In this document: positions 1-64,000 of the stretch, in pieces | How the letters are laid out: each line of letters opens with the position of its first letter | Numbering within the stretch: position 1 is the first letter of the stretch | Origin: Chlorobaculum limnaeum | GTDB lineage: Bacteria; Bacteroidota; Chlorobiia; Chlorobiales; Chlorobiaceae | DNA: 64,000 nucleotides | NCBI RefSeq assembly: GCF_001747405.1 | Contig: NZ_CP017305.1 | Coordinates: 2,374,001 to 2,438,000, forward strand | Reading direction: 5' to 3' | The notes under the pieces: generated by a model | Told to the model about the DNA's origin: nothing | The model's input: the letters and a program-made list of their open reading frames with translations, nothing else | Database searches by the model: none | Made by a program: the position numbers and the translations under genes

Positions 1-531
1 TTCGTAGCCGACGCTGCGCTCGCGCCCGCGCGTCACCGGAACCACGCAGAAGGCGCAGTAGTTGTTGCAGCCGCGCATCACCGGCAGGAACGCGCTGATC
101 GTCCCGGTTCTGACGGGATCGATGCCCGCGTAGGTCTCCGCCTGATCATAATCGAGGCTTGCGAGATGCTTCTGCTCCCGCGAGTTTTCGATGATCCCGG
201 CAAGCTCGCGATAGTTGTCCGGCCCGACGATGAAATCGACGAAGGGATAATCGCTGAAGACCCTTTCGCGCTCGAACTGCGGCACACAGCCAAGCACGCC
301 GACCACCAGCCCCCGCTGCCGCCGCTTGCGCCCCTTGAGCTGCGTGAGGATGTTGCCGAGCCGCTCCTCGGCATTCTCGCGCACCGCGCAGGAGTTGAGC
401 AGCACCACATCGGCGGAGGCCTCGTCGCCAGCCCGCGCGAATCCGCCATCCGTCAAAATCGACGTGACGATCTCCGAGTCCGCCAGGTTCATCTGGCAAC
501 CGAAGGTGTGGATGTAAAATGATGATGACAT
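1..531 (-). CDS. miaB: tRNA-2-methylthio-N6-dimethylallyladenosine synthase, N-terminal part (cut by window edge)
   Basis: The first 177 codons are present; the 3' end lies beyond position 1. MiaB is a radical-SAM methylthiotransferase that adds a methylthio group to i6A37 of tRNAs reading UNN codons. The N-terminal UPF0004 domain shows its three cluster cysteines in [16 protein letters not shown] and VLGCVPQ, and the radical-SAM motif follows as [10 protein letters not shown] near residue 157. The start ATG at 531 gives [11 protein letters not shown], the usual MiaB beginning. RimO and MtaB share the fold, but the [15 protein letters not shown] segment is typical of MiaB. The gene is followed on its 5' side by a 389-base spacer with hairpins, so it probably starts its own transcript. 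Confidence 0.93.
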
Positions 532-920
532 GCTGCTTATCGGAATCGACGCTGCTATAAGATATTGGTCTTATTGGGCTAAAGCCCTTATTTATTTTGC
601 ATTATCTGCATACCCCTGACAAAAGTCCGGGGCAATTATTCCGGAGTTAATGGTCGGCACAATAATTGCCCCGGCTTTCAAGCCGGGAATACAGAATTGA
701 CCAGTTTTCTTGGGCTTCAGCCCAATCTCTTTCTTTGTGATTTGTGCGATTGATTGTTGCCGGAGCAATAATGCAATGACAAATCAAAACCTGCACACTC
801 ACTCAACCTCCCGAAACGGAGCGAGGCGCGACCTCGTGACTGGCCCGGCGAACCGGAGTCGTCACGAAGCGCGCCCTGCCGCTTCCTTCCCTTGAACTGA
901 AAACTCCCCGGCGGAGACCG
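532..920. repeat. Intergenic spacer with a cluster of REP-like hairpins
   Basis: No gene is seen here. The spacer holds four palindromic units: GGGCT-AA-AGCCC at 576-587; a perfect 14-base inverted repeat CCGGGGCAATTATT at 627-640 answered at 661-674; an 8-bp stem CCCGGCTT-TC-AAGCCGGG at 670-687; and a 7-bp stem TTGGGCT-TC-AGCCCAA at 710-725. The last two share the same two-base TC loop and the GGCT/AGCC core, so they look like copies of one degenerate REP-type element. None has a good T-run, so they are not obvious intrinsic terminators. Confidence 0.6.
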
Positions 921-1532
921 TCAGGCGCCGAAATGGAGGTGGACGTACTTCTGAAGTTCGGCTTCGGCATCCTCCTTGCACAGCCCGCACACCGTGCTGA
1001 TCTTGGTGTGCTCCTGAAGCTCGTAGAAGGTGCGCGCGCCTTCGAGCACCGCCTCCTCAATGTCGTGATCGGTGACGTTCATGCACTGGCAGACGGTTCT
1101 CGCCTGCACCTTCTGGACGCGGTCGTTCATGCCGTTGCGGATGAAGTAGTCGTTGATCGCCGCCCGCAGCGCCTTGTCGCCGAGCACCGAGCAGTGAATC
1201 TTGTTCTCCGGCAGCCCGCCCAGCTCCTTGGCGACCTCTTTGGGCGAAATGTTGAACGCCTGGTCGAGCGTCATCCCCTTGACCATCTCGGAGAGAATCG
1301 AGGTGCTGGCGATGGCGCTGGCGCAGCCGTAGGTCTTCCACTGACAGTCGATGATCTTTTCGTTCTCCTTGTCCACTTTGATGGCCACCATCATCTGGTC
1401 GCCGCACTGCAGGTTGCCCTCCATGCCGACGCCGTCGAAGGCGCTGGTGTCGTTGCCCTTGAGAATATTTTTCGGACTCTCGAAATGCTCCTTGAGTTTT
1501 TCGGTATATGCCCATTCGCCTGACTGAAGCAT
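921..1532 (-). CDS. nifU: NifU-like Fe-S cluster scaffold (IscU domain plus Bfd-like [2Fe-2S] domain)
   Basis: A scaffold protein on which Fe-S clusters are assembled from sulfur delivered by a cysteine desulfurase. Residues 1-125 form the IscU-type domain, with the three ligand cysteines in LQCGDQMM, YGCASAIAS and IHCSVLGDKAL. Residues 140-195 form the Bfd-like [2Fe-2S] domain (CQCMNVTDHDIEEAV then VCGLC). The C-terminal Nfu domain of full NifU (about 280-300 residues) is absent; the protein stops at 203 residues. It lies just downstream of nifS on the same strand, so the pair is probably co-transcribed. No nitrogenase gene is in the window, so a housekeeping Fe-S role is likely, though this is inference. 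Confidence 0.9.
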   Translation of the reverse strand: MLQSGEWAYTEKLKEHFESPKNILKGNDTSAFDGVGMEGNLQCGDQMMVAIKVDKENEKIIDCQWKTYGCASAIASTSILSEMVKGMTLDQAFNISPKEVAKELGGLPENKIHCSVLGDKALRAAINDYFIRNGMNDRVQKVQARTVCQCMNVTDHDIEEAVLEGARTFYELQEHTKISTVCGLCKEDAEAELQKYVHLHFGA

Positions 1533-1544
1533 GAATATCTCCTT

Positions 1545-2726
1545 TTATGCTTTGATATAAGCAGTTGACATGTTTCTGATTCTTTCGATGACCCCCGGCA
1601 GGACGTCGAGCATGTATTCGACCTCCTCCAGGGTGGTCGCGCGGCCCATGCTGATGCGGATCGAGCCGTGCGCCCTCTCGGCATCGACGCCGGTGGCGAG
1701 CAGCACGTGCGACGGATCGAGCGATCCCGAAGCGCAGGCCGAACCGGTCGAGACCGCGATTCCGGCGAGATCGAGATAGAGCAAAATCGACTCCCCCTCC
1801 GCGCCGGGGAACGACACGTTGAGCGTGTTGGGCACCGAATCGGTCGGATGGCCGTTGAACAGCGCCTCGTCGATGCGCTCCTCGATTCCCTTGCGCAGCA
1901 CCTCCTTCAACCCAAGCAGCCGCTCCGCCTCGGACTCCATTTCGGCCTTGCGCATATCGACCGCCATTGCGAGGCCCATGATGCCGAGGGTGTTTTCGGT
2001 GCCCGCGCGACGCCCCTTCTCCTGATGACCGCCGCGAATGAACGGGCAGTAAGGCGTGCCCTTGCGGACGTACAATGCGCCGATACCCTTCGGGCCGTAA
2101 ATCTTGTGACCAGAGATGGTCAGGAAATCGACGCCAAGCTGGTTCACATCGACCGGCACCTTGCCGAACGCCTGCACGGCGTCGGTGTGCATGAGAGCGC
2201 CGTACTGGTGGGCGAGCGCGCTGATCGACGCGATGTCCTGAATCGTTCCTATCTCGTTGTTAGCCATCATCACCGAAACCAGGCCCACGCCGCCCGCTTT
2301 CAACTGCGCTTCGAGCTGGTCGATATCGACCTTGCCATACCCGTCCACTTCGAGATAACTGACATCGACGCCGCGATGCACCAGGCACTCCGAGGTTTCG
2401 AGAATGCAGGGGTGCTCGATGCGGCTGGTCACGATCTTCGGGCGCATCCCGGGGAAACACTGCCCCGAACCGCAGACGAAGAGCGACAGCACGGTGTTGT
2501 TGGCCTCCGAGCCGCTGCCGGTGAAGACGATCTCGCTCTCGTTTGCGCCCATGAAGGACGCCACGCGGTGACGCGCATCCTCGACGTTGGCGCGGGCCTC
2601 GCGCCCGAAAGCGTGCATGCTCGAAGGATTGCCAAACATCTCCATGGCCGCCACCAGCTCCTTCTTCACCTCGGGATGCAGAGGCGTCGTGGCATTATTA
2701 TCGAAGTAAATTTGTCTCGATGACAT
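1545..2726 (-). CDS. nifS: Cysteine desulfurase (NifS/IscS family)
   Basis: A PLP enzyme that removes sulfur from L-cysteine as an enzyme-bound persulfide and passes it to the NifU-like scaffold encoded 12 bases downstream. The PLP lysine lies in TISGHKIYGPKG, and the catalytic cysteine loop is STGSACASGS. The N-terminal IYFDNNATTPLHP is typical of group I NifS/IscS enzymes. I place the start at the ATG at 2726 (MSSRQIYFDNN). An in-frame start at 2795 would add 23 residues (MFIGNNL...) with no family match. The length, about 393 residues, is normal. The choice between NifS and IscS as a name cannot be settled from sequence alone. Confidence 0.93.
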   Translation of the reverse strand: MSSRQIYFDNNATTPLHPEVKKELVAAMEMFGNPSSMHAFGREARANVEDARHRVASFMGANESEIVFTGSGSEANNTVLSLFVCGSGQCFPGMRPKIVTSRIEHPCILETSECLVHRGVDVSYLEVDGYGKVDIDQLEAQLKAGGVGLVSVMMANNEIGTIQDIASISALAHQYGALMHTDAVQAFGKVPVDVNQLGVDFLTISGHKIYGPKGIGALYVRKGTPYCPFIRGGHQEKGRRAGTENTLGIMGLAMAVDMRKAEMESEAERLLGLKEVLRKGIEERIDEALFNGHPTDSVPNTLNVSFPGAEGESILLYLDLAGIAVSTGSACASGSLDPSHVLLATGVDAERAHGSIRISMGRATTLEEVEYMLDVLPGVIERIRNMSTAYIKA

Positions 2727-2955
2727 AACTGGTTTCTGAATTTCGGTGAAATTTGCCGCAAGCAGGACAAATATAAGGTTATTACCGATGAACACCCATG
2801 CCGAAAGATAACGTTCCCGGTATCGAAGAACATGGACAAAAATAGTCTTATTTTACCTGAAAACCAAACGGAGGGAGTGAAAACCTGGTTTTCGAGGCCG
2901 CGAGCTGGCGGCAGCAGGCGTAAAGCGACGGGTTGAATCCTTGGCGGAACCCATC

Positions 2956-3387
2956 TCAGAAACGCAAGAAAAGCAACAGAAGCATCAGGGCGATCATGAT
3001 GGCGACAACTGCCGCCGCAACCACGATCAACCGCGCGCGCTCCTTTCCATTCGGCGCGGCTCCGGATTGGCGCGGATTTTCCAAAACCACCTGGGCTGGA
3101 GGCGGAATCGAAAAGTTCGATGCGGCAATGCCCAGCTCCTTGCGGCATGCATCGAGCAAGGCATCGTCACCGACACCGAGTTCCGCCGCATATTTTTTCA
3201 GATAGGAGTGGACGTAGAGAGGAGGCAAAAAGGTGAAGTCACCCTCTTCGATTTTTTCGATGTGAGCGCTGCGAATCTTGATCAGGCGGGCGATTTCATC
3301 GACAGAGAGGGATCTCTGAACACGAGCTTGCTTGAGCGCCCGGACAAGCCGCTCAAGGGAACTTCGGTCCAAAGTCTCGTCGGGCAT
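2956..3387 (-). CDS. RodZ-like helix-turn-helix membrane protein
   Basis: A 143-residue protein with an N-terminal helix-turn-helix of the RodZ/HTH_25 type (about residues 10-75, including LSVDEIARLIKIRSAHIEKI and LYVHSYLKKYAAELG). A Pro-rich linker follows, then a single C-terminal membrane segment (about residues 121-141, LIVVAAAVVAIMIALMLLLLF). In RodZ this N-terminal fold binds MreB and helps shape the cell. This version lacks the long periplasmic domain of RodZ, so a role in morphogenesis is only inferred. No co-transcribed partner is evident; the spacers on both sides are over 220 bases. Confidence 0.75.
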   Translation of the reverse strand: MPDETLDRSSLERLVRALKQARVQRSLSVDEIARLIKIRSAHIEKIEEGDFTFLPPLYVHSYLKKYAAELGVGDDALLDACRKELGIAASNFSIPPPAQVVLENPRQSGAAPNGKERARLIVVAAAVVAIMIALMLLLLFLRF

Positions 3388-3623
3388 TGGAAAGAAATGG
3401 TTTTTTGTGACGAAAATACCATTGAAGTAGTTTGCAATTTATAAAAAAATAATGTCTTGACCCAAGAGCAACCATCAGGATTCCCTCACATTCAACACTG
3501 CTCCGGCACGAAAAATCACATTGTTTTTGAAAGTGACAATCCGCTCAAGCAGCGTAAGAATGAATCCGGCTGACGAGTAGCGGCAGCGATAATTACGGCA
3601 CTCCTCCAGCCTGGCGGAAACCG

Positions 3624-5687
3624 TCACTCATTGCCGTACGAGCCGAGCCATAGCCAGGCGTGACCGCCTTTAGCGGCGGGCTCCCTTGCAGCTTTTTTCA
3701 GGCTCTCCGACGCGGTTGATCCGGTTTCGACAGATTGCTTCATGAGCGTTTTCAAGCCGGAAACCTCTGCTTCGGGCATCGGTTTCCAGGCGAGGAACAC
3801 CTGGTCGGCAGGATGAAGCAGCTTGTGCATCGCGGCCTTCTGCTGATGTGAAGCGTCGATAAACAGAATTTCGCCTTTTGGCTGGGCACCTGAATAGATG
3901 GGCGCTTCACCGACTGATGCGAGCCAGGAAACCCGATGATCGCGCCCGAGCATCGCATTGTCCCCAAGCAGATGGAACGGTTCCGCTTTTCGCGAAACGA
4001 AGATGAGATGCCGGTACCCCTCCAGACGGCTGCCCATCGATTGCAACAGCGCGCCGGTGAGCCAGCGGCGACTTTCGTCTTTGGCGAGTGCGGCCTCGGA
4101 GTTCGTGTCGGCGGAGACGAGGCGCTGCCGCAATGCGGTGAAGCGGGCCGTAACCTGCTCACCCGGAACCTTCGCCGTGACGATCTGCATCTCCCGGCTG
4201 CTGACCAGCATCGAGGTCGAAAGCGAGTCCCGGATCAAAAATCTCACCAGCGCTTCGTCTGGCCGGAGGCTTTTCTGAAGCGAGCGAAGGGTGAGCGGCT
4301 GGGGCTGCAACCGCGCCGGAAGCGTGCCATCAACCTTTGCCGCCTCGGTGATCAACTCGATCAGCCGCCCCTGCTTCTCCCTGATCGCCTTGTCGGCGAC
4401 AGGCGCAAGCACAAAGCCCGTCCCGTCTTCGAGCATGGTGATCTTGCGCTGGAGCAGTCCCGATATATCCCTGGTGAGCTCGATGATCTCGTTCTGCACG
4501 CCCTCATGGCCTGGCGGCAACCGGAGTCCGGAAATGCCCGCTTGCAGAAGGCGCTGCTGCTCCAGATAGTCACCGAGAGCGCTGGCGTCGAAAAGTTCGG
4601 TATACCGCCCCTGGGCAGCAAGAAGATCGCCAAGTTCTCCGGCAGCCTCGCGTTCCAGGGCGACGTAGTCCATCGCCGTGGCGGGGATGCCGTAATGCTG
4701 GCAGGCGGCAAGTCCGAGCCGGTACGCCTCGATCCGTTCGGCGGAAGGCAGCTCCGAAGAGCGCCCAAGCATGAAGAGCGACGCGACTTTGGCGAAGGGC
4801 ATGTTCCGTTGCCCGAAATATTCGATGACGCTGCGATACGTATCGGGCTTGCGCACGATGACGTTATTGGACTCGAACTGAAGAATCGCCACGAGCCGCG
4901 GATAACCAGCCTCCTGCGCGATGGCCAGCGCCCGGAAGAGCAGATAGCTCGCGTTCGGGCGCTGCGTTTCCATTTGCCTGAGGCTCCTCGCAGCAATGCG
5001 CAAGGCTTTGATCTTCACCTCCGGCGACGCCTCCATCTTCAAAACCCGACCTGAGATCACGGCAATCTTGCCCGCGAGATTGTCGGGCATATCGAGACCA
5101 GCCACCTTGCCTGTCAGGGCGCAGTCGAGAATGCCGGAGAGGCCCGACATGCTGACGGCCACATCTTCGGAGAACGCAAGCTCGCCGTAGATACGCGACG
5201 CATCGTACACCTTTCCGGCCTTGAAAAGGAGACGCGCCTGGTCGAAGCGCTGCCATGCATCGGGACTTTTCAGCGCTGCCATCACAGAGGCAGCCTTGCC
5301 ATACATGCCGAGTTCGGCGTACATCCGCCCGGTATCGAGCGCAGCGGCGTTGTACAGCGAATCGGGCAATTTGCCGCCGTCATGCTGCCGGATCGCCCCC
5401 CAGGTGCGGAACGCGCCGGCGTAGCGCCCGGTCAGGAACTCGATCCGGTTTTTCCGGCACAGCGCATCCAGGGCGGTCTGGCTGACTCCTTTCAGGGTAT
5501 CGGCAGCGAGCGCCCGGTCGAAGCGATCGAGCGCTTCCGTATATCGCTTCTGACTGTACAGGCGCGCGGCCTCTTCGTACAGGGCGGAACTCTCCGCGCT
5601 GCTCTCCGGCTGACGGCACGACGCGAGCGACAGGGCGAGGCAGAACGGCAAAACGGTGCGAAGGAAGAGCAATCGAATAGATTTCAT
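3624..5687 (-). CDS. Large lipoprotein with TPR-like repeats and a degenerate CHAT-like C-terminal region
   Basis: About 687 residues from the ATG at 5687. The start is chosen because it gives a lipoprotein signal (MKSIRLLFLRTVLPF..., lipobox LASC near residue 24); the longer frame to 5750 adds an unlikely leader. After the signal come helical TPR-like pairs (for example LYEEAARLYSQKRYTEALDR and YNAALDTGRMYAELGMYGKA). The C-terminal third resembles CHAT (caspase-like) domains: LRPDEALVRFLI, then HLIFVSRKAEPFHLLGD, then ILFIDASHQQ. I cannot see the conserved His-Cys catalytic pair of active CHAT proteases in its expected context, so the domain is probably inactive or only distantly related. 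The protein is expected at the outer membrane or in the periplasm. Function unknown. Confidence 0.7.
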   Translation of the reverse strand: MKSIRLLFLRTVLPFCLALSLASCRQPESSAESSALYEEAARLYSQKRYTEALDRFDRALAADTLKGVSQTALDALCRKNRIEFLTGRYAGAFRTWGAIRQHDGGKLPDSLYNAAALDTGRMYAELGMYGKAASVMAALKSPDAWQRFDQARLLFKAGKVYDASRIYGELAFSEDVAVSMSGLSGILDCALTGKVAGLDMPDNLAGKIAVISGRVLKMEASPEVKIKALRIAARSLRQMETQRPNASYLLFRALAIAQEAGYPRLVAILQFESNNVIVRKPDTYRSVIEYFGQRNMPFAKVASLFMLGRSSELPSAERIEAYRLGLAACQHYGIPATAMDYVALEREAAGELGDLLAAQGRYTELFDASALGDYLEQQRLLQAGISGLRLPPGHEGVQNEIIELTRDISGLLQRKITMLEDGTGFVLAPVADKAIREKQGRLIELITEAAKVDGTLPARLQPQPLTLRSLQKSLRPDEALVRFLIRDSLSTSMLVSSREMQIVTAKVPGEQVTARFTALRQRLVSADTNSEAALAKDESRRWLTGALLQSMGSRLEGYRHLIFVSRKAEPFHLLGDNAMLGRDHRVSWLASVGEAPIYSGAQPKGEILFIDASHQQKAAMHKLLHPADQVFLAWKPMPEAEVSGLKTLMKQSVETGSTASESLKKAAREPAAKGGHAWLWLGSYGNE

Positions 5688-5879
5688 GGCTAACCGGAAC
5701 AGTGATGATACAGTCTCAATGATATTACGCAGAAATTTTACGCCAATCAAGCATGCGCGCCCCTGCGGCGGCAGCTCCCTTCAATGAACGTTCAATGCTC
5801 CAGACCGGTTATGTCAAGGTATTGTTATATCTTGAGGCAAACGGCAAACGAACGGTGCCGATTCACTGAATTTCAACCT

Positions 5880-7211
5880 ATGAATCCCCAAGGCGCGGAA
5901 GCGCTCCTCATTCTGCTCTTGATTCTCCTTCAGGGAGTGCTCTCGCTGGCGGAGTTCGCCATCATCTCTTCGAGTCCGGCCCGCTTGCGCGAGCTGCGGG
6001 ATGCCGGATATCCGGCGGCCTCCGTGGCGCTGAAACTTCAGGACAACGCAACCTGGTTTCTCTCCTCGATCAAGGTAACCTCAACCCTCATCGCCACCCT
6101 GACCGGTGTTTTGGGAGGGCTTTTCTTTTCAAAGATACTCGCCGCGACTTTTAGTTCCATCGCCCTTCCGGAAATCTATCGTTCTCCGCTCGCGCTGGCT
6201 ATAGTAACCGCGTCGCTGGCGTACCTGAGTCACGTGATCGGCGGAGTGCTGCCGAAAAAAATCGCCCTGCGGCATCCAGAATCCATCGCGGTCAGAACCG
6301 CGATAGTCATCGACAGACTCTGCGCCATCGTCTCACCGGCGGTCTCTGTCGCCGACGCTTCAGCATCGCTCGCGCTCAGGGTGTTCGGCATCGAAGCGGG
6401 CGAAAAACCGCAGGTCAGCGACGAAGATGTGATGCTCATGATCCGGCAGGGGGCCAAGAAAGGAGTCTTCGAGTCGGTCGAGTACGATATGATTTCGCGG
6501 ATTTTTCGCATGAGCGACAAGCGGGCAAGCTCCATGATGACGCCGCGCGGCGAGATCGAGTGGCTCGATCTGGAGAGGCCGGACGAGGAGCTGGTCGCGC
6601 GGATCAAGGCCAGCGGCCGTTCGCGCTTTCCGGTAGCGGAGGGCAGCCTCGACGAACTCCAGGGAGTCGTGCGCTCGCTCGATCTGGTCAACTTCAGCCT
6701 CTCCTCGAAAGGGGGCATCCGCGAGGCGATCCGGGCGTCGATGAAGCCGCCGCTCTTCGTGCCCGAGTCGGTGCCCGCCTTCCACGTGCTCGAACTGTTC
6801 AAGAAAAACCGCGCCCATCTGGCGCTGGTCATCGACGAGCACGGCTCGGTGCAGGGGGCGATTACGCTGACTGACGTACTCGAAAGCATCGTCGGCGACG
6901 TACCGGCGGACGACGTCGAGGGCGACCAGAAGCGCATCGTGCGCCGGAGCGAGCGCACCTGGCTGGTTGACGGCATGTTGCCGGTCGATGAGTTCCTCGC
7001 GGCCTTCAACCTCGAAGCCGACAAGTTTTTCGAAGAAGACGAGCCGCGTTACGACACGATGGGCGGCTTCATGATGACCCGCCTCGGCGAAGTCCCCTCA
7101 GTCTCCGACGCCGTCCGCTGGAACGGCCTGACCTTCAAGGTGATCAAAATGAACGGCAAACGAGTCGGGCGGATACTTGTGGAGCAGGAGGCGAAACGTA
7201 CGGGGAGATGA
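5880..7211 (+). CDS. CorC/HlyC-type membrane protein with DUF21 and CBS pair
   Basis: A 443-residue integral membrane protein. It has an N-terminal DUF21 domain of about four membrane segments (residues 1-150, beginning LLILLLILLQGVLSLAEFAI), a tandem CBS pair (about residues 185-320), and a C-terminal CorC_HlyC domain (about 340-430). The family (UPF0053, CNNM/CorC) is linked to Mg2+ and Co2+ efflux; the label 'hemolysin' in databases is historical. The ATG at 5880 (MNPQGAEALL) is preferred over an in-frame start at 5784, which would add a hydrophilic leader unlike the family. A clear terminator follows 20 bases after the stop. Confidence 0.85.
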   Translation: MNPQGAEALLILLLILLQGVLSLAEFAIISSSPARLRELRDAGYPAASVALKLQDNATWFLSSIKVTSTLIATLTGVLGGLFFSKILAATFSSIALPEIYRSPLALAIVTASLAYLSHVIGGVLPKKIALRHPESIAVRTAIVIDRLCAIVSPAVSVADASASLALRVFGIEAGEKPQVSDEDVMLMIRQGAKKGVFESVEYDMISRIFRMSDKRASSMMTPRGEIEWLDLERPDEELVARIKASGRSRFPVAEGSLDELQGVVRSLDLVNFSLSSKGGIREAIRASMKPPLFVPESVPAFHVLELFKKNRAHLALVIDEHGSVQGAITLTDVLESIVGDVPADDVEGDQKRIVRRSERTWLVDGMLPVDEFLAAFNLEADKFFEEDEPRYDTMGGFMMTRLGEVPSVSDAVRWNGLTFKVIKMNGKRVGRILVEQEAKRTGR

Positions 7212-7230
7212 TTTCGGTGGAGGGATATGA

Positions 7231-7264
7231 AAAAAAGGAGGCTCATGCGAGGCCTCCTTTTATA
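7231..7264 (+). terminator. Intrinsic terminator after the CorC-like gene
   Basis: A 10-bp stem AAAAGGAGGC (7233-7242) pairs with GCCTCCTTTT (7252-7261) around a 9-base loop, and the right arm ends in a T-run. It marks the left boundary of the A+T-rich Hachiman segment. Confidence 0.8.
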
Positions 7265-7280
7265 TAATTATAGCTTATAT

Positions 7281-7305
7281 GTAAAAATAATAGTGATCCT
7301 ATTAT
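7281..7305 (-). terminator. Probable terminator of hamA-hamB
   Basis: The 7-bp inverted repeat ATAATAG (7287-7293) / CTATTAT (7299-7305) has a 5-base loop. On the minus strand the stem is followed by a T-rich tail. It lies about 68 bases beyond the hamB stop codon. Confidence 0.5.
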
Positions 7306-7372
7306 AAGCCCTTTTTGTTAGCGTGCTTGAACGTATTGGTAATATTGAACAAACAAGATAATCAGTATTGGC

Positions 7373-9502
7373 TTACGAAATCCCATTACGGACTGATTCA
7401 AGCACTTCCATTTCATAGGGATGCAAACTCAGTATATTCAGATTAGTCGCTAAGAGCCTAGACAATGCATCTGTTACACTTTCAGCCTCGTATAAAAACG
7501 GACATTTAATCGTTATTGATGATGGTATTCCATATTCATCTAACGCTCCACATAACTCTGGTTGAAAGAGAGATTCAACGCGACTTGAGTAGTAAGAATA
7601 GTCTCCATAAGCCATATTCTTTCGTTTGAATATGTACTCCTGTATACGCCCTAACGCCATCAAGTACTGTGGAAAATCGAAGCTAGCCCAATTTCTATCG
7701 AACCTTAGAATACGTTCCACAGCTTCATTTGTTGTTTTTGCTGAATACTGTGGATCGCCTTGCAATTCACTTTCAATTCTTTTTGCTATAGGTTGTTGAT
7801 CGTGAAGCTGCCAAAGTTTGAGTGTTAACTGTTTTGCTGAATAAACACCGTTTCGAGCGCGCCCCACCCAAAACTCCCATATAAGATCACAACATGCACT
7901 AAGCTGCTTATATTTCGGCATATTTGACCACGCAAGAATCTCATTGTATTTATATATATCCGAAAGAATTTCGTTTGTTAAAGCAATCTGAGCGTCAGGT
8001 TCTATACCGTGATTCTCGCGCAAAAGGCAGATGGGCAATGGCGAACTTTCCATAGTATTTTCAATGCGCTCACGCGCCTGTTCTCCCAAGTCTTCTTCAT
8101 CTATCTGAATAAGTAAGCTTTCTGGAGTATTATTATCCTGTGAATGAAGCGGAAAATCTACAAAAGGAAGCTCTTGTTGAGGTTCTTTGTCAAATTGAAA
8201 TACACGGCCAACAAAATGTTCAAACATGCGCCCTGAACGGCCTTTAATATTATTAAAGGTAAAAAAGTCAAGCTTCTCGCGTGCAATCATGTTATCAAAA
8301 ATAACAACATTTTTTGCTTTTGTGTTAACACCCTCAATAAGTGTAGAAGTGCATATAAGAAATTGTATTCTACCACAATTGAAAAAACGAACCATCTCAT
8401 TTGCTATTGCGCGCGGCAAAGGGCCATAATGAATGGCAATACCAAAAAGAAGAGCTCGGCTTAACACCCAATCAGAATGAAATTCGGCACTCAACCAATC
8501 AGCGGCTTGCTCAGTATTAACAGCAACACCACGAACATTAGAAGCTATTAGTTTTTCTGCTACACTGTTTACCTGTGGAAGTGACCTACAGTATATCAGG
8601 GTTGGCTCCTTAAAAGTTTGACAAATACGAACGAGCTCCCTATAACGATCTTCGTCTGTTGGCGCGTAAACATCTATAATATCAGTAATTACAGTCTGAA
8701 AATCTGTACTTATAAATTCAAAATTAAATCGCTGCTTTGCCCCTTCACTAACGGCTTGAATATTAGGACCAAGCATGTAAAACTGAGCTTTATGTTTTTT
8801 ATATAGCAAGTAGAATGCCTCATTCAAGGCGACAACACGCCGCTCATCTTCATTCTGCCCGCCGATCTTATAAAACTCATCTAAAACAAAAAAATCAATT
8901 TTTGGAAAAGATTCTTTATATGACACAACCCGTTCAGGCGTAAAAATAAAAATATTTTTTCCGTTGGCTGGTGATTGAGTAGGGTGGGATACTATATAGT
9001 ATTGTTCAGAAAACTGTCTATTGATTCGCTTTCTTGTCTCATCAAGTAGCGCTAATGTCGGCACAATTATTACAATATTTATATATTTTTCTGCTGCAAT
9101 CAGAGCATCAATAATTCTGCTCTTTCCAAAGCTGGTAGGAGCACTCAAAACAACATTTTTTCCCGCAAGCAGTTTATGATAGATAGGTGCTTGCTCTTGG
9201 TGAAAGACGAAATCACCCATGGCGTCAGGGCGATGGAATTCCAATGCGAGCCTATCGCGAATACTCATTTCTGATTCATCGATATAAGGATAAAGTCCTG
9301 CTTCGCGAATAACAGAATTTAAAATATTCTGTGTTTTTGTAAATGCACTCCTATGCTCAAGTGCACGTAGCACTAACTCCTGTGTAATGCGCGATTCTGG
9401 ATCAGCTGTTACTTCTCGTGAAACTGCCTGTAGCAACTGAAACTGTCGGCTTGTAATACCAGCACCCGTCTTCAGCGCCTTGAGTGCGTCCTGTGTTGTC
9501 AT
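7373..9502 (-). CDS. hamB: Hachiman defence helicase HamB
   Basis: A 709-residue superfamily 2 (Ski2-like) helicase that forms the Hachiman antiphage complex with the HamA nuclease. Motif I is SAPTSFGKS (about residue 119), motif Ia VPTLALLDE, motif II DEFY in FFVLDEFYKI, the mid-helicase signature CTSTLIEGVNTKAKNVV, and motif VI KGRSGRMFEH. The helicase core spans about residues 85-450; the rest is an alpha-helical C-terminal region. The start is the ATG at 9502, whose A overlaps the hamA stop (ATGA); a GTG at 9514 is also in frame. Tight overlap with a DUF1837 gene is the diagnostic context. Base composition is clearly more A+T-rich than the flanks, which suggests horizontal acquisition. 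Confidence 0.88.
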   Translation of the reverse strand: MTTQDALKALKTGAGITSRQFQLLQAVSREVTADPESRITQELVLRALEHRSAFTKTQNILNSVIREAGLYPYIDESEMSIRDRLALEFHRPDAMGDFVFHQEQAPIYHKLLAGKNVVLSAPTSFGKSRIIDALIAAEKYINIVIIVPTLALLDETRKRINRQFSEQYYIVSHPTQSPANGKNIFIFTPERVVSYKESFPKIDFFVLDEFYKIGGQNEDERRVVALNEAFYLLYKKHKAQFYMLGPNIQAVSEGAKQRFNFEFISTDFQTVITDIIDVYAPTDEDRYRELVRICQTFKEPTLIYCRSLPQVNSVAEKLIASNVRGVAVNTEQAADWLSAEFHSDWVLSRALLFGIAIHYGPLPRAIANEMVRFFNCGRIQFLICTSTLIEGVNTKAKNVVIFDNMIAREKLDFFTFNNIKGRSGRMFEHFVGRVFQFDKEPQQELPFVDFPLHSQDNNTPESLLIQIDEEDLGEQARERIENTMESSPLPICLLRENHGIEPDAQIALTNEILSDIYKYNEILAWSNMPKYKQLSACCDLIWEFWVGRARNGVYSAKQLTLKLWQLHDQQPIAKRIESELQGDPQYSAKTTNEAVERILRFDRNWASFDFPQYLMALGRIQEYIFKRKNMAYGDYSYYSSRVESLFQPELCGALDEYGIPSSITIKCPFLYEAESVTDALSRLLATNLNILSLHPYEMEVLESVRNGIS

Positions 9503-10356
9503 ATTTGCTGCCACGCTTTAAGTTTTGCATGAAGAGCTGCAATCAGCTTATCCTTATGATCAAGCGGAAAAAGAAATAAGTGAATCCGTACAGGAGGAAG
9601 ATTTTCAGCTTTTGCGTAAAAAGCGTTGAAATGCTGACCTATCTCTATACAAAAATCATGAATATAACCACTAGTTATATTGCTATATTTTTCAACGGTA
9701 CTACTCTCATATGTAAGCAAAACAGGTATACATACTCTTGAAAATATTTTATCCAAAGATATGCGCTCTGAAATTATTCGTTGCACTACCGCAGTGTAAT
9801 TATCTCTTTCATCCAGTTTGTTGCCAATTAGTATAAACTCCTTACGTAGAAAGTTCGTCTCAAGATGTTCTTTAATCTCAGATATCACATCTCTAATCGC
9901 GTCAGTTACGTTCTTATAAAACTTCACTTCACCCAACCAAAGCTCCAAATTCTCAACGGGACCAACAACATGCACACAGTCAAAGCCTTTAACAGTGTTA
10001 TTTACAGAACTCTCATAATAGAGTTTTGAGATTGCAGGCAGGGAATCGAATACTGATCGAATTGCTGCGTGTAGAAACAGCTCTCCAAACTCTCCACGAG
10101 AAGAGTATTTGTCAGTTTGGTAGACGAGACTTGCCGCTTTCCGCAAACTTTTTACTGCTGATTCATGTGATAGTTCATCCCGTTCTTTGGAGTTTAAACA
10201 GAATTCGGGAAGCCATTCCATGATATAATCTGCAAAAGCAGAATATCGCCACTCGCCTTGTTCATAACCGACACACAAACCGGTTACACCTTTTTCTGGG
10301 TTCGGTTTATGAACCCTAAGCTCCCAAAAGAGAGCTGGTTGTGGCAATGGGCACAT
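9499..10356 (-). CDS. hamA: Hachiman defence nuclease HamA (DUF1837)
   Basis: A 285-residue DUF1837 protein, the effector nuclease of type Hachiman systems. The PD-(D/E)xK-like core is visible: RGEFGELFLH (about residues 86-95), then KGFDCVHVV (about 122-130), then LELWLGEVKFYK (about 137-148), which supplies the Asp and the E-x-K pair. In known systems HamB holds HamA inactive until it senses aberrant DNA, after which HamA degrades DNA. The ATG at 10356 is preceded by a GAGATGA ribosome-binding-like stretch. The gene overlaps hamB by four bases, so the two are translationally coupled. Composition is A+T-rich like hamB. Confidence 0.86.
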   Translation of the reverse strand: MCPLPQPALFWELRVHKPNPEKGVTGLCVGYEQGEWRYSAFADYIMEWLPEFCLNSKERDELSHESAVKSLRKAASLVYQTDKYSSRGEFGELFLHAAIRSVFDSLPAISKLYYESSVNNTVKGFDCVHVVGPVENLELWLGEVKFYKNVTDAIRDVISEIKEHLETNFLRKEFILIGNKLDERDNYTAVVQRIISERISLDKIFSRVCIPVLLTYESSTVEKYSNITSGYIHDFCIEIGQHFNAFYAKAENLPPVRIHLFLFPLDHKDKLIAALHAKLKAWQQI

Positions 10357-10761
10357 TATTTCATCTCGGATTTAAGTTCGCATTTCACAATTTGCATATA
10401 TGTAATTTAGCACATAATCGTTGTTATAACCCCAAAGATCTTTCTAACTGCAATATATACCGATATTACATATGAACTTCAATAGAATAAACTATTAAAT
10501 CCTTGATCTGAATGCAAATAAATCCGCTTATTCATGCCTTTACTAACACCATTCTTTTGATCAACCTCAAGCGTTAAAAAAAGAGCGGCAGCGTTCGTAA
10601 CGCATTGTTATTGATGCTTTCACCATCAGGCTTACTTGTCCCTCAAACTTTCTTCGTAAGTAAATTCCCCCCCCCTCTCAGTGAACGGAAAACGTTCCGT
10701 GGGCATTGGTGTATGACGAAACGTACACTGCGTATCTGAAAATGGAAAATGAGGAGGAATG
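10357..10761. other. Intergenic spacer between hamA and the peroxiredoxin gene
   Basis: No gene is seen. The half next to hamA is A+T-rich and should hold the hamAB promoter, but I cannot pick a convincing -35/-10 pair. A run of nine C residues lies at 10667-10675. A strong ribosome-binding site GGAGG (10753-10757) precedes the peroxiredoxin start. There is no integrase, tRNA or clear direct repeat that would mark an insertion boundary. Confidence 0.5.
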
Positions 10762-11214
10762 ATGATCGAACAAGGTAAAATCGCCCCGGATTTCACGCTT
10801 CCCGACAGCAACGGGAAGATGGTCTCCCTTTCGGAGTTCAAAGGCCGCAAAGTGCTCCTGATCTTTTACCCCGGCGACGATACGCCGGTCTGCACCGCGC
10901 AGCTTTGCGACTACCGCAACAACGTCACCGCCTTCACCAGCCGGGGAATCGAGGTCATCGGCATCAGCGGCGACAGCCCTGAATCGCACAAGCAATTCGC
11001 CGAAAAGCACGAACTCCCGTTCCTGCTCCTGAGCGACCAGCAGCGCACCGCCGCCAAAGCCTACGACGCACTCGGCTTCCTCGGCATGGCGCAGCGCGCC
11101 TACGTGCTCATCGACGAAGCAGGCACGGTGCTGCTCGCCTACAGCGACTTTCTGCCGGTCACCTACCAGCCGATGAAGGAGCTGCTCGCCCGCATCGACG
11201 AGGCGCGAGGGTAA
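10762..11214 (+). CDS. bcp: Peroxiredoxin, Bcp/AhpC-TSA family
   Basis: A thioredoxin-fold peroxidase of 150 residues that reduces hydrogen peroxide and organic hydroperoxides. The peroxidatic Cys lies in [14 protein letters not shown], with a second Cys five residues later, the atypical 2-Cys arrangement seen in Bcp/PrxQ enzymes. The normal family segments [15 protein letters not shown] and [12 protein letters not shown] are present. Two ATG codons abut (10759 and 10762); the second is four bases from the GGAGG site and is preferred. The gene stands 88 bases before ndk on the same strand and may share its transcript. In an anaerobic phototroph this is an oxygen-protection enzyme. Confidence 0.9.
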
Positions 11215-11302
11215 GGACGCAGGGGCGCAGGTTGTCCGAAATCCGAATCTTTTTTCGTATCTTCGCGAGCAACTTTTTCAGAACAAAATACAGACCTCCA
11301 CC

Positions 11303-11725
11303 ATGGAACGTACCCTTACCATCCTCAAGCCCGATTGCGTGCGCAAGCAGCTCATCGGCGCTGTCACCGACCAGATCGAACGCGCCGGTTTCCGCATCGT
11401 GGCGATGAAGAAAACCCGCCTCACCAAAGAGACCGCCGGCGCATTTTACGCCGTGCACAAGGAGCGCCCGTTCTACGGCGAGCTGGTCGATTTCATGTCC
11501 TCCGGCCCGTGCGTACCGATGATCCTCGAAAAGGAGAACGCCGTTGCGGACTTCCGCACCCTGATCGGCGCAACCGATCCGGCACAGGCTGACGAAGGCA
11601 CCGTCCGCAAGCTCTACGCCGACAGCAAGGGCGAGAACATCATCCACGGCTCCGACTCCGCCGAGAACGCCGCCATCGAAGGCGCATTCTTCTTCTCGGC
11701 TGAAGAGGTCGTCCGCGTTGACTGA
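11303..11725 (+). CDS. ndk: Nucleoside diphosphate kinase
   Basis: Transfers the gamma phosphate between nucleoside triphosphates and diphosphates through a phosphohistidine. The active-site His lies in [12 protein letters not shown], the family signature, and the N-terminal [18 protein letters not shown] is canonical. The length, 140 residues, is full. A strong terminator follows within 10 bases of the stop, so the gene ends its transcription unit. Confidence 0.97.
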
Positions 11726-11731
11726 TTCATA

Positions 11732-11772
11732 AAAAAAGGCTGTCCCCGCACCGAGCATGGACAGCCTTTTTT
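11732..11772 (+). terminator. Bidirectional terminator between ndk and the AI-2E-type permease gene
   Basis: A 14-bp stem AAAAAAGGCTGTCC (11732-11745) pairs with GGACAGCCTTTTTT (11759-11772). T-runs on both strands let it serve both convergent genes. Confidence 0.9.
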
Positions 11773-11797
11773 CGTTTTTTACGATCCCCCTTCCGCT

Positions 11798-12913
11798 CTA
11801 CTCCTTTTCATCTCCCGATGAATCCATCCGTCCTTTCCGTATATCGACCAGAGACGCGCTGAAGGTTTCGCCGTAAATATCCCAGACGGTGACGAACAGC
11901 GCTGCGACTACCGGCCCGATGATGAAGCCGAACACCCCGAACATGCCGATTCCGCCGAGCGTTCCGAAAAAGATGAACAGCTCGTGCATCTGCGTGTCGC
12001 GACCGACCAGGATCGGGCGGAGAATGTTGTCGATCTGGCCGACCACAATGCTGCAAAAGAGCGCCAGTCCCGTCGCCTGAAAATACTGGCCCGACAGGGC
12101 GAGCATGATCGCCGCCGGAATCCAGACGATTGGCGGGCCGATCATTGGCAAAATGGAGAGCAGCGCCATGACCGTTCCCCAGAACACCGCGCTGTCGATT
12201 CCCGCGACGCTGAAGGCGACTCCGGCCAGGCTCCCCTGCACCATGCCGATCACCAGCGTGCCCTTCAGGCTCGCCCTCGTCACGGAGAGGAACTTGTCGA
12301 GCAGCCGCTGCTGGTCGGTTTCGCTCAGAGGCAGATAGGCACGAATCTTTTCCATCAGCAGCTCGCCATCCTTGAGGAAAAAGAACATGGTGTACCAGAA
12401 GATGAAGAACAGGAAAATATCGATCACGGCCCCGTAGGTAAAGGTCGAGAGACGGCTGATCAGGCTCGATCCGAGCGTACCGAGCAGTTCGGCGGTCTTT
12501 TCGAGAATCTGGTCGCTGTACATCTCGATGTCGCGGTAGAAGGGCAACTGCACGAGCAGTGAATCGAACGCGCCAGGAGTGCGGAAACGCTCGCGGATCA
12601 GCGGAATGGCCGTCTGGCTGAGCGATACCGCCTGCCCGGCCACGATAATCAGCAAGGCGGCCAGCGGGAGAAAGACGATCACGAGGTACGCCGTTACCGT
12701 CAGGCCGGCGTTCAGGCCCCTGCGCTGGCCGAAAAGCCGCTGAAAGCGGTTGAACAGCGGTGTGCCGAGACCCGCGAAGATACCTGCCAGAAGAATCGTG
12801 ATAAGAAAATGGCGTATCATCGACAGGAACAGCGACGAAATCAGCAGCGTCGCGACAAGCACGACAATCTGGTTGATGTTGCGTGTGGTAGTCTGATTCA
12901 TCGGTTCGGACAT
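11798..12913 (-). CDS. AI-2E family (PerM/TqsA-type) membrane permease
   Basis: About 371 residues with around eight membrane segments: an N-terminal pair (INQIVVLVATLLISSLFLSM and ITILLAGIFAGLG), a central soluble stretch, and a C-terminal bundle containing VQGSLAGVAFSVAGI and the family-typical LPMIGPPIVWIPA. Members export small molecules, with autoinducer-2 the best-known case; a substrate cannot be assigned here. The frame stays open to 12949. I prefer the ATG at 12913 (MSEPMNQTT), though 12901 is also possible. The gene is convergent with ndk and shares its terminator. Confidence 0.85.
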   Translation of the reverse strand: MSEPMNQTTTRNINQIVVLVATLLISSLFLSMIRHFLITILLAGIFAGLGTPLFNRFQRLFGQRRGLNAGLTVTAYLVIVFLPLAALLIIVAGQAVSLSQTAIPLIRERFRTPGAFDSLLVQLPFYRDIEMYSDQILEKTAELLGTLGSSLISRLSTFTYGAVIDIFLFFIFWYTMFFFLKDGELLMEKIRAYLPLSETDQQRLLDKFLSVTRASLKGTLVIGMVQGSLAGVAFSVAGIDSAVFWGTVMALLSILPMIGPPIVWIPAAIMLALSGQYFQATGLALFCSIVVGQIDNILRPILVGRDTQMHELFIFFGTLGGIGMFGVFGFIIGPVVAALFVTVWDIYGETFSASLVDIRKGRMDSSGDEKE

Positions 12914-13019
12914 TCGTTCGGTATCGGCTGCACCCTCTCTGCCAGTCATAGATCAAATGTACGTCAGAAGGCGTCCGGCTCAAAGCATCTTTGATAGTCG
13001 CCGGACAAGTTGTTCGCCA

Positions 13020-13766
13020 TCAGAGGCGCTTTGCGGGATCGGCTTCGGCGAGGAGCATCGAGCGGACGAGAGCGACGGCGAAGAGTCCGGCGGTCTCGGC
13101 CCGCAGCACCGACGCGCCAAACGACACCGGTGTGAATCCGGCGGCCTCGGCCTCGGCGACTTCGGCGTCGGTGAAGCCCCCCTCGCCGCCGACAAGAAAA
13201 AGTATCTTTTTTCCGGCAGGCTCGAACGAAGGAAATGTCTTCTCGGATTCGTGGGCGATCAGGCGCAGGTCGTAGCCGTCGAGCGAGAGCGCGTCACGGA
13301 AAGCGAGCGGCGGCGTGAGTTCGGGAAGATGGAGGCGGCGGCTCTGGCGGGCGGCTGACTGCACGATGCCGCGCCACCGTTCGAGCTTGCGTTCGATCTT
13401 GCCGGAGTCGGGCGTCGAGACGGTGCGCTTGGTGATCATCGGCACGATGCGCGTGATGCCGAGTTCAGTCGCCTTTTCGAGAAAGAGGTCGAAGCGCTGC
13501 GGCGACTTGAGGAGCGACAGGGCCACCGTGACCTGCGTTTCGGGCGGCGGCACGTGGCGCGGATTCTTGATCGCGCCTTCGAGCGAGTGCTTGCCGACGG
13601 CTTCGACCATCAGCTCCGCCGCCAGGCCCGCGCCGTCGGTGATGGGCACGAGGTCACCCGGCTGGCAGCGCAGCACGCGGGCGAGATGGTGGAACTCCTC
13701 GCTGTCGATGGTCGCACGGGCATGGTCGAGATCGAGCTGGCGCGGCAGCACGTAAAAGAGATCCAT
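13020..13766 (-). CDS. rsmE: 16S rRNA (uracil-1498-N3)-methyltransferase
   Basis: A SPOUT-class methyltransferase of 248 residues that modifies U1498 of 16S rRNA. An N-terminal PUA-like domain (EEFHHLARVLRCQPGDLVPITDG) precedes the knotted SAM domain, whose signatures are KATELGITRIVPMITKRTV, VGGEGGFTDAEV and GASVLRAETAG. The reading frame continues open far upstream through comF, but the ATG at 13766 (MDLFYVLPRQ) with GGAGT before it is the clear start. It lies five bases after the comF stop, as the last gene of a tightly packed minus-strand run. Confidence 0.93.
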   Translation of the reverse strand: MDLFYVLPRQLDLDHARATIDSEEFHHLARVLRCQPGDLVPITDGAGLAAELMVEAVGKHSLEGAIKNPRHVPPPETQVTVALSLLKSPQRFDLFLEKATELGITRIVPMITKRTVSTPDSGKIERKLERWRGIVQSAARQSRRLHLPELTPPLAFRDALSLDGYDLRLIAHESEKTFPSFEPAGKKILFLVGGEGGFTDAEVAEAEAAGFTPVSFGASVLRAETAGLFAVALVRSMLLAEADPAKRL

Positions 13767-13771
13767 CCCGG

Positions 13772-14464
13772 CTACTCCTTTTCGGTGAGGGCGACGGTCG
13801 CGAAGGCCACCTCGACAGCGCCCGCCGCCATCAGCGCCTCCGCCGCGACAACCATCGTCGCGCCGGTCGTGAGCACGTCGTCCACCAGCAGCACCCGCGC
13901 GGGGCAGCGCTCGCGTCCGGGGCGGAAGGCCCCCGCCATGTTGTCGCGCCGCGCCTCCATGCCAAGCCCGGTCTGCGAGCCGGTGTAGAGGCAGCGCTCG
14001 ATGCACTTCGTCGCGACGGGCAGGCCGAGCACTGCGGCCATGCCACGGGCAATCGCCTCCGACTGGTTGTAGGTGCGCTCGATGCGCTTGAGCGAATGCA
14101 GCGGCACCGGCACAATCGCGTCGAACGGAGCCGGATCGCCGCCTTGCCGGAGCAGCTCGCCGAGCCGGCGACCGAACATTTCGCCGAGGGGAAACAGGCC
14201 GCCATATTTCATGGAGTGCATCGCTTCGTGCAGCTTGCCGGTGCTTCGGTAGGGATAGAGGCTCCACGCGGCGGGCGGAACCGCCTTCTCGCCGAAGTGC
14301 GCACGCACCGTGCTTTTGAGCGCCGCGCTTCCGGCAAGAGCGCCGGGAAACGGGTTGAACTCATCGAAGCATCCGGCGCAGATGTGCTCCTCGCCATTGT
14401 CGAGCGGCTTCTGGCAGAGGGTGCAGACCGCCGGAAAGAGCAGGTGCGTCAGCCCCTCAATCAT
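13772..14464 (-). CDS. comF: ComF family phosphoribosyltransferase-like protein
   Basis: About 230 residues. An N-terminal zinc-ribbon-like part (FPAVCTLCQKPLDNGEEHIC-AGC, residues 9-31) precedes a type I phosphoribosyltransferase domain with the PRPP loop RVLLVDDVLTTGATM. In naturally competent bacteria ComF takes part in DNA uptake; elsewhere its role is unclear. The ATG at 14464 (MIEGLTHLLFP) overlaps the end of the upstream ROK kinase gene by eight bases, which indicates translational coupling. A longer frame to 14512 would intrude further into the kinase and is less likely. Confidence 0.88.
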   Translation of the reverse strand: MIEGLTHLLFPAVCTLCQKPLDNGEEHICAGCFDEFNPFPGALAGSAALKSTVRAHFGEKAVPPAAWSLYPYRSTGKLHEAMHSMKYGGLFPLGEMFGRRLGELLRQGGDPAPFDAIVPVPLHSLKRIERTYNQSEAIARGMAAVLGLPVATKCIERCLYTGSQTGLGMEARRDNMAGAFRPGRERCPARVLLVDDVLTTGATMVVAAEALMAAGAVEVAFATVALTEKE

Positions 14465-15470
14465 CGAGTCCGGATGATTTTTCGGCGTTGAAGCAGAGCG
14501 CCGCCGCGCCATAAATTCCAGCCTTGTTGCCGAGCCGGGCAGGCACGATCTCCAGCCCGTCGTGCATCGAGGGGAGGGTCGAGCGGTGCAGTTGCATCAT
14601 CGCCGGTTCGAAGATCAGCTCGCCAGCGGCGGCGATGCCTCCGCCAATCACGAACTTGCGAATGTCCATCAGGGCGGTGACGTTGGCCAGCCCGACGCCG
14701 AGGATGAAGCCGACCCGCTCCCAGGTGCGCAGAGCCGCTTCGTCACCCTCCTTGGCCGCCTGTTCGAGATGGCGGGGTGAAAGTCGCGAAAAATCGCGAT
14801 TGCACAGCTCCGCCAGGCGCGGCGAACGCTCCGCCTGCATCTCCGGGCTGCACGCCATCTCGACGATACGCTCCTTGCCGATCAGCCCCTCGATCGTGCC
14901 CCGGATGCCCGCGTGAACGCTCGTCCCCTCGAAATCGACGATCATGAAGCCGATCTCGCCAGCCGTGCCGAAAGGGCCGCGATAGAGCTTGCGGTCGAGA
15001 ATGATGCCGCCGCCGACGCCGGTGCCGAGCGTCACCAGCATGAAGTCGCGGAAAGCGTTGCCGCCGCCAAAGATCGCCTCGCCATACGCAGCGGCGTTGG
15101 CGTCGTTCTCGATGATGACGAAAGCTTTGATGCCATGCGCCTGTTCGAGACGGAGACGGAGCTGGTCGCGGAGGTCGTAACGCTGACCCCAGCCGGGAAG
15201 GTTCGGCGGATAGGAGAGCGCGCCTTTGGCCGCATCGACCGCGCCCGGGGCGCCGAGGCCGATGCCCGCGAAGAGGCCGGTATCGAGCGTTTCGGCGGCT
15301 CGCTGATAGAGTGCGTCGACCAGGAACGCCAGTTGCCGGACAACACCGTCAGGACCAGCAGCGGTATCGGTCGGCTGGGTATCCTCGAAGAGAATCCCTT
15401 CCGACTCACCGACGACCGCTATCTTGATGTTCGTTCCGCCGAGATCGATGCCGATGGCCCATGATGGCAT
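14457..15470 (-). CDS. ROK family sugar kinase (glucokinase-like)
   Basis: A 337-residue kinase of the actin-like ROK family, most like bacterial glucokinases. The ATP-binding phosphate-1 motif is GIDLGGTNIKIAVVG at the N-terminus, the catalytic Asp region is VIIENDANAAAYGEA, and phosphate 2 is VTLGTGVGGGIILD. The usual ROK zinc site (C-G-C-G-x-x-G-C) is missing: the segment reads HAGIRGTIEGLIG with no cysteine. It may phosphorylate glucose released from glycogen, as a glycogen-synthase-like gene lies 6 kb upstream, but this is inference. It starts 12 bases after lpxA and overlaps comF. Confidence 0.85.
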   Translation of the reverse strand: MPSWAIGIDLGGTNIKIAVVGESEGILFEDTQPTDTAAGPDGVVRQLAFLVDALYQRAAETLDTGLFAGIGLGAPGAVDAAKGALSYPPNLPGWGQRYDLRDQLRLRLEQAHGIKAFVIIENDANAAAYGEAIFGGGNAFRDFMLVTLGTGVGGGIILDRKLYRGPFGTAGEIGFMIVDFEGTSVHAGIRGTIEGLIGKERIVEMACSPEMQAERSPRLAELCNRDFSRLSPRHLEQAAKEGDEAALRTWERVGFILGVGLANVTALMDIRKFVIGGGIAAAGELIFEPAMMQLHRSTLPSMHDGLEIVPARLGNKAGIYGAAALCFNAEKSSGLDD

Positions 15471-15482
15471 AGCCGTATCTGC

Positions 15483-16277
15483 TTATGAGTTGAAGGGTTT
15501 GAGGAACTTCCGGTTGTACACCCCCGATGCGAAGAAGTCGAGAATTTCAACCACCTCCGGCGTTGGCGGCAGGTCGCGGCGCACGGTTTCGAGCGCCGTG
15601 GAGAGCAACAGGCCCGACTGGAAGATGATGCGGTAAGCGTCGCGGATATTGCCGATCTGTTCCGGCGTAAAGCCACGGCGCTTCAGTCCGAGCACGTTCA
15701 GCCCCTCGTAGCGGAACGAGGCGTGGCCGCCTGCCATTACGAATGGCGGCACGTCGAGCGCCGCGCGGGAGATGCCGCCGACCATGGCGTACCGGCCAAT
15801 CCTGACGAACTGGTGCACTCCGGCCAGCCCGCCGACCACCACATAGTCGCCCACATGGCAGTGGCCGCCGAACTGTACCGAGTTGGCGATTACTACATGG
15901 TTGCCGATCACACAGTCGTGACCCGCGTGAACGTAGGCCATGATGAGGTTGTCGGAACCGACCACGGTCTTGCCACTCGCCTTCGTGCCCCGGTTCAGGG
16001 TCACATATTCCCGGATGACCGTCCGGTCGCCGATATGGAGATAGGTTTTTTCTCCGGCATATTTGAGATCCTGGGGCGCGGTCGAAAGCACAGCGCCGGA
16101 GGAAATCCGGCACTCGTTACCGATGCGTGCGCCATCGGCGATATGGACATGAGACTCAATGACTGTCCGGTCGCCAATAACGACATCGTCTTCGATGACG
16201 GAGTAAGGGCCAACCGCGACCCCTTCGCCGAGTACGGCTCCGGAACCGATGACCGCTGTTGCATGAATATTGCTCAT
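15483..16277 (-). CDS. lpxA: UDP-N-acetylglucosamine acyltransferase
   Basis: First enzyme of lipid A synthesis, moving a 3-hydroxyacyl chain from ACP to UDP-GlcNAc in the cytoplasm. The left-handed beta-helix is seen as hexapeptide repeats across residues 1-190 (IHATAVIGSGAVLGEGVAVG, VVIGDRTVIESHVHI). The catalytic His region is YVHAGHDCVIGNHV, the substrate loop SRAALDVPPFVMAGG, and the C-terminal helix RRGFTPEQIGNIRDAYR. Length (264) is typical. It sits between the DUF2723 gene (12 bases) and the ROK kinase (12 bases) in one operon. Confidence 0.96.
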   Translation of the reverse strand: MSNIHATAVIGSGAVLGEGVAVGPYSVIEDDVVIGDRTVIESHVHIADGARIGNECRISSGAVLSTAPQDLKYAGEKTYLHIGDRTVIREYVTLNRGTKASGKTVVGSDNLIMAYVHAGHDCVIGNHVVIANSVQFGGHCHVGDYVVVGGLAGVHQFVRIGRYAMVGGISRAALDVPPFVMAGGHASFRYEGLNVLGLKRRGFTPEQIGNIRDAYRIIFQSGLLLSTALETVRRDLPPTPEVVEILDFFASGVYNRKFLKPFNS

Positions 16278-16289
16278 TGAAAATACAAA

Positions 16290-18929
16290 CTATTGCTTGA
16301 GTGAATCCAGGCGCATCCTCAGTTCGGGAAGCGCCAGTTCGAGATCGTTCATGATGCTTTCCGCCTCACGAACTTTTCCTGCCGCCCGGTAAGCCTGCGC
16401 CAGAGTGAAGTAAAGCCCGGGTTCCTGCCCCACGCTGGTCTTGGCCGCCAGCGTTTCAAGATAGTGAATATACGGATATGCTTTCTCGTTTGCACCTCCG
16501 GCGGCGTAGAGAGTGGCGACCGATCCGGCGAGCTTCGGCGTCACCGGATAGCGGACGAGAGGAAAAAGCCGGGCGTACCGGTCGAGCACTTCGAGCGAGA
16601 GCGCCCCCGACCGCGCGGTTTTTCGAGCGCCGGAGGCGTCCGAAACTGTCACCGGCGCGTCCGGCGATGCGGCAAGCGTGATGGCGAGCCGGGCGAAGAG
16701 CGGCGGATAGTTGCCAAGCAGGTTCCGCGAGGTCTCGTCGATGTTGACGGCGAGGTTGCCGGTATTGCGATAGCGGTAAACGTTGAACAGATTGCCGTAG
16801 AGCGTGCCGGGATCGGCGAAGCTCAGCGCCGAAGCGCTCCTGAGCGGCACGACGCGATAGACGAGACCCTCGAGGCGCAGATTGCGGTCGAGGCCGGTCA
16901 TTTCGGCGGGATCGACGGTCAGCGCGAAGTAGATCGGGCGCTTGCCGAAATTGTCCACCACGATGGCATAGACGGCGATGTCCTGCGGTCGGAGAAATCC
17001 CTGGCCCTGGTAAGTCAACGCGGGCTTGATCGCCCAGCGTAGCGAGTCGGAGGGAGCGCCGGGCAGGGCGACGCCGGTACGCCGCGCGTCGTCGTAGAGC
17101 TTTCGCGCCTCGCGCCCCGCCGGTACGGCCACTTCGACCGAATCGACCGGTACGTATGAGATGTTGGCGAGGTCGTCGTCGCTCATTTCGATGTTGACCG
17201 GTTTGGCCCCGCGCGGGCTGTCGTGCTTGAGTTGCAGCAGGTACCAGCCGGTGTTGGCCAGGCTCAGATTGACCACGCGAACGTCGGTGCGGATGCGCTC
17301 CACCTCCTGAAGGTACCAGAGCGGAAAGGTGTCGTTGTCACCGTTGGTGAAGAGGATGGCGTCCTTGTCGCAACTCTGCAACATGTTCCACGCCCAGTCC
17401 CACGGCACGTAATTGCCGGAGCGGTCATGGGTGCGATAGTTGGCCATGAGCATCCGCCCGTCGATCGAAAGCAGGCCGCAAGCCACCACCGCGACGGACA
17501 GCCAAACGGCGTGAGCCGGAGTCAGCGACTTCAGACGGCTGGCCACCCACGCAAAGAGGCGCTCGATGCCGATGCCGATCCAGAGCGCGAAGGCGAAAAA
17601 GCTGCCGACGTAGCTGTAGTCGCGCTCGCGAGGCTGCGGCTCGGGCTGGTTGAGGTAGAGCACGAGGATTACGCCGGTCATGAGGAACAGCGTGGCCACC
17701 GGTAGCGCCATCTTCCAGTTCTTGCGGAAATGGGCGACCGCGCCGAAAAGCCCCGCAAGAAACGGCAATCCCCACAGCTTTCCCCAATCGACCACCGCCC
17801 CCTCGACATCGGCGGAGCGTCCGATGAACTGCCAGCCGAAATAGCGCAGGTACATCTGCTTGAGCTGGTAGCTCCAGAAATAGTCGAGCTCGCTCGAATA
17901 TCGCTGATAATAATATTGATAGACCGGCTCCGGCGACCAGCGGCGCGGCCAGAGCGGCCACTCGCCGTACTGCTCGCGGTTGACGTAGGAGAAAAACGCC
18001 TGGAGCGTCGAGGGATCGTTCTCGTTGATCGGCGGCCCGGCGTGGGCGCGGACGAAGATCAGCATGTAGGAGGTGTAGCCGAGGATGAGCAGCACTACCG
18101 AAAGCAGCCCCAGGTTCAGCAATGTCAGACGATTCTTGTGGCTGTACCAGATGCCGAACGCCAGCGCCGCGACGAGCAGCGTCATGCCCCACCACGAGGT
18201 GAGCACGAGCAGCACCGGTATGCCCTTGATGATCAGCTTGTAGATCAGGAAAAACAGGCCGAGGCTGAAGAGCGCCATCAGGCCAAACGACTTCGGCGTG
18301 ACCGTGTACTTCTTGAAATAGTAGATCAGCACGAGCGAGAAGAGCGCGAGCAGGCAGAGCAGATGGACGCCGATGGAAAGGCCGATCATGTAGATCACGC
18401 CGAGCAGCCACCGCTCGCTGCCGGGCGCGGGGTCTTCGTCATGCCAGCAGAGCATCATCCAGAAGATGGTGGCGGTCAGGAGCGACGAGGCCGCCCAAAG
18501 GCCGGTTTCCGTGGCGTTGAACCAGAAGCTGTCCGAAAAGGCGAGCGCCAGAGCGCCCACCGCCGCGCCGCCCCAGGCCGCGATCTTTTCCGGCAGGCTC
18601 CACGCCTCCGGCTTCGTCCCCCGGTAGAGCGCGATCAGCCGGACGATGATCAGCCAGGTCAGCATGATGGTCGTCGAACTGATGAGCGTACTGAAAAAGT
18701 TGAGGCGAGCACCGATGTCGTCAAAAAACGGAAGCAGCGAAAAGAGGTGGCCGACGAGAAGGTAGAGCGGCGCGCCGGGGGGATGCGGAATGCCGAGGGT
18801 GCGGGAGGTGGCGATCACCTCGCCGCAGTCCCAGAACGAGAAGGTCGGGGCCATCGTCGAGAGATAGATGGCTTCGGCGACGAGAAATATACCGGCAGCG
18901 ATGATCCGGTTGACGTTTCTGTGAGTCAT
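16290..18929 (-). CDS. DUF2723 membrane protein, probable glycosyltransferase (GT117/TMEM260-like)
   Basis: An 879-residue protein with about 12 membrane segments in the first 530 residues and a soluble C-terminal part of roughly 350 residues. The N-terminal signature is YLSTMAPTFSFWDCGEVIA followed by GIPHPPGAPLYLLVG, the hallmark of DUF2723; the Asp of FWDCGE matches the likely catalytic acid of GT-C enzymes. Distant eukaryotic relatives (TMEM260) are protein O-mannosyltransferases that use a lipid-linked sugar. A polyprenol-phosphate mannosyltransferase gene lies 6 kb away. The C-terminal part has helical pairs resembling TPRs (LYFTLAQAYRAAGKVREAES). The ATG at 18929 (MTHRNVNRII) is chosen; the open frame upstream is Arg-rich and implausible. 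Confidence 0.82.
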   Translation of the reverse strand: MTHRNVNRIIAAGIFLVAEAIYLSTMAPTFSFWDCGEVIATSRTLGIPHPPGAPLYLLVGHLFSLLPFFDDIGARLNFFSTLISSTTIMLTWLIIVRLIALYRGTKPEAWSLPEKIAAWGGAAVGALALAFSDSFWFNATETGLWAASSLLTATIFWMMLCWHDEDPAPGSERWLLGVIYMIGLSIGVHLLCLLALFSLVLIYYFKKYTVTPKSFGLMALFSLGLFFLIYKLIIKGIPVLLVLTSWWGMTLLVAALAFGIWYSHKNRLTLLNLGLLSVVLLILGYTSYMLIFVRAHAGPPINENDPSTLQAFFSYVNREQYGEWPLWPRRWSPEPVYQYYYQRYSSELDYFWSYQLKQMYLRYFGWQFIGRSADVEGAVVDWGKLWGLPFLAGLFGAVAHFRKNWKMALPVATLFLMTGVILVLYLNQPEPQPRERDYSYVGSFFAFALWIGIGIERLFAWVASRLKSLTPAHAVWLSVAVVACGLLSIDGRMLMANYRTHDRSGNYVPWDWAWNMLQSCDKDAILFTNGDNDTFPLWYLQEVERIRTDVRVVNLSLANTGWYLLQLKHDSPRGAKPVNIEMSDDDLANISYVPVDSVEVAVPAGREARKLYDDARRTGVALPGAPSDSLRWAIKPALTYQGQGFLRPQDIAVYAIVVDNFGKRPIYFALTVDPAEMTGLDRNLRLEGLVYRVVPLRSASALSFADPGTLYGNLFNVYRYRNTGNLAVNIDETSRNLLGNYPPLFARLAITLAASPDAPVTVSDASGARKTARSGALSLEVLDRYARLFPLVRYPVTPKLAGSVATLYAAGGANEKAYPYIHYLETLAAKTSVGQEPGLYFTLAQAYRAAGKVREAESIMNDLELALPELRMRLDSLKQ

Positions 18930-18967
18930 TCGGGACAGGTTGTTGACGATTCGTATCAGCCGGGCGG

Positions 18968-20095
18968 TCACTCCGAAAGCAGTTCGGCGGCGACGAGATC
19001 GGCGAAAAGGAAGCCTGCTTCGGTGAGCGTCACCTCGCCGCTTTCGACGCCGATCCACCCTTTTTCCTGTAGAGTAACAAGGACGGAATCGAGATGCCGA
19101 TGCCCTAATTTATGCCCTTTTCGCAAAAACCCAACAGAGAGCGGCTTGCGGATCCTCAGGGAGAGAAAAACCTCCTCGTCGAAGCGCTGCTCGCCGGTCA
19201 GCGTCTCGCGGAAATCGACCGCTCCGGCGGGATCGGCGAGGTACTTCGTGAGGCTGCTCGCGTTGGAGAAGCGCATCTCCGTTTCGCCGCTCAAGAGAAA
19301 GCTGTGCGCCGCCGGACCGAAGCCGAGGTACGGCTCCCGCATCCAGCTCGCGAGGTTGTAGCGCGAGTGGTGCCCTTCGAGCGCGAAGTTGGAAATCTCG
19401 TAATGGCGGTATCCCGCGCCGCAAAGCAGCTCCGTCGCCATCCGGTACATCGCCGCCTGAGCCTCCTCGCCGGGCAGGCGGCGAAGCCCTTTGCGCACGT
19501 CGCGCCACAGGCGGGTCTTCTCTTCGAGCGTGAGCATGTAGACCGAAACGTGCTGCGGACGAAGCCCGAGCGACGAGCCAAGGTCGCCCTCCCACTCGGC
19601 GAGCGTCTCCCCCTCCGCGCCGCACATCAGATCGACGCTGACCGACCGAAAGCGTTCGAGCGCTTCGGAGACGACCCGGCGGGCATCGGCAGCCGAATGC
19701 GCCCGTCCGAGCGCCCGGAGCTTGCGGTCAGCAATGGACTGGACGCCGATGGAGAGGCGGTTGACGCCAACGGCTTTCAGCGCGTCGAGCGAGGCGGGCG
19801 AAAGATCTTCGGGGTTGGCTTCGAGCGTGATTTCGGTTTCGGAGGAGATTTGGGCCAGGCCGGAAATTTGCAACAGCCATGCACCGATGAAGGAGGGCGA
19901 AACCAGCGACGGCGTACCGCCGCCGAAGTGAATCGCCTTGATCGACCGGCCCGCGAAGAGCGACGTTTTCGAAGCGGTCTCGACGGCCAGCGCCTCGAAA
20001 AAGCGTTCGACGAAACCGGCTTTGGTGACAAGAAAAAAATCGCAGTAAGGGCAACGCTCCCGGCAGAAAGGAATATGCACGTAGAGGCAGATCAT
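18968..20095 (-). CDS. hemW: HemW-like radical SAM protein (coproporphyrinogen III oxidase-like)
   Basis: A 375-residue radical-SAM protein with the cluster motif CRERCPYCDF at residues 11-20 and the SAM-binding IHFGGGTPSLVSP. The C-terminal HemN_C domain carries LGFGPAAHSFL. HemW inserts or carries heme and does not oxidise coproporphyrinogen; the short N-terminus that begins directly with LYVHIPFC separates HemW from the longer HemN. The start ATG at 20095 gives that canonical beginning. It is followed 38 bases later by the DUF2723 gene. Confidence 0.88.
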   Translation of the reverse strand: MICLYVHIPFCRERCPYCDFFLVTKAGFVERFFEALAVETASKTSLFAGRSIKAIHFGGGTPSLVSPSFIGAWLLQISGLAQISSETEITLEANPEDLSPASLDALKAVGVNRLSIGVQSIADRKLRALGRAHSAADARRVVSEALERFRSVSVDLMCGAEGETLAEWEGDLGSSLGLRPQHVSVYMLTLEEKTRLWRDVRKGLRRLPGEEAQAAMYRMATELLCGAGYRHYEISNFALEGHHSRYNLASWMREPYLGFGPAAHSFLLSGETEMRFSNASSLTKYLADPAGAVDFRETLTGEQRFDEEVFLSLRIRKPLSVGFLRKGHKLGHRHLDSVLVTLQEKGWIGVESGEVTLTEAGFLFADLVAAELLSE

Positions 20096-20168
20096 CGGAA
20101 GCAGCTCTCTTTATTTACTCCGGCAACTCGAAATCGATTTCCCCGACCTTGCTGTCCCTGCCGACCTT

Positions 20169-20771
20169 TCAATCCCTTGCTGTCGCCTTTCCCGCCAGCA
20201 CAAAGCTGGTCACGGCCTCGTAGAGATCGTCGGCGACATGATCCGGGAAAATCCCGCGCTCAGCACAAAGCGCCTCTTCGTTGTGGCCGGTTCTGACGAG
20301 GATCGTCTTCAGCCCGGCGCGCTGGCCGCACTCGACGTCGATCACCTTGTCGCCGATGAAGAACGAGGCGTTGCGATCAACCTCGACGCCCTCCTCGCGC
20401 AGGTCGGCGATCGCCTGCTCCACCATGCGCGGCGAAGGCTTACGGTGATCGATGAAACGGTCGTACTCGGGGTGGGGATAGTTGGGATGGGCCGGGCAGT
20501 AGTAGCAGCGGTCAAACGAGGTCTGGCGCTCCGCCAGCAGCTCGTTGAGGTAGTCGTTCACATCCTCGACATCGCGAGGCGTCACGATGCCTCGCGCGAT
20601 GCCCGCCTGGTTGGTGATGATCACGATCCGGAAGCCCGCCTGCCGCGCCAGCGCGATGGCCTCGTCCGCCCGCTCGATCAGGATGAACTCCTCGCGGCTC
20701 GAAACGTAGCTGCCAATGTCCCGGTTGATCGTCCCGTCCCTGTCAAGAAAAAGCACTTTCGCGAACTCCAT
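20169..20771 (-). CDS. gmhB: D-glycero-beta-D-manno-heptose-1,7-bisphosphate phosphatase (GmhB-like HAD hydrolase)
   Basis: A HAD-superfamily phosphatase of about 200 residues acting in ADP-heptose synthesis for LPS core. Motif I is LFLDRDGTIN, motif II ITNQAGIARG, motif III DHRKPSPRM, motif IV FFIGDKVIDVECGQRAG. The zinc loop is partial: YYCPAHPNYPHPEYD keeps one Cys and a His, but the second pair (CxC in Escherichia coli) reads IDHRKP, so zinc binding may be altered. The ATG at 20771 follows GAGGGGG; a GTG three bases upstream is also in frame. It lies nine bases after the glycogen-synthase-like gene. The pathway partner gmhA is at 48.9 kb. Confidence 0.88.
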   Translation of the reverse strand: MEFAKVLFLDRDGTINRDIGSYVSSREEFILIERADEAIALARQAGFRIVIITNQAGIARGIVTPRDVEDVNDYLNELLAERQTSFDRCYYCPAHPNYPHPEYDRFIDHRKPSPRMVEQAIADLREEGVEVDRNASFFIGDKVIDVECGQRAGLKTILVRTGHNEEALCAERGIFPDHVADDLYEAVTSFVLAGKATARD

Positions 20772-20780
20772 CACACCCCC

Positions 20781-22247
20781 TCAGCCCAGCAGTTTACGAT
20801 AGAGCTCGGCATACTGCTCCGCCGAGGCGCTCCACGAGAAATCGCGGCTCATGCATTCGAGCATCAGCGCGCTCCAGCGCTCCTTGTCCGCAAACAGCGC
20901 CAGCGCCTCCCGGAGTTTCGCCGTGAGGGCTTCGGGCGTATAGTCGGTGAAGATGAAGCCCGTGCCCTTGTCGCCGGAGACCTCCTCGATGGTGTCCACG
21001 ATGCCGCCACCCGCATAGGCGACCGGCACAGTGCCGTAGTTCTGCGCAAACATCTGCATCATGCCGCAAGCCTCGATGCGCGAAGTCATGAGCAGAATAT
21101 CGAGTCCGGCGATCATCTGGTGGTAAAACGCATCGGTAAACTCGGGGCGGAAGGCCATCTTTTCCTCGTTTTCTTCCGCAGTCTCCTTGAGCGCCTGGTC
21201 GAACTCCTTGTCGCCCGAACCGAACACGATGAGCTGAATGTCGAGTTCGAGCAATTTCGCGATGCTCTCCCGGACAAGCTCCGCGCCCTGGTAGGCATCG
21301 AAGCTCGCGATCACGCCAACGACGGGCGTCTCTTCCGCAAACGGGAGACCAGCCTCTTCGAGCAGAATCTTCTTGTCTTCGAGCTTCAGCTCCGGCTGCT
21401 CGGCGCTGTAGCGTTTCTTGATAAGCTTGTCGGCGGATGGATTCCACTGGCGGGTATCCATGCCGTTGAGTATGCCGTGGAAACGTTCGCCGCACGCCTG
21501 CAAAGCCTTGTCCATGCCGAACGAAAGCTCCGGATCATCAACGATCTGGCGGGCGTAACGATCTGACGTGGTGGTGACCAGGTCGGCGTGTTTGATGCCG
21601 GTCGCCAGCAGGTTTACCATGTCGCCATCCTTTTCGAGAGCATCGAACACCTCCGCGTCGAGGTGTTTCTGAAACACCTTCGACTGGAAAATACCCTGGC
21701 GGTAAACATTGTGGATGGTCTGCACGATCTTCACCTTTTTGAAGAAGTCGTGTTTGGCGTACCGCGTCTTGGCAAGCAGCGCCACCAGCCCCGCGTGCCA
21801 ATCGTGGCAATGAATGATGTCCGGCTGCCAGCCGAGGCGGACGAGCGTCTCCATCACGCCCACGCTGAAAAAGATCAGTCGTTCAGCGCTCCCCTTGTGA
21901 TCACCGCCAAGTGATATATCGGAAAACAGTCCGTGTCTCTTGAAATATTTCTCGTTATAGAGAAAATAGGTCTGAATCTTGCTGGACGGGAGGGCGGTAA
22001 CCTTTATGTGCAGCAGGTCGGTCTTGTCCTTGAGGGGAACTTCGATATCCGACAGCCGAAGCACATCGTGCAAACGGAACTTCCGGTCGTTGATGATACC
22101 GTATTTCGGCATCATGATTCTGGCCTCGAAACCCTCCTCCTCGAGCGCCTGCGGAAACGATGCCATGTAATCGGCCAGAGAACTGACCCTTATAAAAGGA
22201 GAACCCTCGCCAGAGACATAAAGAACCTTGAAATTTCTTCTGGCCAT
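20781..22247 (-). CDS. glgA: GT5 glycogen synthase-like glycosyltransferase with altered KTGGL motif
   Basis: A 488-residue retaining glycosyltransferase with the two-domain GT-B fold of GlgA, which elongates alpha-1,4-glucan from ADP-glucose. Recognisable segments are ARIMMPKYG, PDIIHCHDWHAGLVALL, VQTIHNVYRQGIF, LNGMDTRQWNPSAD and the acceptor-side SRIEACGMMQMF...GTVPVAYAGGGIVDT. The N-terminal KTGGL loop that contacts ADP-glucose reads RVSSLADYMASFP here, so donor specificity or activity may differ from a standard enzyme. It is divergent from the lipoprotein gene at 22372 and leads the minus-strand run into gmhB. Confidence 0.82.
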   Translation of the reverse strand: MARRNFKVLYVSGEGSPFIRVSSLADYMASFPQALEEEGFEARIMMPKYGIINDRKFRLHDVLRLSDIEVPLKDKTDLLHIKVTALPSSKIQTYFLYNEKYFKRHGLFSDISLGGDHKGSAERLIFFSVGVMETLVRLGWQPDIIHCHDWHAGLVALLAKTRYAKHDFFKKVKIVQTIHNVYRQGIFQSKVFQKHLDAEVFDALEKDGDMVNLLATGIKHADLVTTTSDRYARQIVDDPELSFGMDKALQACGERFHGILNGMDTRQWNPSADKLIKKRYSAEQPELKLEDKKILLEEAGLPFAEETPVVGVIASFDAYQGAELVRESIAKLLELDIQLIVFGSGDKEFDQALKETAEENEEKMAFRPEFTDAFYHQMIAGLDILLMTSRIEACGMMQMFAQNYGTVPVAYAGGGIVDTIEEVSGDKGTGFIFTDYTPEALTAKLREALALFADKERWSALMLECMSRDFSWSASAEQYAELYRKLLG

Positions 22248-22371
22248 CTATCTCAAACTCTGTCTGTTTTTTTTCTCAAATCGCTTTCATAGAATACCTT
22301 CAGTTTTTAATTTAAGAATTTTCATGCTGAGAAACAATTTAGCAGCTTTCAACTCTTAAGGGAGCACACCA

Positions 22372-24126
22372 TTGAAAGAATTTCCCGGCCTGAAAATTCT
22401 GGCACCCATCCTCATCCCGGTGCTGTTCAGCGCTTGCGCCGTTGACCGTCCGCCAACAGGCGGCCCACCTGATCGTTCGCCATTGAGCGTGACCTCCACG
22501 CTTCCGGCCACCGCGTCGGTCAATGCATCGCCACAAACGATCCGCATCGGCTTCAGCCACTATGTCGGAAAGGCAGATCTTTCGAAATCTATTTTTTTCT
22601 CCCCCCGAATCGATGATTACGAGGTCTCGATACATGGAAAAGAGGCCCACATTCGGCTCTACGAACCGCTTCAACCGAACCGCACCTACACGCTTACCCT
22701 GCGCGCGCCTCTGAAAAGCCTCGATGGAGACCACCAGCTCGACAGGAGCCAGACTCTGGCATTCTCGACCGGCCCGGTTATCGATCAGGGATCGATCGAT
22801 GGTCGGGTATGGACAAACCGGCTCGCCCCGATGCAGAACGCCACGGTGATGGCCTACAGCGCTTCGCGCTCAAACGCCATCCCGGAGGCAAGACCGGATT
22901 ATATCGCCCAGAGCGGCCCGTCCGGCGATTACCGTTTCGAATATCTCGCTCCTGGAAGCTACCGCATCGTGGCCATAACCGATGACAATGGCAACCTGCA
23001 ATTCGATCCCGAAACGGAAGTGTTCGCCGTTAGCGCAACGCCAACGGTTCAAACAGGCATGAGCGGCGTCGGGCTGCGCTTCGCACCAGAGAACTATTCG
23101 GCACGGTCGCTGCATTCGTGCCGCACCATCAACAACCGCGAAATCGAGATCACCTTCAGCGATACGCTTCCCGCACGGAGCTTCGACCTGGCGACCATAC
23201 GGATAGAAAATTCTGCCACCGGCGCAAACCTGCCGGTGCTTGGATATTACTCGCTTTCGAGAAGCAGCGAGGATACCACCTTCCGCCTCCTGACTGCGCC
23301 AATGGAGAATCGGACCTTTTACCGCCTCCGGTTCTCGCCCGGCGGCACAGAAAGTCAGACCTCGGAGCTGACCTTTTCAGGCAATTCAAACTCGGAGCGC
23401 TATCCGGAGCTTTCGGTCAGTATCGTTCCAGCCAATGGAGTGGACAACGTCATAGCTGAAATGATCCGTCCGGAATCCGGCTCATCCGTCGAGCTTCAGT
23501 GCAACCTGCCGGTAGCCGAATCGTCTGTCAAACCGGCGGTATCGCTCGCCTTGTCCGTAAACGGTCGGCAGATGCCGATTCCGTTCACCGTATCCAGGAT
23601 CGACAGCCGCACCTTCGCCATCACGGCTTCGGAGGGGTTCCGCCAAAGCAGGGACTACCTCGTGCAGGTCAAGCCCGGAATGCTCAGGGGACTTGTCGGC
23701 GAGCCGTCGAAAACACCGCTGGTGAAGTCACTCTTCAGCACCGCCGGACCTGAGCAGTACGGAGAGATCAGCGGCACGGGCACGGCCAATGCGCCAGCGG
23801 TTATCGTCGAAGCCCGGCGCAGCGGCACGGAAGCACCCCGGCGCATGGTGGCGAAAACCAGTGCCAGCGGAACTTTCCGTTTCGATTTCCACGATCTTCC
23901 GGCGGGCCAGTACACTGTCACCGGATTCATTCCATCGGCCTACGGAACGCTCTCGCCCTTGACTGAATGGAACAGCGGCTCGCTCATGCCTTTCGCGCCA
24001 TGCGATCCGTTCGCTGCAATGACTGTAAACGTAAAGGGCGGCTGGACAACCGAGAACCTCCAGCTCGACATCCCGGGTTCCCGGCAACCCGGCATCAAAG
24101 GCTCCAGACGGTACAAAAAACCATAA
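22372..24126 (+). CDS. Lipoprotein with SbsA/Big_5 Ig-like domain, function unknown
   Basis: A 584-residue secreted lipoprotein. The signal peptide ends in the lipobox LFSAC near residue 22, followed by a Pro-rich stretch. An Ig-like domain of the SbsA (Big_5) type fits residues 38-130 (TSTLPATASVNASPQTIRIG through LTLRAPL). Further beta-rich repeats include a carboxypeptidase-regulatory-like part (GDYRFEYLAPGSYRIVAITDDNGNL), repeated near residue 495 (GTFRFDFHDLPAGQYTVTGF). The start is a TTG at 22372, backed by AAGGGAG upstream; no ATG fits. The gene is divergent from glgA. It precedes bchJ by 36 bases, so the two may be co-transcribed. It is likely anchored to the outer membrane. Confidence 0.78.
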   Translation: MKEFPGLKILAPILIPVLFSACAVDRPPTGGPPDRSPLSVTSTLPATASVNASPQTIRIGFSHYVGKADLSKSIFFSPRIDDYEVSIHGKEAHIRLYEPLQPNRTYTLTLRAPLKSLDGDHQLDRSQTLAFSTGPVIDQGSIDGRVWTNRLAPMQNATVMAYSASRSNAIPEARPDYIAQSGPSGDYRFEYLAPGSYRIVAITDDNGNLQFDPETEVFAVSATPTVQTGMSGVGLRFAPENYSARSLHSCRTINNREIEITFSDTLPARSFDLATIRIENSATGANLPVLGYYSLSRSSEDTTFRLLTAPMENRTFYRLRFSPGGTESQTSELTFSGNSNSERYPELSVSIVPANGVDNVIAEMIRPESGSSVELQCNLPVAESSVKPAVSLALSVNGRQMPIPFTVSRIDSRTFAITASEGFRQSRDYLVQVKPGMLRGLVGEPSKTPLVKSLFSTAGPEQYGEISGTGTANAPAVIVEARRSGTEAPRRMVAKTSASGTFRFDFHDLPAGQYTVTGFIPSAYGTLSPLTEWNSGSLMPFAPCDPFAAMTVNVKGGWTTENLQLDIPGSRQPGIKGSRRYKKP

Positions 24127-24162
24127 CCCGCGATCAACGCACAAACAGACTTCAATTTTTCA

Positions 24163-24738
24163 ATGAGCATCAGCCCATCAAGAATCGGACCGAACTCAAT
24201 CATACAGACCGTCGGCGCGCTCGAATCCGCCTACGGGAAAAGCGAAACTGAAAAACTTCTGAAAAAGATCGGTCAAGGCTACCTGATCAACAATCTGCCT
24301 TCGGAGATGGTCGAGGAATCGAAATTCCACTCCCTGGTCATAGCCCTTCAGAAAGAGATCGGCGAAGCAAGCACCGCGAAAATTCTCAAGGAGTCGGGCC
24401 AGCGCACAGCGAAGTACCTGCTCAAGGTACGCATTCCCGGCCCGTTCCAGACAATCGTCAAGCTGCTTCCGGCGGGACTCGCCTTCAAGGTGTTCCTTTT
24501 CGCTATCAGCAAGAACGCCTGGACCTTCGCCGGAAGCGGTGAGTTCAGCTACGGTTCGAAGCCGGCGCCGAATGTCATGGTCAAGGTCACCTTCCCGTCA
24601 CATCCGGTGGTAGGCAACTTCTACCTCGGCACCTTCACCGCCCTGCTCCGCGAGCTGGTCAATCCAGATACAGAGATCAAGGCCGACATCCGCAAAGAGG
24701 GCAGCGCGATCCTCTGCAACTACTTTTGCCGCATCTGA
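24163..24738 (+). CDS. bchJ: BchJ, bacteriochlorophyll biosynthesis protein (4-vinyl reductase-type V4R domain)
   Basis: A 191-residue protein matching BchJ of green sulfur bacteria, with the V4R fold (residues 60-190, ending SAILCNYFCRI). BchJ was named as the 4-vinyl reductase, but BciA was later shown to be the actual divinyl reductase in Chlorobaculum. bchJ mutants are impaired in pigment synthesis, so a substrate-handling or carrier role is favoured. Cysteines are few, apart from the terminal CNYFC. The gene lies 1.1 kb from pscB, consistent with a photosynthesis neighbourhood. The imperfect palindrome AGGCGTCC / GGACGCCT follows at about 24755-24780 and may end the transcript. Confidence 0.85.
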   Translation: MSISPSRIGPNSIIQTVGALESAYGKSETEKLLKKIGQGYLINNLPSEMVEESKFHSLVIALQKEIGEASTAKILKESGQRTAKYLLKVRIPGPFQTIVKLLPAGLAFKVFLFAISKNAWTFAGSGEFSYGSKPAPNVMVKVTFPSHPVVGNFYLGTFTALLRELVNPDTEIKADIRKEGSAILCNYFCRI

Positions 24739-24954
24739 ACGCGAACAACAGCGAGGCGTCCTCCGAAATTCCCGGACGCCTGCCGTCGCTGCATCTCAAC
24801 TACCGCATATCCGTATCCGCTCAGGCTTGATGATGCAGAACTCGTCACGGATAACCGGGTTCAGGTATTCCATCCATAAAGCGCTCTCGTCGAATTCCGC
24901 CAAACCGGCCTGTCACGAAGAATTCCTGCAAAAATCGCTTGCGCTTATCCAGAC

Positions 24955-25719
24955 CTACAGCCGCCCGGCTATCGAGAGCAGTTTCAGCCACCAGACCATC
25001 CAGACGGCTTCGACAATATTTTTCCTGGTCATTTTCGACTTGCCTACGCTCCGGTCAACAAAGATGATTGGCACTTCATGAATGACAAGCCCTTTTTTCC
25101 ATATCCGGAAATCGATTTCTATCTGGAACGAGTAGCCCTGCGAATGCACACGGTCGAGTGCTATAGCGCTTAACGCTTTGGCACTGAGGCATTTGAAACC
25201 GCTGGTGGGATCGGATACCGGCATACCGGTGATCACTCTGGTGTAGATACTGGCTGATTTGGAGAGAATGAGCCTCGACAGAGGCCAGTTCACCACGTTG
25301 ACGGTGTTGTTCAAATATCTCGATCCAATGACCAGGTCTGCATGTTGCATCCCTTCGAGCAAAGAGGCGATGGCTGCCGGATCATGAGAAAAATCGGCAT
25401 CTATCTCGATAACGCGCGCATACCCATGATCGAGCGCATAGCGGAATCCCATCAGATAGGCCGTACCGAGTCCGAGCTTCGCGGGCCTTGTCAGCAAGGT
25501 AACGCGCGTTTCTTTTTCCATGATGCTCCTGACGATACCTGCCGTTCCATCCGGCGAACCATCGTCGATAACAAGAATATCGAGACTCTCCGGATAACGG
25601 TCGATAATGCTCTCGATAAGCGGTCGTATGTTATCCGCTTCGTTGTAGGTCGGAATGATAACGAGCGTTTTTGACGTGACCGTTTCGTTCTCCCTTGTCT
25701 GTCCTGTCTGATCGTGCAC
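24955..25719 (-). CDS. Polyprenol-phosphate mannosyltransferase (DPM1-like GT2)
   Basis: A 254-residue GT2 glycosyltransferase. The nucleotide-sugar site is VIIPTYNEADNIRPLI, followed by ILVIDDGSPDGTAG; the DxD-like metal site is VIEIDADFSHDP. The family motif VIGSRYLNNTVNV and the C-terminal FVDRSVGKSKMTRKNI are typical of DPM1. It should transfer mannose (or a related sugar) from GDP-mannose to polyprenyl phosphate at the cytoplasmic membrane face. There are no C-terminal membrane segments, as in short DPM1 forms. The only start in frame is a GTG at 25719. A lipid-linked sugar from this enzyme could feed the DUF2723 protein. Confidence 0.85.
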   Translation of the reverse strand: MHDQTGQTRENETVTSKTLVIIPTYNEADNIRPLIESIIDRYPESLDILVIDDGSPDGTAGIVRSIMEKETRVTLLTRPAKLGLGTAYLMGFRYALDHGYARVIEIDADFSHDPAAIASLLEGMQHADLVIGSRYLNNTVNVVNWPLSRLILSKSASIYTRVITGMPVSDPTSGFKCLSAKALSAIALDRVHSQGYSFQIEIDFRIWKKGLVIHEVPIIFVDRSVGKSKMTRKNIVEAVWMVWWLKLLSIAGRL

Positions 25720-25756
25720 GTTGCTACGGTTTGTCTAAATCTGGATGACACCAAAT

Positions 25757-25797
25757 AAAAAAAGCATTGCCTTTCTGCAAAGCAATGCTTTTTCATT
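25757..25797 (-). terminator. Terminator of the pscA-pscB transcript
   Basis: AAAAAGCATTGC (25759-25770) pairs with GCAATGCTTTTT (25782-25793), with T-runs on both sides. It lies about 33 bases after the pscB stop. Confidence 0.85.
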
Positions 25798-25825
25798 TTT
25801 GTCCTTTTCGGAATACCGCTTTCGG

Positions 25826-26539
25826 CTACCTGACTTCGCGATGGAAACGATGCAGGAAGCGGAGATCGAAATCGAGCCTTTCCGGAGGCGTGTAGGAAAA
25901 ATCGAGCACTTCGCCATCAGGAAGAACTTCGATAAGTGCGCCAGATGGGCACTCATCACCAGAGAAACATGCCGAGCAGGAAATACAGGCTACCTGATCG
26001 ATATAGCATCTGAAGCCGCCTTCCTGAACGTCACCATAGAACTTGTAGCCGATAGCATTGACCTTTGGCGGACATTTATCGAGGCACAAACCGCAACCGA
26101 CGCAGAGATTCTCGATGATAAAGTAGTGCTTCTTGGCTCTCGGAGCTGCCGGTTTTGCGACCGGAGCTCCTGGTGCTGCTTTCGCGGCAGGAGCCGGAGC
26201 CCCTTTTGCGGCTGGTGCGCCCTTGGCAGCTGGTGCGCCCTTGGCAGCTGGTGCCGCCGGTTTCGGCGGCGGCGCAGCCTTCGGTTTTACATATGGAAGC
26301 GCTGATTCCTGACGGACGCCCGAGCGTCCCAGTGTCACATTAAGCGAAGCAAGCCTTGGCTTGCCCGATTGTTTTGCGGCGGGGGCGCCAGCTTTTGCAG
26401 CTGGAGCTCCTGCCTTTGGTGAAGCTACTCCTTTGGGCGCAGCTGGAGCACCAGCTTTCGGGGCAGCCGGAGCGCCTTTCGGTGCCGCTTTCGCGCCCGG
26501 AGCAGGTGCCTGGTTTTTATTATCAACAGGTTCGGCCAT
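25826..26539 (-). CDS. pscB: P840 reaction centre FA/FB iron-sulfur protein PscB
   Basis: A 237-residue ferredoxin-like subunit that carries the terminal [4Fe-4S] clusters FA and FB on the cytoplasmic side of the type I reaction centre and passes electrons to ferredoxin. The last 100 residues hold both clusters: CVGCGLCLDKCP is canonical, while the second, CISCSACFSGDECP, has two extra residues before the last Cys. Residues 1-135 are a low-complexity Ala/Pro/Lys-rich extension with AAKGAP repeats, a known oddity of Chlorobi PscB. It follows pscA by 88 bases on the same strand, with a strong hairpin between the two. Confidence 0.96.
   Translation of the reverse strand: MAEPVDNKNQAPAPGAKAAPKGAPAAPKAGAPAAPKGVASPKAGAPAAKAGAPAAKQSGKPRLASLNVTLGRSGVRQESALPYVKPKAAPPPKPAAPAAKGAPAAKGAPAAKGAPAPAAKAAPGAPVAKPAAPRAKKHYFIIENLCVGCGLCLDKCPPKVNAIGYKFYGDVQEGGFRCYIDQVACISCSACFSGDECPSGALIEVLPDGEVLDFSYTPPERLDFDLRFLHRFHREVR
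26202..26255 (-). repeat. 18-bp tandem repeats within pscB
   Basis: Three tandem 18-base units are seen on the plus strand at 26202-26219, 26220-26237 and 26238-26255. The second and third agree in all but the final bases (CCCTTGGCAGCTGGTGCG); the first is diverged. They encode the AAKGAP hexapeptide repeats of the PscB N-terminal extension. Such units can change in number by slippage without a frameshift. Confidence 0.8.
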
Positions 26540-26595
26540 ACAAACCCCCCTCTCTAAAATTGTTTTACGTGGTAAACATTATTGCTCAAGATGGC

Positions 26596-26617
26596 CGAAG
26601 GGGCAAAAGCCCCTTCG
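26596..26617 (-). promoter_or_regulatory. Stem-loop in the pscA-pscB spacer
   Basis: A perfect 9-bp stem CGAAGGGGC / GCCCCTTCG with an AAAA loop on the plus strand. No T-run follows on the minus strand, so it is more likely an mRNA-stabilising or REP-like hairpin than a full terminator. It could set the ratio of pscA to pscB mRNA. Confidence 0.6.
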
Positions 26618-26627
26618 TACCGCAATG

Positions 26628-28823
26628 TTACGCAATCATTTTCATCAGCGTATCGACCAGCTGGGCAAGCATCTGCTGTCCAGAGACCGCTGCATGGCTG
26701 ACGGGAGGCGGCAGCGGAGAGTTGGTCTGATAGAAACCGTTGGCAATGAACAGGAAGACCAGCATAAAGGTACCGCCAAAGTACAGGAAGGTACCGGCAA
26801 GCTTCGAGTCCGAGATGGTCAGAACAGGGAACCTGAACGACACATCCCTGTTGAGGAACTTCTTGCCCAGCCAGCGGATGGTGCGAGTCTGAATATCTGC
26901 ACCTTCAAGACGCGAACCGCGATCCTCGAACCACACAGCGAAGCTGATGAACCACACCAAGTGACCGATCATAAGAATGGTCGAAAGGTGCGAGCTGGAG
27001 AAAATCGTCACAGTCTCGGTCCAGAAGTAGTAGAAGATACCCGACGTATAATGATGCTTCAGACCTGCGATGGCATCCCAGGCTTTTGCATCGGCCGCAG
27101 GCACGCCATACATCATCGATGCAATCCAGGCGCCATCGATATACCAGCAGACTGCGGACAGACCCTTGATACCCCAAAGCATGGCGAACCAGAGCTGATC
27201 CTGAATGGAAACACCGCAAGTACCGCCATAGACCGGGCCAAGGCAAGGAAAAGAATAAGAGTTTTTCTTGAGACCCAGATCATCCCACAGCGGAGAGGTA
27301 TGGGCGAAGAAGGCGATACGAACCAGAGCGATCAGCGAGAAGAGCGAGCCGGCGGTGATAACGTGAGCCATCACCCAGTCGTTGATGCTCGGATCGGCGA
27401 ACATCCACTGGAAGATCGGAAGCGGTTTGAGCCAGTAGAACGACATCGCGATGTTGGTGCCGAAGATGTTCAGCTCGCAGATGGTGTTCCAGACGATAAC
27501 GGCATAGACCGAAAGCATGGTCGAGAAGCAAAGCGCCATGACAGTGCCGAGAATCTTGACCTGGACTTCCTGGTCACGCCCCTTGGTGATCCAGATGGAC
27601 TTGATCTGGTTGTAGATGCCGTTGAGCTGGATCTTGAGCAAGTACTGGCCGCCATGATAGACACCAGCGAACACATAGAGCACGCCACAGATGATGTGGT
27701 TGAAGGTGATGAGGTTGATCACAACCCTCGACATGCCAAAAGATTCACCGTTCTTGGGAAGAATGGCATAGGCCGGGAAGTCGGCAAACTCTTTCGCGCC
27801 GGAAATCACCTTGCCTCCCTGCTCAACGAAGTTGAAGCTGACGCGGTTGAACGGCTCGCCATAGATGTAGAAAACCAGGCTGTCAAGTTCCTTGTAATAT
27901 GCGTGGAAAGACGGCTGCTGGAAAGCCACGAATGCGATGACGCCAAGCGCGATGTTGATGTAGCCGATCGCGGTCAGGTGAACCGAGAAAGCGGCTTTCA
28001 TGTCGTCGTTGAGGTGAATGGCAGCATTCGGGGGGTTGTTCCACCAGTAGATGCCAAGAGCGAAAAACACCACGGCGAAGACGAACGACATGAAGGTCTC
28101 GGAGTTGATCGTCTGGAAATCGGGAATCGGTGCGAAGCCGAGAATGAGCCACATCACGAGTCCCCAACCAAGGAAGAGAAGCGACATGTACACGGCGTGT
28201 GGCCCGAGAGCCTCTTTGTACGACTTTGCGCTGGTACCGCTGAAAACCATATCACCGAACTTGCCGAGGAAACGGAAATCGCGGAAGTTACCGCAACGGC
28301 CGGTGAAGGGGTTGGTCAGGTTGTGCGTCCAGTGACGCCATCCGCCAAAGATGAGCACGGAACCGGCGAGGAAATGATAGCCTGCCCAGAGCAGAAGCTT
28401 GGTGGCTGCCCATTCGAGATCAGCGGTCTTGGTGCTGTACGTGTCGATTCCGAGGGAGACCATCCTTGGCTTGATGGTCAGATAGAACCAGTTGTCGTGG
28501 AAACCCGGTGCGCCCCAGGGAAATACCTGGATACCCGAGATGTAGTAGATCGCCATGATGAAGCCCAGCACACCGAGCAAAGCGAGATGGCCGCCGACCA
28601 CCTGCTCGTCATCGATCTTTTCGGTATCGAAGATCTGGTACCACTTTGTCGAGCGCGTCTCTGTTCGTTGAAACAGAAAACGTCTCATCTTGGCGGCATC
28701 CTGTTCTTTAATGACCGATGCTCCGCCTGGCGCGCCACTTGCCTTCGGAGCTGGCGCGTTCCCTTTGGGAGGCGGCACTGTCCCCTTCGGCTTGACCCCT
28801 GCGGGTTTCACTTGTTCAGCCAT
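26628..28823 (-). CDS. pscA: P840 reaction centre core protein PscA
   Basis: The homodimeric type I reaction-centre core of green sulfur bacteria, 731 residues with about 11 membrane helices. It binds the P840 special pair, antenna bacteriochlorophylls and, between the two copies, the FX [4Fe-4S] cluster. The FX loop is plain: FPCLGPVYGGTC near residues 525-537, matching FPCDGPGRGGTC of PsaA/PsaB. Many His residues in membrane helices (for example AGYHFLAGSVLIFGGWRHW, FNHIICGVLYVFAG) are candidate pigment ligands. The N-terminal 40 residues are Pro/Lys/Ala-rich, like the PscB extension. A ribosome-binding site AAAGGAG precedes the ATG. pscB follows on the same transcript. Confidence 0.98.
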   Translation of the reverse strand: MAEQVKPAGVKPKGTVPPPKGNAPAPKASGAPGGASVIKEQDAAKMRRFLFQRTETRSTKWYQIFDTEKIDDEQVVGGHLALLGVLGFIMAIYYISGIQVFPWGAPGFHDNWFYLTIKPRMVSLGIDTYSTKTADLEWAATKLLLWAGYHFLAGSVLIFGGWRHWTHNLTNPFTGRCGNFRDFRFLGKFGDMVFSGTSAKSYKEALGPHAVYMSLLFLGWGLVMWLILGFAPIPDFQTINSETFMSFVFAVVFFALGIYWWNNPPNAAIHLNDDMKAAFSVHLTAIGYINIALGVIAFVAFQQPSFHAYYKELDSLVFYIYGEPFNRVSFNFVEQGGKVISGAKEFADFPAYAILPKNGESFGMSRVVINLITFNHIICGVLYVFAGVYHGGQYLLKIQLNGIYNQIKSIWITKGRDQEVQVKILGTVMALCFSTMLSVYAVIVWNTICELNIFGTNIAMSFYWLKPLPIFQWMFADPSINDWVMAHVITAGSLFSLIALVRIAFFAHTSPLWDDLGLKKNSYSFPCLGPVYGGTCGVSIQDQLWFAMLWGIKGLSAVCWYIDGAWIASMMYGVPAADAKAWDAIAGLKHHYTSGIFYYFWTETVTIFSSSHLSTILMIGHLVWFISFAVWFEDRGSRLEGADIQTRTIRWLGKKFLNRDVSFRFPVLTISDSKLAGTFLYFGGTFMLVFLFIANGFYQTNSPLPPPVSHAAVSGQQMLAQLVDTLMKMIA

Positions 28824-29169
28824 TGTATGTTCTCCTTTGTTTGGACGTATTTTCAGGTTGAAGAAACCGAAAAAACCGGAAACAACCCTCCTGTATATGT
28901 GGCCATCGTTACATCTCGATATTATAATCGAGACTCACGAGACATGGAGAGCATCCCGGAAAAAACATTTTTGCAGTCTGGCTCAATGAAAAAAGTACCC
29001 TGCAACAGTAGCAAATAAAATAAGAAAATTTATTTAATAATAAAGTTTTTTGCCCTACGACTCCACGGGTTGCGGTACCTGGAAGGCATACGCGAACAAC
29101 TGTGCGCTCCGGATGAGCGTTGGGTATAGCTATTATTTTTTACTGTTAATTGACTTTAATACAAAAGAA
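28824..29169. promoter_or_regulatory. Divergent control region between pscA and dapF
   Basis: A 346-base spacer with no gene. The inverted repeat TCTCGAT (28915-28921) / ATCGAGA (28928-28934) surrounds ATTATA, which reads TATAAT on the minus strand at 28922-28927. This could be a pscA -10 element lying inside an operator about 95 bases before the pscA ATG. No good -35 is visible 16-18 bases upstream. The dapF-proximal half is A+T-rich (TTTACTGTTAATTGACTTTAA at 29140-29160) and may hold the dapF promoter. Confidence 0.45.
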
Positions 29170-29964
29170 ATGAAAATCGATTTCACCAAAATGTCTGGAG
29201 CTGGCAATGACTTCATTGTCATCGACAACCGTCAGGGTCTTTTTAGCCTGACCCATGAGCAGGTTCGAGCCATGTGCACCCGGAGAACCGGCATCGGAGC
29301 TGACGGCCTGATCCTTGTCGAAGCGTCCGGAACCGCTGATTTCAGAATGAATTACCACAATGCCGACGGCTTTCCCGGATCGATGTGCGGCAATGGCGGA
29401 CGGTGCGCCGTCTATTTTGCATGGCTTATCGGCATCCGCCCGGCTGGCCTGCGTTACGCCTTCGATGCCGGGCCGGACAGGTATGAGGCCGAAGTGACCG
29501 GTGAAGAGGCCGTGAAGCTGCACATGCGGCCTCCGTCGGATTTCAGAGAGCGCTTTCAGGTCGGCGCATGGAACTGCCATTTCGTCAACACCGGCTCGCC
29601 TCACGCCATTGCCTACGTCAACGACCTCGACAAGATCGACGTATTCACCGAAGGTCGCGCCATTCGCCACAGAGAAGAGCTCTTCCCTGGAGGCGCAAAT
29701 GTGAACTTCCTCGAGGTCACCGCGCCGGATGCGCTCAGCATCCGAACCTTCGAGCGTGGCGTCGAGGATGAGACTCTCGCCTGCGGCACCGGCACGGTGG
29801 CTGCGGCCCTGATGAGCTACCGGCTCGGCAAGGTGACCACTTCACCGGTCAGGGTGACGGTCAGGAGCGGCGAAACGCTGATGGTGGGCTTCAACGATGC
29901 GATGGACGACATTTATCTCGAAGGCCCGGCCCGCGTGGTTTACCGGGGAACTATCACCCTGTAG
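29170..29964 (+). CDS. dapF: Diaminopimelate epimerase
   Basis: Converts LL- to meso-diaminopimelate for lysine and peptidoglycan. The two catalytic cysteines are in MCGNGGRCA (about residue 77) and ACGTGTVAA (about residue 205), and the start MKIDFTKMSGAGNDFIVIDN is canonical. I use the ATG at 29170; an in-frame ATG at 29050 adds 40 residues with no family match. Length from here is 264 residues, slightly short but complete. The next gene starts 75 bases downstream on the same strand. Confidence 0.95.
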   Translation: MKIDFTKMSGAGNDFIVIDNRQGLFSLTHEQVRAMCTRRTGIGADGLILVEASGTADFRMNYHNADGFPGSMCGNGGRCAVYFAWLIGIRPAGLRYAFDAGPDRYEAEVTGEEAVKLHMRPPSDFRERFQVGAWNCHFVNTGSPHAIAYVNDLDKIDVFTEGRAIRHREELFPGGANVNFLEVTAPDALSIRTFERGVEDETLACGTGTVAAALMSYRLGKVTTSPVRVTVRSGETLMVGFNDAMDDIYLEGPARVVYRGTITL

Positions 29965-30039
29965 AAACGCATTCTCTGCCATTATCGGGATACGTCCGTT
30001 CAACCGGCATCCCGCCAAGAGTCCGGAAAATGACGCCAC

Positions 30040-31044
30040 ATGCGCGAAGCGAACTTCTATCATGCCGCACCCGACGGCGTGCTCCAGTGTGACCTCTGCC
30101 GTCACTTCTGCCGCATCAGAGCTGGCAGCAGCGGGCTTTGCCGGGTACGGCGGAACGTTGACGGAAAGCTGTTCTCCCTCACCTGGGGCCGGGCGGTCAC
30201 GCAGGCCGCAGACCCGGTGGAGAAAAAACCGCTGTATCAATTCATGCCGGGAACCCAAACCTGGTCTCTCGGCACACCCGGCTGCAACTTCAGATGCGCC
30301 AACTGCCAGAACTGGGAGATCAGCCAGGCGCTCCCGGACGAGTCGATTCCGCTGGTCGCGCCCGAAGAGATCGTCCGCAACGCCATCCGCGCCGGATGCC
30401 GCTCGATCTCCTGCACCTACACCGAGCCGACCATCTTTGCCGAATACGCGCTCGACATCATGCAGCTCGCGCGGCAGGCTGGCCTCCGGAACATCTGGGT
30501 CAGCAACGGCTACCTGTCGAAAATCTGCCTCAACGCCATCCGCCCCTGGCTCGACGGGATTAACGTCGATCTCAAGTCGATGGACGACGCTTTTTACCGC
30601 CGCCTCTGCGGCGCGAGGCTCGATCCCGTGCTCGACAGCCTCCGGCTGATCCGCAAAAGCGGCATCTATCTCGAAATCACCACCCTTGTCATTCCCGGCC
30701 ATTCAAGCGATCCGGCCATGCTCGAACGGCTCGCCAGCTTCATCGCGCGCGATCTCGGAACCGATGTGCCGTGGCATCTCATCCCGTTTTACCCGGAAAT
30801 TTCATGGAAAATGCCGGAGACTCCGCCAACTTCGATCGATGCGATTGAAAAAGCGTGGGAAATCGGTCGAAAAGCCGGATTATCTTATATCTATGCGGGC
30901 AAGGCACATAACGACACGCTGTGCCCCCGATGCGGCGCGACGCTCGTTACCCGTACGCGACAGTTCAGCGGCTACCGGATCGAGCGCTTCGACGTCGGCG
31001 GGCGCTGCCCGGCGTGCCATGCGCCGTCACCGATACGAGACTGA
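30040..31044 (+). CDS. AmmeMemoRadiSam-type radical SAM protein
   Basis: A 334-residue radical-SAM protein of the PflA-like group that occurs with MEMO1- and AMMECR1-family proteins. An N-terminal Cys-rich part (CDLCRHFCRI...GLCRVRRN, residues 18-40) precedes the radical-SAM motif CNFRCANCQNWEIS near residue 84. The C-terminus has another Cys pair set (CPRCGATLV... CPACHAP). The substrate is unknown for this family. It ends 10 bases before the MEMO1-like gene, so the two are an operon. Confidence 0.88.
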   Translation: MREANFYHAAPDGVLQCDLCRHFCRIRAGSSGLCRVRRNVDGKLFSLTWGRAVTQAADPVEKKPLYQFMPGTQTWSLGTPGCNFRCANCQNWEISQALPDESIPLVAPEEIVRNAIRAGCRSISCTYTEPTIFAEYALDIMQLARQAGLRNIWVSNGYLSKICLNAIRPWLDGINVDLKSMDDAFYRRLCGARLDPVLDSLRLIRKSGIYLEITTLVIPGHSSDPAMLERLASFIARDLGTDVPWHLIPFYPEISWKMPETPPTSIDAIEKAWEIGRKAGLSYIYAGKAHNDTLCPRCGATLVTRTRQFSGYRIERFDVGGRCPACHAPSPIRD

Positions 31045-31054
31045 CCGGAGAACG

Positions 31055-31921
31055 ATGCAGCCAAACGTCAGAAATCCGGCCGTGGCCGAGACTTTCTACC
31101 CGGACGATCCCGCGGAGATCGAAGCCGTGCTCACGCGACTGTTCAGGCATGACCAGACCGAAGCGACTGCGCCAGCATCTACGCCTGCTCCGAAAGCGCT
31201 CGTGGTGCCCCATGCGGGCTGGAGCTACAGCGGAGCCGTGGCCGCCGCTGCCTTCCGCACCGTCGCAGGCCGCGCTTTCCAGACTGTTGTGCTGCTCGGC
31301 AACGCCCACACCGCCCTCTTCGACGGCATCGCCCTCGACCCGCACGACGCTTGGCTCACTCCGGAGGGAACCGTGCCGCTTGACCGCGCCATGCGGAGCC
31401 GCCTGATAGCGCTCGATCCCCGGAAGTATCATCAATCCGGCGAGGCCCACCGGCGCGACCACGTGCTCGAAGTGCAGCTCCCGATGCTCCAGCACGTGCT
31501 GCAACCCGGCTTCACGATACTGCCGCTGCTCTTCGGGCAGAATCCGGCGGACGCTTACCGCCAGTGCGCCGACCGTCTGCTTTCGGTCATGCGCGACGAC
31601 GACCTGCTCGTGGCGAGCAGCGATCTTTCCCACTACCCCTCCTCCGCGGATGCCGTGGCTATCGACCGCACGACACTGCAACTCATGGCGGAGCTGGATA
31701 TCAGCGGACTGGTGCGGCACGAATCGACGATCATGCGGCAAGGGATTGCCGGACTCGAAACTGCGTTCTGCGGCCCGGACGCCGTCAAAACCGTTCTTGA
31801 AATCGCCCGCCGCAAGCGGTGGCATGGCGAAGTTGTCGCGTACCGCAACAGCGGAGAAGCCGAGGGCGGCAACCGGTCATCCGTCGTCGGCTATGGCGCC
31901 GTCGTTTTTCGTGAATCCTGA
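31055..31921 (+). CDS. MEMO1 family protein (AmmeMemoRadiSam partner)
   Basis: A 288-residue MEMO1-like protein related to class III extradiol dioxygenases. Putative metal-binding residues are seen in VVPHAGWSYSGAVAA, LLGNAHT, RRDHVLEVQLPML and VASSDLSHYP. The N-terminal VRNPAVAETFYPDDPAEIE is the family signature. The start is the ATG at 31055, ten bases after the radical-SAM stop. The usual third partner, AMMECR1, is neither fused nor adjacent. Function is unknown in bacteria. Confidence 0.88.
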   Translation: MQPNVRNPAVAETFYPDDPAEIEAVLTRLFRHDQTEATAPASTPAPKALVVPHAGWSYSGAVAAAAFRTVAGRAFQTVVLLGNAHTALFDGIALDPHDAWLTPEGTVPLDRAMRSRLIALDPRKYHQSGEAHRRDHVLEVQLPMLQHVLQPGFTILPLLFGQNPADAYRQCADRLLSVMRDDDLLVASSDLSHYPSSADAVAIDRTTLQLMAELDISGLVRHESTIMRQGIAGLETAFCGPDAVKTVLEIARRKRWHGEVVAYRNSGEAEGGNRSSVVGYGAVVFRES

Positions 31922-31951
31922 AGTTTTGTCAATCTCTCGAACACTCCCCTC

Positions 31952-33271
31952 ATGCAGTCATCGAACGATCATCCCCAGCCAGTCACGGAACCCTTTGTGC
32001 TTGACGCCTGTTCAACGGCCAGATCGGCCAAAGAAAATCCCTTCGACATCGCCCGCCGCCAGCTCGACGACGCCGCCAGTATCATCGGCCTCGACGCTGA
32101 GGTGCTCGAACTGCTCCGCTGGCCGATGCGCGAGATGCACGTCACCATTCCGGTCAAGATGGACGATGGCTCGGTGCACGCCTTTCACGGCTTCCGGGTG
32201 CAGTACAACGACGCGCGCGGCCCGAACAAGGGCGGCATCCGCTTTCATCCCGACGAGACCATCGACACGGTCAGGGCGCTCGCGGCGTGGATGACCTGGA
32301 AAACCGCTGTCTTGGACATTCCGCTCGGCGGCGCGAAAGGGGGCGTGATCTGCAATCCGAAAGCGATGTCGCCCGGCGAACTCGAACGGCTGTCGCGCAG
32401 CTACATCCGGCAGGTCGGCCGCCTGCTCGGCCTCGAAAAGGACGTGCCCGCGCCCGACGTCTACACCACGCCGCAAATCATGGCCTGGATGGCCGACGAA
32501 TATTCGTTCATGCAGGGGCACAACGATTTCGGCGTCATCACCGGCAAGCCGCTGGCGCTCGGCGGATCGCTCGGGCGCGGCGACGCCACCGCGCGGGGCG
32601 GCATCATCTGCATCCGCGAAGCCGCCAGGATGCTCGGTATCGACCTCACAGGAAAAACCGCCGCCATCAACGGCTACGGCAACGCCGGAGCGTTCGCTCA
32701 CAAGCTCGCCGTCGAGCTGCTCGGCATGAAAGTGGTGGCTGTCTCCGACTCGAAAGGTGGCATCTTCAACCCGGATGGCCTCGAACATACCGCCCTCACG
32801 GAATACAAAAAGCGAACCGGATCGGTGGCCGGCTTTCCCGGCTCAACTTCGCTGACCGACACAGCCCTGCTTGAACTCGACGTGACCGTGCTCATTCCGG
32901 CAGCTCTCGAAGACGAGATATCCTGCCGCAACGCGCGGAACATCCGGGCAAGCATCGTCGCCGAACTGGCCAACGGCCCGACCACACCCGAAGCCGATAA
33001 AATTCTGCACGAGCGCGGCATTTACCTCATTCCCGACCTGCTCTGCAACGCGGGCGGCGTGACCGTCTCCTACTTTGAAATGGTGCAGAACAGCAGCGGC
33101 TGGTACTGGGAAGAGGAGTCTGTGCATCGCCAGCTCGAAAAAAAGATGACCGCCGCGATCAAAACGGTGCATCAGTCTGCCGTGCAATACCGAGTCGATA
33201 ACCGCACGGCGGCGATGATCGTAGCCATTCGCCGGGTAGCGGAGGCGATGAAGCTGCGCGGCTGGGTGTAA
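31952..33271 (+). CDS. gdhA: Glutamate dehydrogenase (Glu/Leu/Phe/Val dehydrogenase family)
   Basis: Reversibly aminates 2-oxoglutarate to glutamate. It has 439 residues, the hexameric class. The catalytic lysine region is [14 protein letters not shown] and the substrate Lys region [14 protein letters not shown]; the Rossmann motif is [16 protein letters not shown]. The following [17 protein letters not shown]-like stretch ([16 protein letters not shown]) and [13 protein letters not shown] are family hallmarks. Cofactor preference (NAD or NADP) cannot be read with confidence. It starts 30 bases after the MEMO1-like gene and may be co-transcribed. A hairpin follows the stop. Confidence 0.94.
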
Positions 33272-33287
33272 AGCTCAGAATGCATAT

Positions 33288-33316
33288 CGCGAGTGCCGGA
33301 CGATCTGTTCGGCACT
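33288..33316. terminator. Stem-loop between convergent gdhA and ribB
   Basis: GAGTGCCG and CGGCACTC pair around a short loop at about 33290-33316. There is no T-run on either side, so it is a weak terminator candidate. Confidence 0.4.
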
Positions 33317-33336
33317 CCACGGAAGTAAAGCTTGGC

Positions 33337-34002
33337 TCAGGCCACCTCTCCCCGGGTCTGCTCATGAACAAGCCAGGCGACCATATCTTCGATGGCCAGC
33401 ACAGGAAAGCCATGCAAATGCGAAAACTCGATAGCCTCTCCAAGAGTGGCCATCGTCCCGTCGGGGTTGGTCAGCTCACAGAGTACCCCGCAAGGCTTCA
33501 GGCCGGCAAGCCGCATAAGGTCTACGGTCGCCTCCGTATGGCCTGGGCGCTCCAGAACTCCGCCCGGACGAGCCCTCAGGGGAAAAATGTGGCCGGGACA
33601 GCGAAGATCGGCAGAGCAGGCCTGATCGGCCACGGCGGCAAGAACCGTGCGAACGCGATCGGCGGCGGAGACGCCGGTCGTCACCCCTTCGGCAGCTTCG
33701 ATAGAAACCGTGAAGGCGGTCTGAAAACCGCTGGTATTTTGCTCAACCATCATCGGCAGCTCAAGGGAGCGCACCTTTTCCTCCGTCATGCAGAGGCAGA
33801 CGATGCCGCTGCACTCCCGGATGAGAAGCGCCATCTGCGAAACGGTAAGAGATTGTGCGGGAAAGATGAGATCAACCTCGTTTTCACGGTCGAAGGCATC
33901 GGCCACCAGAACTCCCTTTCCCTGCCGGAGAGCGTCGAGACCTTTTCTCACCCGTTCGAACGGATCGCTTGAAATGCTTTTAAGTAACTGATTCATGGAC
34001 AT
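33337..34002 (-). CDS. ribB: 3,4-dihydroxy-2-butanone-4-phosphate synthase
   Basis: Makes the four-carbon precursor of riboflavin from ribulose 5-phosphate. The 221-residue protein is a monofunctional RibB without a GTP cyclohydrolase II domain. Signatures are [17 protein letters not shown] (acidic metal-binding loop), [14 protein letters not shown] and [17 protein letters not shown]. Either of two ATGs (34002 or 33996) could be used. An FMN riboswitch lies directly upstream, so flavin levels should repress it. ribH, a later enzyme of the pathway, is at 48.4 kb with no visible riboswitch. Confidence 0.95.
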
Positions 34003-34057
34003 TTACGGATTGTCAGTTGAAAAAACATGAATCAGGGCTGCTGAAACGCAGTCGCGC
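34003..34057 (-). promoter_or_regulatory. Expression platform between FMN riboswitch and ribB
   Basis: Short leader between the aptamer and the ribB start. I see no strong T-run hairpin, so control may act at the ribosome-binding site rather than by attenuation; this is inference. Confidence 0.35.
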
Positions 34058-34208
34058 CTCTATCCTCTTTCATCCGGACTGTAACCGTCGGCTTTGGCAT
34101 TTCACCAAATCTGCTGACCCTCCGGCATAAGCGAAGGCGCTCGCGGGCTCACCGGTTCATGACCGGAATACCGCCGGTGGGGAGTTTCACCCCGCCCTGA
34201 GAATTCGC
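34058..34208 (-). promoter_or_regulatory. FMN riboswitch (RFN element)
   Basis: Read on the minus strand, the conserved blocks appear in order: TCAGGGCGGGGTGAAACTCC, CCACCGGCGGTA, GAGCCCGCGAG, TGGTGAAATGCC, and GACGGTTACAGTCCGGATGA followed by AAGAGGA. These are the defining P1-P6 segments of the RFN aptamer. It sits about 60 bases upstream of ribB and should shut the gene down when FMN is bound. Confidence 0.95.
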
Positions 34209-34414
34209 TTCGGAGAAAACCCCGAAGCAGCGGCAAGATAGCAACGAATTCAAACGCGCCAAAACCTGCGAAGCGCCTCCGGAAAAAGAGATGAACTTTT
34301 TAACCCCGCGGCGGCTTTAGTTGCATGTCGATCGGCCTCATGGACGGAGCACCGGTCGGCAAGAAACCGAATTTCCTGTATCAAAAAACGTAAACAATTC
34401 AAGGAGATAGACTT
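34209..34414. other. Spacer holding the ribB and rubredoxin promoters
   Basis: No gene is seen. A good ribosome-binding site (AAGGAG) precedes the rubredoxin start at 34415. I cannot assign promoter elements with confidence. Confidence 0.4.
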
Positions 34415-34576
34415 ATGCAGAAATGGGTATGCGTGCCTTGCGGCTATGAATACGATCCGGCAGACGGCGATCCCGAAAGCGGCATCGAGCCGGGAACGGC
34501 TTTCGAAGATCTTCCGGACGACTGGGTCTGCCCCGTCTGCGGCGTGGACAAGTCATTTTTCGAACCGGTTTCCTGA
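34415..34576 (+). CDS. Rubredoxin
   Basis: A 53-residue electron carrier with one Fe(Cys)4 centre. The two ligand pairs are [11 protein letters not shown] and [15 protein letters not shown], both canonical. The ribosome-binding site AAGGAG stands nine bases before the ATG. Chlorobi encode several rubredoxins; likely partners include oxygen-reducing and pyruvate-oxidising systems, but nothing here names the partner. The next gene (mtgA) is convergent, with a hairpin AGCCCGGCA / TGCCGGGCT at about 34599-34627 that overlaps the mtgA end. Confidence 0.96.
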
Positions 34577-34598
34577 TCGCGTAATGCCTCTTGACTCC

Positions 34599-34627
34599 AG
34601 CCCGGCATTCGCTCAGTTGCCGGGCTG
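34599..34627. terminator. Stem-loop between convergent rubredoxin and mtgA genes
   Basis: AGCCCGGCA at about 34599 pairs with the TGCCGGGCT ending near 34627. It includes the last codons of mtgA and lacks a T-run, so it is a possible bidirectional terminator only. Confidence 0.45.
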
Positions 34628-35485
34628 AGTGTTTTCGGAAGTTTCTTCAGGCGCTGGCTCCGGGGAGGAGTCATGCTTGAGGCTGTCGGGAAGCGATGCT
34701 TCTTGGATGAGGTTTTCCGGAACCCCGACCACGACCGAATCCGGCGGCTGGGCGACCGGCGTATCCGGAGCTGTCATCACTTCGCGGTAGTCCGGCACCA
34801 CCAGACCCCGCCGCAGCATGATGGCGTAAATATGCTTTGCGCGGGCTCTCACAAAACCCGACGAGCCGGTTGGCTTGTACAGAACCGGGTTCGGCAGAGC
34901 CGCCGCGAGCCGGGCCGACTGGCTGGCCGTCAGTTGCGATGCCCTCACGCCGTAATAGTGCCGGGCCGCCTGGTCGATACCGAAAATCCCGTCTCCCCAC
35001 TCGGCCACGTTGACGTACAGTTCGAGAATCCGGCGCTTCGAGAGCATCTGCTCGATCCGCCAGGTCAGAATCGCCTCCTTCATCTTTCTCAGCGGATTTT
35101 TCGATGGCGACAGGAACAGATTCTTGGCGAGCTGCTGGCTGATGGTGCTGGCTCCGAACTTGAATTCACCCGCCTCGATATTCTTTTCGATCGCCCCCTC
35201 GATGGCCTTGAAATCGAACCCCTCGTGATGCCAGAAGTTGTTATCCTCCGAAATGAGCACCGCCTTGACCAGAGATGGCGACACCTTCCTCAGCGGAACC
35301 CAGCGCTGTTTGATGGTTTTGTCGCGTCCTTCACTTCGCCACTCAGCCTCGCGATACTCCATGAAGGCAGTTTTGCCGGGATTGGTATGCGCCAGCCTCG
35401 AAATATCGGGGATAAAAAAATATCTGCCCACATCGACAACGATAAAGAGCAGAATAAGCAGAACGGCGTTTCTGAGCAATTTCAT
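34613..35485 (-). CDS. mtgA: Monofunctional peptidoglycan glycosyltransferase
   Basis: A GT51 enzyme that polymerises lipid II into glycan strands, without a transpeptidase domain. An N-terminal membrane anchor (LLRNAVLLILLFIVVDVGRYF) precedes the catalytic motifs SEDNNFWHHEGFD (motif 1, with the catalytic Glu), GASTISQQLAKNLFLS (motif 2), RKMKEAILTWRIEQMLSKRRILELYVN (motifs 3-4) and ARLAAALPNP. About 290 residues from the ATG at 35485 (MKLLRN). The last 40 residues are a Pro/Glu/Ser-rich tail not expected in the family, probably disordered in the periplasm. Confidence 0.93.
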   Translation of the reverse strand: MKLLRNAVLLILLFIVVDVGRYFFIPDISRLAHTNPGKTAFMEYREAEWRSEGRDKTIKQRWVPLRKVSPSLVKAVLISEDNNFWHHEGFDFKAIEGAIEKNIEAGEFKFGASTISQQLAKNLFLSPSKNPLRKMKEAILTWRIEQMLSKRRILELYVNVAEWGDGIFGIDQAARHYYGVRASQLTASQSARLAAALPNPVLYKPTGSSGFVRARAKHIYAIMLRRGLVVPDYREVMTAPDTPVAQPPDSVVVGVPENLIQEASLPDSLKHDSSPEPAPEETSENTQPGN

Positions 35486-35670
35486 GAGGGTATCAGCGAT
35501 TCCGGTTGACAAGTTGCCTGTTCCCCGAAACATACGGTTTTATGGGCGCGGAAAAAACGGCTCTCGCCCTGAATGGGTGCCGGTGCCGGTTTTTCCTTTT
35601 TTTAACTAACTTTAAACGGGTTGACGGATAACCGTTGACCACATTTGAAACCCATGATCATCTACGAGCC

Positions 35671-36117
35671 ATGAAGCACTCAAACAGAATTCCCGCCATT
35701 ACTCTTGCCATCGGTATTGGCGTACTCGCATCCGGAACCTTTCCGGCAAAAGCTTCGGCGGCTGTGGACGGCAAGGCCGTCTTCGACAAGAGTTGCAGCG
35801 TCTGCCACTCGGTCGCCCCACCGCCAAAATCCGCCCCGCCCATTCTGCCCATCGCCGCCCGCTACCACCAGCGCTTCCCGTCACGCGCCGAAGGCATCAA
35901 ATACATGGCTGACTTCATCAAGTCACCCACCAAAGAGAAGGTGCTTGCCGACCCGCAGGCGATCAGCCGTTTCGGCCTCATGCCGCCGATACCGCTCAGC
36001 CCCGCTGAGCTGAACGCCGTGGCCGCGTGGGTGTGGGATCAGTACACCGGCGGAAGCTGGGGGCCAGGCCGGGGACAGGGTCGAGGCGCAGGACAGGGTG
36101 ACTGCAACCCACAGTAG
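35671..36117 (+). CDS. Small periplasmic c-type cytochrome
   Basis: A 148-residue mono-heme class I cytochrome c. A signal peptide (MKHSNRIPAITLAIGIGVLASG...) probably ends near AKASA-AVDG. The heme motif is CSVCHSV, and the likely axial Met is in FGLMPPIPLSP. The C-terminus has a Gly/Arg/Gln-rich tail (GPGRGQGRGAGQGD), which is unusual. The ATG at 35671 gives a proper signal peptide; the frame is open upstream to 35635. Possible electron donor in sulfur oxidation or to the reaction centre, by analogy only. A strong terminator follows. Confidence 0.88.
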   Translation: MKHSNRIPAITLAIGIGVLASGTFPAKASAAVDGKAVFDKSCSVCHSVAPPPKSAPPILPIAARYHQRFPSRAEGIKYMADFIKSPTKEKVLADPQAISRFGLMPPIPLSPAELNAVAAWVWDQYTGGSWGPGRGQGRGAGQGDCNPQ

Positions 36118-36142
36118 ACTTTGCCGTCAAGATTAGGTCATA

Positions 36143-36177
36143 AAAAAAGCAGCAGGGGTGAGCCTTGCTGCTTTTTT
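36143..36177 (+). terminator. Intrinsic terminator after the cytochrome c gene
   Basis: A 12-bp stem AAAAAAGCAGCA (36143-36154) / TGCTGCTTTTTT (36166-36177) with T-runs on both strands. Confidence 0.9.
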
Positions 36178-36211
36178 CCCGTCTGAACGGCCTCGTATGA
36201 GTGGTGAGGAG

Positions 36212-36284
36212 TACCCTTGGGCAGACTCGAACTGCCGACCAACAGTTTAGGAAACTGCTGCTCTATCCACTGAGCTACAAGGGT
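36212..36284 (-). tRNA. tRNA-Arg (anticodon CCU)
   Basis: Minus-strand cloverleaf of 73 bases. The acceptor ACCCTTG pairs with CAAGGGT, with A as discriminator. The D stem is GCTC/GAGC. The anticodon stem GCAGT/ACTGT encloses loop TTCCTAA with anticodon CCT. The T arm is GGCAG-TTCGAGT-CTGCC. It reads AGG codons. CCA is not encoded. Confidence 0.95.
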
Positions 36285-36386
36285 ATGTTTGCTCTGGCCG
36301 GAAATGTACAAACTTATTTTTCAGGAAACAAGCTGAAAAAGCGGCGGAAAACCTGCGAGAGCGCGCTGGGTGGACTTCTTCTTCCC

Positions 36387-38261
36387 CTACGACCTCCCGA
36401 ACATGCGGTCGAGCTCGCCGAGCGAAAGCCTTATGATCACCGGGCGTCCGTGCGGGCAGACGTAGGGCATCCGGGTGGCGAAGAGGCGGTCGATCAGCCC
36501 CCTCATCTCCTCGACGCCGAGCTTCTGGCCGGTCATGATAGCGTTGCGGCAGGAGTACGATTTGGCGAGGTTGTCACGCTTTTCGAGCTTCAGCCGCGAG
36601 GCGTTCTCCTGGTACTCGGCGATCATGTCCTGCAAGATCGTCGCCTCCGCGCCGTCGCGCACATCGGGCGGAACCCCCTCGATCATGACGCTCATGCCGC
36701 CGAACGGACGGATGTTGAAACCGAGCCGGTACAGCTCATCGCCGATCTCCTCGTAAACCTCGTACTGCCAGGGCTTGAGGTCGATCTTCTGCGGAAAAAG
36801 CAACTGCTGCGAGTTCGGCGCGGCCTCGTTCATCACATCGATAGCGCGTTCATAGAGCACCCGCTCGTGAGCCACGTGCTGGTCGATGATCATCAGCCCC
36901 GTCTTGATCTGGCAGATGATGTACTTGTTGTGCAACTGCCAGATTTTCGGCTCCTTGTCCGGCGCGACCGGATTCTGCTCGTCGTCGATGGCGGAGTGAT
37001 CGGCGGACGGGGTCAGCAGCGACTCCTGCACCATCGGGGCCGGGCTGCTTTCAGCAGCGGCTGGCGACATTTGAGAGGATTCGAAAAGCGGATGCGGGGC
37101 GGATGCGGATGAGCTGAAAGCTCCCTCCCGGTAGTTTTTGTAGAGATCGCCGGTCGTCGAGGCTTTTCCAGAAAAAGTGGAGTACGAAAGCTTCCGCGAC
37201 GGTGCGTCCGGCAAGACAACCTCGCCGGAAACGGCAGGTGCGGAAGGCTGCCCGACTGACGCTTCGGGCGAAAAATCGTGCATCTGCACGGCGCGCTTGA
37301 CCACCGGATAGACCATGCTCCGGATGCTTTTTTCATCCTCGAACCGCACTTCGAGCTTGGCCGGATGGACGTTCACATCCACCAGCGAGGGATCGAGGCC
37401 GAGAAAGAGCAGCGCGAAGGGCGACTGCCGCTCTTCGAGCAGCTCTCCGTACGCCTGCTGCACAGCCTGCACGAGCATCCGGTTCTGGATGAGGCGGCGG
37501 TTGATGAAAAAGTACTGGTCATATTTCTGGCGCACCATCATGCCCGGCTTGCCGAGGTAGCCGCCGATGGTCATGAAGTCGTTCTCCTCGATCACCTCGA
37601 TCAGGCTCTCGCCGAACCCCTCGCCATAAAAGTGGCTCAGTCGCTCGCGCACATCCGGCGTGCGGAAGTGGAACAGCTCCTCGTCATCGTTCACCATGCG
37701 CCACTCGATCTCGGGATAGGAGAGCACGAACGCCTTGACCGTTTCGTGGATATGCTTGAACTCGGTGGCGTTGGATTTGAGGAACTTGCGCCGGGCGGGC
37801 ACGTTGAAAAAGAGATTTCGGACAGCGATGGAAGTTCCGGTTTCGCACTGCGCGGGCTGCGGAGTTTCGATGACGCCGCCGTCACTCCTGAGCAGTGTGC
37901 CGAGCTGGTCAGCCTCGCGGCGGGTCTTCAGCTCGAAGTGCGAGACCGACGAGATGCTCGCCAGGGCCTCCCCGCGAAAGCCGAGCGTCCTGAGCGATTC
38001 GAGATCGTCAACGCCCGCGATCTTGCTGGTGGCGAAGCGCTCCACGCTGAGCAAAACGTCGTCGCTCTCCATGCCGCAGCCGTTGTCGATGATCTGGATG
38101 AGCTGGCGACCGGCATCCTTGATGATAACGGTGATGCGGCTCGCGCCGGAGTCGATGGCGTTTTCGATCAGCTCCTTGACCGCCGAGGCCGGGCGCTGCA
38201 CCACCTCGCCAGCGGAGATTTTGTTGGCAACTATATCAGGAAGTCTTGCAATTGATGCCAT
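36387..38261 (-). CDS. mutL: DNA mismatch repair protein MutL
   Basis: A 624-residue MutL homologue that links MutS to downstream repair steps. The N-terminal GHKL ATPase shows ELIENAIDSGA, DNGCGM and TLGFRGEALASISSV. The C-terminal dimerisation domain carries DQHVAHERVLYE, close to the DQHA(x)2E(x)4E endonuclease motif with Val for Ala, and a C-terminal CPHGRPVII. This implies an endonuclease-type MutL, as in bacteria without MutH. A low-complexity Ser/Pro linker spans about residues 345-425. cinA ends 116 bases upstream. Confidence 0.96.
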   Translation of the reverse strand: MASIARLPDIVANKISAGEVVQRPASAVKELIENAIDSGASRITVIIKDAGRQLIQIIDNGCGMESDDVLLSVERFATSKIAGVDDLESLRTLGFRGEALASISSVSHFELKTRREADQLGTLLRSDGGVIETPQPAQCETGTSIAVRNLFFNVPARRKFLKSNATEFKHIHETVKAFVLSYPEIEWRMVNDDEELFHFRTPDVRERLSHFYGEGFGESLIEVIEENDFMTIGGYLGKPGMMVRQKYDQYFFINRRLIQNRMLVQAVQQAYGELLEERQSPFALLFLGLDPSLVDVNVHPAKLEVRFEDEKSIRSMVYPVVKRAVQMHDFSPEASVGQPSAPAVSGEVVLPDAPSRKLSYSTFSGKASTTGDLYKNYREGAFSSSASAPHPLFESSQMSPAAAESSPAPMVQESLLTPSADHSAIDDEQNPVAPDKEPKIWQLHNKYIICQIKTGLMIIDQHVAHERVLYERAIDVMNEAAPNSQQLLFPQKIDLKPWQYEVYEEIGDELYRLGFNIRPFGGMSVMIEGVPPDVRDGAEATILQDMIAEYQENASRLKLEKRDNLAKSYSCRNAIMTGQKLGVEEMRGLIDRLFATRMPYVCPHGRPVIIRLSLGELDRMFGRS

Positions 38262-38377
38262 AAAATGAACACGCGGTTTTCAGTGGATTCTGTTTCGTGC
38301 GGGCCGTTCCCGGCTCACATGGACCATCCAGCAAAGTTACACATTCCTGATGCGGTTGAAAGCATTGCTGAAAAATA

Positions 38378-39649
38378 TCAGGACTCCATCTCTTTCAACC
38401 GCTCAAGCAGCCCCCGAAGCGCGGCTTCGCTGAAGCGGAGCTTGTTCTGATGCCGGTCGCCATACATGGTGAAGCGACTCGCCTCGACCAGCACCGAGCC
38501 GTCAGGCGATTTCGAGGCGACGCCAACGCAGAGCGTGCCGACCGGCTTATCCGGCGATCCGCCGCCCGGCCCGGCGATGCCGGTGGTGGCCACGGCGATC
38601 TGTGCGCCGCTGTTCAGCAGGCAGCCTCTCGCCATCTCTGTGGCGACCTGCTCGCTGACCGCGCCGTGCGCTTCGATGGTCGCCGGATCGACGCCGAGCA
38701 GCCGAACTTTCGCCTGGTTGCTGTAGGTGACCAAACCTTCGAGAAAGCAGCCGGACGAACCGGCCACATCGGTCAAGCGGCTCCCCACCAGCCCGCCGGT
38801 GCACGACTCGGCGACGGCCACCGTGAGTCCCCTTTCGAGCAATGTGCGAACGACCACCTCTTCGAGCGTCACCTCCGAGGTCGCGTAGACAAAATGACCC
38901 GCTTTCGCCACGATGGCCTCGACCACGCGGTGGTTCTCAGCATCGACCTCCTCGCGTTGAGCACCCGACGTGCTCACCATGAGGCTGACGCCGGTGGTGT
39001 GAGGCAGGTAGGCGAGGGTCGTACCGGAGGGCAGGTTCTCCTCGATCCCGGCGATCATCTCCGCCAGCAGCGTTTCGCCGATGCCGAGCGTCATGACCGG
39101 GGTATGGCGGATGAAGGCTCCGGAAAGCGGCGCGAAGAAGGGAATGACCGTCAGCCGCATCATCGCCTCCATCTCGGCGGGAACGCCGGGCATCAGCACG
39201 AGGTGGCGTCCCGCAAACTGCGGGGCGCACTCGATGATCATGCCGGGAGCCGTGCCCTTCGTGTTGGGAATCGCGACCGAACCTTCGATCACCATCGCCT
39301 GATCATTCATCGAGTCGGGCATCTGGCGATTGCGCCGCCGGAAATAGTCGGCGAGGCGCTCGAACGACGGTTCGTCGATCACGAGGCCGCGCTTGAGCAG
39401 CTCCCGCACCGCGTCGCGCGTCCGATCGTCGTTGGTCGGGCCGAGGCCGCCGGTCACGAGCACCGCTTCGGCGTCGGAAAGAGCAGAGACGACCGTATCG
39501 CGAATCGCCTGCGGATCGTCCGAGCAAGCGACGATGCGCGTGACGGCAATGCCGATATTGCCCAGCTCGCAGGCGATGAAGGGGGCGTTGGTGTTGACCC
39601 GGTGCCCCTTGAGCAGCTCGTCGCCGATGGATATGATGATCGCTTTCAT
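38378..39649 (-). CDS. cinA: CinA-like competence/damage-inducible protein (NMN amidase domain)
   Basis: A two-domain protein of 423 residues. The N-terminal molybdopterin-binding-like domain (residues 1-170, [16 protein letters not shown] and [19 protein letters not shown]) has ADP-ribose pyrophosphatase activity in homologues. The C-terminal CinA domain (about 265-420, [20 protein letters not shown] and [18 protein letters not shown]) is a nicotinamide-mononucleotide deamidase, so it acts in NAD salvage. It begins nine bases after the thrA stop and is probably co-transcribed with it. Confidence 0.94.
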
Positions 39650-39658
39650 GTCAGCAGC

Positions 39659-42115
39659 TCAGACCAGATAGCTCGCGATGCGGAGAATATCGGCGAAAAC
39701 GCCGCCCGCCGTCACTTCGCCGCCCGCTCCCGGCCCCTTGACCACAAGCGGCGTTTTGAGGTAACGCTCCGTCGTGAAGACCACGAGATTCTCGGTACCG
39801 TTCAGCCCGGCCACCGGACTTTCGAGCGGCACGCGCTTCAGCCCGACCTTCGCCTTGCCATCCCGAAGTTCGCCGGTGTAGGCGATGGTCATCCCCTCGC
39901 TGGCGGCGCTCGCCATCTCCTCGACGTACCACTCGTCGATTGACGACAAGCCGTCGAGGAATTCGGCGGGCGTCATCTCGCCGCGTAGCGCTTCGGGCAC
40001 GAGGCTCTGGCACTCGACGTCGGCATATTCGAGCTGGTAGCCAAGCTCCCTGCCGAGGATGAGCAGCTTCCGGGCGAAATCGGCCCCGGAGAGATCGTCG
40101 CGCGGATCAGGTTCGGTGTAGCCGGCCTCCTTGGCCTTGCGGACGATTTCGCTGAAGCGCCCGCCCTTGCGCAGTTCGTTGAAGATAAAGCTCAGTGTGC
40201 CCGACAAAACGCCCTCGATGCAGACGATCTTGTCGCCGCTGTTCTTGAGGTCGTTGAGCGTGTTGATGACCGGCAGACCCGCGCCGACGTTGGTTTCGTA
40301 GAGGAACTTCGCGTTGCTGGAGCGCAGCGCCTCCATGATCTTGCGGTACAGCTCCCATGCGCCGGCCATGCCAAGCTTGTTGGCCGTGGCGACGGATATG
40401 TTGGCGCGGAGCAGCTCGGGATAGCTCTCTGCCACCAGCCTGCTCGCCGTGCAGTCAACCACGATGGTGTTGTGCAGGTTCCGCTCCTGAATCAGGCGGA
40501 TGTAGTGGCCGATCCCCTCGTGCGACTCGCGCGGCTTCAGTGAATCGTGCCAGTGCTCCAGATCGATGCCCGCGGGATCGATACACATCGAGCGGGTGTT
40601 GGCGAGGCCCGCGACCACCACGTCGAGCGCCATCTCTTGCTGCAAGGTGGCGCGATGCTGCCGGATCTGGCTGATGAGGCTCTTGGCGATGGTACCGGTG
40701 CCTGCGATGAAGACATGCACTTTGCGCATCGACAGGAAAAAGGATTCGTGGATGCAGTTGAGCGCCTTGTCTTCGTCAGAGTTGTCGATGACCAGCGAGA
40801 TGTTCATCTCGTTGGCCCCCTGCGCAACGGCGATCACATTGACGCCATTCTTGCCGAGCGTTTCGAAAAGCTGCGCCGACACGCCCGGATGGCCAGACAT
40901 CTTGTTGCCCACCACGGCCACCATCGCCAGATTGCGCCGGACGCTGACTGGATCGATCCGGCGCTCCTCGATCTCGCGCACGAACTCCTCTTCGAGAACT
41001 TTTTTGGCCATCGATGCCTGTCCGGGCGCAATGGCCAGGCTGATCGACTGTTCAGACGAGGCCTGCGAAATGAAAATGATGTTGATGGCGTGGCGCGCCA
41101 GGCAGGTGAAGAGCCGCGACGCCGTGCCCGGCACGCCCGCCATGCCGCTGCCGGAAAGGCTCAGGAGCACCACATGGTTGATCGAAGTCAGGCCGGTCAC
41201 CCTCCCCGGCCGCCCCTCAACGCTTGCCGCCTCGCTTCCGATTTTCGTGCCTGGAGCGCCGGGATTGAAGGCGTTCCTGATGCGCAACGGAATCCCTGCC
41301 TTCATCACCGGCTGCACGGCGAGAGGATGTAGAACCTTCGCTCCGGCGTGCGACAGCTCCATCGCTTCGGCGTAGCTGATCTCCGGAATGACCCGCGCAT
41401 CGGGCACGCGCTTGGGATCGGCGCTGTAGAAGCCATCGACATCGCTCCATATCCACACCTCTTCGGCGTGGAGCGCCGCGCCGAGAATCGTTGCCGTGAA
41501 ATCGGATCCGCCACGCCCGAGGTTGGTCACGCTCCCATCCGGAGCGGAAGCGATGAAGCCGGTCACCACCGGCAGAGGCTCGAAGCTGCCGAAGCACTCG
41601 TGAATCAGCTTGCCCGTCGCGAGGCGATCCACCTTGGCAAAGCAGTGATTGTCGTCGGTGACGATCAGTTGACGGGCATCGACGCATTCAGAGGGCGTGC
41701 CCGAAACATGCAGGTAGCGGCTCACGATCCGGCACGACAGCCGCTCACCATAACTCAGCACGAGAGCGAGACTCTTGCCGGAAAGCTCACGAAGCAGGAA
41801 CACGCCATGCAGCACATCGTTCAGCTCGGCCATCGTCTCGTCGAGCCAAAGCATCTCCGACGACGAATCGCTACCAAACAGTTCGTGGACGATCCCGTTA
41901 TGCAGGGAGGTGATGGCGTCGAGCTTTTCGCGATACGACGCATCCCCTTTTCCGGCCAGCGCCGCAGTTTCGGCAAGCATGTCGGTCACCTTGCCAATCG
42001 CCGAAACCACGACGACCAGTGGGGTACGGCTCAACTCCTGCCTTATGATACCGGCCACATTGCCGATCTTTGCCGCCGAACCAATCGACGAACCCCCGAA
42101 CTTGAATACCCTCAT
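39659..42115 (-). CDS. thrA: Bifunctional aspartokinase / homoserine dehydrogenase I
   Basis: An 818-residue fusion catalysing the first and third steps of the aspartate pathway to threonine and methionine. Aspartokinase: KFGGSSIGSAAKIGNVA at the N-terminus and GRGGSDFTATILGAAL near residue 210. Two ACT regulatory segments follow (about 310-455). Homoserine dehydrogenase begins near residue 465 (VFIAGTGTIAKSL) and contains EGVLSGTLSFIFNEL and EPDPRDDLSGADFARKLLILGRE. The ATG at 42115 (MRVFKFGGSS) is chosen; a TTG six bases upstream is also in frame. thrB and thrC lie on the other side of atpAG, on the opposite strand. Confidence 0.96.
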   Translation of the reverse strand: MRVFKFGGSSIGSAAKIGNVAGIIRQELSRTPLVVVVSAIGKVTDMLAETAALAGKGDASYREKLDAITSLHNGIVHELFGSDSSSEMLWLDETMAELNDVLHGVFLLRELSGKSLALVLSYGERLSCRIVSRYLHVSGTPSECVDARQLIVTDDNHCFAKVDRLATGKLIHECFGSFEPLPVVTGFIASAPDGSVTNLGRGGSDFTATILGAALHAEEVWIWSDVDGFYSADPKRVPDARVIPEISYAEAMELSHAGAKVLHPLAVQPVMKAGIPLRIRNAFNPGAPGTKIGSEAASVEGRPGRVTGLTSINHVVLLSLSGSGMAGVPGTASRLFTCLARHAINIIFISQASSEQSISLAIAPGQASMAKKVLEEEFVREIEERRIDPVSVRRNLAMVAVVGNKMSGHPGVSAQLFETLGKNGVNVIAVAQGANEMNISLVIDNSDEDKALNCIHESFFLSMRKVHVFIAGTGTIAKSLISQIRQHRATLQQEMALDVVVAGLANTRSMCIDPAGIDLEHWHDSLKPRESHEGIGHYIRLIQERNLHNTIVVDCTASRLVAESYPELLRANISVATANKLGMAGAWELYRKIMEALRSSNAKFLYETNVGAGLPVINTLNDLKNSGDKIVCIEGVLSGTLSFIFNELRKGGRFSEIVRKAKEAGYTEPDPRDDLSGADFARKLLILGRELGYQLEYADVECQSLVPEALRGEMTPAEFLDGLSSIDEWYVEEMASAASEGMTIAYTGELRDGKAKVGLKRVPLESPVAGLNGTENLVVFTTERYLKTPLVVKGPGAGGEVTAGGVFADILRIASYLV

Positions 42116-42251
42116 CTTCAACCTTGCTGCGTTACCGTAATGAAATGACTCCCTAATTTCTCACGACCGGGTGAATAATACAAACCGGAAAAACACTCTT
42201 TTTGTGAGTTTGGTGTAAACCGGGAAGGCTGGTGAGTCACCAAAGCTTCGG

Positions 42252-42355
42252 GAACTGGGACTTTTGAGACCTCTGGGACACATGGGACAAGCACCCATTT
42301 TGTTCATGTATTCTTCCCATAAGTCCCACAAGTCCCAGTCGTCCCATTCTTCTCC
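42252..42355. repeat. Inverted pair of degenerate 9-bp tandem arrays (TGGGACnnn)
   Basis: On the plus strand GGGAC, GAGAC, GGGAC, GGGAC begin at 42257, 42266, 42275 and 42284, an exact 9-base step. The complement, TCCCA, begins at 42315, 42324, 42333 and 42342, again every 9 bases, with a further degenerate unit near 42351. The two arms face each other, and ACTGGGACTT (42254-42263) is answered by AAGTCCCAGT (42330-42339). Confidence 0.8.
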
Positions 42356-42357
42356 CC

Positions 42358-42397
42358 CCAAAAAACACAGAAAGCGCCTGGTTCGAGGCGCTTTCTG
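42358..42397 (-). terminator. Intrinsic terminator of atpA-atpG
   Basis: A 12-bp stem CAGAAAGCGCCT (42368-42379) / AGGCGCTTTCTG (42386-42397) with a 6-base loop. On the minus strand it is followed by TGTTTTTT. Confidence 0.88.
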
Positions 42398-42421
42398 ACA
42401 AAATGGCTTTTGCTACCGCAG

Positions 42422-43300
42422 TTACTGCTTCAGAGCGTCTGCGCCAGCGACGATTTCGCTCAGCTCCTTGGTGATGGCAGCCTGGCGAGCGCGGTTGTAG
42501 CTGATGTTCAGCACGCGGATAAGCTCCTTGGCGTTCTCCGTGGCCGAATCCATCGCGGCCATACGGGCAGCCTGCTCGGCGGCGTTGGACTCCAGCATCA
42601 CGCGCCACATCTGGGTGTGCAGATGCTTGGGCACAAGCTCGTCGATGATGGCCGCTGGCGAAGGCTCGTAGAGATACTCGCTGCTCGATCCTTTCTCCGC
42701 GCTCTCTTCGGGAGCGATCGGCAGAAGCTGCTCGGTTCTGAGGTTCGGCGCAAGCACCGACTTGAACTCGTTGTAAACCAGCACGACACGATCCACCTCG
42801 CCGCTCAGGTACATCTTCGACGCGGTATCGGCAATCTCCCTGGCCGAATCGAAGCTGAGATTCTGGAACACGGCAGGATAAGCCGCCGTCAGATTGTATC
42901 CCCTCTTGCGGAAAAACTCGGTGCCTTTGGTACCGGCGCAGATCATGGTGACACCACCCTTGGCGTGAAGCGCCGCGTAATCTTCGTGAATGACCCTCTG
43001 GGCCATCTTGATGATATTGGCATTGAAACCGCCGCACAGACCTCTGTCTGAAGTGACCAGAATGACCAGCACTTTATTCACCTCTTCGCGTGGCGACAGC
43101 AGGGGGTTGAGCGAGGTATCGACCTTGGTCGAAAGGGATGCGAGCATCTCCTTCAGCTTCCCGGCATACGGACGGGCCTGGATCGCCCGATCCTGCGCTC
43201 TTCTCAGTTTGGCGGCCGCAACCATCTTCATGGCCTTGGTCACCTGCTGCGTGGATTTGATACCCTTGAGGCGTATGCGTATGTCCTTTAAAGTTGGCAT
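42422..43300 (-). CDS. atpG: F-type ATP synthase gamma subunit
   Basis: The central rotor shaft of the F1 sector, 292 residues. The N-terminal coiled-coil helix begins [29 protein letters not shown], and the C-terminal helix ends [20 protein letters not shown], the two conserved ends that form the coiled coil. The central part contains [15 protein letters not shown]. The gene follows atpA by 87 bases, with a GC-rich hairpin in between. atpB/E/F/H and atpD/C are absent here, so the ATP synthase genes are split over several loci, as is known in Chlorobi. Confidence 0.97.
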
Positions 43301-43336
43301 GTATTCCGAAACATTGTTGGTATTGCCGATAATCTT

Positions 43337-43367
43337 GCGGACGCCCCTGATCTCACAGGGGCGTCCG
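43337..43367 (-). promoter_or_regulatory. Stem-loop in the atpA-atpG spacer
   Basis: An 11-bp stem GGACGCCCCTG / CAGGGGCGTCC with a 6-base loop, at about 43338-43366. It lacks a T-run, so it may reduce read-through or protect the atpA message end. Confidence 0.6.
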
Positions 43368-43387
43368 GCTCACTCTTGCATCTGCCT

Positions 43388-44968
<1,581 letters not shown>

Positions 44969-45178
44969 ATGGAATTCGATATGTTATTGTTAAGAAAAGA
45001 AAAAGATTCTCCGTACCTTCTCATGATTCCGGCTACGGCCCGTAACACTCCTGAAAATTGATTCAGAATTTAATGAAAAGCATTCAGTTATTCAAATGCC
45101 AGAACCAATTTGGATAATCGCCGTTTCCGGACTGTCACGTCACAAGATCAAATCAGGAATTTTTCCCCGTATCACGCC

Positions 45179-46153
45179 ATGAAAACCGTCACTGGATTTG
45201 CTTCAGCAACGGTTGGAAACGTTGCCTGCGGTTTCGACGTCCTCGGCTTCGCCATCACCGAACCCGGTGACGAAGTCATTCTGACGCTTCACGACGAACG
45301 CAGCAGCGATTGCCCCGTTTCGATCACCTCGATCATCGGTGATGGTGGAGCGCTGCCGCTCGATCCGAAAAAAAACACTTCGAGCTTCGTCGTCCTCAAG
45401 TTCCTTGAATATATCCGCACCACGAAGGGAATTGCTTTCGACGGCCATATCGACCTCGTGCTCAAAAAGAACCTGCCTCTCTCCAGTGGCATGGGCAGCA
45501 GCGCAGCCAGCGCGGCGGCGGCGCTGATAGCGGCCAACGAGCTGCTCGGCTCGCCGTGCTCCAAGATGGAGCTGGTGCACTTCGCCATCGAGGGCGAGCG
45601 CGTCGCCTGCGGTTCGGCCCATGCCGACAACGCCGCCCCGGCCATGCTCGGCAATTTCATCCTGATCCGCAGCTACCATCCGCTCGACCTTATCACCATC
45701 AAGCCACCGGCGAACCTCTTCTGCTCGCTCGTGCATCCGCACACCGAGCTCAAGACCTCGTTCGCCCGTTCCGTCTTGCCCAAATCGATACCGCTTTCGA
45801 CCGCCACGCAGCAGTGGGGCAACGTCGGCGCGCTGGTCGCCGGCCTGTTGATGGAGGATTACGACCTGATCGGACGGGCGCTGGTCGATGTGGTCGCCGA
45901 GCCGAAACGCGCGCCGCTCATTCCAGGATTCGTCGAGGTCAAGCAGGCCGCGCTCGACGCGGGAGCACTCGGTTGCAGCATCGCCGGATCAGGACCGTCG
46001 GTCTTCGCCTTCTCGTCCTCCAGGCAGACCGCCGAAACAGTTGGCGCTGCCATGCAGCAGGCGTTCCTGCACTCGAAGGCCTCGCTCGCCTCCGACATGT
46101 GGGTCTCCCCGATTTGCAGCGAGGGCGCGCGCATCGTCAGCAAAACTCCTTGA
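45179..46153 (+). CDS. thrB: Homoserine kinase
   Basis: A GHMP-family kinase of 324 residues that phosphorylates homoserine. The ATP-binding motif is KNLPLSSGMGSSAASAAAAL, the N-terminal ASATVGNVACGFDVLGFA is typical, and the C-terminal SIAGSGPSVFAF is the GHMP motif 3. The ATG at 45179 (MKTVTGFASA) is used rather than 45110, which adds an unmatched leader. thrC starts 13 bases after the stop, so thrB-thrC form an operon. Confidence 0.96.
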   Translation: MKTVTGFASATVGNVACGFDVLGFAITEPGDEVILTLHDERSSDCPVSITSIIGDGGALPLDPKKNTSSFVVLKFLEYIRTTKGIAFDGHIDLVLKKNLPLSSGMGSSAASAAAALIAANELLGSPCSKMELVHFAIEGERVACGSAHADNAAPAMLGNFILIRSYHPLDLITIKPPANLFCSLVHPHTELKTSFARSVLPKSIPLSTATQQWGNVGALVAGLLMEDYDLIGRALVDVVAEPKRAPLIPGFVEVKQAALDAGALGCSIAGSGPSVFAFSSSRQTAETVGAAMQQAFLHSKASLASDMWVSPICSEGARIVSKTP

Positions 46154-46166
46154 AACGCATTACGAT

Positions 46167-47483
46167 ATGATATTCTACAGCACCACGAAAGCCTCCGCGC
46201 CCGTCACGATGAAAAAAGCCACCCTCGAAGGACTCGCTCCAGACGGTGGCCTCTATGTTCCCTCGGTCATGCCGCGATTCTCGGCTGAAGAGATCGGGCT
46301 GCTGGAGAGCGGCTCGTTCAACGACATCGCCTTCGCTATCGCCAAGAAGTTCGCCGGTGATGAAATTCCGCTCGATCGGCTCTCGGAGCTGATCGACGAG
46401 TGCTTCACCTTCGAGACGCCGCTGCACCAGCTCGATAACGACACCTTCGTCGAGGAGCTGTTTCACGGCCCGACGCTCGCATTCAAGGATTACGGCGCCC
46501 GCTTCCTGGCGCGGATGACCGGCTACTTCGCCTCCGAGGAGAGCCGACTGATCACAGTGCTCGTCGCCACCTCGGGCGACACCGGCAGCGCGGTGGCCTA
46601 CGGCTTCCACGGCATCCCGAACACTCGCGTGGTGCTGCTCTACCCGTGGGGCAAGGTGAGCCGACTTCAGGAGCAGCAGCTCACCACGGCGGGCGACAAC
46701 GTTCATGCCCTCGAAGTACAGGGCGATTTCGACGACTGCCAGCGGCTCGTCAAGCAGGCCTTCGTCGATCCGGAGCTCCGGCAGAAGCTGACTTTGACTT
46801 CAGCCAACTCCATCAACATCTCGCGCCTCATACCGCAGTCGTTCTACTACGCCTGGGCCGCATTGCAGCTCCGCGAGCACCAGCCTGACGCGCTGCCACT
46901 CTTCTCGGTGCCGAGCGGCAACTACGGCAACCTGACGGCAGGCGTGATGGCGAAAATGATGGGCTTTCCGATTGGCCACTTCATCGCCGCCTCGAACGCC
47001 AACGACAGCGTCACCCGCTATCTCGACGAAGGGCGCTACGAGCCGAAACCGACCGTCCGCACGCTGACGACGGCGATGGATGTCGGCAATCCGAGCAACT
47101 TCGCGCGGCTGCGCTACTTCTTTGACGACGATTTCCGCAAGATGGGCCAGGAGATCACCGGCATCGCGGTATCGGATGCCGAGACCATTGACACGATCCG
47201 CTCGGTCTACGAGCAGTTCGGCTATGTCATGGATCCGCATACCGCCGTCGGTTACCGCGCGCTCGACCACTTCAGGCAGGATCATGCCAACGCGGACAAC
47301 CCCGGCGTGGTACTTTCGACGGCCCATCCGGTGAAGTTCGACGAAGCGATCATGACTGCCACCGGCAAAGCGGTGCCGCTGCCGGAAGCGATGAACGAAA
47401 TCATGAGCAAGCCGAAAAAAGCCACCCTGATCGGCAGCAAGTACGAAGAGCTGGCAAATTTCCTCGCTGAACTCGACCGTTAA
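46167..47483 (+). CDS. thrC: Threonine synthase
   Basis: A PLP enzyme, 438 residues, that converts O-phosphohomoserine to threonine. The PLP lysine lies in FHGPTLAFKDYGARFL. The phosphate loop is ATSGDTGSAVAYGF. The N-terminal MIFYSTTKASAPVTMKKA...GLAPDGGLYVP is the class II (ThrC of Escherichia coli type) signature. The start ATG at 46167 follows thrB by 13 bases. The gene is followed 19 bases later by plsC. Confidence 0.96.
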   Translation: MIFYSTTKASAPVTMKKATLEGLAPDGGLYVPSVMPRFSAEEIGLLESGSFNDIAFAIAKKFAGDEIPLDRLSELIDECFTFETPLHQLDNDTFVEELFHGPTLAFKDYGARFLARMTGYFASEESRLITVLVATSGDTGSAVAYGFHGIPNTRVVLLYPWGKVSRLQEQQLTTAGDNVHALEVQGDFDDCQRLVKQAFVDPELRQKLTLTSANSINISRLIPQSFYYAWAALQLREHQPDALPLFSVPSGNYGNLTAGVMAKMMGFPIGHFIAASNANDSVTRYLDEGRYEPKPTVRTLTTAMDVGNPSNFARLRYFFDDDFRKMGQEITGIAVSDAETIDTIRSVYEQFGYVMDPHTAVGYRALDHFRQDHANADNPGVVLSTAHPVKFDEAIMTATGKAVPLPEAMNEIMSKPKKATLIGSKYEELANFLAELDR

Positions 47484-47502
47484 GCATCAGACTCGCAGGC
47501 TT

Positions 47503-48210
47503 ATGAATCTCCAGACACTTCTTTTCTTCCTGGTGCTGATGCCGGTCATGTTCTTCGGGCTGCTCTGGTCGCTCGTGCTGAACCTGTTCGACAAATCCGG
47601 CAACAAGTTTCATGGCGTCGCTTCCTGGTGGGGACGTTTTTCGGCAAAGCTGCTCGGCATTGCCATCGAAGTGGAGGGAGAGGAGAACTACCAGCCGGAC
47701 CAGAACTATCTGGTTGTCAGCAACCATGCGGGCATGGCGGACATTCCGCTGATCCTCGGCGCTATGAAGCTAAATATCAGGTTCATGGCCAAGGAGGAGC
47801 TTGGCAAAATTCCCGTGTTTGGCTGGGCGCTGAAAACGGGCGGATATGTCATGGTCAAACGAGGTCAGAACCGCGAGGCGCTGCAAAGTATGCTGCAAGC
47901 AGTCGATACACTCAAGAGCGGCAAATCGATCCATATCTTTCCCGAGGGAACCCGTTCGAAGACTGGCGACATTTTGCCCTTCAAACGCGGCGCATTCATC
48001 ATAGCGCAGAAGGCTGGCGTACCGGTGCTCCCGGTCACCATTATCGGCAGCCACCTGATCACTCCCAAGAAAAGCCTGAAAATCAACAAAGGCAAGATTC
48101 GGCTGATCATCGGCAAACCGATAGCCCCCGGCAAGAACCCCAGCGCGGAAACACTTATGGAGGAGAGCTACAAAGTTATCAGCAAAAATCTGGAGAAGAA
48201 CGCCGCGTAA
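47503..48210 (+). CDS. plsC: 1-acyl-sn-glycerol-3-phosphate acyltransferase
   Basis: Makes phosphatidic acid by acylating lysophosphatidic acid. It has 235 residues. An N-terminal membrane segment (LLFFLVLMPVMFFGLLWSLVL) precedes motif I SNHAGMADIP (HX4D), motif II GYVMVKRGQNREAL, motif III FPEGTRSKTG and motif IV VPVLPVTIIG. Placement right after thrC suggests co-transcription, although the pathways are unrelated. Confidence 0.94.
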   Translation: MNLQTLLFFLVLMPVMFFGLLWSLVLNLFDKSGNKFHGVASWWGRFSAKLLGIAIEVEGEENYQPDQNYLVVSNHAGMADIPLILGAMKLNIRFMAKEELGKIPVFGWALKTGGYVMVKRGQNREALQSMLQAVDTLKSGKSIHIFPEGTRSKTGDILPFKRGAFIIAQKAGVPVLPVTIIGSHLITPKKSLKINKGKIRLIIGKPIAPGKNPSAETLMEESYKVISKNLEKNAA

Positions 48211-48364
48211 AGCACGGCATTGCTACGGAATTTGTGGAACGGTTGGGACTTTTGCGCGGACACGAATGAACTTTCACTCTGTAGTCCTTTGCTTCAGAGA
48301 TCAGCAAGGGCGGCCATAAGAGCCGACCCTGCAACAATTTGCGGGCAAACAGACGCCCATTTCC

Positions 48365-48832
48365 TCACAACTGCCTGTAAAGATTGGCCATCTCGATGGC
48401 AGTCATCGCAGCGTCGAAACCCTTGTTACCAGCCTTGGTGCCAGCCCGCTCGATTGCCTGCTCCAGATTCTCGGTTGTCAGCACGCCGAACGACACCGGA
48501 ATTCCCGACTCCATGCCCACATGCGCGATCCCCTTGGTCGCCTCGGCGGCAATCACGTCGAAGTGAGGCGTCGAGCCGCGGATGATCACGCCCAACGTCA
48601 CAATCGCATCGTACTTGCCCGAGAACGCCGCTTTTTTCGTGACCGACGGCAGCTCAAACGCGCCGGGGCAGCGGATGATGGTGATCTCGTCAGCCGAGCC
48701 GCCGTGGCGAACGATGCAGTCAATCGCTCCCTCGACAAGCTTCTGGCCGATGAAATCGTTGAATCGCGAAACCACGAGCGCGAACCTGAGTCCCGAAGCG
48801 TTCAGCGAGCCTTCTATGTTTTGAACCGGCAT
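48365..48832 (-). CDS. ribH: 6,7-dimethyl-8-ribityllumazine synthase
   Basis: The penultimate step of riboflavin synthesis; forms an icosahedral or pentameric capsid. It has 155 residues. Signatures are [52 protein letters not shown] and [20 protein letters not shown]. The ATG at 48832 ([11 protein letters not shown]) is chosen. The frame stays open upstream to 48940 through the 9-base repeat array, but that leader is repeat-encoded and unlike the family. It follows gmhA by 108 bases. Confidence 0.95.
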
Positions 48833-48854
48833 AGTGTTGTTTGGTTTAATTTTA

Positions 48855-48899
48855 GTGGACAAAGTGGACGTTGTGGACGAAATGGACATGGTAGACAGG
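48855..48899 (-). repeat. 9-bp tandem array GTGGACnnn, five units
   Basis: On the plus strand GTGGAC or close variants begin at 48855, 48864, 48873, 48882 (ATGGAC) and 48891 (GTAGAC), an exact 9-base step with three variable bases each. Just beyond lies a direct repeat, CATTATCCAT, at 48911-48920 and 48925-48934. The array lies between gmhA and ribH. Confidence 0.85.
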
Positions 48900-48940
48900 A
48901 AGCGAACCAACATTATCCATTGTTCATTATCCATTATCAA

Positions 48941-49570
48941 TTAATCGTAGCCCAGCATTTTTTCGACGAGTTCCACGATGACGTGGCCAACGGCGATGTG
49001 GCACTCCTGCACACGGTCGGCGCTGCCGGTGTGCGGCACTACGACCGCCAGATCAGCGTATGGCTTGATCGCGCCGCCGTCGCCGCCGAGCAGGGCGAGC
49101 GTTTTCATCTCGCGCTTGCGGGCGTATTGAAGCGCTTTGAGCACGTTGGAACTGTTGCCGCTGGTTGAAAGTCCGATGAAGATGTCCCCCGGACGTCCAT
49201 AGGCTTCGGTGAGGCGCACGAAAACCTCGTCGAAGCCGAAGTCGTTGCTCCCCGCCGTCAGGGCCGAGGTGTCGGTCGAAAGCGCGATGGCCGGTAGCGC
49301 CGGGCGGTTTACGGAGCTGCGGTAACGGATCGTCAGCTCGGCGGCAAGATGCTGCGCGTCGGCGGCGCTTCCGCCATTACCGCACAGGAGCACCTTTCCG
49401 CCCTCCCTGAAGGTATCGGCTATCATCGAGGCCATCGCCACAATGACATCATTGTCGCGCCGCGCCACGCTCTCCTTGAGCCGGGCGCTGTACAGAAGCC
49501 GTTCGAGCACCATCTCTTCGTAGCGGCCCGAACCGCTGCACCCCTCGGAACAGTTGCACTGCTGGGTCAT
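48941..49570 (-). CDS. gmhA: Phosphoheptose isomerase
   Basis: Converts sedoheptulose 7-phosphate to D-glycero-D-manno-heptose 7-phosphate for LPS core. The SIS domain shows [20 protein letters not shown] and [15 protein letters not shown]. The catalytic Glu and His regions are AELTIRYR and [14 protein letters not shown]. The 209-residue protein has a Cys-rich N-terminal extension ([15 protein letters not shown]) of about 15 residues that is not typical of the family. The partner phosphatase gmhB is at 20.2 kb. Confidence 0.95.
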
Positions 49571-49625
49571 TGCGTAACTGCTTTATTGAAGCATTATTAT
49601 GTTCTGCGAAATATAAAGAAAATAA

Positions 49626-49669
49626 TTGATCGTTCGGATCAGCCCGATCCGACTGATCCGAACGATCAA
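49626..49669. repeat. 9-bp periodic GATC array forming a 17-bp perfect inverted repeat
   Basis: GATC occurs at 49628, 49637, 49646, 49655 and 49664, an exact 9-base step. The same segment is a perfect inverted repeat: TTGATCGTTCGGATCAG (49626-49642) and CTGATCCGAACGATCAA (49653-49669), with a 10-base centre. It lies in the spacer between gmhA and hemE, directly after the hemE terminator. Confidence 0.85.
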
Positions 49670-49706
49670 AAAAAAGGTCGGCTCGAAAACAGCTTCGAGC
49701 CGACCT
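49670..49706 (-). terminator. Intrinsic terminator of hemE
   Basis: A 13-bp stem AGGTCGGCTCGAA (49675-49687) / TTCGAGCCGACCT (49694-49706), followed on the minus strand by a run of eight T. It lies 25 bases after the hemE stop. Confidence 0.93.
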
Positions 49707-49731
49707 GAAAAAATCAGCGGCGATCAAGCGC

Positions 49732-50787
49732 TCAGTGGTACTTGGCGCTCTCTTCCTTGACGAACTCGACAAGACACTTCAGGTTGGCCGGATCGACGTC
49801 GGGCAGAATGCCGTGGCCGAGGTTGAAGACATGGCCTGAATTTTCGGTGTGCTGACCGAACTGCTTGAGAATCTTGGCAGCTTCGGATTTGATCTTCTCC
49901 GGAGTGCCGTAGAGCACCGTCGGGTCCATGTTGCCCTGGAGGCAGACGCGGTCGTTGAGTTCCTTGCGTGCCTTGGCGATGTCGATGTTCCAGCCGAGAC
50001 CAACTGCCTCGCAACCGGTATCTGCGATGTCGGAAAGGATGGTGTTCATATCCTTGGCGAAGACAATCACCGGAATCTCCGGATAGGCGGCCTTCACGGC
50101 AGCGACGTTCTGCTTGATGTAGGGCAGGGCGAATTCGCGATAGTCATCCTCGGAGAGCGCGCTTGCCCAGGAATCGAAAATCTGGATTGCGTCCGCGCCA
50201 GCTTCGACCTGCTTGATGAGGTAGGCACTGATGCAGGTGGTGATCTTCTGGAGCAGCTGGTGCGCCATCTGCGGCTCGCGGTACATCATCTTCTTGGCGA
50301 AAGCGTAGTTCTTCGAACCGCCGCCTTCAACAGCATAGGTGAAGAGCGTCCATGCCGCGCCGGAGAAGCCGATGAGCGGCACGCGGTCGTTGAGTTCTTT
50401 CTTGGTGAGACGGATCGCGTCGAGCACGTAGCCGAGCTTCTCGTCGATGTCGGGATCGATCAGCTTGTCGATGTCGGCCTGCGAGCGGATCGGAGGCGTC
50501 AGCTTGATTCCCTTGGTCTCGATGATCTCGACGTTCATACCCATCGCTTCGTTGACGACGAGGATGTCGGAAAAAATGATCGCGGCGTCCACGCCCATCA
50601 GATCGACCGGCTGGATCGTAACTTCACAAGCCAGTTCAGGGGTTTTGCAGAGGGTCAGAAAGTCGGTTTTCTCCCTGACGGCGCGATATTCCGGGAGGTA
50701 ACGGCCAGCCTGGCGCATGACCCAGATTGGAGTACGGGGGCACGACTGCCTTTTCAACGCCCTGATAAAAAGATCATTTTTGAGCAT
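49732..50787 (-). CDS. hemE: Uroporphyrinogen decarboxylase
   Basis: Converts uroporphyrinogen III to coproporphyrinogen III in the tetrapyrrole pathway that feeds heme and bacteriochlorophyll. It has 351 residues. Signatures are PRTPIWVMRQAGRYLPEYR, GFSGAAWTLFTYAVEGGGSK and NLGHGILPDVDPANLK. The catalytic Asp is in DAAIIFSDILV. The ATG at 50787 (MLKNDLFIRAL) is chosen; a TTG nine bases upstream is in frame. It stands alone with its own terminator. Confidence 0.96.
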   Translation of the reverse strand: MLKNDLFIRALKRQSCPRTPIWVMRQAGRYLPEYRAVREKTDFLTLCKTPELACEVTIQPVDLMGVDAAIIFSDILVVNEAMGMNVEIIETKGIKLTPPIRSQADIDKLIDPDIDEKLGYVLDAIRLTKKELNDRVPLIGFSGAAWTLFTYAVEGGGSKNYAFAKKMMYREPQMAHQLLQKITTCISAYLIKQVEAGADAIQIFDSWASALSEDDYREFALPYIKQNVAAVKAAYPEIPVIVFAKDMNTILSDIADTGCEAVGLGWNIDIAKARKELNDRVCLQGNMDPTVLYGTPEKIKSEAAKILKQFGQHTENSGHVFNLGHGILPDVDPANLKCLVEFVKEESAKYH

Positions 50788-50883
50788 GGAGTGCAAGTGG
50801 TTATTGATGTTGGGAAAAGAGCTGTCCCGGAAATCTTGCGGACATTAAAATAATCAGGTGCAAAGGTACACTTTTTCAGCCGG

Positions 50884-50920
50884 ATTTTAAAACAGGCGGG
50901 CGCCTTGAAGAGGGCGCCCG
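50884..50920 (-). terminator. Terminator of the succinate dehydrogenase operon
   Basis: An 8-bp GC stem CGGGCGCC (50897-50904) / GGCGCCCG (50913-50920), followed on the minus strand by CCTGTTTT. It lies 15 bases beyond the stop of the third subunit. Confidence 0.8.
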
Positions 50921-50934
50921 TCAGAGCTGATCGA

Positions 50935-51786
50935 TCAGGCCGTCACGATATGCCGCTTGATGCCAAGCTGGCGTTCGGAGTAGCCGAGCGCGAGGCCCAC
51001 CACTTCGGAGAGATGCAGCACCGGAATCGATCCCTTGAGGCCATTGTGCCGAAGCGCCTTGGACTGATACCCGTCCAGCACGGTGTGGCAGAGCGGGCAG
51101 GGCGTGACGATAAAGTCAGCCTTCTCGTCCATCGCCTCCTTCAATGCCTCGGCGGCAACGTTCAGCGACTCCTCCTCGGCGACCAGAAGCGTATGGAAGC
51201 CGCAGCAGCGGTTCTTGTGCTCGTAGGGAATCGACCTGGCGCCGAGCGCGTCGAGCAACATGTCGAGAGAGGTCGGTTCGAGCGGATTGTCCTTGCCGAG
51301 CACGCTCGAAGGACGGAGGATATGGCAGCCGTAGAACGGCGCGATGCGGAGCTTCGAGAGCGGATTTTTCACCTTCTTGCGAATGACGTCGAGACCGACG
51401 TCGTCGATGAGCACCCAGAGCAGGTGGCGCACGTCGGAGGTGCCGCGATATTCGAGACCCTCCTCCCGGAGTATCTCGTTGACCTCGGCCCGCAGCGCAG
51501 GTGATTCGTCGAGTTTTTTCTTGGCGGTTCTGATGGTCATCAGGCAGGTGTTGCAGGAGACAATCAGATCGAGACCCTGCTTTTCGGCCAGGGCGATATT
51601 GCGTGCGTTGACCAGCGCGAACTGTTTTGGACTCACGTAGTCGAGGTTGCTGCCGCCGCAGCAGGCGCTTTCGTGCAACTTGACCAGCTCGATGCCAAGA
51701 TCATGCTGCCAGAGGTCGATCGAACGATCCACTTCGCGAGTCATCGCCTCGTTGATGCAGCTCTGATAGTAGGCGTAACGCTTCAT
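50935..51786 (-). CDS. Succinate dehydrogenase/fumarate reductase third subunit with two CCG domains (SdhE/HdrB-like)
   Basis: A 283-residue protein with two cysteine-rich CCG domains, as in the type E quinone-reactive subunit of archaeal and green-sulfur succinate dehydrogenases and in heterodisulfide reductase HdrB. First domain: SCINEA, ESACCGGSN and SCNTC; second: YGCHILRP, NRCCGFHT and TPCPLC. There are no membrane helices; family members attach by an amphipathic helix and handle quinone or thiol chemistry. The ATG at 51786 (MKRYAYYQSC) is chosen. It follows sdhB by five bases. In Chlorobi the complex serves the reverse TCA cycle as a fumarate reductase. Confidence 0.87.
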   Translation of the reverse strand: MKRYAYYQSCINEAMTREVDRSIDLWQHDLGIELVKLHESACCGGSNLDYVSPKQFALVNARNIALAEKQGLDLIVSCNTCLMTIRTAKKKLDESPALRAEVNEILREEGLEYRGTSDVRHLLWVLIDDVGLDVIRKKVKNPLSKLRIAPFYGCHILRPSSVLGKDNPLEPTSLDMLLDALGARSIPYEHKNRCCGFHTLLVAEEESLNVAAEALKEAMDEKADFIVTPCPLCHTVLDGYQSKALRHNGLKGSIPVLHLSEVVGLALGYSERQLGIKRHIVTA

Positions 51787-51791
51787 ACTGC

Positions 51792-52829
51792 TTATTCTCC
51801 GGATTTTTTTTCGTGATCCTTCGCCACATGACTGGCCATCTCCTTCAGCTCCTTGCGCAGGGACTGAATGCCCTTCGAGGCTTTGACCAGAGGAGGAGGA
51901 GGCGGGGTGCGGCGCTTGATTATCATCTTGACGGCCATCGGCAGCAGGTTTTTGAGCGTCCATGCCAAGCCGTTGGTCCTGATCGGCAGCGTGGCCTCGA
52001 CCAGCCTGCCCTTCTTTTCGATGTCATCCATGAAGGCTTCGGCATGACGCGCGCCGCTGGTGTCCTTGGTGCCGCGCCGTTCGATGGCGTCCTCCCTGAT
52101 GCCGTGAATGGCGTCCATGATCGGGATGTTCTTGACGCAAGTCTCCTGGCAGCGGTAGCAATGCGTGCAATCCCACACGCCGTGATCCTGCACCAGACCC
52201 GCCAGACGCTGGTCGTGAATGCCGTCGCGGCTGTCGGCGTTCATGCGGTACGACTTGAGCAACACGGCGGGAGATACATACTCCTTGTGCGCCCTGAGAA
52301 TAGTGCACTCCGAAACGCACGACGCGCAGAGAATGCAGTCGGTCGCTTTATCGTAAGTGAGAAACTCCTCCTCGGAAACGAGAAACTCCTTTTTGCCCCA
52401 GTTCGACTCGGGCATCTTTGAATCGACCCAGTTGGAGTACTTCTTCATCTTGCCGACCAGCGGATCCATCTCGACCACGAGGTCCTTGATGTGCGGCAGG
52501 TTGCGAAGCGGTTCGATCTTGATGACTCCAGGCTCGCGGGCCTTGTCGAGTTCGTCCCAGACCTGGGTGGTGCAGGCAAGCTTCGACATGTTGTTGATCC
52601 TCATGGCGCAGGAGCCGCAGATGCCTGCCTGGCAGAAGGCCCTGAAGGTCAGCGTCGGATCGACATGCTCTTTGATATAGTTGAGAGCCCTGAGCACGGT
52701 GATACCTTTTTCGAGCTTGATCGTGTAATCATCGAAATAGGGCTTGCTGTCAACCTGGGGATTGAACCGGTGAACCCTGAAGGTCACATCCCGGCTCTCC
52801 TCATGATGCTGTATCGTTGAATCGCTCAT
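51792..52829 (-). CDS. sdhB: Succinate dehydrogenase/fumarate reductase iron-sulfur subunit
   Basis: A 345-residue subunit. The N-terminal plant-type ferredoxin domain carries the [2Fe-2S] site in FCQAGICGSCAMRIN and a later Cys (KLACTTQV). The C-terminal part has CILCASCVSEC and CTHCYRCQETC, which bind two further clusters; both look like canonical four-Cys sets. It sits between sdhA and the CCG subunit with tight spacing (15 and 5 bases). A long C-terminal extension past residue 270 is not typical and holds RRTPPPPPLVKASKG. Confidence 0.93.
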   Translation of the reverse strand: MSDSTIQHHEESRDVTFRVHRFNPQVDSKPYFDDYTIKLEKGITVLRALNYIKEHVDPTLTFRAFCQAGICGSCAMRINNMSKLACTTQVWDELDKAREPGVIKIEPLRNLPHIKDLVVEMDPLVGKMKKYSNWVDSKMPESNWGKKEFLVSEEEFLTYDKATDCILCASCVSECTILRAHKEYVSPAVLLKSYRMNADSRDGIHDQRLAGLVQDHGVWDCTHCYRCQETCVKNIPIMDAIHGIREDAIERRGTKDTSGARHAEAFMDDIEKKGRLVEATLPIRTNGLAWTLKNLLPMAVKMIIKRRTPPPPPLVKASKGIQSLRKELKEMASHVAKDHEKKSGE

Positions 52830-52844
52830 TGAAAATCCTTCGAA

Positions 52845-54548
52845 TTAATAGGTTCGTTCCTGAAGCTCATAGCGTCCCATCGTGACCGGCTTGTAAGCGA
52901 GTTTCGGGCGTCCTTCTTCATAGGTGTATATGCTGTGCTTGTGCCACTTCTCGTCGTCGCGCGTCGGGAAATCGGTCCTGGTGTGCGAACCGCGGCTCTC
53001 CTCCCTGGCAAGCGCGCCCTCGGCCACGGTTTCGGACAGGTCGAGCATGTTCTTCAGTTCGAGCACCTGGATCAGGTTGGTATTGTAGACGTCGCCCGTG
53101 TCGAAAACCCTGACATGCTGGAAGCGATCCTTCAGGCTTTCGATATCCTTGATGCCCTGTTTGATCTTCGAGGCTTCGCGGAAAATGCCGACATTCGCGC
53201 CGAGCGAGTGACCGAGGTCTTCGCGCAATGTGCCGTACCGTTCGTAATGGCCTCGCGGCTGCATGAAGCTGCGCAGCTCCTGCTCCTTTTCGGCCACCTC
53301 TGAAGGCGGAATGGGGGAGGGATTGAACCTGGATGCCTCTTCGGCGGCTGCCCTTCCGGTGATGCGACCAAAGACCAGGATATCGAGCAGCGAGTTGCCG
53401 CCCAGACGGTTGGCACCGTGCACCGAAACGCAGCCACACTCACCGGCGGCGTAGACCCCCTCCATGATGGTGCGTCCATAATTGTCGGTATCGATGCCGC
53501 CCATCGAGTAGTGCGCCGTGGGCCTGACAGGCACCGGGTCGTCGATCGGATCGACGCCCTCGAAGTACATGCACATCTCACGAATCTGCGGCAGGCGCGA
53601 CTTGATGATATCGGCGCCGAGATGGCGAAGGTCGAGATGCAGGTATTTGCCTGCCGGACTGTCGAAGCCGCGCCCTTCGAGAATTTCGGTTTCGAGCGAG
53701 CGGGAGACCAGGTCGCGAGGGCCAAGCTCCATCTTTTCGGGAGCGTAGCGCGACATGAAGCGCTCGCCGAGCGCGTTGACCAGGTATCCCCCTTCGCCGC
53801 GAGCACCCTCGGTCACGAGCAGGCCGCTCTTGCGAAGGCCGGTGGGGTGGAACTGCACGAACTCCATGTCCTTGAGCGGAATGCCCGCGCGGTAGGCGAT
53901 GGCCTGCCCGTCGCCGGTGTTGCCCGCTGCGTTGCTGGAGCGGTTCCAGTACATCTTGGCGTAGCCGCCGGTGGCGAAAACCACCGTCTTGGCCGGAAAC
54001 GCCTCGACCTTGCCGGTCTTGATGTTCATGGCAATCAGGCCGCGCGAACGGCTGCCATCGACCGAGAGCTCGAGCGCGAAATATTCGTTGAAGAAGAATA
54101 CGCCCTTGCGCAGACACTGTTCGTAGAGCGTCTGGAGAATGGTGTGGCCCGTCTTGTCCGCGCAATAACAGCAGCGGGGACGACCCGCGCCGCCGAAGGG
54201 ACGCTGGGCGATGGTCTTGTCATCCATCCTCGACCACGGAGTGCCCATGTTGTCGAGTTCGCGGATGATCTTGGGAGCCTCGGAGCAGAGCACTTCGACC
54301 GCATCCTGGTCGGCGAGATAGTCGCTACCCTTGATGGTATCGAAAATGTGCATCTCAACCGTGTCGTCCTTGGCCTTGTTGGCCAGCGCCGCATTGGCTC
54401 CGCCCTGGGCTGCGGAGGTGTGGGAGCGGTTCGGATAAATCTTTGAAAGCACGGCGATGTTCAGCCCCGGATTGGTCTTCATGGCCTCCATGGCCGCGTA
54501 AAGTCCGGCACCGCCACCACCGACGATGACGATATCAAATGGTTTCAT
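52845..54548 (-). CDS. sdhA: Succinate dehydrogenase/fumarate reductase flavoprotein subunit
   Basis: The FAD-bearing catalytic subunit, 567 residues from the ATG at 54548 (MKPFDIVIVGGGGAG). The FAD site is GGGGAGLYAAMEA, and the covalent flavin His is in RSHTSAAQGGANAAL. The substrate-binding region is EFVQFHPTGL, then TEGARGEGG, and the C-terminal segment is MEGVYAAGECGCVSVHGANRLGGNSLLD. An in-frame start at 54590 would begin inside the palindrome and is rejected. The palindrome at 54567-54592 sits directly upstream of the start. In this organism the enzyme most likely works as fumarate reductase for CO2 fixation. Confidence 0.95.
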   Translation of the reverse strand: MKPFDIVIVGGGGAGLYAAMEAMKTNPGLNIAVLSKIYPNRSHTSAAQGGANAALANKAKDDTVEMHIFDTIKGSDYLADQDAVEVLCSEAPKIIRELDNMGTPWSRMDDKTIAQRPFGGAGRPRCCYCADKTGHTILQTLYEQCLRKGVFFFNEYFALELSVDGSRSRGLIAMNIKTGKVEAFPAKTVVFATGGYAKMYWNRSSNAAGNTGDGQAIAYRAGIPLKDMEFVQFHPTGLRKSGLLVTEGARGEGGYLVNALGERFMSRYAPEKMELGPRDLVSRSLETEILEGRGFDSPAGKYLHLDLRHLGADIIKSRLPQIREMCMYFEGVDPIDDPVPVRPTAHYSMGGIDTDNYGRTIMEGVYAAGECGCVSVHGANRLGGNSLLDILVFGRITGRAAAEEASRFNPSPIPPSEVAEKEQELRSFMQPRGHYERYGTLREDLGHSLGANVGIFREASKIKQGIKDIESLKDRFQHVRVFDTGDVYNTNLIQVLELKNMLDLSETVAEGALAREESRGSHTRTDFPTRDDEKWHKHSIYTYEEGRPKLAYKPVTMGRYELQERTY

Positions 54549-54566
54549 ATACAGTCGGAAATCCTT

Positions 54567-54592
54567 GCATGTCTGCCGCGCGGCAGACATGC
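54567..54592. promoter_or_regulatory. Perfect 26-bp palindrome upstream of sdhA
   Basis: The half-site GCATGTCTGCCGC (54567-54579) is followed immediately by its exact complement GCGGCAGACATGC (54580-54592), with no loop. It lies 19 bases before the sdhA ATG. It could be a dimeric regulator's operator or a message-leader hairpin. Confidence 0.7.
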
Positions 54593-54682
54593 TGGTTGGA
54601 AAAAGGGCTGACCGCCTGGCGCGGCGCCCGTGCTTTCATGGTGAAACTGCCTCGACCGGGATACGGTCAAAGAGGGAGTGGC

Positions 54683-55129
54683 TTACAGGGCGATATGGTC
54701 GTCATGCACCGGAAGGTCCTCGACTCGATGGAGAACGTCCGTCATGTTGAGCACGCCGATAACCTTGTTGCCATCCATGATGGTGAGGCGCCTGACGTTG
54801 GCGCGCTTCATCAGACGCAGCGCATACTTGATCCTCATGCTCGGGTTGACGCTGATGATCGGCTTGCTCATGATCTGGAAAACCGGGGTGTTCCAGGGAT
54901 CGCGGTGCAAGTCTTCGCCCGGATCGATCACTTTTTCGAGAATGTCTTTTTCGGTCACGATGCCGTAGCAATCGTCTTCGTTACGAGGCTCGACGATAAG
55001 GCCGCTCTCTCCGCTCTTTTTCATGAGCTGCAATGCTTCGGCAACGGTCGAACTGCCCTTGATGGTATGGAAATCCTTCTGCATGAGGGCGGAAACCGGA
55101 AGGGTCCGTAAGGTGATGAGCTGATCCAT
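54683..55129 (-). CDS. CBS-domain pair protein
   Basis: A 148-residue stand-alone CBS pair. CBS 1 is at residues 10-65 ([20 protein letters not shown]...[10 protein letters not shown]); CBS 2 is at 85-140 ([35 protein letters not shown]). Such pairs bind adenine nucleotides and act as energy sensors. No enzymatic domain is attached. It lies 134 bases upstream of sdhA on the same strand, so it may be in the same transcript and could relate to control of that enzyme; this is inference. Confidence 0.88.
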
Positions 55130-55318
55130 ATCGATGTTCTCTCGTTTAAAAAAAGGACGGAGTGTCCCATTACTATTGCTTGAAAACTAATAGCGTCGTT
55201 GCTATGTCAGACTAATATCACGAAAGGTAGGCTCGCTTTTCGGGACGTGATGCCGCAAAAAGCCTAATCATTTAAGTAAAGCAAAGAAGAATCAAAAATC
55301 AAGAGGCTGACAAAAAAA

Positions 55319-55966
55319 TCAGCTGATTCCGTGCGCTTTTTTGTAGGCCGCCCAGTTGTTTTTCAGGTCGACGAAGGCTTCTACGTCGGACTGAAGCAAA
55401 AAAGGGTTCGTAATTTTTTCATGACCGATGGTCGAAACCGGCGCGATGCCGTAATCGTGACCGGGAAATACGTTCGTACCGGACGGCAGCGTCATCAGCC
55501 GCTCGTGCAATGAGCGATACTCCAGCCGGGCGTCCGCCTCGCTCCAGGTGCCGCCGACCTTGCCCACGAAGAGGGTGTCGCCGGTGAAGAGCACATCCCC
55601 GGCAAGAATGCAGATCGAATCCGGGGTATGGCCGGGCGTGTGGATAATCGAGATGCTGCCCTCGCCAAGCGGAAAGCTCGCGCCGTGGGCAACCTCGATA
55701 CCCGTGCGGGCGTCGCGGTCGCCGAAGAGCAGCACGCGGAGTCCTGTCAGGCGCTCGAACTCCGCGTTGCCGTTGGTGTGGTCGCCGTGGCCGTGGGTAC
55801 AGAAGGCATGGACGAGCCGCCAGCCTCGCTGACGGGCGGCATCGACCAGCACCTTCGGCGAATAGGAGGAATCGACGGCGAACGCCTCGCCCGTCGCCTC
55901 GTCGGCGCAGAGATAGCCGAAATTGCGATCTCCGCCCGTCCTGATCTGCTCTGCCTGCATTCCCAT
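55319..55966 (-). CDS. MBL-fold metallo-hydrolase (ETHE1/GloB-like)
   Basis: A 215-residue metallo-beta-lactamase-fold protein. Metal ligands: THGHGDHTNGN (HxHxDH), HTPGHTPDS (His), GDTLFVG (Asp) and FPGHDYG (His). The end, FPGHDYGIAPVSTIGHEKITNPFL, resembles ETHE1 persulfide dioxygenase (PAHDYxGFTVSTVxEERTLNPRL), but hydroxyacylglutathione hydrolases (GloB) are also similar. It is the last gene of the CstR-like/TolC/RND operon, 11 bases after the PII-like gene. Persulfide or thioester chemistry is plausible given that context; the dioxygenase reaction would need oxygen, which is odd for this organism. The ATG at 55966 (MGMQAEQ) is chosen. Confidence 0.82.
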   Translation of the reverse strand: MGMQAEQIRTGGDRNFGYLCADEATGEAFAVDSSYSPKVLVDAARQRGWRLVHAFCTHGHGDHTNGNAEFERLTGLRVLLFGDRDARTGIEVAHGASFPLGEGSISIIHTPGHTPDSICILAGDVLFTGDTLFVGKVGGTWSEADARLEYRSLHERLMTLPSGTNVFPGHDYGIAPVSTIGHEKITNPFLLQSDVEAFVDLKNNWAAYKKAHGIS

Positions 55967-55977
55967 GGCCACGCTCC

Positions 55978-56286
55978 TCAAATCATCTTCTCGACATTCA
56001 TCATGAACGCCTTTGCCGGAAAGGCCGGGTCGGCGGCGACAGGGGTCGTTTCGATGTCGCTCATGATCTTCTCCGCCTTCTCGTCTTCGAGAATCGCGAA
56101 GCAGAGGGAGGAATAGGCCGTCGGAATCTCCTTGCCCGCGGGCCACCAGGCGACCGGCTCGCCGCGCGACTCGCATGAGCAGCCACGGATGGCGATGCTG
56201 CTGAAGAGGCTGACCTGGTGAGCCGTGAACATTTTGCGAATCTGCGGACGGGTCTCTTCGTCCCCTATGATGGCGATCATTTTCAT
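55978..56286 (-). CDS. Small PII-like protein of the RND operon
   Basis: A 102-residue protein (MKMIAIIGDEETRPQIRKM...) whose length and beta-alpha-beta layout suggest a PII-like ferredoxin fold. It contains a GCSCESRGE segment in the region where PII proteins have the T-loop, a possible metal or thiol site. PII-like proteins are known near some heavy-metal RND pumps, so a sensing role is plausible. I cannot confirm the fold from sequence alone. It is 19 bases after the RND gene and 11 before the MBL gene. Confidence 0.6.
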   Translation of the reverse strand: MKMIAIIGDEETRPQIRKMFTAHQVSLFSSIAIRGCSCESRGEPVAWWPAGKEIPTAYSSLCFAILEDEKAEKIMSDIETTPVAADPAFPAKAFMMNVEKMI

Positions 56287-56305
56287 CAGATGTATCTGTT
56301 TGAGG

Positions 56306-59300
56306 TTATGCCGACTTCATGTTTTCGAGCCTCTTTTTCTCGCCCTTCTTTTCGCTCAGGTAGTAGACCAGCGGGACGACCGCGAGCGTCAGGATCGTCG
56401 AGAGCACGCCGCCCCAGATGAGCGAGATGGCCAAACCCTGAAAGATAGGATCAAAAAGCATAACCACCGAACCGATAACCACCGCGCCCGAGGTCAGAAT
56501 GATCGGGCGGGTTCTGACAGCCGCCGACTCGATGACCGCCTGCTTCAGCCCGATCCCCTCGTCGCGGCGAATCTGGATGAAGTCGATGAGCAGCACCGCG
56601 TTCCTCACCATGATGCCCGCCAGTGCGATCATGCCGATCATGCTCGTGGCCGTGAAGAAGGCGTGGTGGATGAAGTGGCCGGGAATGATGCCGACCAGGC
56701 TCAGCGGAATCGAGATCATCATGATCAGCGGCGTCTTGAAGGACTGGAACCAGCCGATGATCAGCATGTAGATGATGACCAGCACCACCGCGAAGGCCGT
56801 GCCGAGATCGCGGAACACCTCGAAGGTGATCTGCCACTCGCCGTCCCACTTCATGGCAAGTTTGTCGCCGGTCTTGGGTGGCGCGGTGTAGAGCGGGCTG
56901 ACCTTGTAGCCGCCGGGCACCTTGATCGCCTCGATCTTCTTGTCGAGTTCGAGCATCGCGTAAACCGGGCTTTCGGTCACGCCAGCCACGTCGGCGGTCA
57001 CGTAAACAACATCCTTCAGGTCTTTGCGGAAGAGGCTCTTGTCCTGGATTTTCTCCTTGATCGTCACCAGTTCGGAGAGCGGAATCTGCATGCCCGGACG
57101 GAGGCGCGTGGTCAGGGAGTTCATGCCCTGCGACTGCACGAAGATGTTGGAGAGGTCTTTCAGCGACGTACGGTCAGCCTTCGGCAGGCGAAGCTGGATC
57201 GTGACCGGTTCGAGTTCGTCCGGCAGGTGCACGATGCCGACATCGACGCCAGCCAGCGACATGCGCAGGGTCTGGGCGATCTGCTCCGGAGTCACACCAC
57301 GGAAAGCGGCCCGCTCCTTGTCGATCACCAGATCGTACACCTTCTGGTCAGCCTCGACCATCCAGTCAACATCAACCACGCCGGGGGTCGAAGCGAAAGT
57401 CTTCTTGATCTCCTTGGCCAAAGCGACGCGCGACGCCTCGTCGGGGCCGTAAATCTCGGCCACGATGGTGGAGAGCACTGGCGGGCCCGGCGGAATCTCG
57501 ACGATCTTGGCGTTGGCGCCATACCGGTTGGCGATCTCCTGCACGCCGGAACGGACACGTTTGGCGATGTCGTGGCTCTGCGCTTTGCGCTCGCCCTTGT
57601 GCACCAGGTTCACCTGGATGTCGGCCATGTTGTCGCCACGGCGCAGATAGTAGTGACGCACCAGACCGTTGAAGTTGATCGGCGCGTTGACGCCGACGTA
57701 GTACTGGCTGCTCTTGACCTCCGGCACGGTTTTCAGGTAGCCGGAAATCTCCTTGGCCACCTGGGCAGTGCGTTCGAGCGCCGTACCCTCCGGCAAGTCG
57801 ATGATCACCTGGAACTCGTTCTTGTTGTCGAACGGCAGCATCTTCATCTCCACCATCTTGAGCGGCACCATGGCGATAGCGCCCGCCAGCATCAGAGCCA
57901 CCACGCCAAAGGCGAGCCAGGTCTTGAAGGTGCTGTCGATGAAGGGAGTCAGCACCTTGTCGAACATCTTGTAATAGCCGGTCTTGCGGATGTCGTACTC
58001 CTCGTGGTGTCCCTCGTCGGACTTCAGCAGGCGGTACGAAAGCCACGGCGTGGCGATGAGCGCGACCAGCAGCGAGAAGATCATCGCCATCGAAGCACCG
58101 ATCGGCATCGGACTCATGTAGGGACCCATCAGGCCGGAGACGAAGACCATCGGCAGCACCGCCGCGATGACCGTGAAGGTGGCGAGGATCGTCGGGTTGC
58201 CGACTTCGCTGATGGCGGTGATGGCCGCCTGGAGGCGCGGCTGGCGCTTCATGGCGAAGTGGCGGTGAATGTTCTCGGCGATGATGATCGAGTCATCGAC
58301 CACGATGCCGGTCACGAAGATGAGCGCGAAGAGCGTCACCCTGTTGAGCGTGTAATCGAGCAGGAAGTAGACCAGCAGCGTGAGCGCGAAGGTGATCGGC
58401 ACCGACATGAAGACCACGAGCGCGCCGCGCCAGCCGAGGAAGAAGCCCACCACGATCGTCACGGCAACCACCGCCATGATGAGGTGCTCGAGCAGCGTGA
58501 ACACTTTTTCGGAAGCGGTCTCGCCATAGTTCCTCGTTTCGGTGACGGTCACATCGGCAGGAATGACCGAGCCTTTCAGGCCGCCGACCTTTTCGAGCAC
58601 CTTGTCGGCCAGGGCGGTCGCGTCGGTCCCCTGCTTCTTGGCGACCGTGAGGGTCACGGCGGGATAGTCCGACTTGTCCTTCTGGCCGGAGGCCGCGCCC
58701 CAGCCGAATGCGGCGTAGTTGTTGACCTCTTCCGGGCCGTCAGTGATGGTGGCCACATCTTTCAGCGTCACCGGCGCAACGCCGTAGATGCCGACCACGA
58801 TGTTACCGACATCCTCCTTGCTTTGCAGGAATTTGCCCGACTTGACAACGATATTTTCGTTGAAGTCCTTGAAATCACCCGAAGTCATCTGGCTGTTGGT
58901 GCTCTGGATCTGACGGGCGATCTGCAGCGGCGTGATGTTGAAACGCATCAGCTTGCCCTTGTCGAGCTGCACCCTGATCTGGCGTTTCTGGCCGCCCTTG
59001 ATCTCGACATCGCCGATATTCTGGGTCTGCTTGAGCTGGTCGGCCACGCTGACGGCGATCCGGCGAAGTTCGTACGGACTCTTGTCCTTGCTCCAGAAGG
59101 TGAGGTTGAGCACCGGCACGTCGTCGATGGAGACCTTCTTGATGAGCGGCATCTGCGCGCCGGGCGGCATCTTGTCCATGTATTTCATCAGGGTGGCCCA
59201 GAGCTTGACCATGCTCTCCTCGGCGCTCTCGCCAACCTTGTAGCGAACAGTCACAAGGGCGAAATCGGGCATCGAGGTCGAATAGACATAATCGACTCCC

Positions 59301-59539
59301 TTGATTTCGGTCACGGAGCGTTCGACAGGCTTGGCCACGCGCTCCTGCACCTCGGCGGCGGTCGCGCCGGGATAGGGGATGTAAATATCGACCATCGGTA
59401 CGACGATCTGCGGCTCCTCTTCGCGCGGCGTCATGAACGTCGCCATGATGCCTACCAGAAGAGCGGCCAGCATGAGAAGCGGCGTTATCTTCGAGTTGAT
59501 AAACTGCTTTGCAAGCCTCCCGGCTATACCTTCATTCAT
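56306..59539 (-). CDS. RND efflux transporter permease (AcrB/CusA superfamily)
   Basis: A 1077-residue inner-membrane pump with the 12-helix RND plan: one N-terminal helix (LLMLAALLVGIMATFM), a large periplasmic loop, a helix bundle near residues 335-535, a second loop, and a C-terminal bundle. The helix-4 proton-relay signature is FVTGIVVDDSIIIAEN, carrying two Asp as in AcrB. The porter domain begins EEEPQIVVPMVDIYIPYPGA, close to the hydrophobe-type group rather than CusA. It overlaps the MFP-like gene by four bases. Substrate is not evident from sequence. In this operon it is the central export component with TolC. Confidence 0.92.
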   Translation of the reverse strand: MNEGIAGRLAKQFINSKITPLLMLAALLVGIMATFMTPREEEPQIVVPMVDIYIPYPGATAAEVQERVAKPVERSVTEIKGVDYVYSTSMPDFALVTVRYKVGESAEESMVKLWATLMKYMDKMPPGAQMPLIKKVSIDDVPVLNLTFWSKDKSPYELRRIAVSVADQLKQTQNIGDVEIKGGQKRQIRVQLDKGKLMRFNITPLQIARQIQSTNSQMTSGDFKDFNENIVVKSGKFLQSKEDVGNIVVGIYGVAPVTLKDVATITDGPEEVNNYAAFGWGAASGQKDKSDYPAVTLTVAKKQGTDATALADKVLEKVGGLKGSVIPADVTVTETRNYGETASEKVFTLLEHLIMAVVAVTIVVGFFLGWRGALVVFMSVPITFALTLLVYFLLDYTLNRVTLFALIFVTGIVVDDSIIIAENIHRHFAMKRQPRLQAAITAISEVGNPTILATFTVIAAVLPMVFVSGLMGPYMSPMPIGASMAMIFSLLVALIATPWLSYRLLKSDEGHHEEYDIRKTGYYKMFDKVLTPFIDSTFKTWLAFGVVALMLAGAIAMVPLKMVEMKMLPFDNKNEFQVIIDLPEGTALERTAQVAKEISGYLKTVPEVKSSQYYVGVNAPINFNGLVRHYYLRRGDNMADIQVNLVHKGERKAQSHDIAKRVRSGVQEIANRYGANAKIVEIPPGPPVLSTIVAEIYGPDEASRVALAKEIKKTFASTPGVVDVDWMVEADQKVYDLVIDKERAAFRGVTPEQIAQTLRMSLAGVDVGIVHLPDELEPVTIQLRLPKADRTSLKDLSNIFVQSQGMNSLTTRLRPGMQIPLSELVTIKEKIQDKSLFRKDLKDVVYVTADVAGVTESPVYAMLELDKKIEAIKVPGGYKVSPLYTAPPKTGDKLAMKWDGEWQITFEVFRDLGTAFAVVLVIIYMLIIGWFQSFKTPLIMMISIPLSLVGIIPGHFIHHAFFTATSMIGMIALAGIMVRNAVLLIDFIQIRRDEGIGLKQAVIESAAVRTRPIILTSGAVVIGSVVMLFDPIFQGLAISLIWGGVLSTILTLAVVPLVYYLSEKKGEKKRLENMKSA

Positions 59540-59961
59540 TGGTGTTGAGCCTCCTTCGCTCTGTCTTGCGTGTGCGTGTCTATAGTAATTCTTGCGCCCT
59601 CGCGCAGCTCTGCCGAGGGTGACTCGACAACCTGCTCACCCTGAGCGAGGCCGCTGAGCACGATGGTGCTTGCGCCCAGCGTGTGGCCGGTGCTGACCCA
59701 CCGCAGCGAAACGGTGCTGTCCGGGCCGACAACGAAAACCTGATCGGTACCGGCTTTTCTGAGTATCGACGAAGCCGGAACGAGCAACCTCTTCCGGCCA
59801 GAGCCATCAACCGACTCCGTGACGGTCGCGATGTCACCGATGGCGACGGGAGCCGTCACTCCGGCGGATGGCGATGCGGGCCGCTCCTTTTCATGGCCGC
59901 CACACGCGGCGAGCAGCGCGGGAAGCATCAAGAAAAAAAGCGCGATGATTCGAGTGTTCAT
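59536..59961 (-). CDS. Short lipoprotein related to RND membrane fusion proteins
   Basis: About 141 residues with a lipoprotein signal (MNTRIIALFFLMLPALLAACGG, lipobox LLAAC). The rest resembles only the C-terminal membrane-proximal part of a membrane fusion protein (VPASSILRKAGTDQVFVV...GHTLGASTIVLSGLAQGEQVV). The lipoyl and coiled-coil hairpin domains (normally about 200 more residues) are missing. Position between TolC and the RND pump is where a fusion protein should be. The ATG at 59961 is preceded by GAAAGG; 59970 and 59991 are alternatives. Confidence 0.75.
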   Translation of the reverse strand: MNTRIIALFFLMLPALLAACGGHEKERPASPSAGVTAPVAIGDIATVTESVDGSGRKRLLVPASSILRKAGTDQVFVVGPDSTVSLRWVSTGHTLGASTIVLSGLAQGEQVVESPSAELREGARITIDTHTQDRAKEAQHQ

Positions 59962-60004
59962 GCCTTTCATGGTTTTCAGTTTTGCAGTCACGACTGAAAA
60001 AAAT

Positions 60005-61363
60005 TCAACGGGCGCTGTAATATTCGAGTTCGCTTTTGGCGATGCAGTAGTCGTACCTGGCCTGGTTGAGGCGCATCTTGGCCCAGCTCCACGCCTGTTC
60101 GCGCATCAAAAGCTCGAAGGTCATGGCCATGCCGGTTCTGAACTGCTCGCCGATGAAGTCGAAGCTCACTTTGGCCGCTTCGAGCGACTTCTGCGTCACG
60201 GCGATACGCTCGCGCGAAGAGACCAGCGCACGGCGAGACATGGCGATCTCCATGTCGCTCTGCTCCTTTGCCGCCTGGAAGTTGTACTGAGCTTCGAGCG
60301 CCTGGGCCTTGGCCTCCTGCACCTTGCCTTTGGTGGCCATGCCGTCGAAAATGTTCCACTGCACATTCAGGCCGATCGTCCAGCTCGACCCCTCGGTGCC
60401 GAGAAAGCTGCTGTCGTGCCAGTTCTGCTGGGCGAAAGCGTTCACCCTCGGCAGGTACTGCGCGCGAGCCATGTCGTGCTGGTAGCCGGTGACCTCCCGG
60501 AAGGCTTCGAGCGCCTTGAGGTCGCTGCGTCCGTCAGCGCTTGCCGACGCCGCCGAAGCCGGAAGCCTCGAATCGACCTTCAGGTCGCCGACCGGCTGGA
60601 CGGTGTCGTCCGGGCCGAGAGCGAGCATCGTGCGGAGCGCATCCTGCGCGTTGCGGATGGCGTCCTGAATCTGGAGCTTCTGGTCACGCAGTTCAGCAAG
60701 GCGCACCTCGGTGGAGAGCTTGTCGGACTTGGTCACCAGACCGGCAGCGTAACCGCGGGCGGCCTCGCCGCTGTAGCGCTGCATGATGCCGATCGACTGC
60801 TCGGTGGCATCGAGATTCTTCTTGGCGAGAATGAGACCGTAAAAGGCTTTCTTGACATTCAGCTCGATATTCTCCGCCGCGCGGTCGGTCATGAAGCCCT
60901 GCGCCTTTCTTGCGCTCCGGGCCATCTTGCCGCCGATGATAGCGTCGCGGTTGTAGATCGGCTGCTGCACCTGAAGGCTGGTGTGGAAATCGGTGATCGC
61001 TGCTGGATGATTGAGCTTGTCGAGCGCGAAGTCACCAAAATCGGGAGACATCGGATTGGTAGTAAAATCGTAGAAAGCGCTCTCCTGCTGGAGCTTGCCC
61101 ACCAGCACCGCGCCAGGATCGTTGGAGTGCATGACGGTTTCGGAGAGCGTCACCTTCGGCAGGTAAGCCTGGCGGCTCTGCACGACTCGCGCGTCGGCCT
61201 GGTCGTTTTTGGCGCGGGCCGCCTTGAGCATGGTGTTCCGCTCGCGAGCGATCTTCAGGGCATCGTCGAGCGACAGTCTCATGGTGGCCGCGTCCGCCTG
61301 CGAACAGGTAGCGAGACCTGCCACGAGCAGGGCGAAAAACCTTTTGGTTGCCATCTTGGTCAT
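60005..61363 (-). CDS. TolC family outer membrane efflux protein
   Basis: A 452-residue outer-membrane channel with a signal peptide (KRFFALLVAGLATCSQADA). The two internal repeats of TolC are visible, each starting with a long helix (DDALKIARERNTMLKAARAKNDQA and DLKALEAFREVTGYQHDMARAQYLP). The end FQAAKEQSDMEIAMSRRALVSS and TFELLMREQAWSWAKMRLNQARYDYCIAK is a typical helix pair. It abuts the CsoR-like gene (61363/61364) and leads into the fusion-protein-like gene, so all three cell-envelope parts of the pump are encoded together. Confidence 0.92.
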   Translation of the reverse strand: MTKMATKRFFALLVAGLATCSQADAATMRLSLDDALKIARERNTMLKAARAKNDQADARVVQSRQAYLPKVTLSETVMHSNDPGAVLVGKLQQESAFYDFTTNPMSPDFGDFALDKLNHPAAITDFHTSLQVQQPIYNRDAIIGGKMARSARKAQGFMTDRAAENIELNVKKAFYGLILAKKNLDATEQSIGIMQRYSGEAARGYAAGLVTKSDKLSTEVRLAELRDQKLQIQDAIRNAQDALRTMLALGPDDTVQPVGDLKVDSRLPASAASASADGRSDLKALEAFREVTGYQHDMARAQYLPRVNAFAQQNWHDSSFLGTEGSSWTIGLNVQWNIFDGMATKGKVQEAKAQALEAQYNFQAAKEQSDMEIAMSRRALVSSRERIAVTQKSLEAAKVSFDFIGEQFRTGMAMTFELLMREQAWSWAKMRLNQARYDYCIAKSELEYYSAR

Positions 61364-61615
61364 CTATTTTTTCGATATGAGTTTGATAATCTTTTCCACG
61401 CTTCCCGAATCGTGACGGTTCAGGCAATTCTGCAAATTCCGGTTCAGCACAAGGGAAAAGGTGTTGTCGAGGGCCGCCTTGGCTGCCTGGAACTGGGTCA
61501 CCACCTTGTCGCACTCCTCGCCGCCCTCGATCATCCTCGTCAAGGCCTGTATCTGGCCGTTGACCTTCTTGAGCCTGACGATCACATCGTCCATCCGGCA
61601 CTCATCTTCATTCAT
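61364..61615 (-). CDS. CsoR/FrmR-family repressor with Cys-Asn-Cys (CstR-like) signature
   Basis: An 83-residue DUF156 transcription factor, all-helical, that should repress the pump operon it heads. At the sensor positions it has Cys35, Asn60 and Cys64 (GEECDKV, LNRNLQNCLN), with the same spacing as Cys36-His61-Cys65 of copper CsoR. The His-to-Asn change removes a copper ligand, and the C-N-C pattern is the one I recall for CstR persulfide sensors. Sulfide or persulfide sensing is therefore plausible in a sulfide-oxidising bacterium. An operator-like inverted repeat lies 47 bases upstream. Met8 is a possible alternative start. Confidence 0.85.
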   Translation of the reverse strand: MNEDECRMDDVIVRLKKVNGQIQALTRMIEGGEECDKVVTQFQAAKAALDNTFSLVLNRNLQNCLNRHDSGSVEKIIKLISKK

Positions 61616-61661
61616 CGTCTGTCCCCTGTTCCGCCAGCGCGGGAAAACCGTTTCACTACCT

Positions 61662-61709
61662 ATACCCCGTTAGGGTATTGAAAATAGAAAAAAACAACTT
61701 CCCGTGCAA
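61662..61709 (-). promoter_or_regulatory. Promoter and operator of the CstR-like/TolC/RND operon
   Basis: On the minus strand TTGCAC (61704-61709) and TATTTT (61681-61686) are 17 bases apart, a reasonable -35/-10 pair. The perfect inverted repeat ATACCC-CGTTA-GGGTAT (61662-61678) begins three bases after the -10 and would cover the start point. Its A/T-flanked G/C tract matches the style of operators bound by CsoR-family repressors. Confidence 0.75.
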
Positions 61710-61769
61710 CTGGCATTGCCTCCTGTCCGGTCACATCAACTCTGGAAGGAAACGGCGGCAGCACAAGGA

Positions 61770-62651
61770 TCAGGAACCGCTCCGGCGATACTCCCGGACG
61801 GAATCGAAGTGGCGCTGCAGCACCGCCGAAAAACGGGGCAGGTCTTCCAGCATGGGCAGATGACCGGCGTCTTCGAAGATTTCGAGAACCGTCGGCCACC
61901 CGCTCCGTTCCTTTCGCCTCTCGTAGAGGGTGATCATGCCTTCGGGAGGGATCGTCCGGTCGGCCATTCCGACGACGCAGAGGAGCGGAGCCCTTATCCC
62001 GACCGCCTCTCTGGTATAGCGTCCCACGGTAAGGGGGGCTATCGTGAACCTGCCGACCGACGCCGACGCATCGTTGTCGCTGGTAATGAAGTCCTCGACA
62101 AAAATGTCGCGGAAGCGGCTTTCGATCGGTTTCCCGATCGCCCGGTCTATGAACAAGGACTTGAACGGCTCGAAGCGGAACAACCCCTTGAGGTTCATCG
62201 ACAGGCCGATCATAGCGCCAAGAAGCACATGATGAAACGATTTGAGGAGTTCGTCGTCGAAGATTCCGCAGTTGACGATGGTCACCGAAAGCAGGGCGTC
62301 GGGAAAACGATTGCAGACCTCGGTCGCGACCATCCCTCCCATGGAGTGAGCGACAATATGGAGCCGCCTCCCGGCAAGCAGGCCGAGCTCTTCGAGCAGC
62401 TTCTCGGCCTCGTCCGCGAAGCCTTCGACGGTGAACGGCGGAAGCGGCCTTTTTACCTTCGTTCTGCCGGTGCCGCTCTGATCGAACGATACGCAACGGT
62501 ACCTCGGGAACAGAAGCTCGATCAGGGGCTTCCAATACCTCGAAGAAATCGACCAGCCATTGAAAAATACAACCGTCTCGCGGCTGTCACCGGAAGCACT
62601 CCCCGTATCCTCGTAGTAGAGAAGGCATCGTTCGATATCAAGATGGCTCAT
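61770..62651 (-). CDS. Alpha/beta hydrolase
   Basis: A 293-residue alpha/beta hydrolase. The oxyanion-region loop is VVFFNGWSISSRYW, the nucleophile elbow AHSMGGMVA carries the Ser, the acid is likely the Asp of VGMADRTI, and the His is in EDAGHLPMLED. The substrate is unknown. It is the third gene of a minus-strand trio with the ICMT-like methyltransferase (18 bases upstream) and the SDR. No lipase or esterase subclass can be claimed. Confidence 0.85.
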   Translation of the reverse strand: MSHLDIERCLLYYEDTGSASGDSRETVVFFNGWSISSRYWKPLIELLFPRYRCVSFDQSGTGRTKVKRPLPPFTVEGFADEAEKLLEELGLLAGRRLHIVAHSMGGMVATEVCNRFPDALLSVTIVNCGIFDDELLKSFHHVLLGAMIGLSMNLKGLFRFEPFKSLFIDRAIGKPIESRFRDIFVEDFITSDNDASASVGRFTIAPLTVGRYTREAVGIRAPLLCVVGMADRTIPPEGMITLYERRKERSGWPTVLEIFEDAGHLPMLEDLPRFSAVLQRHFDSVREYRRSGS

Positions 62652-62669
62652 CAGGCAAAACCCGGCTTT

Positions 62670-63287
62670 TCAGGCGCTCCTGCCCCAACGCGGCAGAAAA
62701 GCCCCTGTTCGTTTCATGTACTCTTCGTACTCACGGCCGAAATGACCGATCATCATTCCCTCCTCTTTCAATCCCCACCTCACGGTCAGGATGATCGCCA
62801 GCACGCTCGACACGGTTACGGGAAGGTTCGCCGAGATCAGCGAAAATGAAAGAAACAGCACCATCATCGCGGAATACATGGGATGGCGCACGAAACGGTA
62901 AGGGCCGTGGGACACCAGCTGATGGCCCTCCCGCAGACCGGGCAGCGGAGACCAGAACCGGCCAAGCGTCCTGAGGGTATAGACGAGGAAAGGAAACGCC
63001 AGAAAACCCGCCGCCGCCCCAGCATACCGCAGCCAGAGAGGCAGGGGCAGGTGGAAACGCTCCATCCAGGACGGGTACCAGGCATAGCTGAACACGATAA
63101 AGAGCCAGAGGAAAAACATGGCGCCCTGGAACAGGAGGCGGAAACCGCCCGAACGGCGCCGCTCCCCGGCTCCGGGGAGCACCCGTTCGCCCTGCCGCTT
63201 CAGTCGCGCGGCGAAATACCCCCTCATGCCGAAACCGGCGACATACATGCCGACGAAAAGCACCCTGAAGGGAAGTTCATCATGCAT
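62670..63287 (-). CDS. Isoprenylcysteine carboxyl methyltransferase-like membrane protein
   Basis: A 205-residue protein with about five membrane segments. The C-terminal methyltransferase signature is GPYRFVRHPMYSAMM, followed by a conserved EEGMMIGHFGREYEEYMKRTG. The superfamily includes ICMT, phospholipid methyltransferases and MddA (methanethiol methyltransferase). Which of these it is cannot be decided from this sequence. It lies between the SDR and the hydrolase, with short gaps. Confidence 0.83.
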   Translation of the reverse strand: MHDELPFRVLFVGMYVAGFGMRGYFAARLKRQGERVLPGAGERRRSGGFRLLFQGAMFFLWLFIVFSYAWYPSWMERFHLPLPLWLRYAGAAAGFLAFPFLVYTLRTLGRFWSPLPGLREGHQLVSHGPYRFVRHPMYSAMMVLFLSFSLISANLPVTVSSVLAIILTVRWGLKEEGMMIGHFGREYEEYMKRTGAFLPRWGRSA

Positions 63288-63326
63288 ACGCTCCTCGCGA
63301 GGTTTATCCTGCCGGAAGCGAACCGG

Positions 63327-64000
63327 CTACTGCTGACCGAACAGCATTCTGAGCGGGGCCGTGACGACCTTGCCGATCATGTCCGGCAGGGACATTCTGT
63401 TGATACATGCACCGTGAGACGTGTTGGCCAGGATTCTCGACGCGAGATCGGACGTGGCGGACCTGACATCCTCCCCGAACATGTTGAGGAACATCCTTCC
63501 CTCCGTGGTCGTGCCGGCCGTTCCCGCCTGGAGACCGGTGCGGATGATGCCGGGAATGACGGTGCTGACTTTCACCGGGGTTCCTTTCGCTTCCTCGATC
63601 AGCGATTTCGAGAAATAGTGGACCCCCGCCTTGGCGGTTCCGAAAACGCCCATGCCCGAAATCACGCTCCCGTCAGCCCCCTGCCCCTCCAGGTTGTAGA
63701 TATGGCCGCCGCCCTGCGCCATCATGCGGCGAAACGCCACCCAGGAACCGTTGATGGTACCCATGAGATTGACATCGACGGTTTTTCTGATATCGGCGTA
63801 ATCGAGTTTCCAGAACGGCTGCATGGGATGGGCGCAGCCCGCGTTGTTGATCCAGATGTCGACACGTCCGAACTCCTTTTCAGCCTTCTCCCAGAGAGCC
63901 TCCGTCTCGGAAAGAACGGTAACGTCGCATTGTCGGGAAAAAAGCGGCGCATCCGGGTGATTTTTTTTTAACTCCTCCAGGGCCTTTTCCAGGTTTTCAC
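63327..64000 (-). CDS. Short-chain dehydrogenase/reductase family protein, C-terminal part (cut by window edge)
   Basis: The last 224 codons of an SDR; the N-terminus with the nucleotide-binding glycine motif lies beyond position 64000. VDIWINNAG and DVNLMGTINGSW are normal SDR segments. The active-site YxxxK reads FGTAK (VFGTAKAGVHYF): the catalytic Tyr is replaced by Phe while Lys is kept. IYNLEGQGADGS is reminiscent of the chlorophyll b reductase (NYC1/NOL) group, a possible link to pigments but only a resemblance. A run of nine A within codons lies at 63961-63969. It heads the trio with the methyltransferase and hydrolase genes. Confidence 0.82.
   Translation of the reverse strand, partial: ENLEKALEELKKNHPDAPLFSRQCDVTVLSETEALWEKAEKEFGRVDIWINNAGCAHPMQPFWKLDYADIRKTVDVNLMGTINGSWVAFRRMMAQGGGHIYNLEGQGADGSVISGMGVFGTAKAGVHYFSKSLIEEAKGTPVKVSTVIPGIIRTGLQAGTAGTTTEGRMFLNMFGEDVRSATSDLASRILANTSHGACINRMSLPDMIGKVVTAPLRMLFGQQ

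Follow-up and report, generated by a model that had tools for sequence, protein, structure and literature searches.

What is a row of GATC words, set at an exact nine-base step, doing in the spacer between hemE and the gene that follows it? The row lies in the 64,000-nucleotide stretch of Chlorobaculum limnaeum DNA analysed here (the window), whose host chromosome is one contig of 2,797,276 bases. On the minus strand, the local order is hemE, a terminator, the GATC hairpin, a T-rich stretch with TATATT, a gmhA-like SIS gene, a TGGAC 9-step array, and ribH (PF00885). The features considered here are as follows.

49732..50796, minus strand: hemE, uroporphyrinogen decarboxylase (PF01208)
49675..49706, minus strand: canonical intrinsic terminator of hemE, 14-bp stem, T8 tail
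49626..49669, minus strand: GATC 9-step array and hairpin, minus-strand letters GATCGTTCGGATCAGTCGGATCGGGCTGATCCGAACGATC, 19-bp stem, tail TTATTTTCTT
49610..49615, minus strand: TATATT, promoter-like −10 of the gmhA-like gene, assigned from conservation only
48941..49570, minus strand: gmhA-like SIS-domain gene (PF13580)
48856..48891, plus strand: TGGACNNNN 9-step array after the stop of the gmhA-like gene, a sister flavour
42256..42350, strand not assigned: TGGGAC / GTCCCA 9-step arrays in inverted orientation, a sister flavour

The element behind hemE

The GATC words start at 49628, 49637, 49646, 49655, and 49664, with the last ending at 49667, and these positions bear out the claim, made in an earlier note on this DNA, of five words at exact 9-base spacing. 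That note had also described a 17-bp perfect inverted repeat right after the hemE terminator. The arms TTGATCGTTCGGATCAG and CTGATCCGAACGATCAA do span 17 bp around a 10-nt middle, with perfection limited to those arms; the repeat reaches 22 bp ungapped if two mismatches are allowed. Its placement was correctly given, the array lying on the minus strand, 64 nt past the hemE stop, in a tandem spacer. The 64-kb window has no more than two perfect inverted repeats whose arms reach at least 14 nt with loops of 3–14 nt, and the GATC hairpin is the longest. Equally spaced GATC runs reached a maximum of three words in 60 simulated 64-kb windows (order-3 Markov), and 464 kb of the organism's own genome hold 54 step-9 GATC pairs versus 19 expected and four step-9 triples versus 0.12 expected. 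The five-GATC array is not a product of chance.

RNA from the minus-strand spacer is predicted to fold into the hemE terminator with its T8, followed by the GATC hairpin as a second stem-loop, with a folding energy of −63.9 kcal/mol compared with −34.5 for shuffles. The hairpin itself has a fold z of −9.0 against dinucleotide shuffles. A terminator scan flags it as a terminator-like site whose tail, TTATTTTCTT, is interrupted, and an Rfam scan gave no family match at the element at the gathering score.

The host is a green sulfur bacterium, and the closest relatives found for its hemE, with protein identity up to 96%, come from Chlorobaculum species and Chlorobiaceae MAGs. In twelve further hemE-gmhA spacers, all from Chlorobaculum-like relatives, the hemE terminator is immediately followed by a 9-step array of GATC or similar words; across relatives, the arrays have three to six GATC or near-GATC words separated by variable spacers, and the array of L013 differs from that of L012 by one unit of exactly 9 nt. 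The strain comparison that the earlier note had called for shows such arrays at the same spot in 12 relatives' sequences, and since the array is not confined to this site, the possibility that the note had named as fatal to its own view, a random terminator variant found nowhere else, does not hold. Twelve of the 13 array-bearing spacers, the window's included, were folded (L165 repeats L021, and L184 and L138 repeat L022). For 10 of the 12, at most 4 of 200 dinucleotide shuffles fold as well (z −2.5 to −9.0); L018 is equalled by 9 of 200 (z −2.0) and L016 by 31 of 200 (z −1.1), and five relatives without an array here give z values of −0.1 to −1.9. The outer arms covary, reading GTTCG/CGAAC in the window, GGTCG/CGACC in L012, GGTCT/AGACC in L199, and AGTCG/CGACT in L022. 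Judged from these predicted folds and paired letters, the hairpin is nearly always conserved at this site through paired changes, and its letters are not.

Relatives keep the T-rich stretch and TATATT/TACATT whether or not they have the array, and because array-free relatives retain them, these elements are probably the promoter of the gmhA-like SIS gene. An operator of this promoter was considered as the main role of the array and rejected, since the last GATC lies anywhere from about 4 to 14 nt from TATATT/TACATT, depending on the relative, and since arrays avoid divergent spacers.

A family of arrays at gene ends

A search for GATC at 9-base steps, also proposed in the earlier note, found arrays beyond this site and in most genomes of the genus. 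Of 21 genomes in the genus, 17 contain exact runs of four GATC words nine bases apart, with 1 to 18 matches apiece, and the reversed pattern, used as a control, had no match in the 21. The same kind of run is present in 9 of 65 genomes elsewhere in the family and in 7 of 231 elsewhere in the order and phylum, several of these being exact repeats. Predicted genes hold several of the exact repeats of other Bacteroidota and the one of G010, which were set aside as coding repeats. The arrays are found mainly in Chlorobaculum and are patchy in the remaining Chlorobiaceae.

The repeating unit is GATC-N-G-W-C-N: among 44 distinct arrays, 73% of spacers fit N-G-W-C-N compared with 3% expected. Because GATC is self-reverse-complementary and the 5-nt spacer nearly so, runs of this unit form a long stem. 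Mirror-placed spacers in the 44 arrays pair at 202 of 300 positions, compared with 176 ± 7.6 after random reordering and flipping of the units, a difference whose z-score is somewhat inflated because several of the arrays are orthologous to each other. Long perfect palindromes occur among the copies (40 bp in L166, 32 bp in L001), and for the arrays of L016, L161, and L180, shuffles or reordered units fold just as well.

With genes called by a codon-based caller, 36 GATC arrays could be assigned between two genes. Sixteen are in convergent spacers, 20 in tandem spacers, and none in divergent spacers, compared with 35 convergent, 158 tandem, and 46 divergent spacers in the own genome (P = 1e-4 for convergent enrichment and 8e-4 for divergent depletion). 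The median distance to the nearest stop codon is 13.5 nt. Ten further arrays were called in-gene; two outgroups, G010, and G018 account for four of them, all coding-type repeats, and at least one of the others, L133 at the hemE site, was miscalled. The hemE element belongs to a family of gene-end 9-step arrays.

How does this family compare with known systems? Rho-independent terminators share with it a stem-loop past a stop codon and, in the hemE copy, a T-rich tail, but the array stem consists of 9-step repeats, has moderate GC, and often stands beside an ordinary terminator, and the T tract is usually missing at other array loci. Away from hemE, the 10-nt flanks of arrays have a T content of 33% and most arrays are without a T tract; because of this, they are not generally classical intrinsic terminators. 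A general T-tract terminator was tested for the whole family and rejected; the hemE copy has a stable stem followed by a T tract, a combination that is not general among the arrays. Minisatellites (VNTRs) are also tandem units whose number changes between relatives, whereas the array units are non-identical, self-complementary, and strictly behind stop codons. For the class defined here, the 9-step gene-end array, the hemE copy shows the step, the stop-codon placement, and the fold-back.

REP/BIME/REPIN elements are, like the arrays, extragenic palindromes in variable number, and REP/BIME placement at gene ends, away from divergent spacers, resembles that of the arrays. The arrays differ in their 9-nt unit, in having no conserved REP core and no linked RAYT here, and in using three exchangeable motifs, with the fold kept without the sequence. 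Roles in mRNA stability and termination have been described for some of the REP/BIME/REPIN elements (PMC3116915). The arrays could be imagined as REP-like mobile elements spread by a Y1 (RAYT-like) transposase, since they are extragenic palindromes behind stop codons and the genome has two Y1_Tnp genes. However, neither gene's 3.3-kb locus holds a 9-step array, the better Y1_Tnp match (L234) is surrounded by palindromes of its own, CCCCGGACTTCAGTCCGGGG, and a conserved genome-wide core of REP length is absent, with only the step and GATC/NGWCN common to the arrays and the spacers varying. No linked RAYT flanked by the repeat was found. We regard this origin as very unlikely and have rejected the link between RAYT and the arrays.

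At locus L234 (G000:C1:2252073), the RAYT-like Y1_Tnp gene lies amid palindromes TTGCCCCGGACTTCAGTCCGGGGC, and the same palindrome occurs in a spacer of L239. The palindromes around L234 are probably a REP family of the host genome.

The open-access papers searched yielded no account of such repeats, of palindromes, or of arrays with a 9-bp step for either Chlorobium or Chlorobaculum, and Chlorobium goes unmentioned in a survey of stem-loops; this absence is weak evidence of novelty because most subscription papers lie outside that scope. The family of 9-step gene-end arrays is apparently undescribed.

GGAC arrays and the nine-base step

In own-genome stretches totalling 1.26 Mb, three copies of a four-letter word spaced at step 9 are found in 47 spacers, compared with 2 to 16 spacers for steps 6–8 and 10–15, and step 9 is the sole strongly enriched step from 6 to 15. 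The second most frequent is step 7, with 16 spacers. In the same 1.26 Mb, GGAC arrays are present in 17 spacers between tandem genes and 11 between convergent genes; all 140 divergent spacers are free of them (P = 0.0016). The GGAC arrays take the form GTGGACNNN or TGGGACNNN, and frequently comprise a pair of inverted arms. In the GTGGACNNN arrays, which occur at many places on G000:C1, the hexamer is constant and the triplet variable, and in their inverted arms the hexamers pair and the triplets often do not.

The 9-step arrays might be a neutral by-product, in which quasi-palindromic words at gene ends grow and shrink by 9-nt slippage and template switching without any function. The single-unit difference between the close relatives L012 and L013 fits this view, as do the arrays that are degenerate or absent at several orthologous sites. 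However, adjacent variable triplets of GTGGAC units are identical in 0 of 24 sampled, unlike fresh slippage copies; the arrays are confined to step 9; and the fold at the hemE site is preserved with paired changes. We consider a functionless origin unlikely.

Twelve intergenic sites with a GATC array in another species have a syntenic own spacer in the sample, and these were divided into classes by eye. Five of the own sites carry a full, short, or degenerate GATC array, three carry a GGAC array instead (L112 for L181/L186, L121 for L189, and L243 for L191), and four carry none. Given a GGAC-pair background of 7.8% in own spacers, three of twelve corresponds to P = 0.06, and three among the seven sites without a GATC array to P = 0.013. 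These three sites are suggestive of an exchange of GATC and GGAC arrays at orthologous positions. Together with the shared placement and the step-9 enrichment, they lend support to the kinship that the earlier note had seen between the GATC element and GGAC arrays of the same period. A bolder reading, to which we give a low probability, is that a 9-base ruler and not a sequence defines the element in green sulfur bacteria, such that GATC, GTGGAC, and TGGGAC interchange at orthologous sites and some factor or process reads or builds the step at transcript ends.

The GGAC arrays also bear on the idea, raised in the earlier note, of a dense target for a Dam-like methylase, which in a Dam/SeqA-like system would control hemE or gmhA. 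Five GATC words lie within 40 bp, the 9-bp spacing is near that of GATC pairs bound by SeqA, and the genome has four N6/N4 methylases of unknown specificity. Yet no D12-class (Dam-type, PF02086) methylase was found in the genome by a search whose control was positive in E. coli, nor was a C5-cytosine methylase found there, and arrays avoid spacers that hold only promoters. At orthologous sites the arrays can be GGAC ones that contain no GATC, so methylation of GATC cannot be the purpose that the arrays share. The Dam-like proposal is not supported, and we hold it to be highly improbable.

Possible roles in RNA and in DNA

For the hemE copy, the reading that we favour most, at about even confidence, is action in read-through RNA, either as a second, T-tailed terminator or as a block to 3′-end exonucleases, insulating the next promoter. 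The sequence, the family, the placement, and the conservation of the fold are direct observations. Family arrays directly behind stop codons would fold back into hairpins, and at hemE the hairpin would separate the terminator of hemE from the gmhA-like gene's promoter. We infer action in RNA, termination, and insulation: RNA passing the first hemE terminator would meet the GATC hairpin, which would end the transcript as a T-tailed back-up or would block 3′ exonuclease, and either event would insulate the gmhA-like promoter. A back-up terminator or exonuclease block is the simplest reading at hemE because of the T-rich tail and the terminator-scan match. Against a 3′-end role, the first hemE terminator looks sufficient alone. 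Taken as a family, the arrays may protect RNA ends, terminate weakly in both directions, or act at the level of the DNA.

The placement of the arrays would equally fit a DNA-level role, for example as gyrase or nucleoid-protein sites. Under such a scheme, gyrase, a nucleoid or segregation factor, or some multimer would bind half sites spaced by 9 bp at gene ends, and the hairpin would be a by-product of dyad symmetry. Strict retention of the step although the motif differs between flavours is consistent with this scheme, as are the three orthologous sites with different motifs, and absence from divergent spacers also suits supercoil-related sites such as REP/BIME. However, GATC, GTGGAC, and TGGGAC are hard to square with one sequence-reading protein, and mirror pairing exceeds that of randomly ordered units. 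We give DNA-level binding a minor share of the probability. None of the hairpin, RNA-end protection, weak termination, or DNA-level readings accounts for the nine-base step.

If the 3′-end hairpin reading is true, Chlorobiaceae possess hairpins at gene ends that make up a large class, identifiable from period and fold instead of sequence, and the arrays supply concrete loci for work on transcript ending in a group with little termination data. They would also be a case in which the period of a repeat is conserved while the repeat itself is exchanged.

Two further observations were made in the window. A recurring 7-nt repeat of the ATTATCC type (CATTATCCATTATCAATTAATC) is present at 48905–48935 and in other own spacers, and an FMN riboswitch (RF00050) lies at 34058–34208 on the minus strand, with 109.8 bits.
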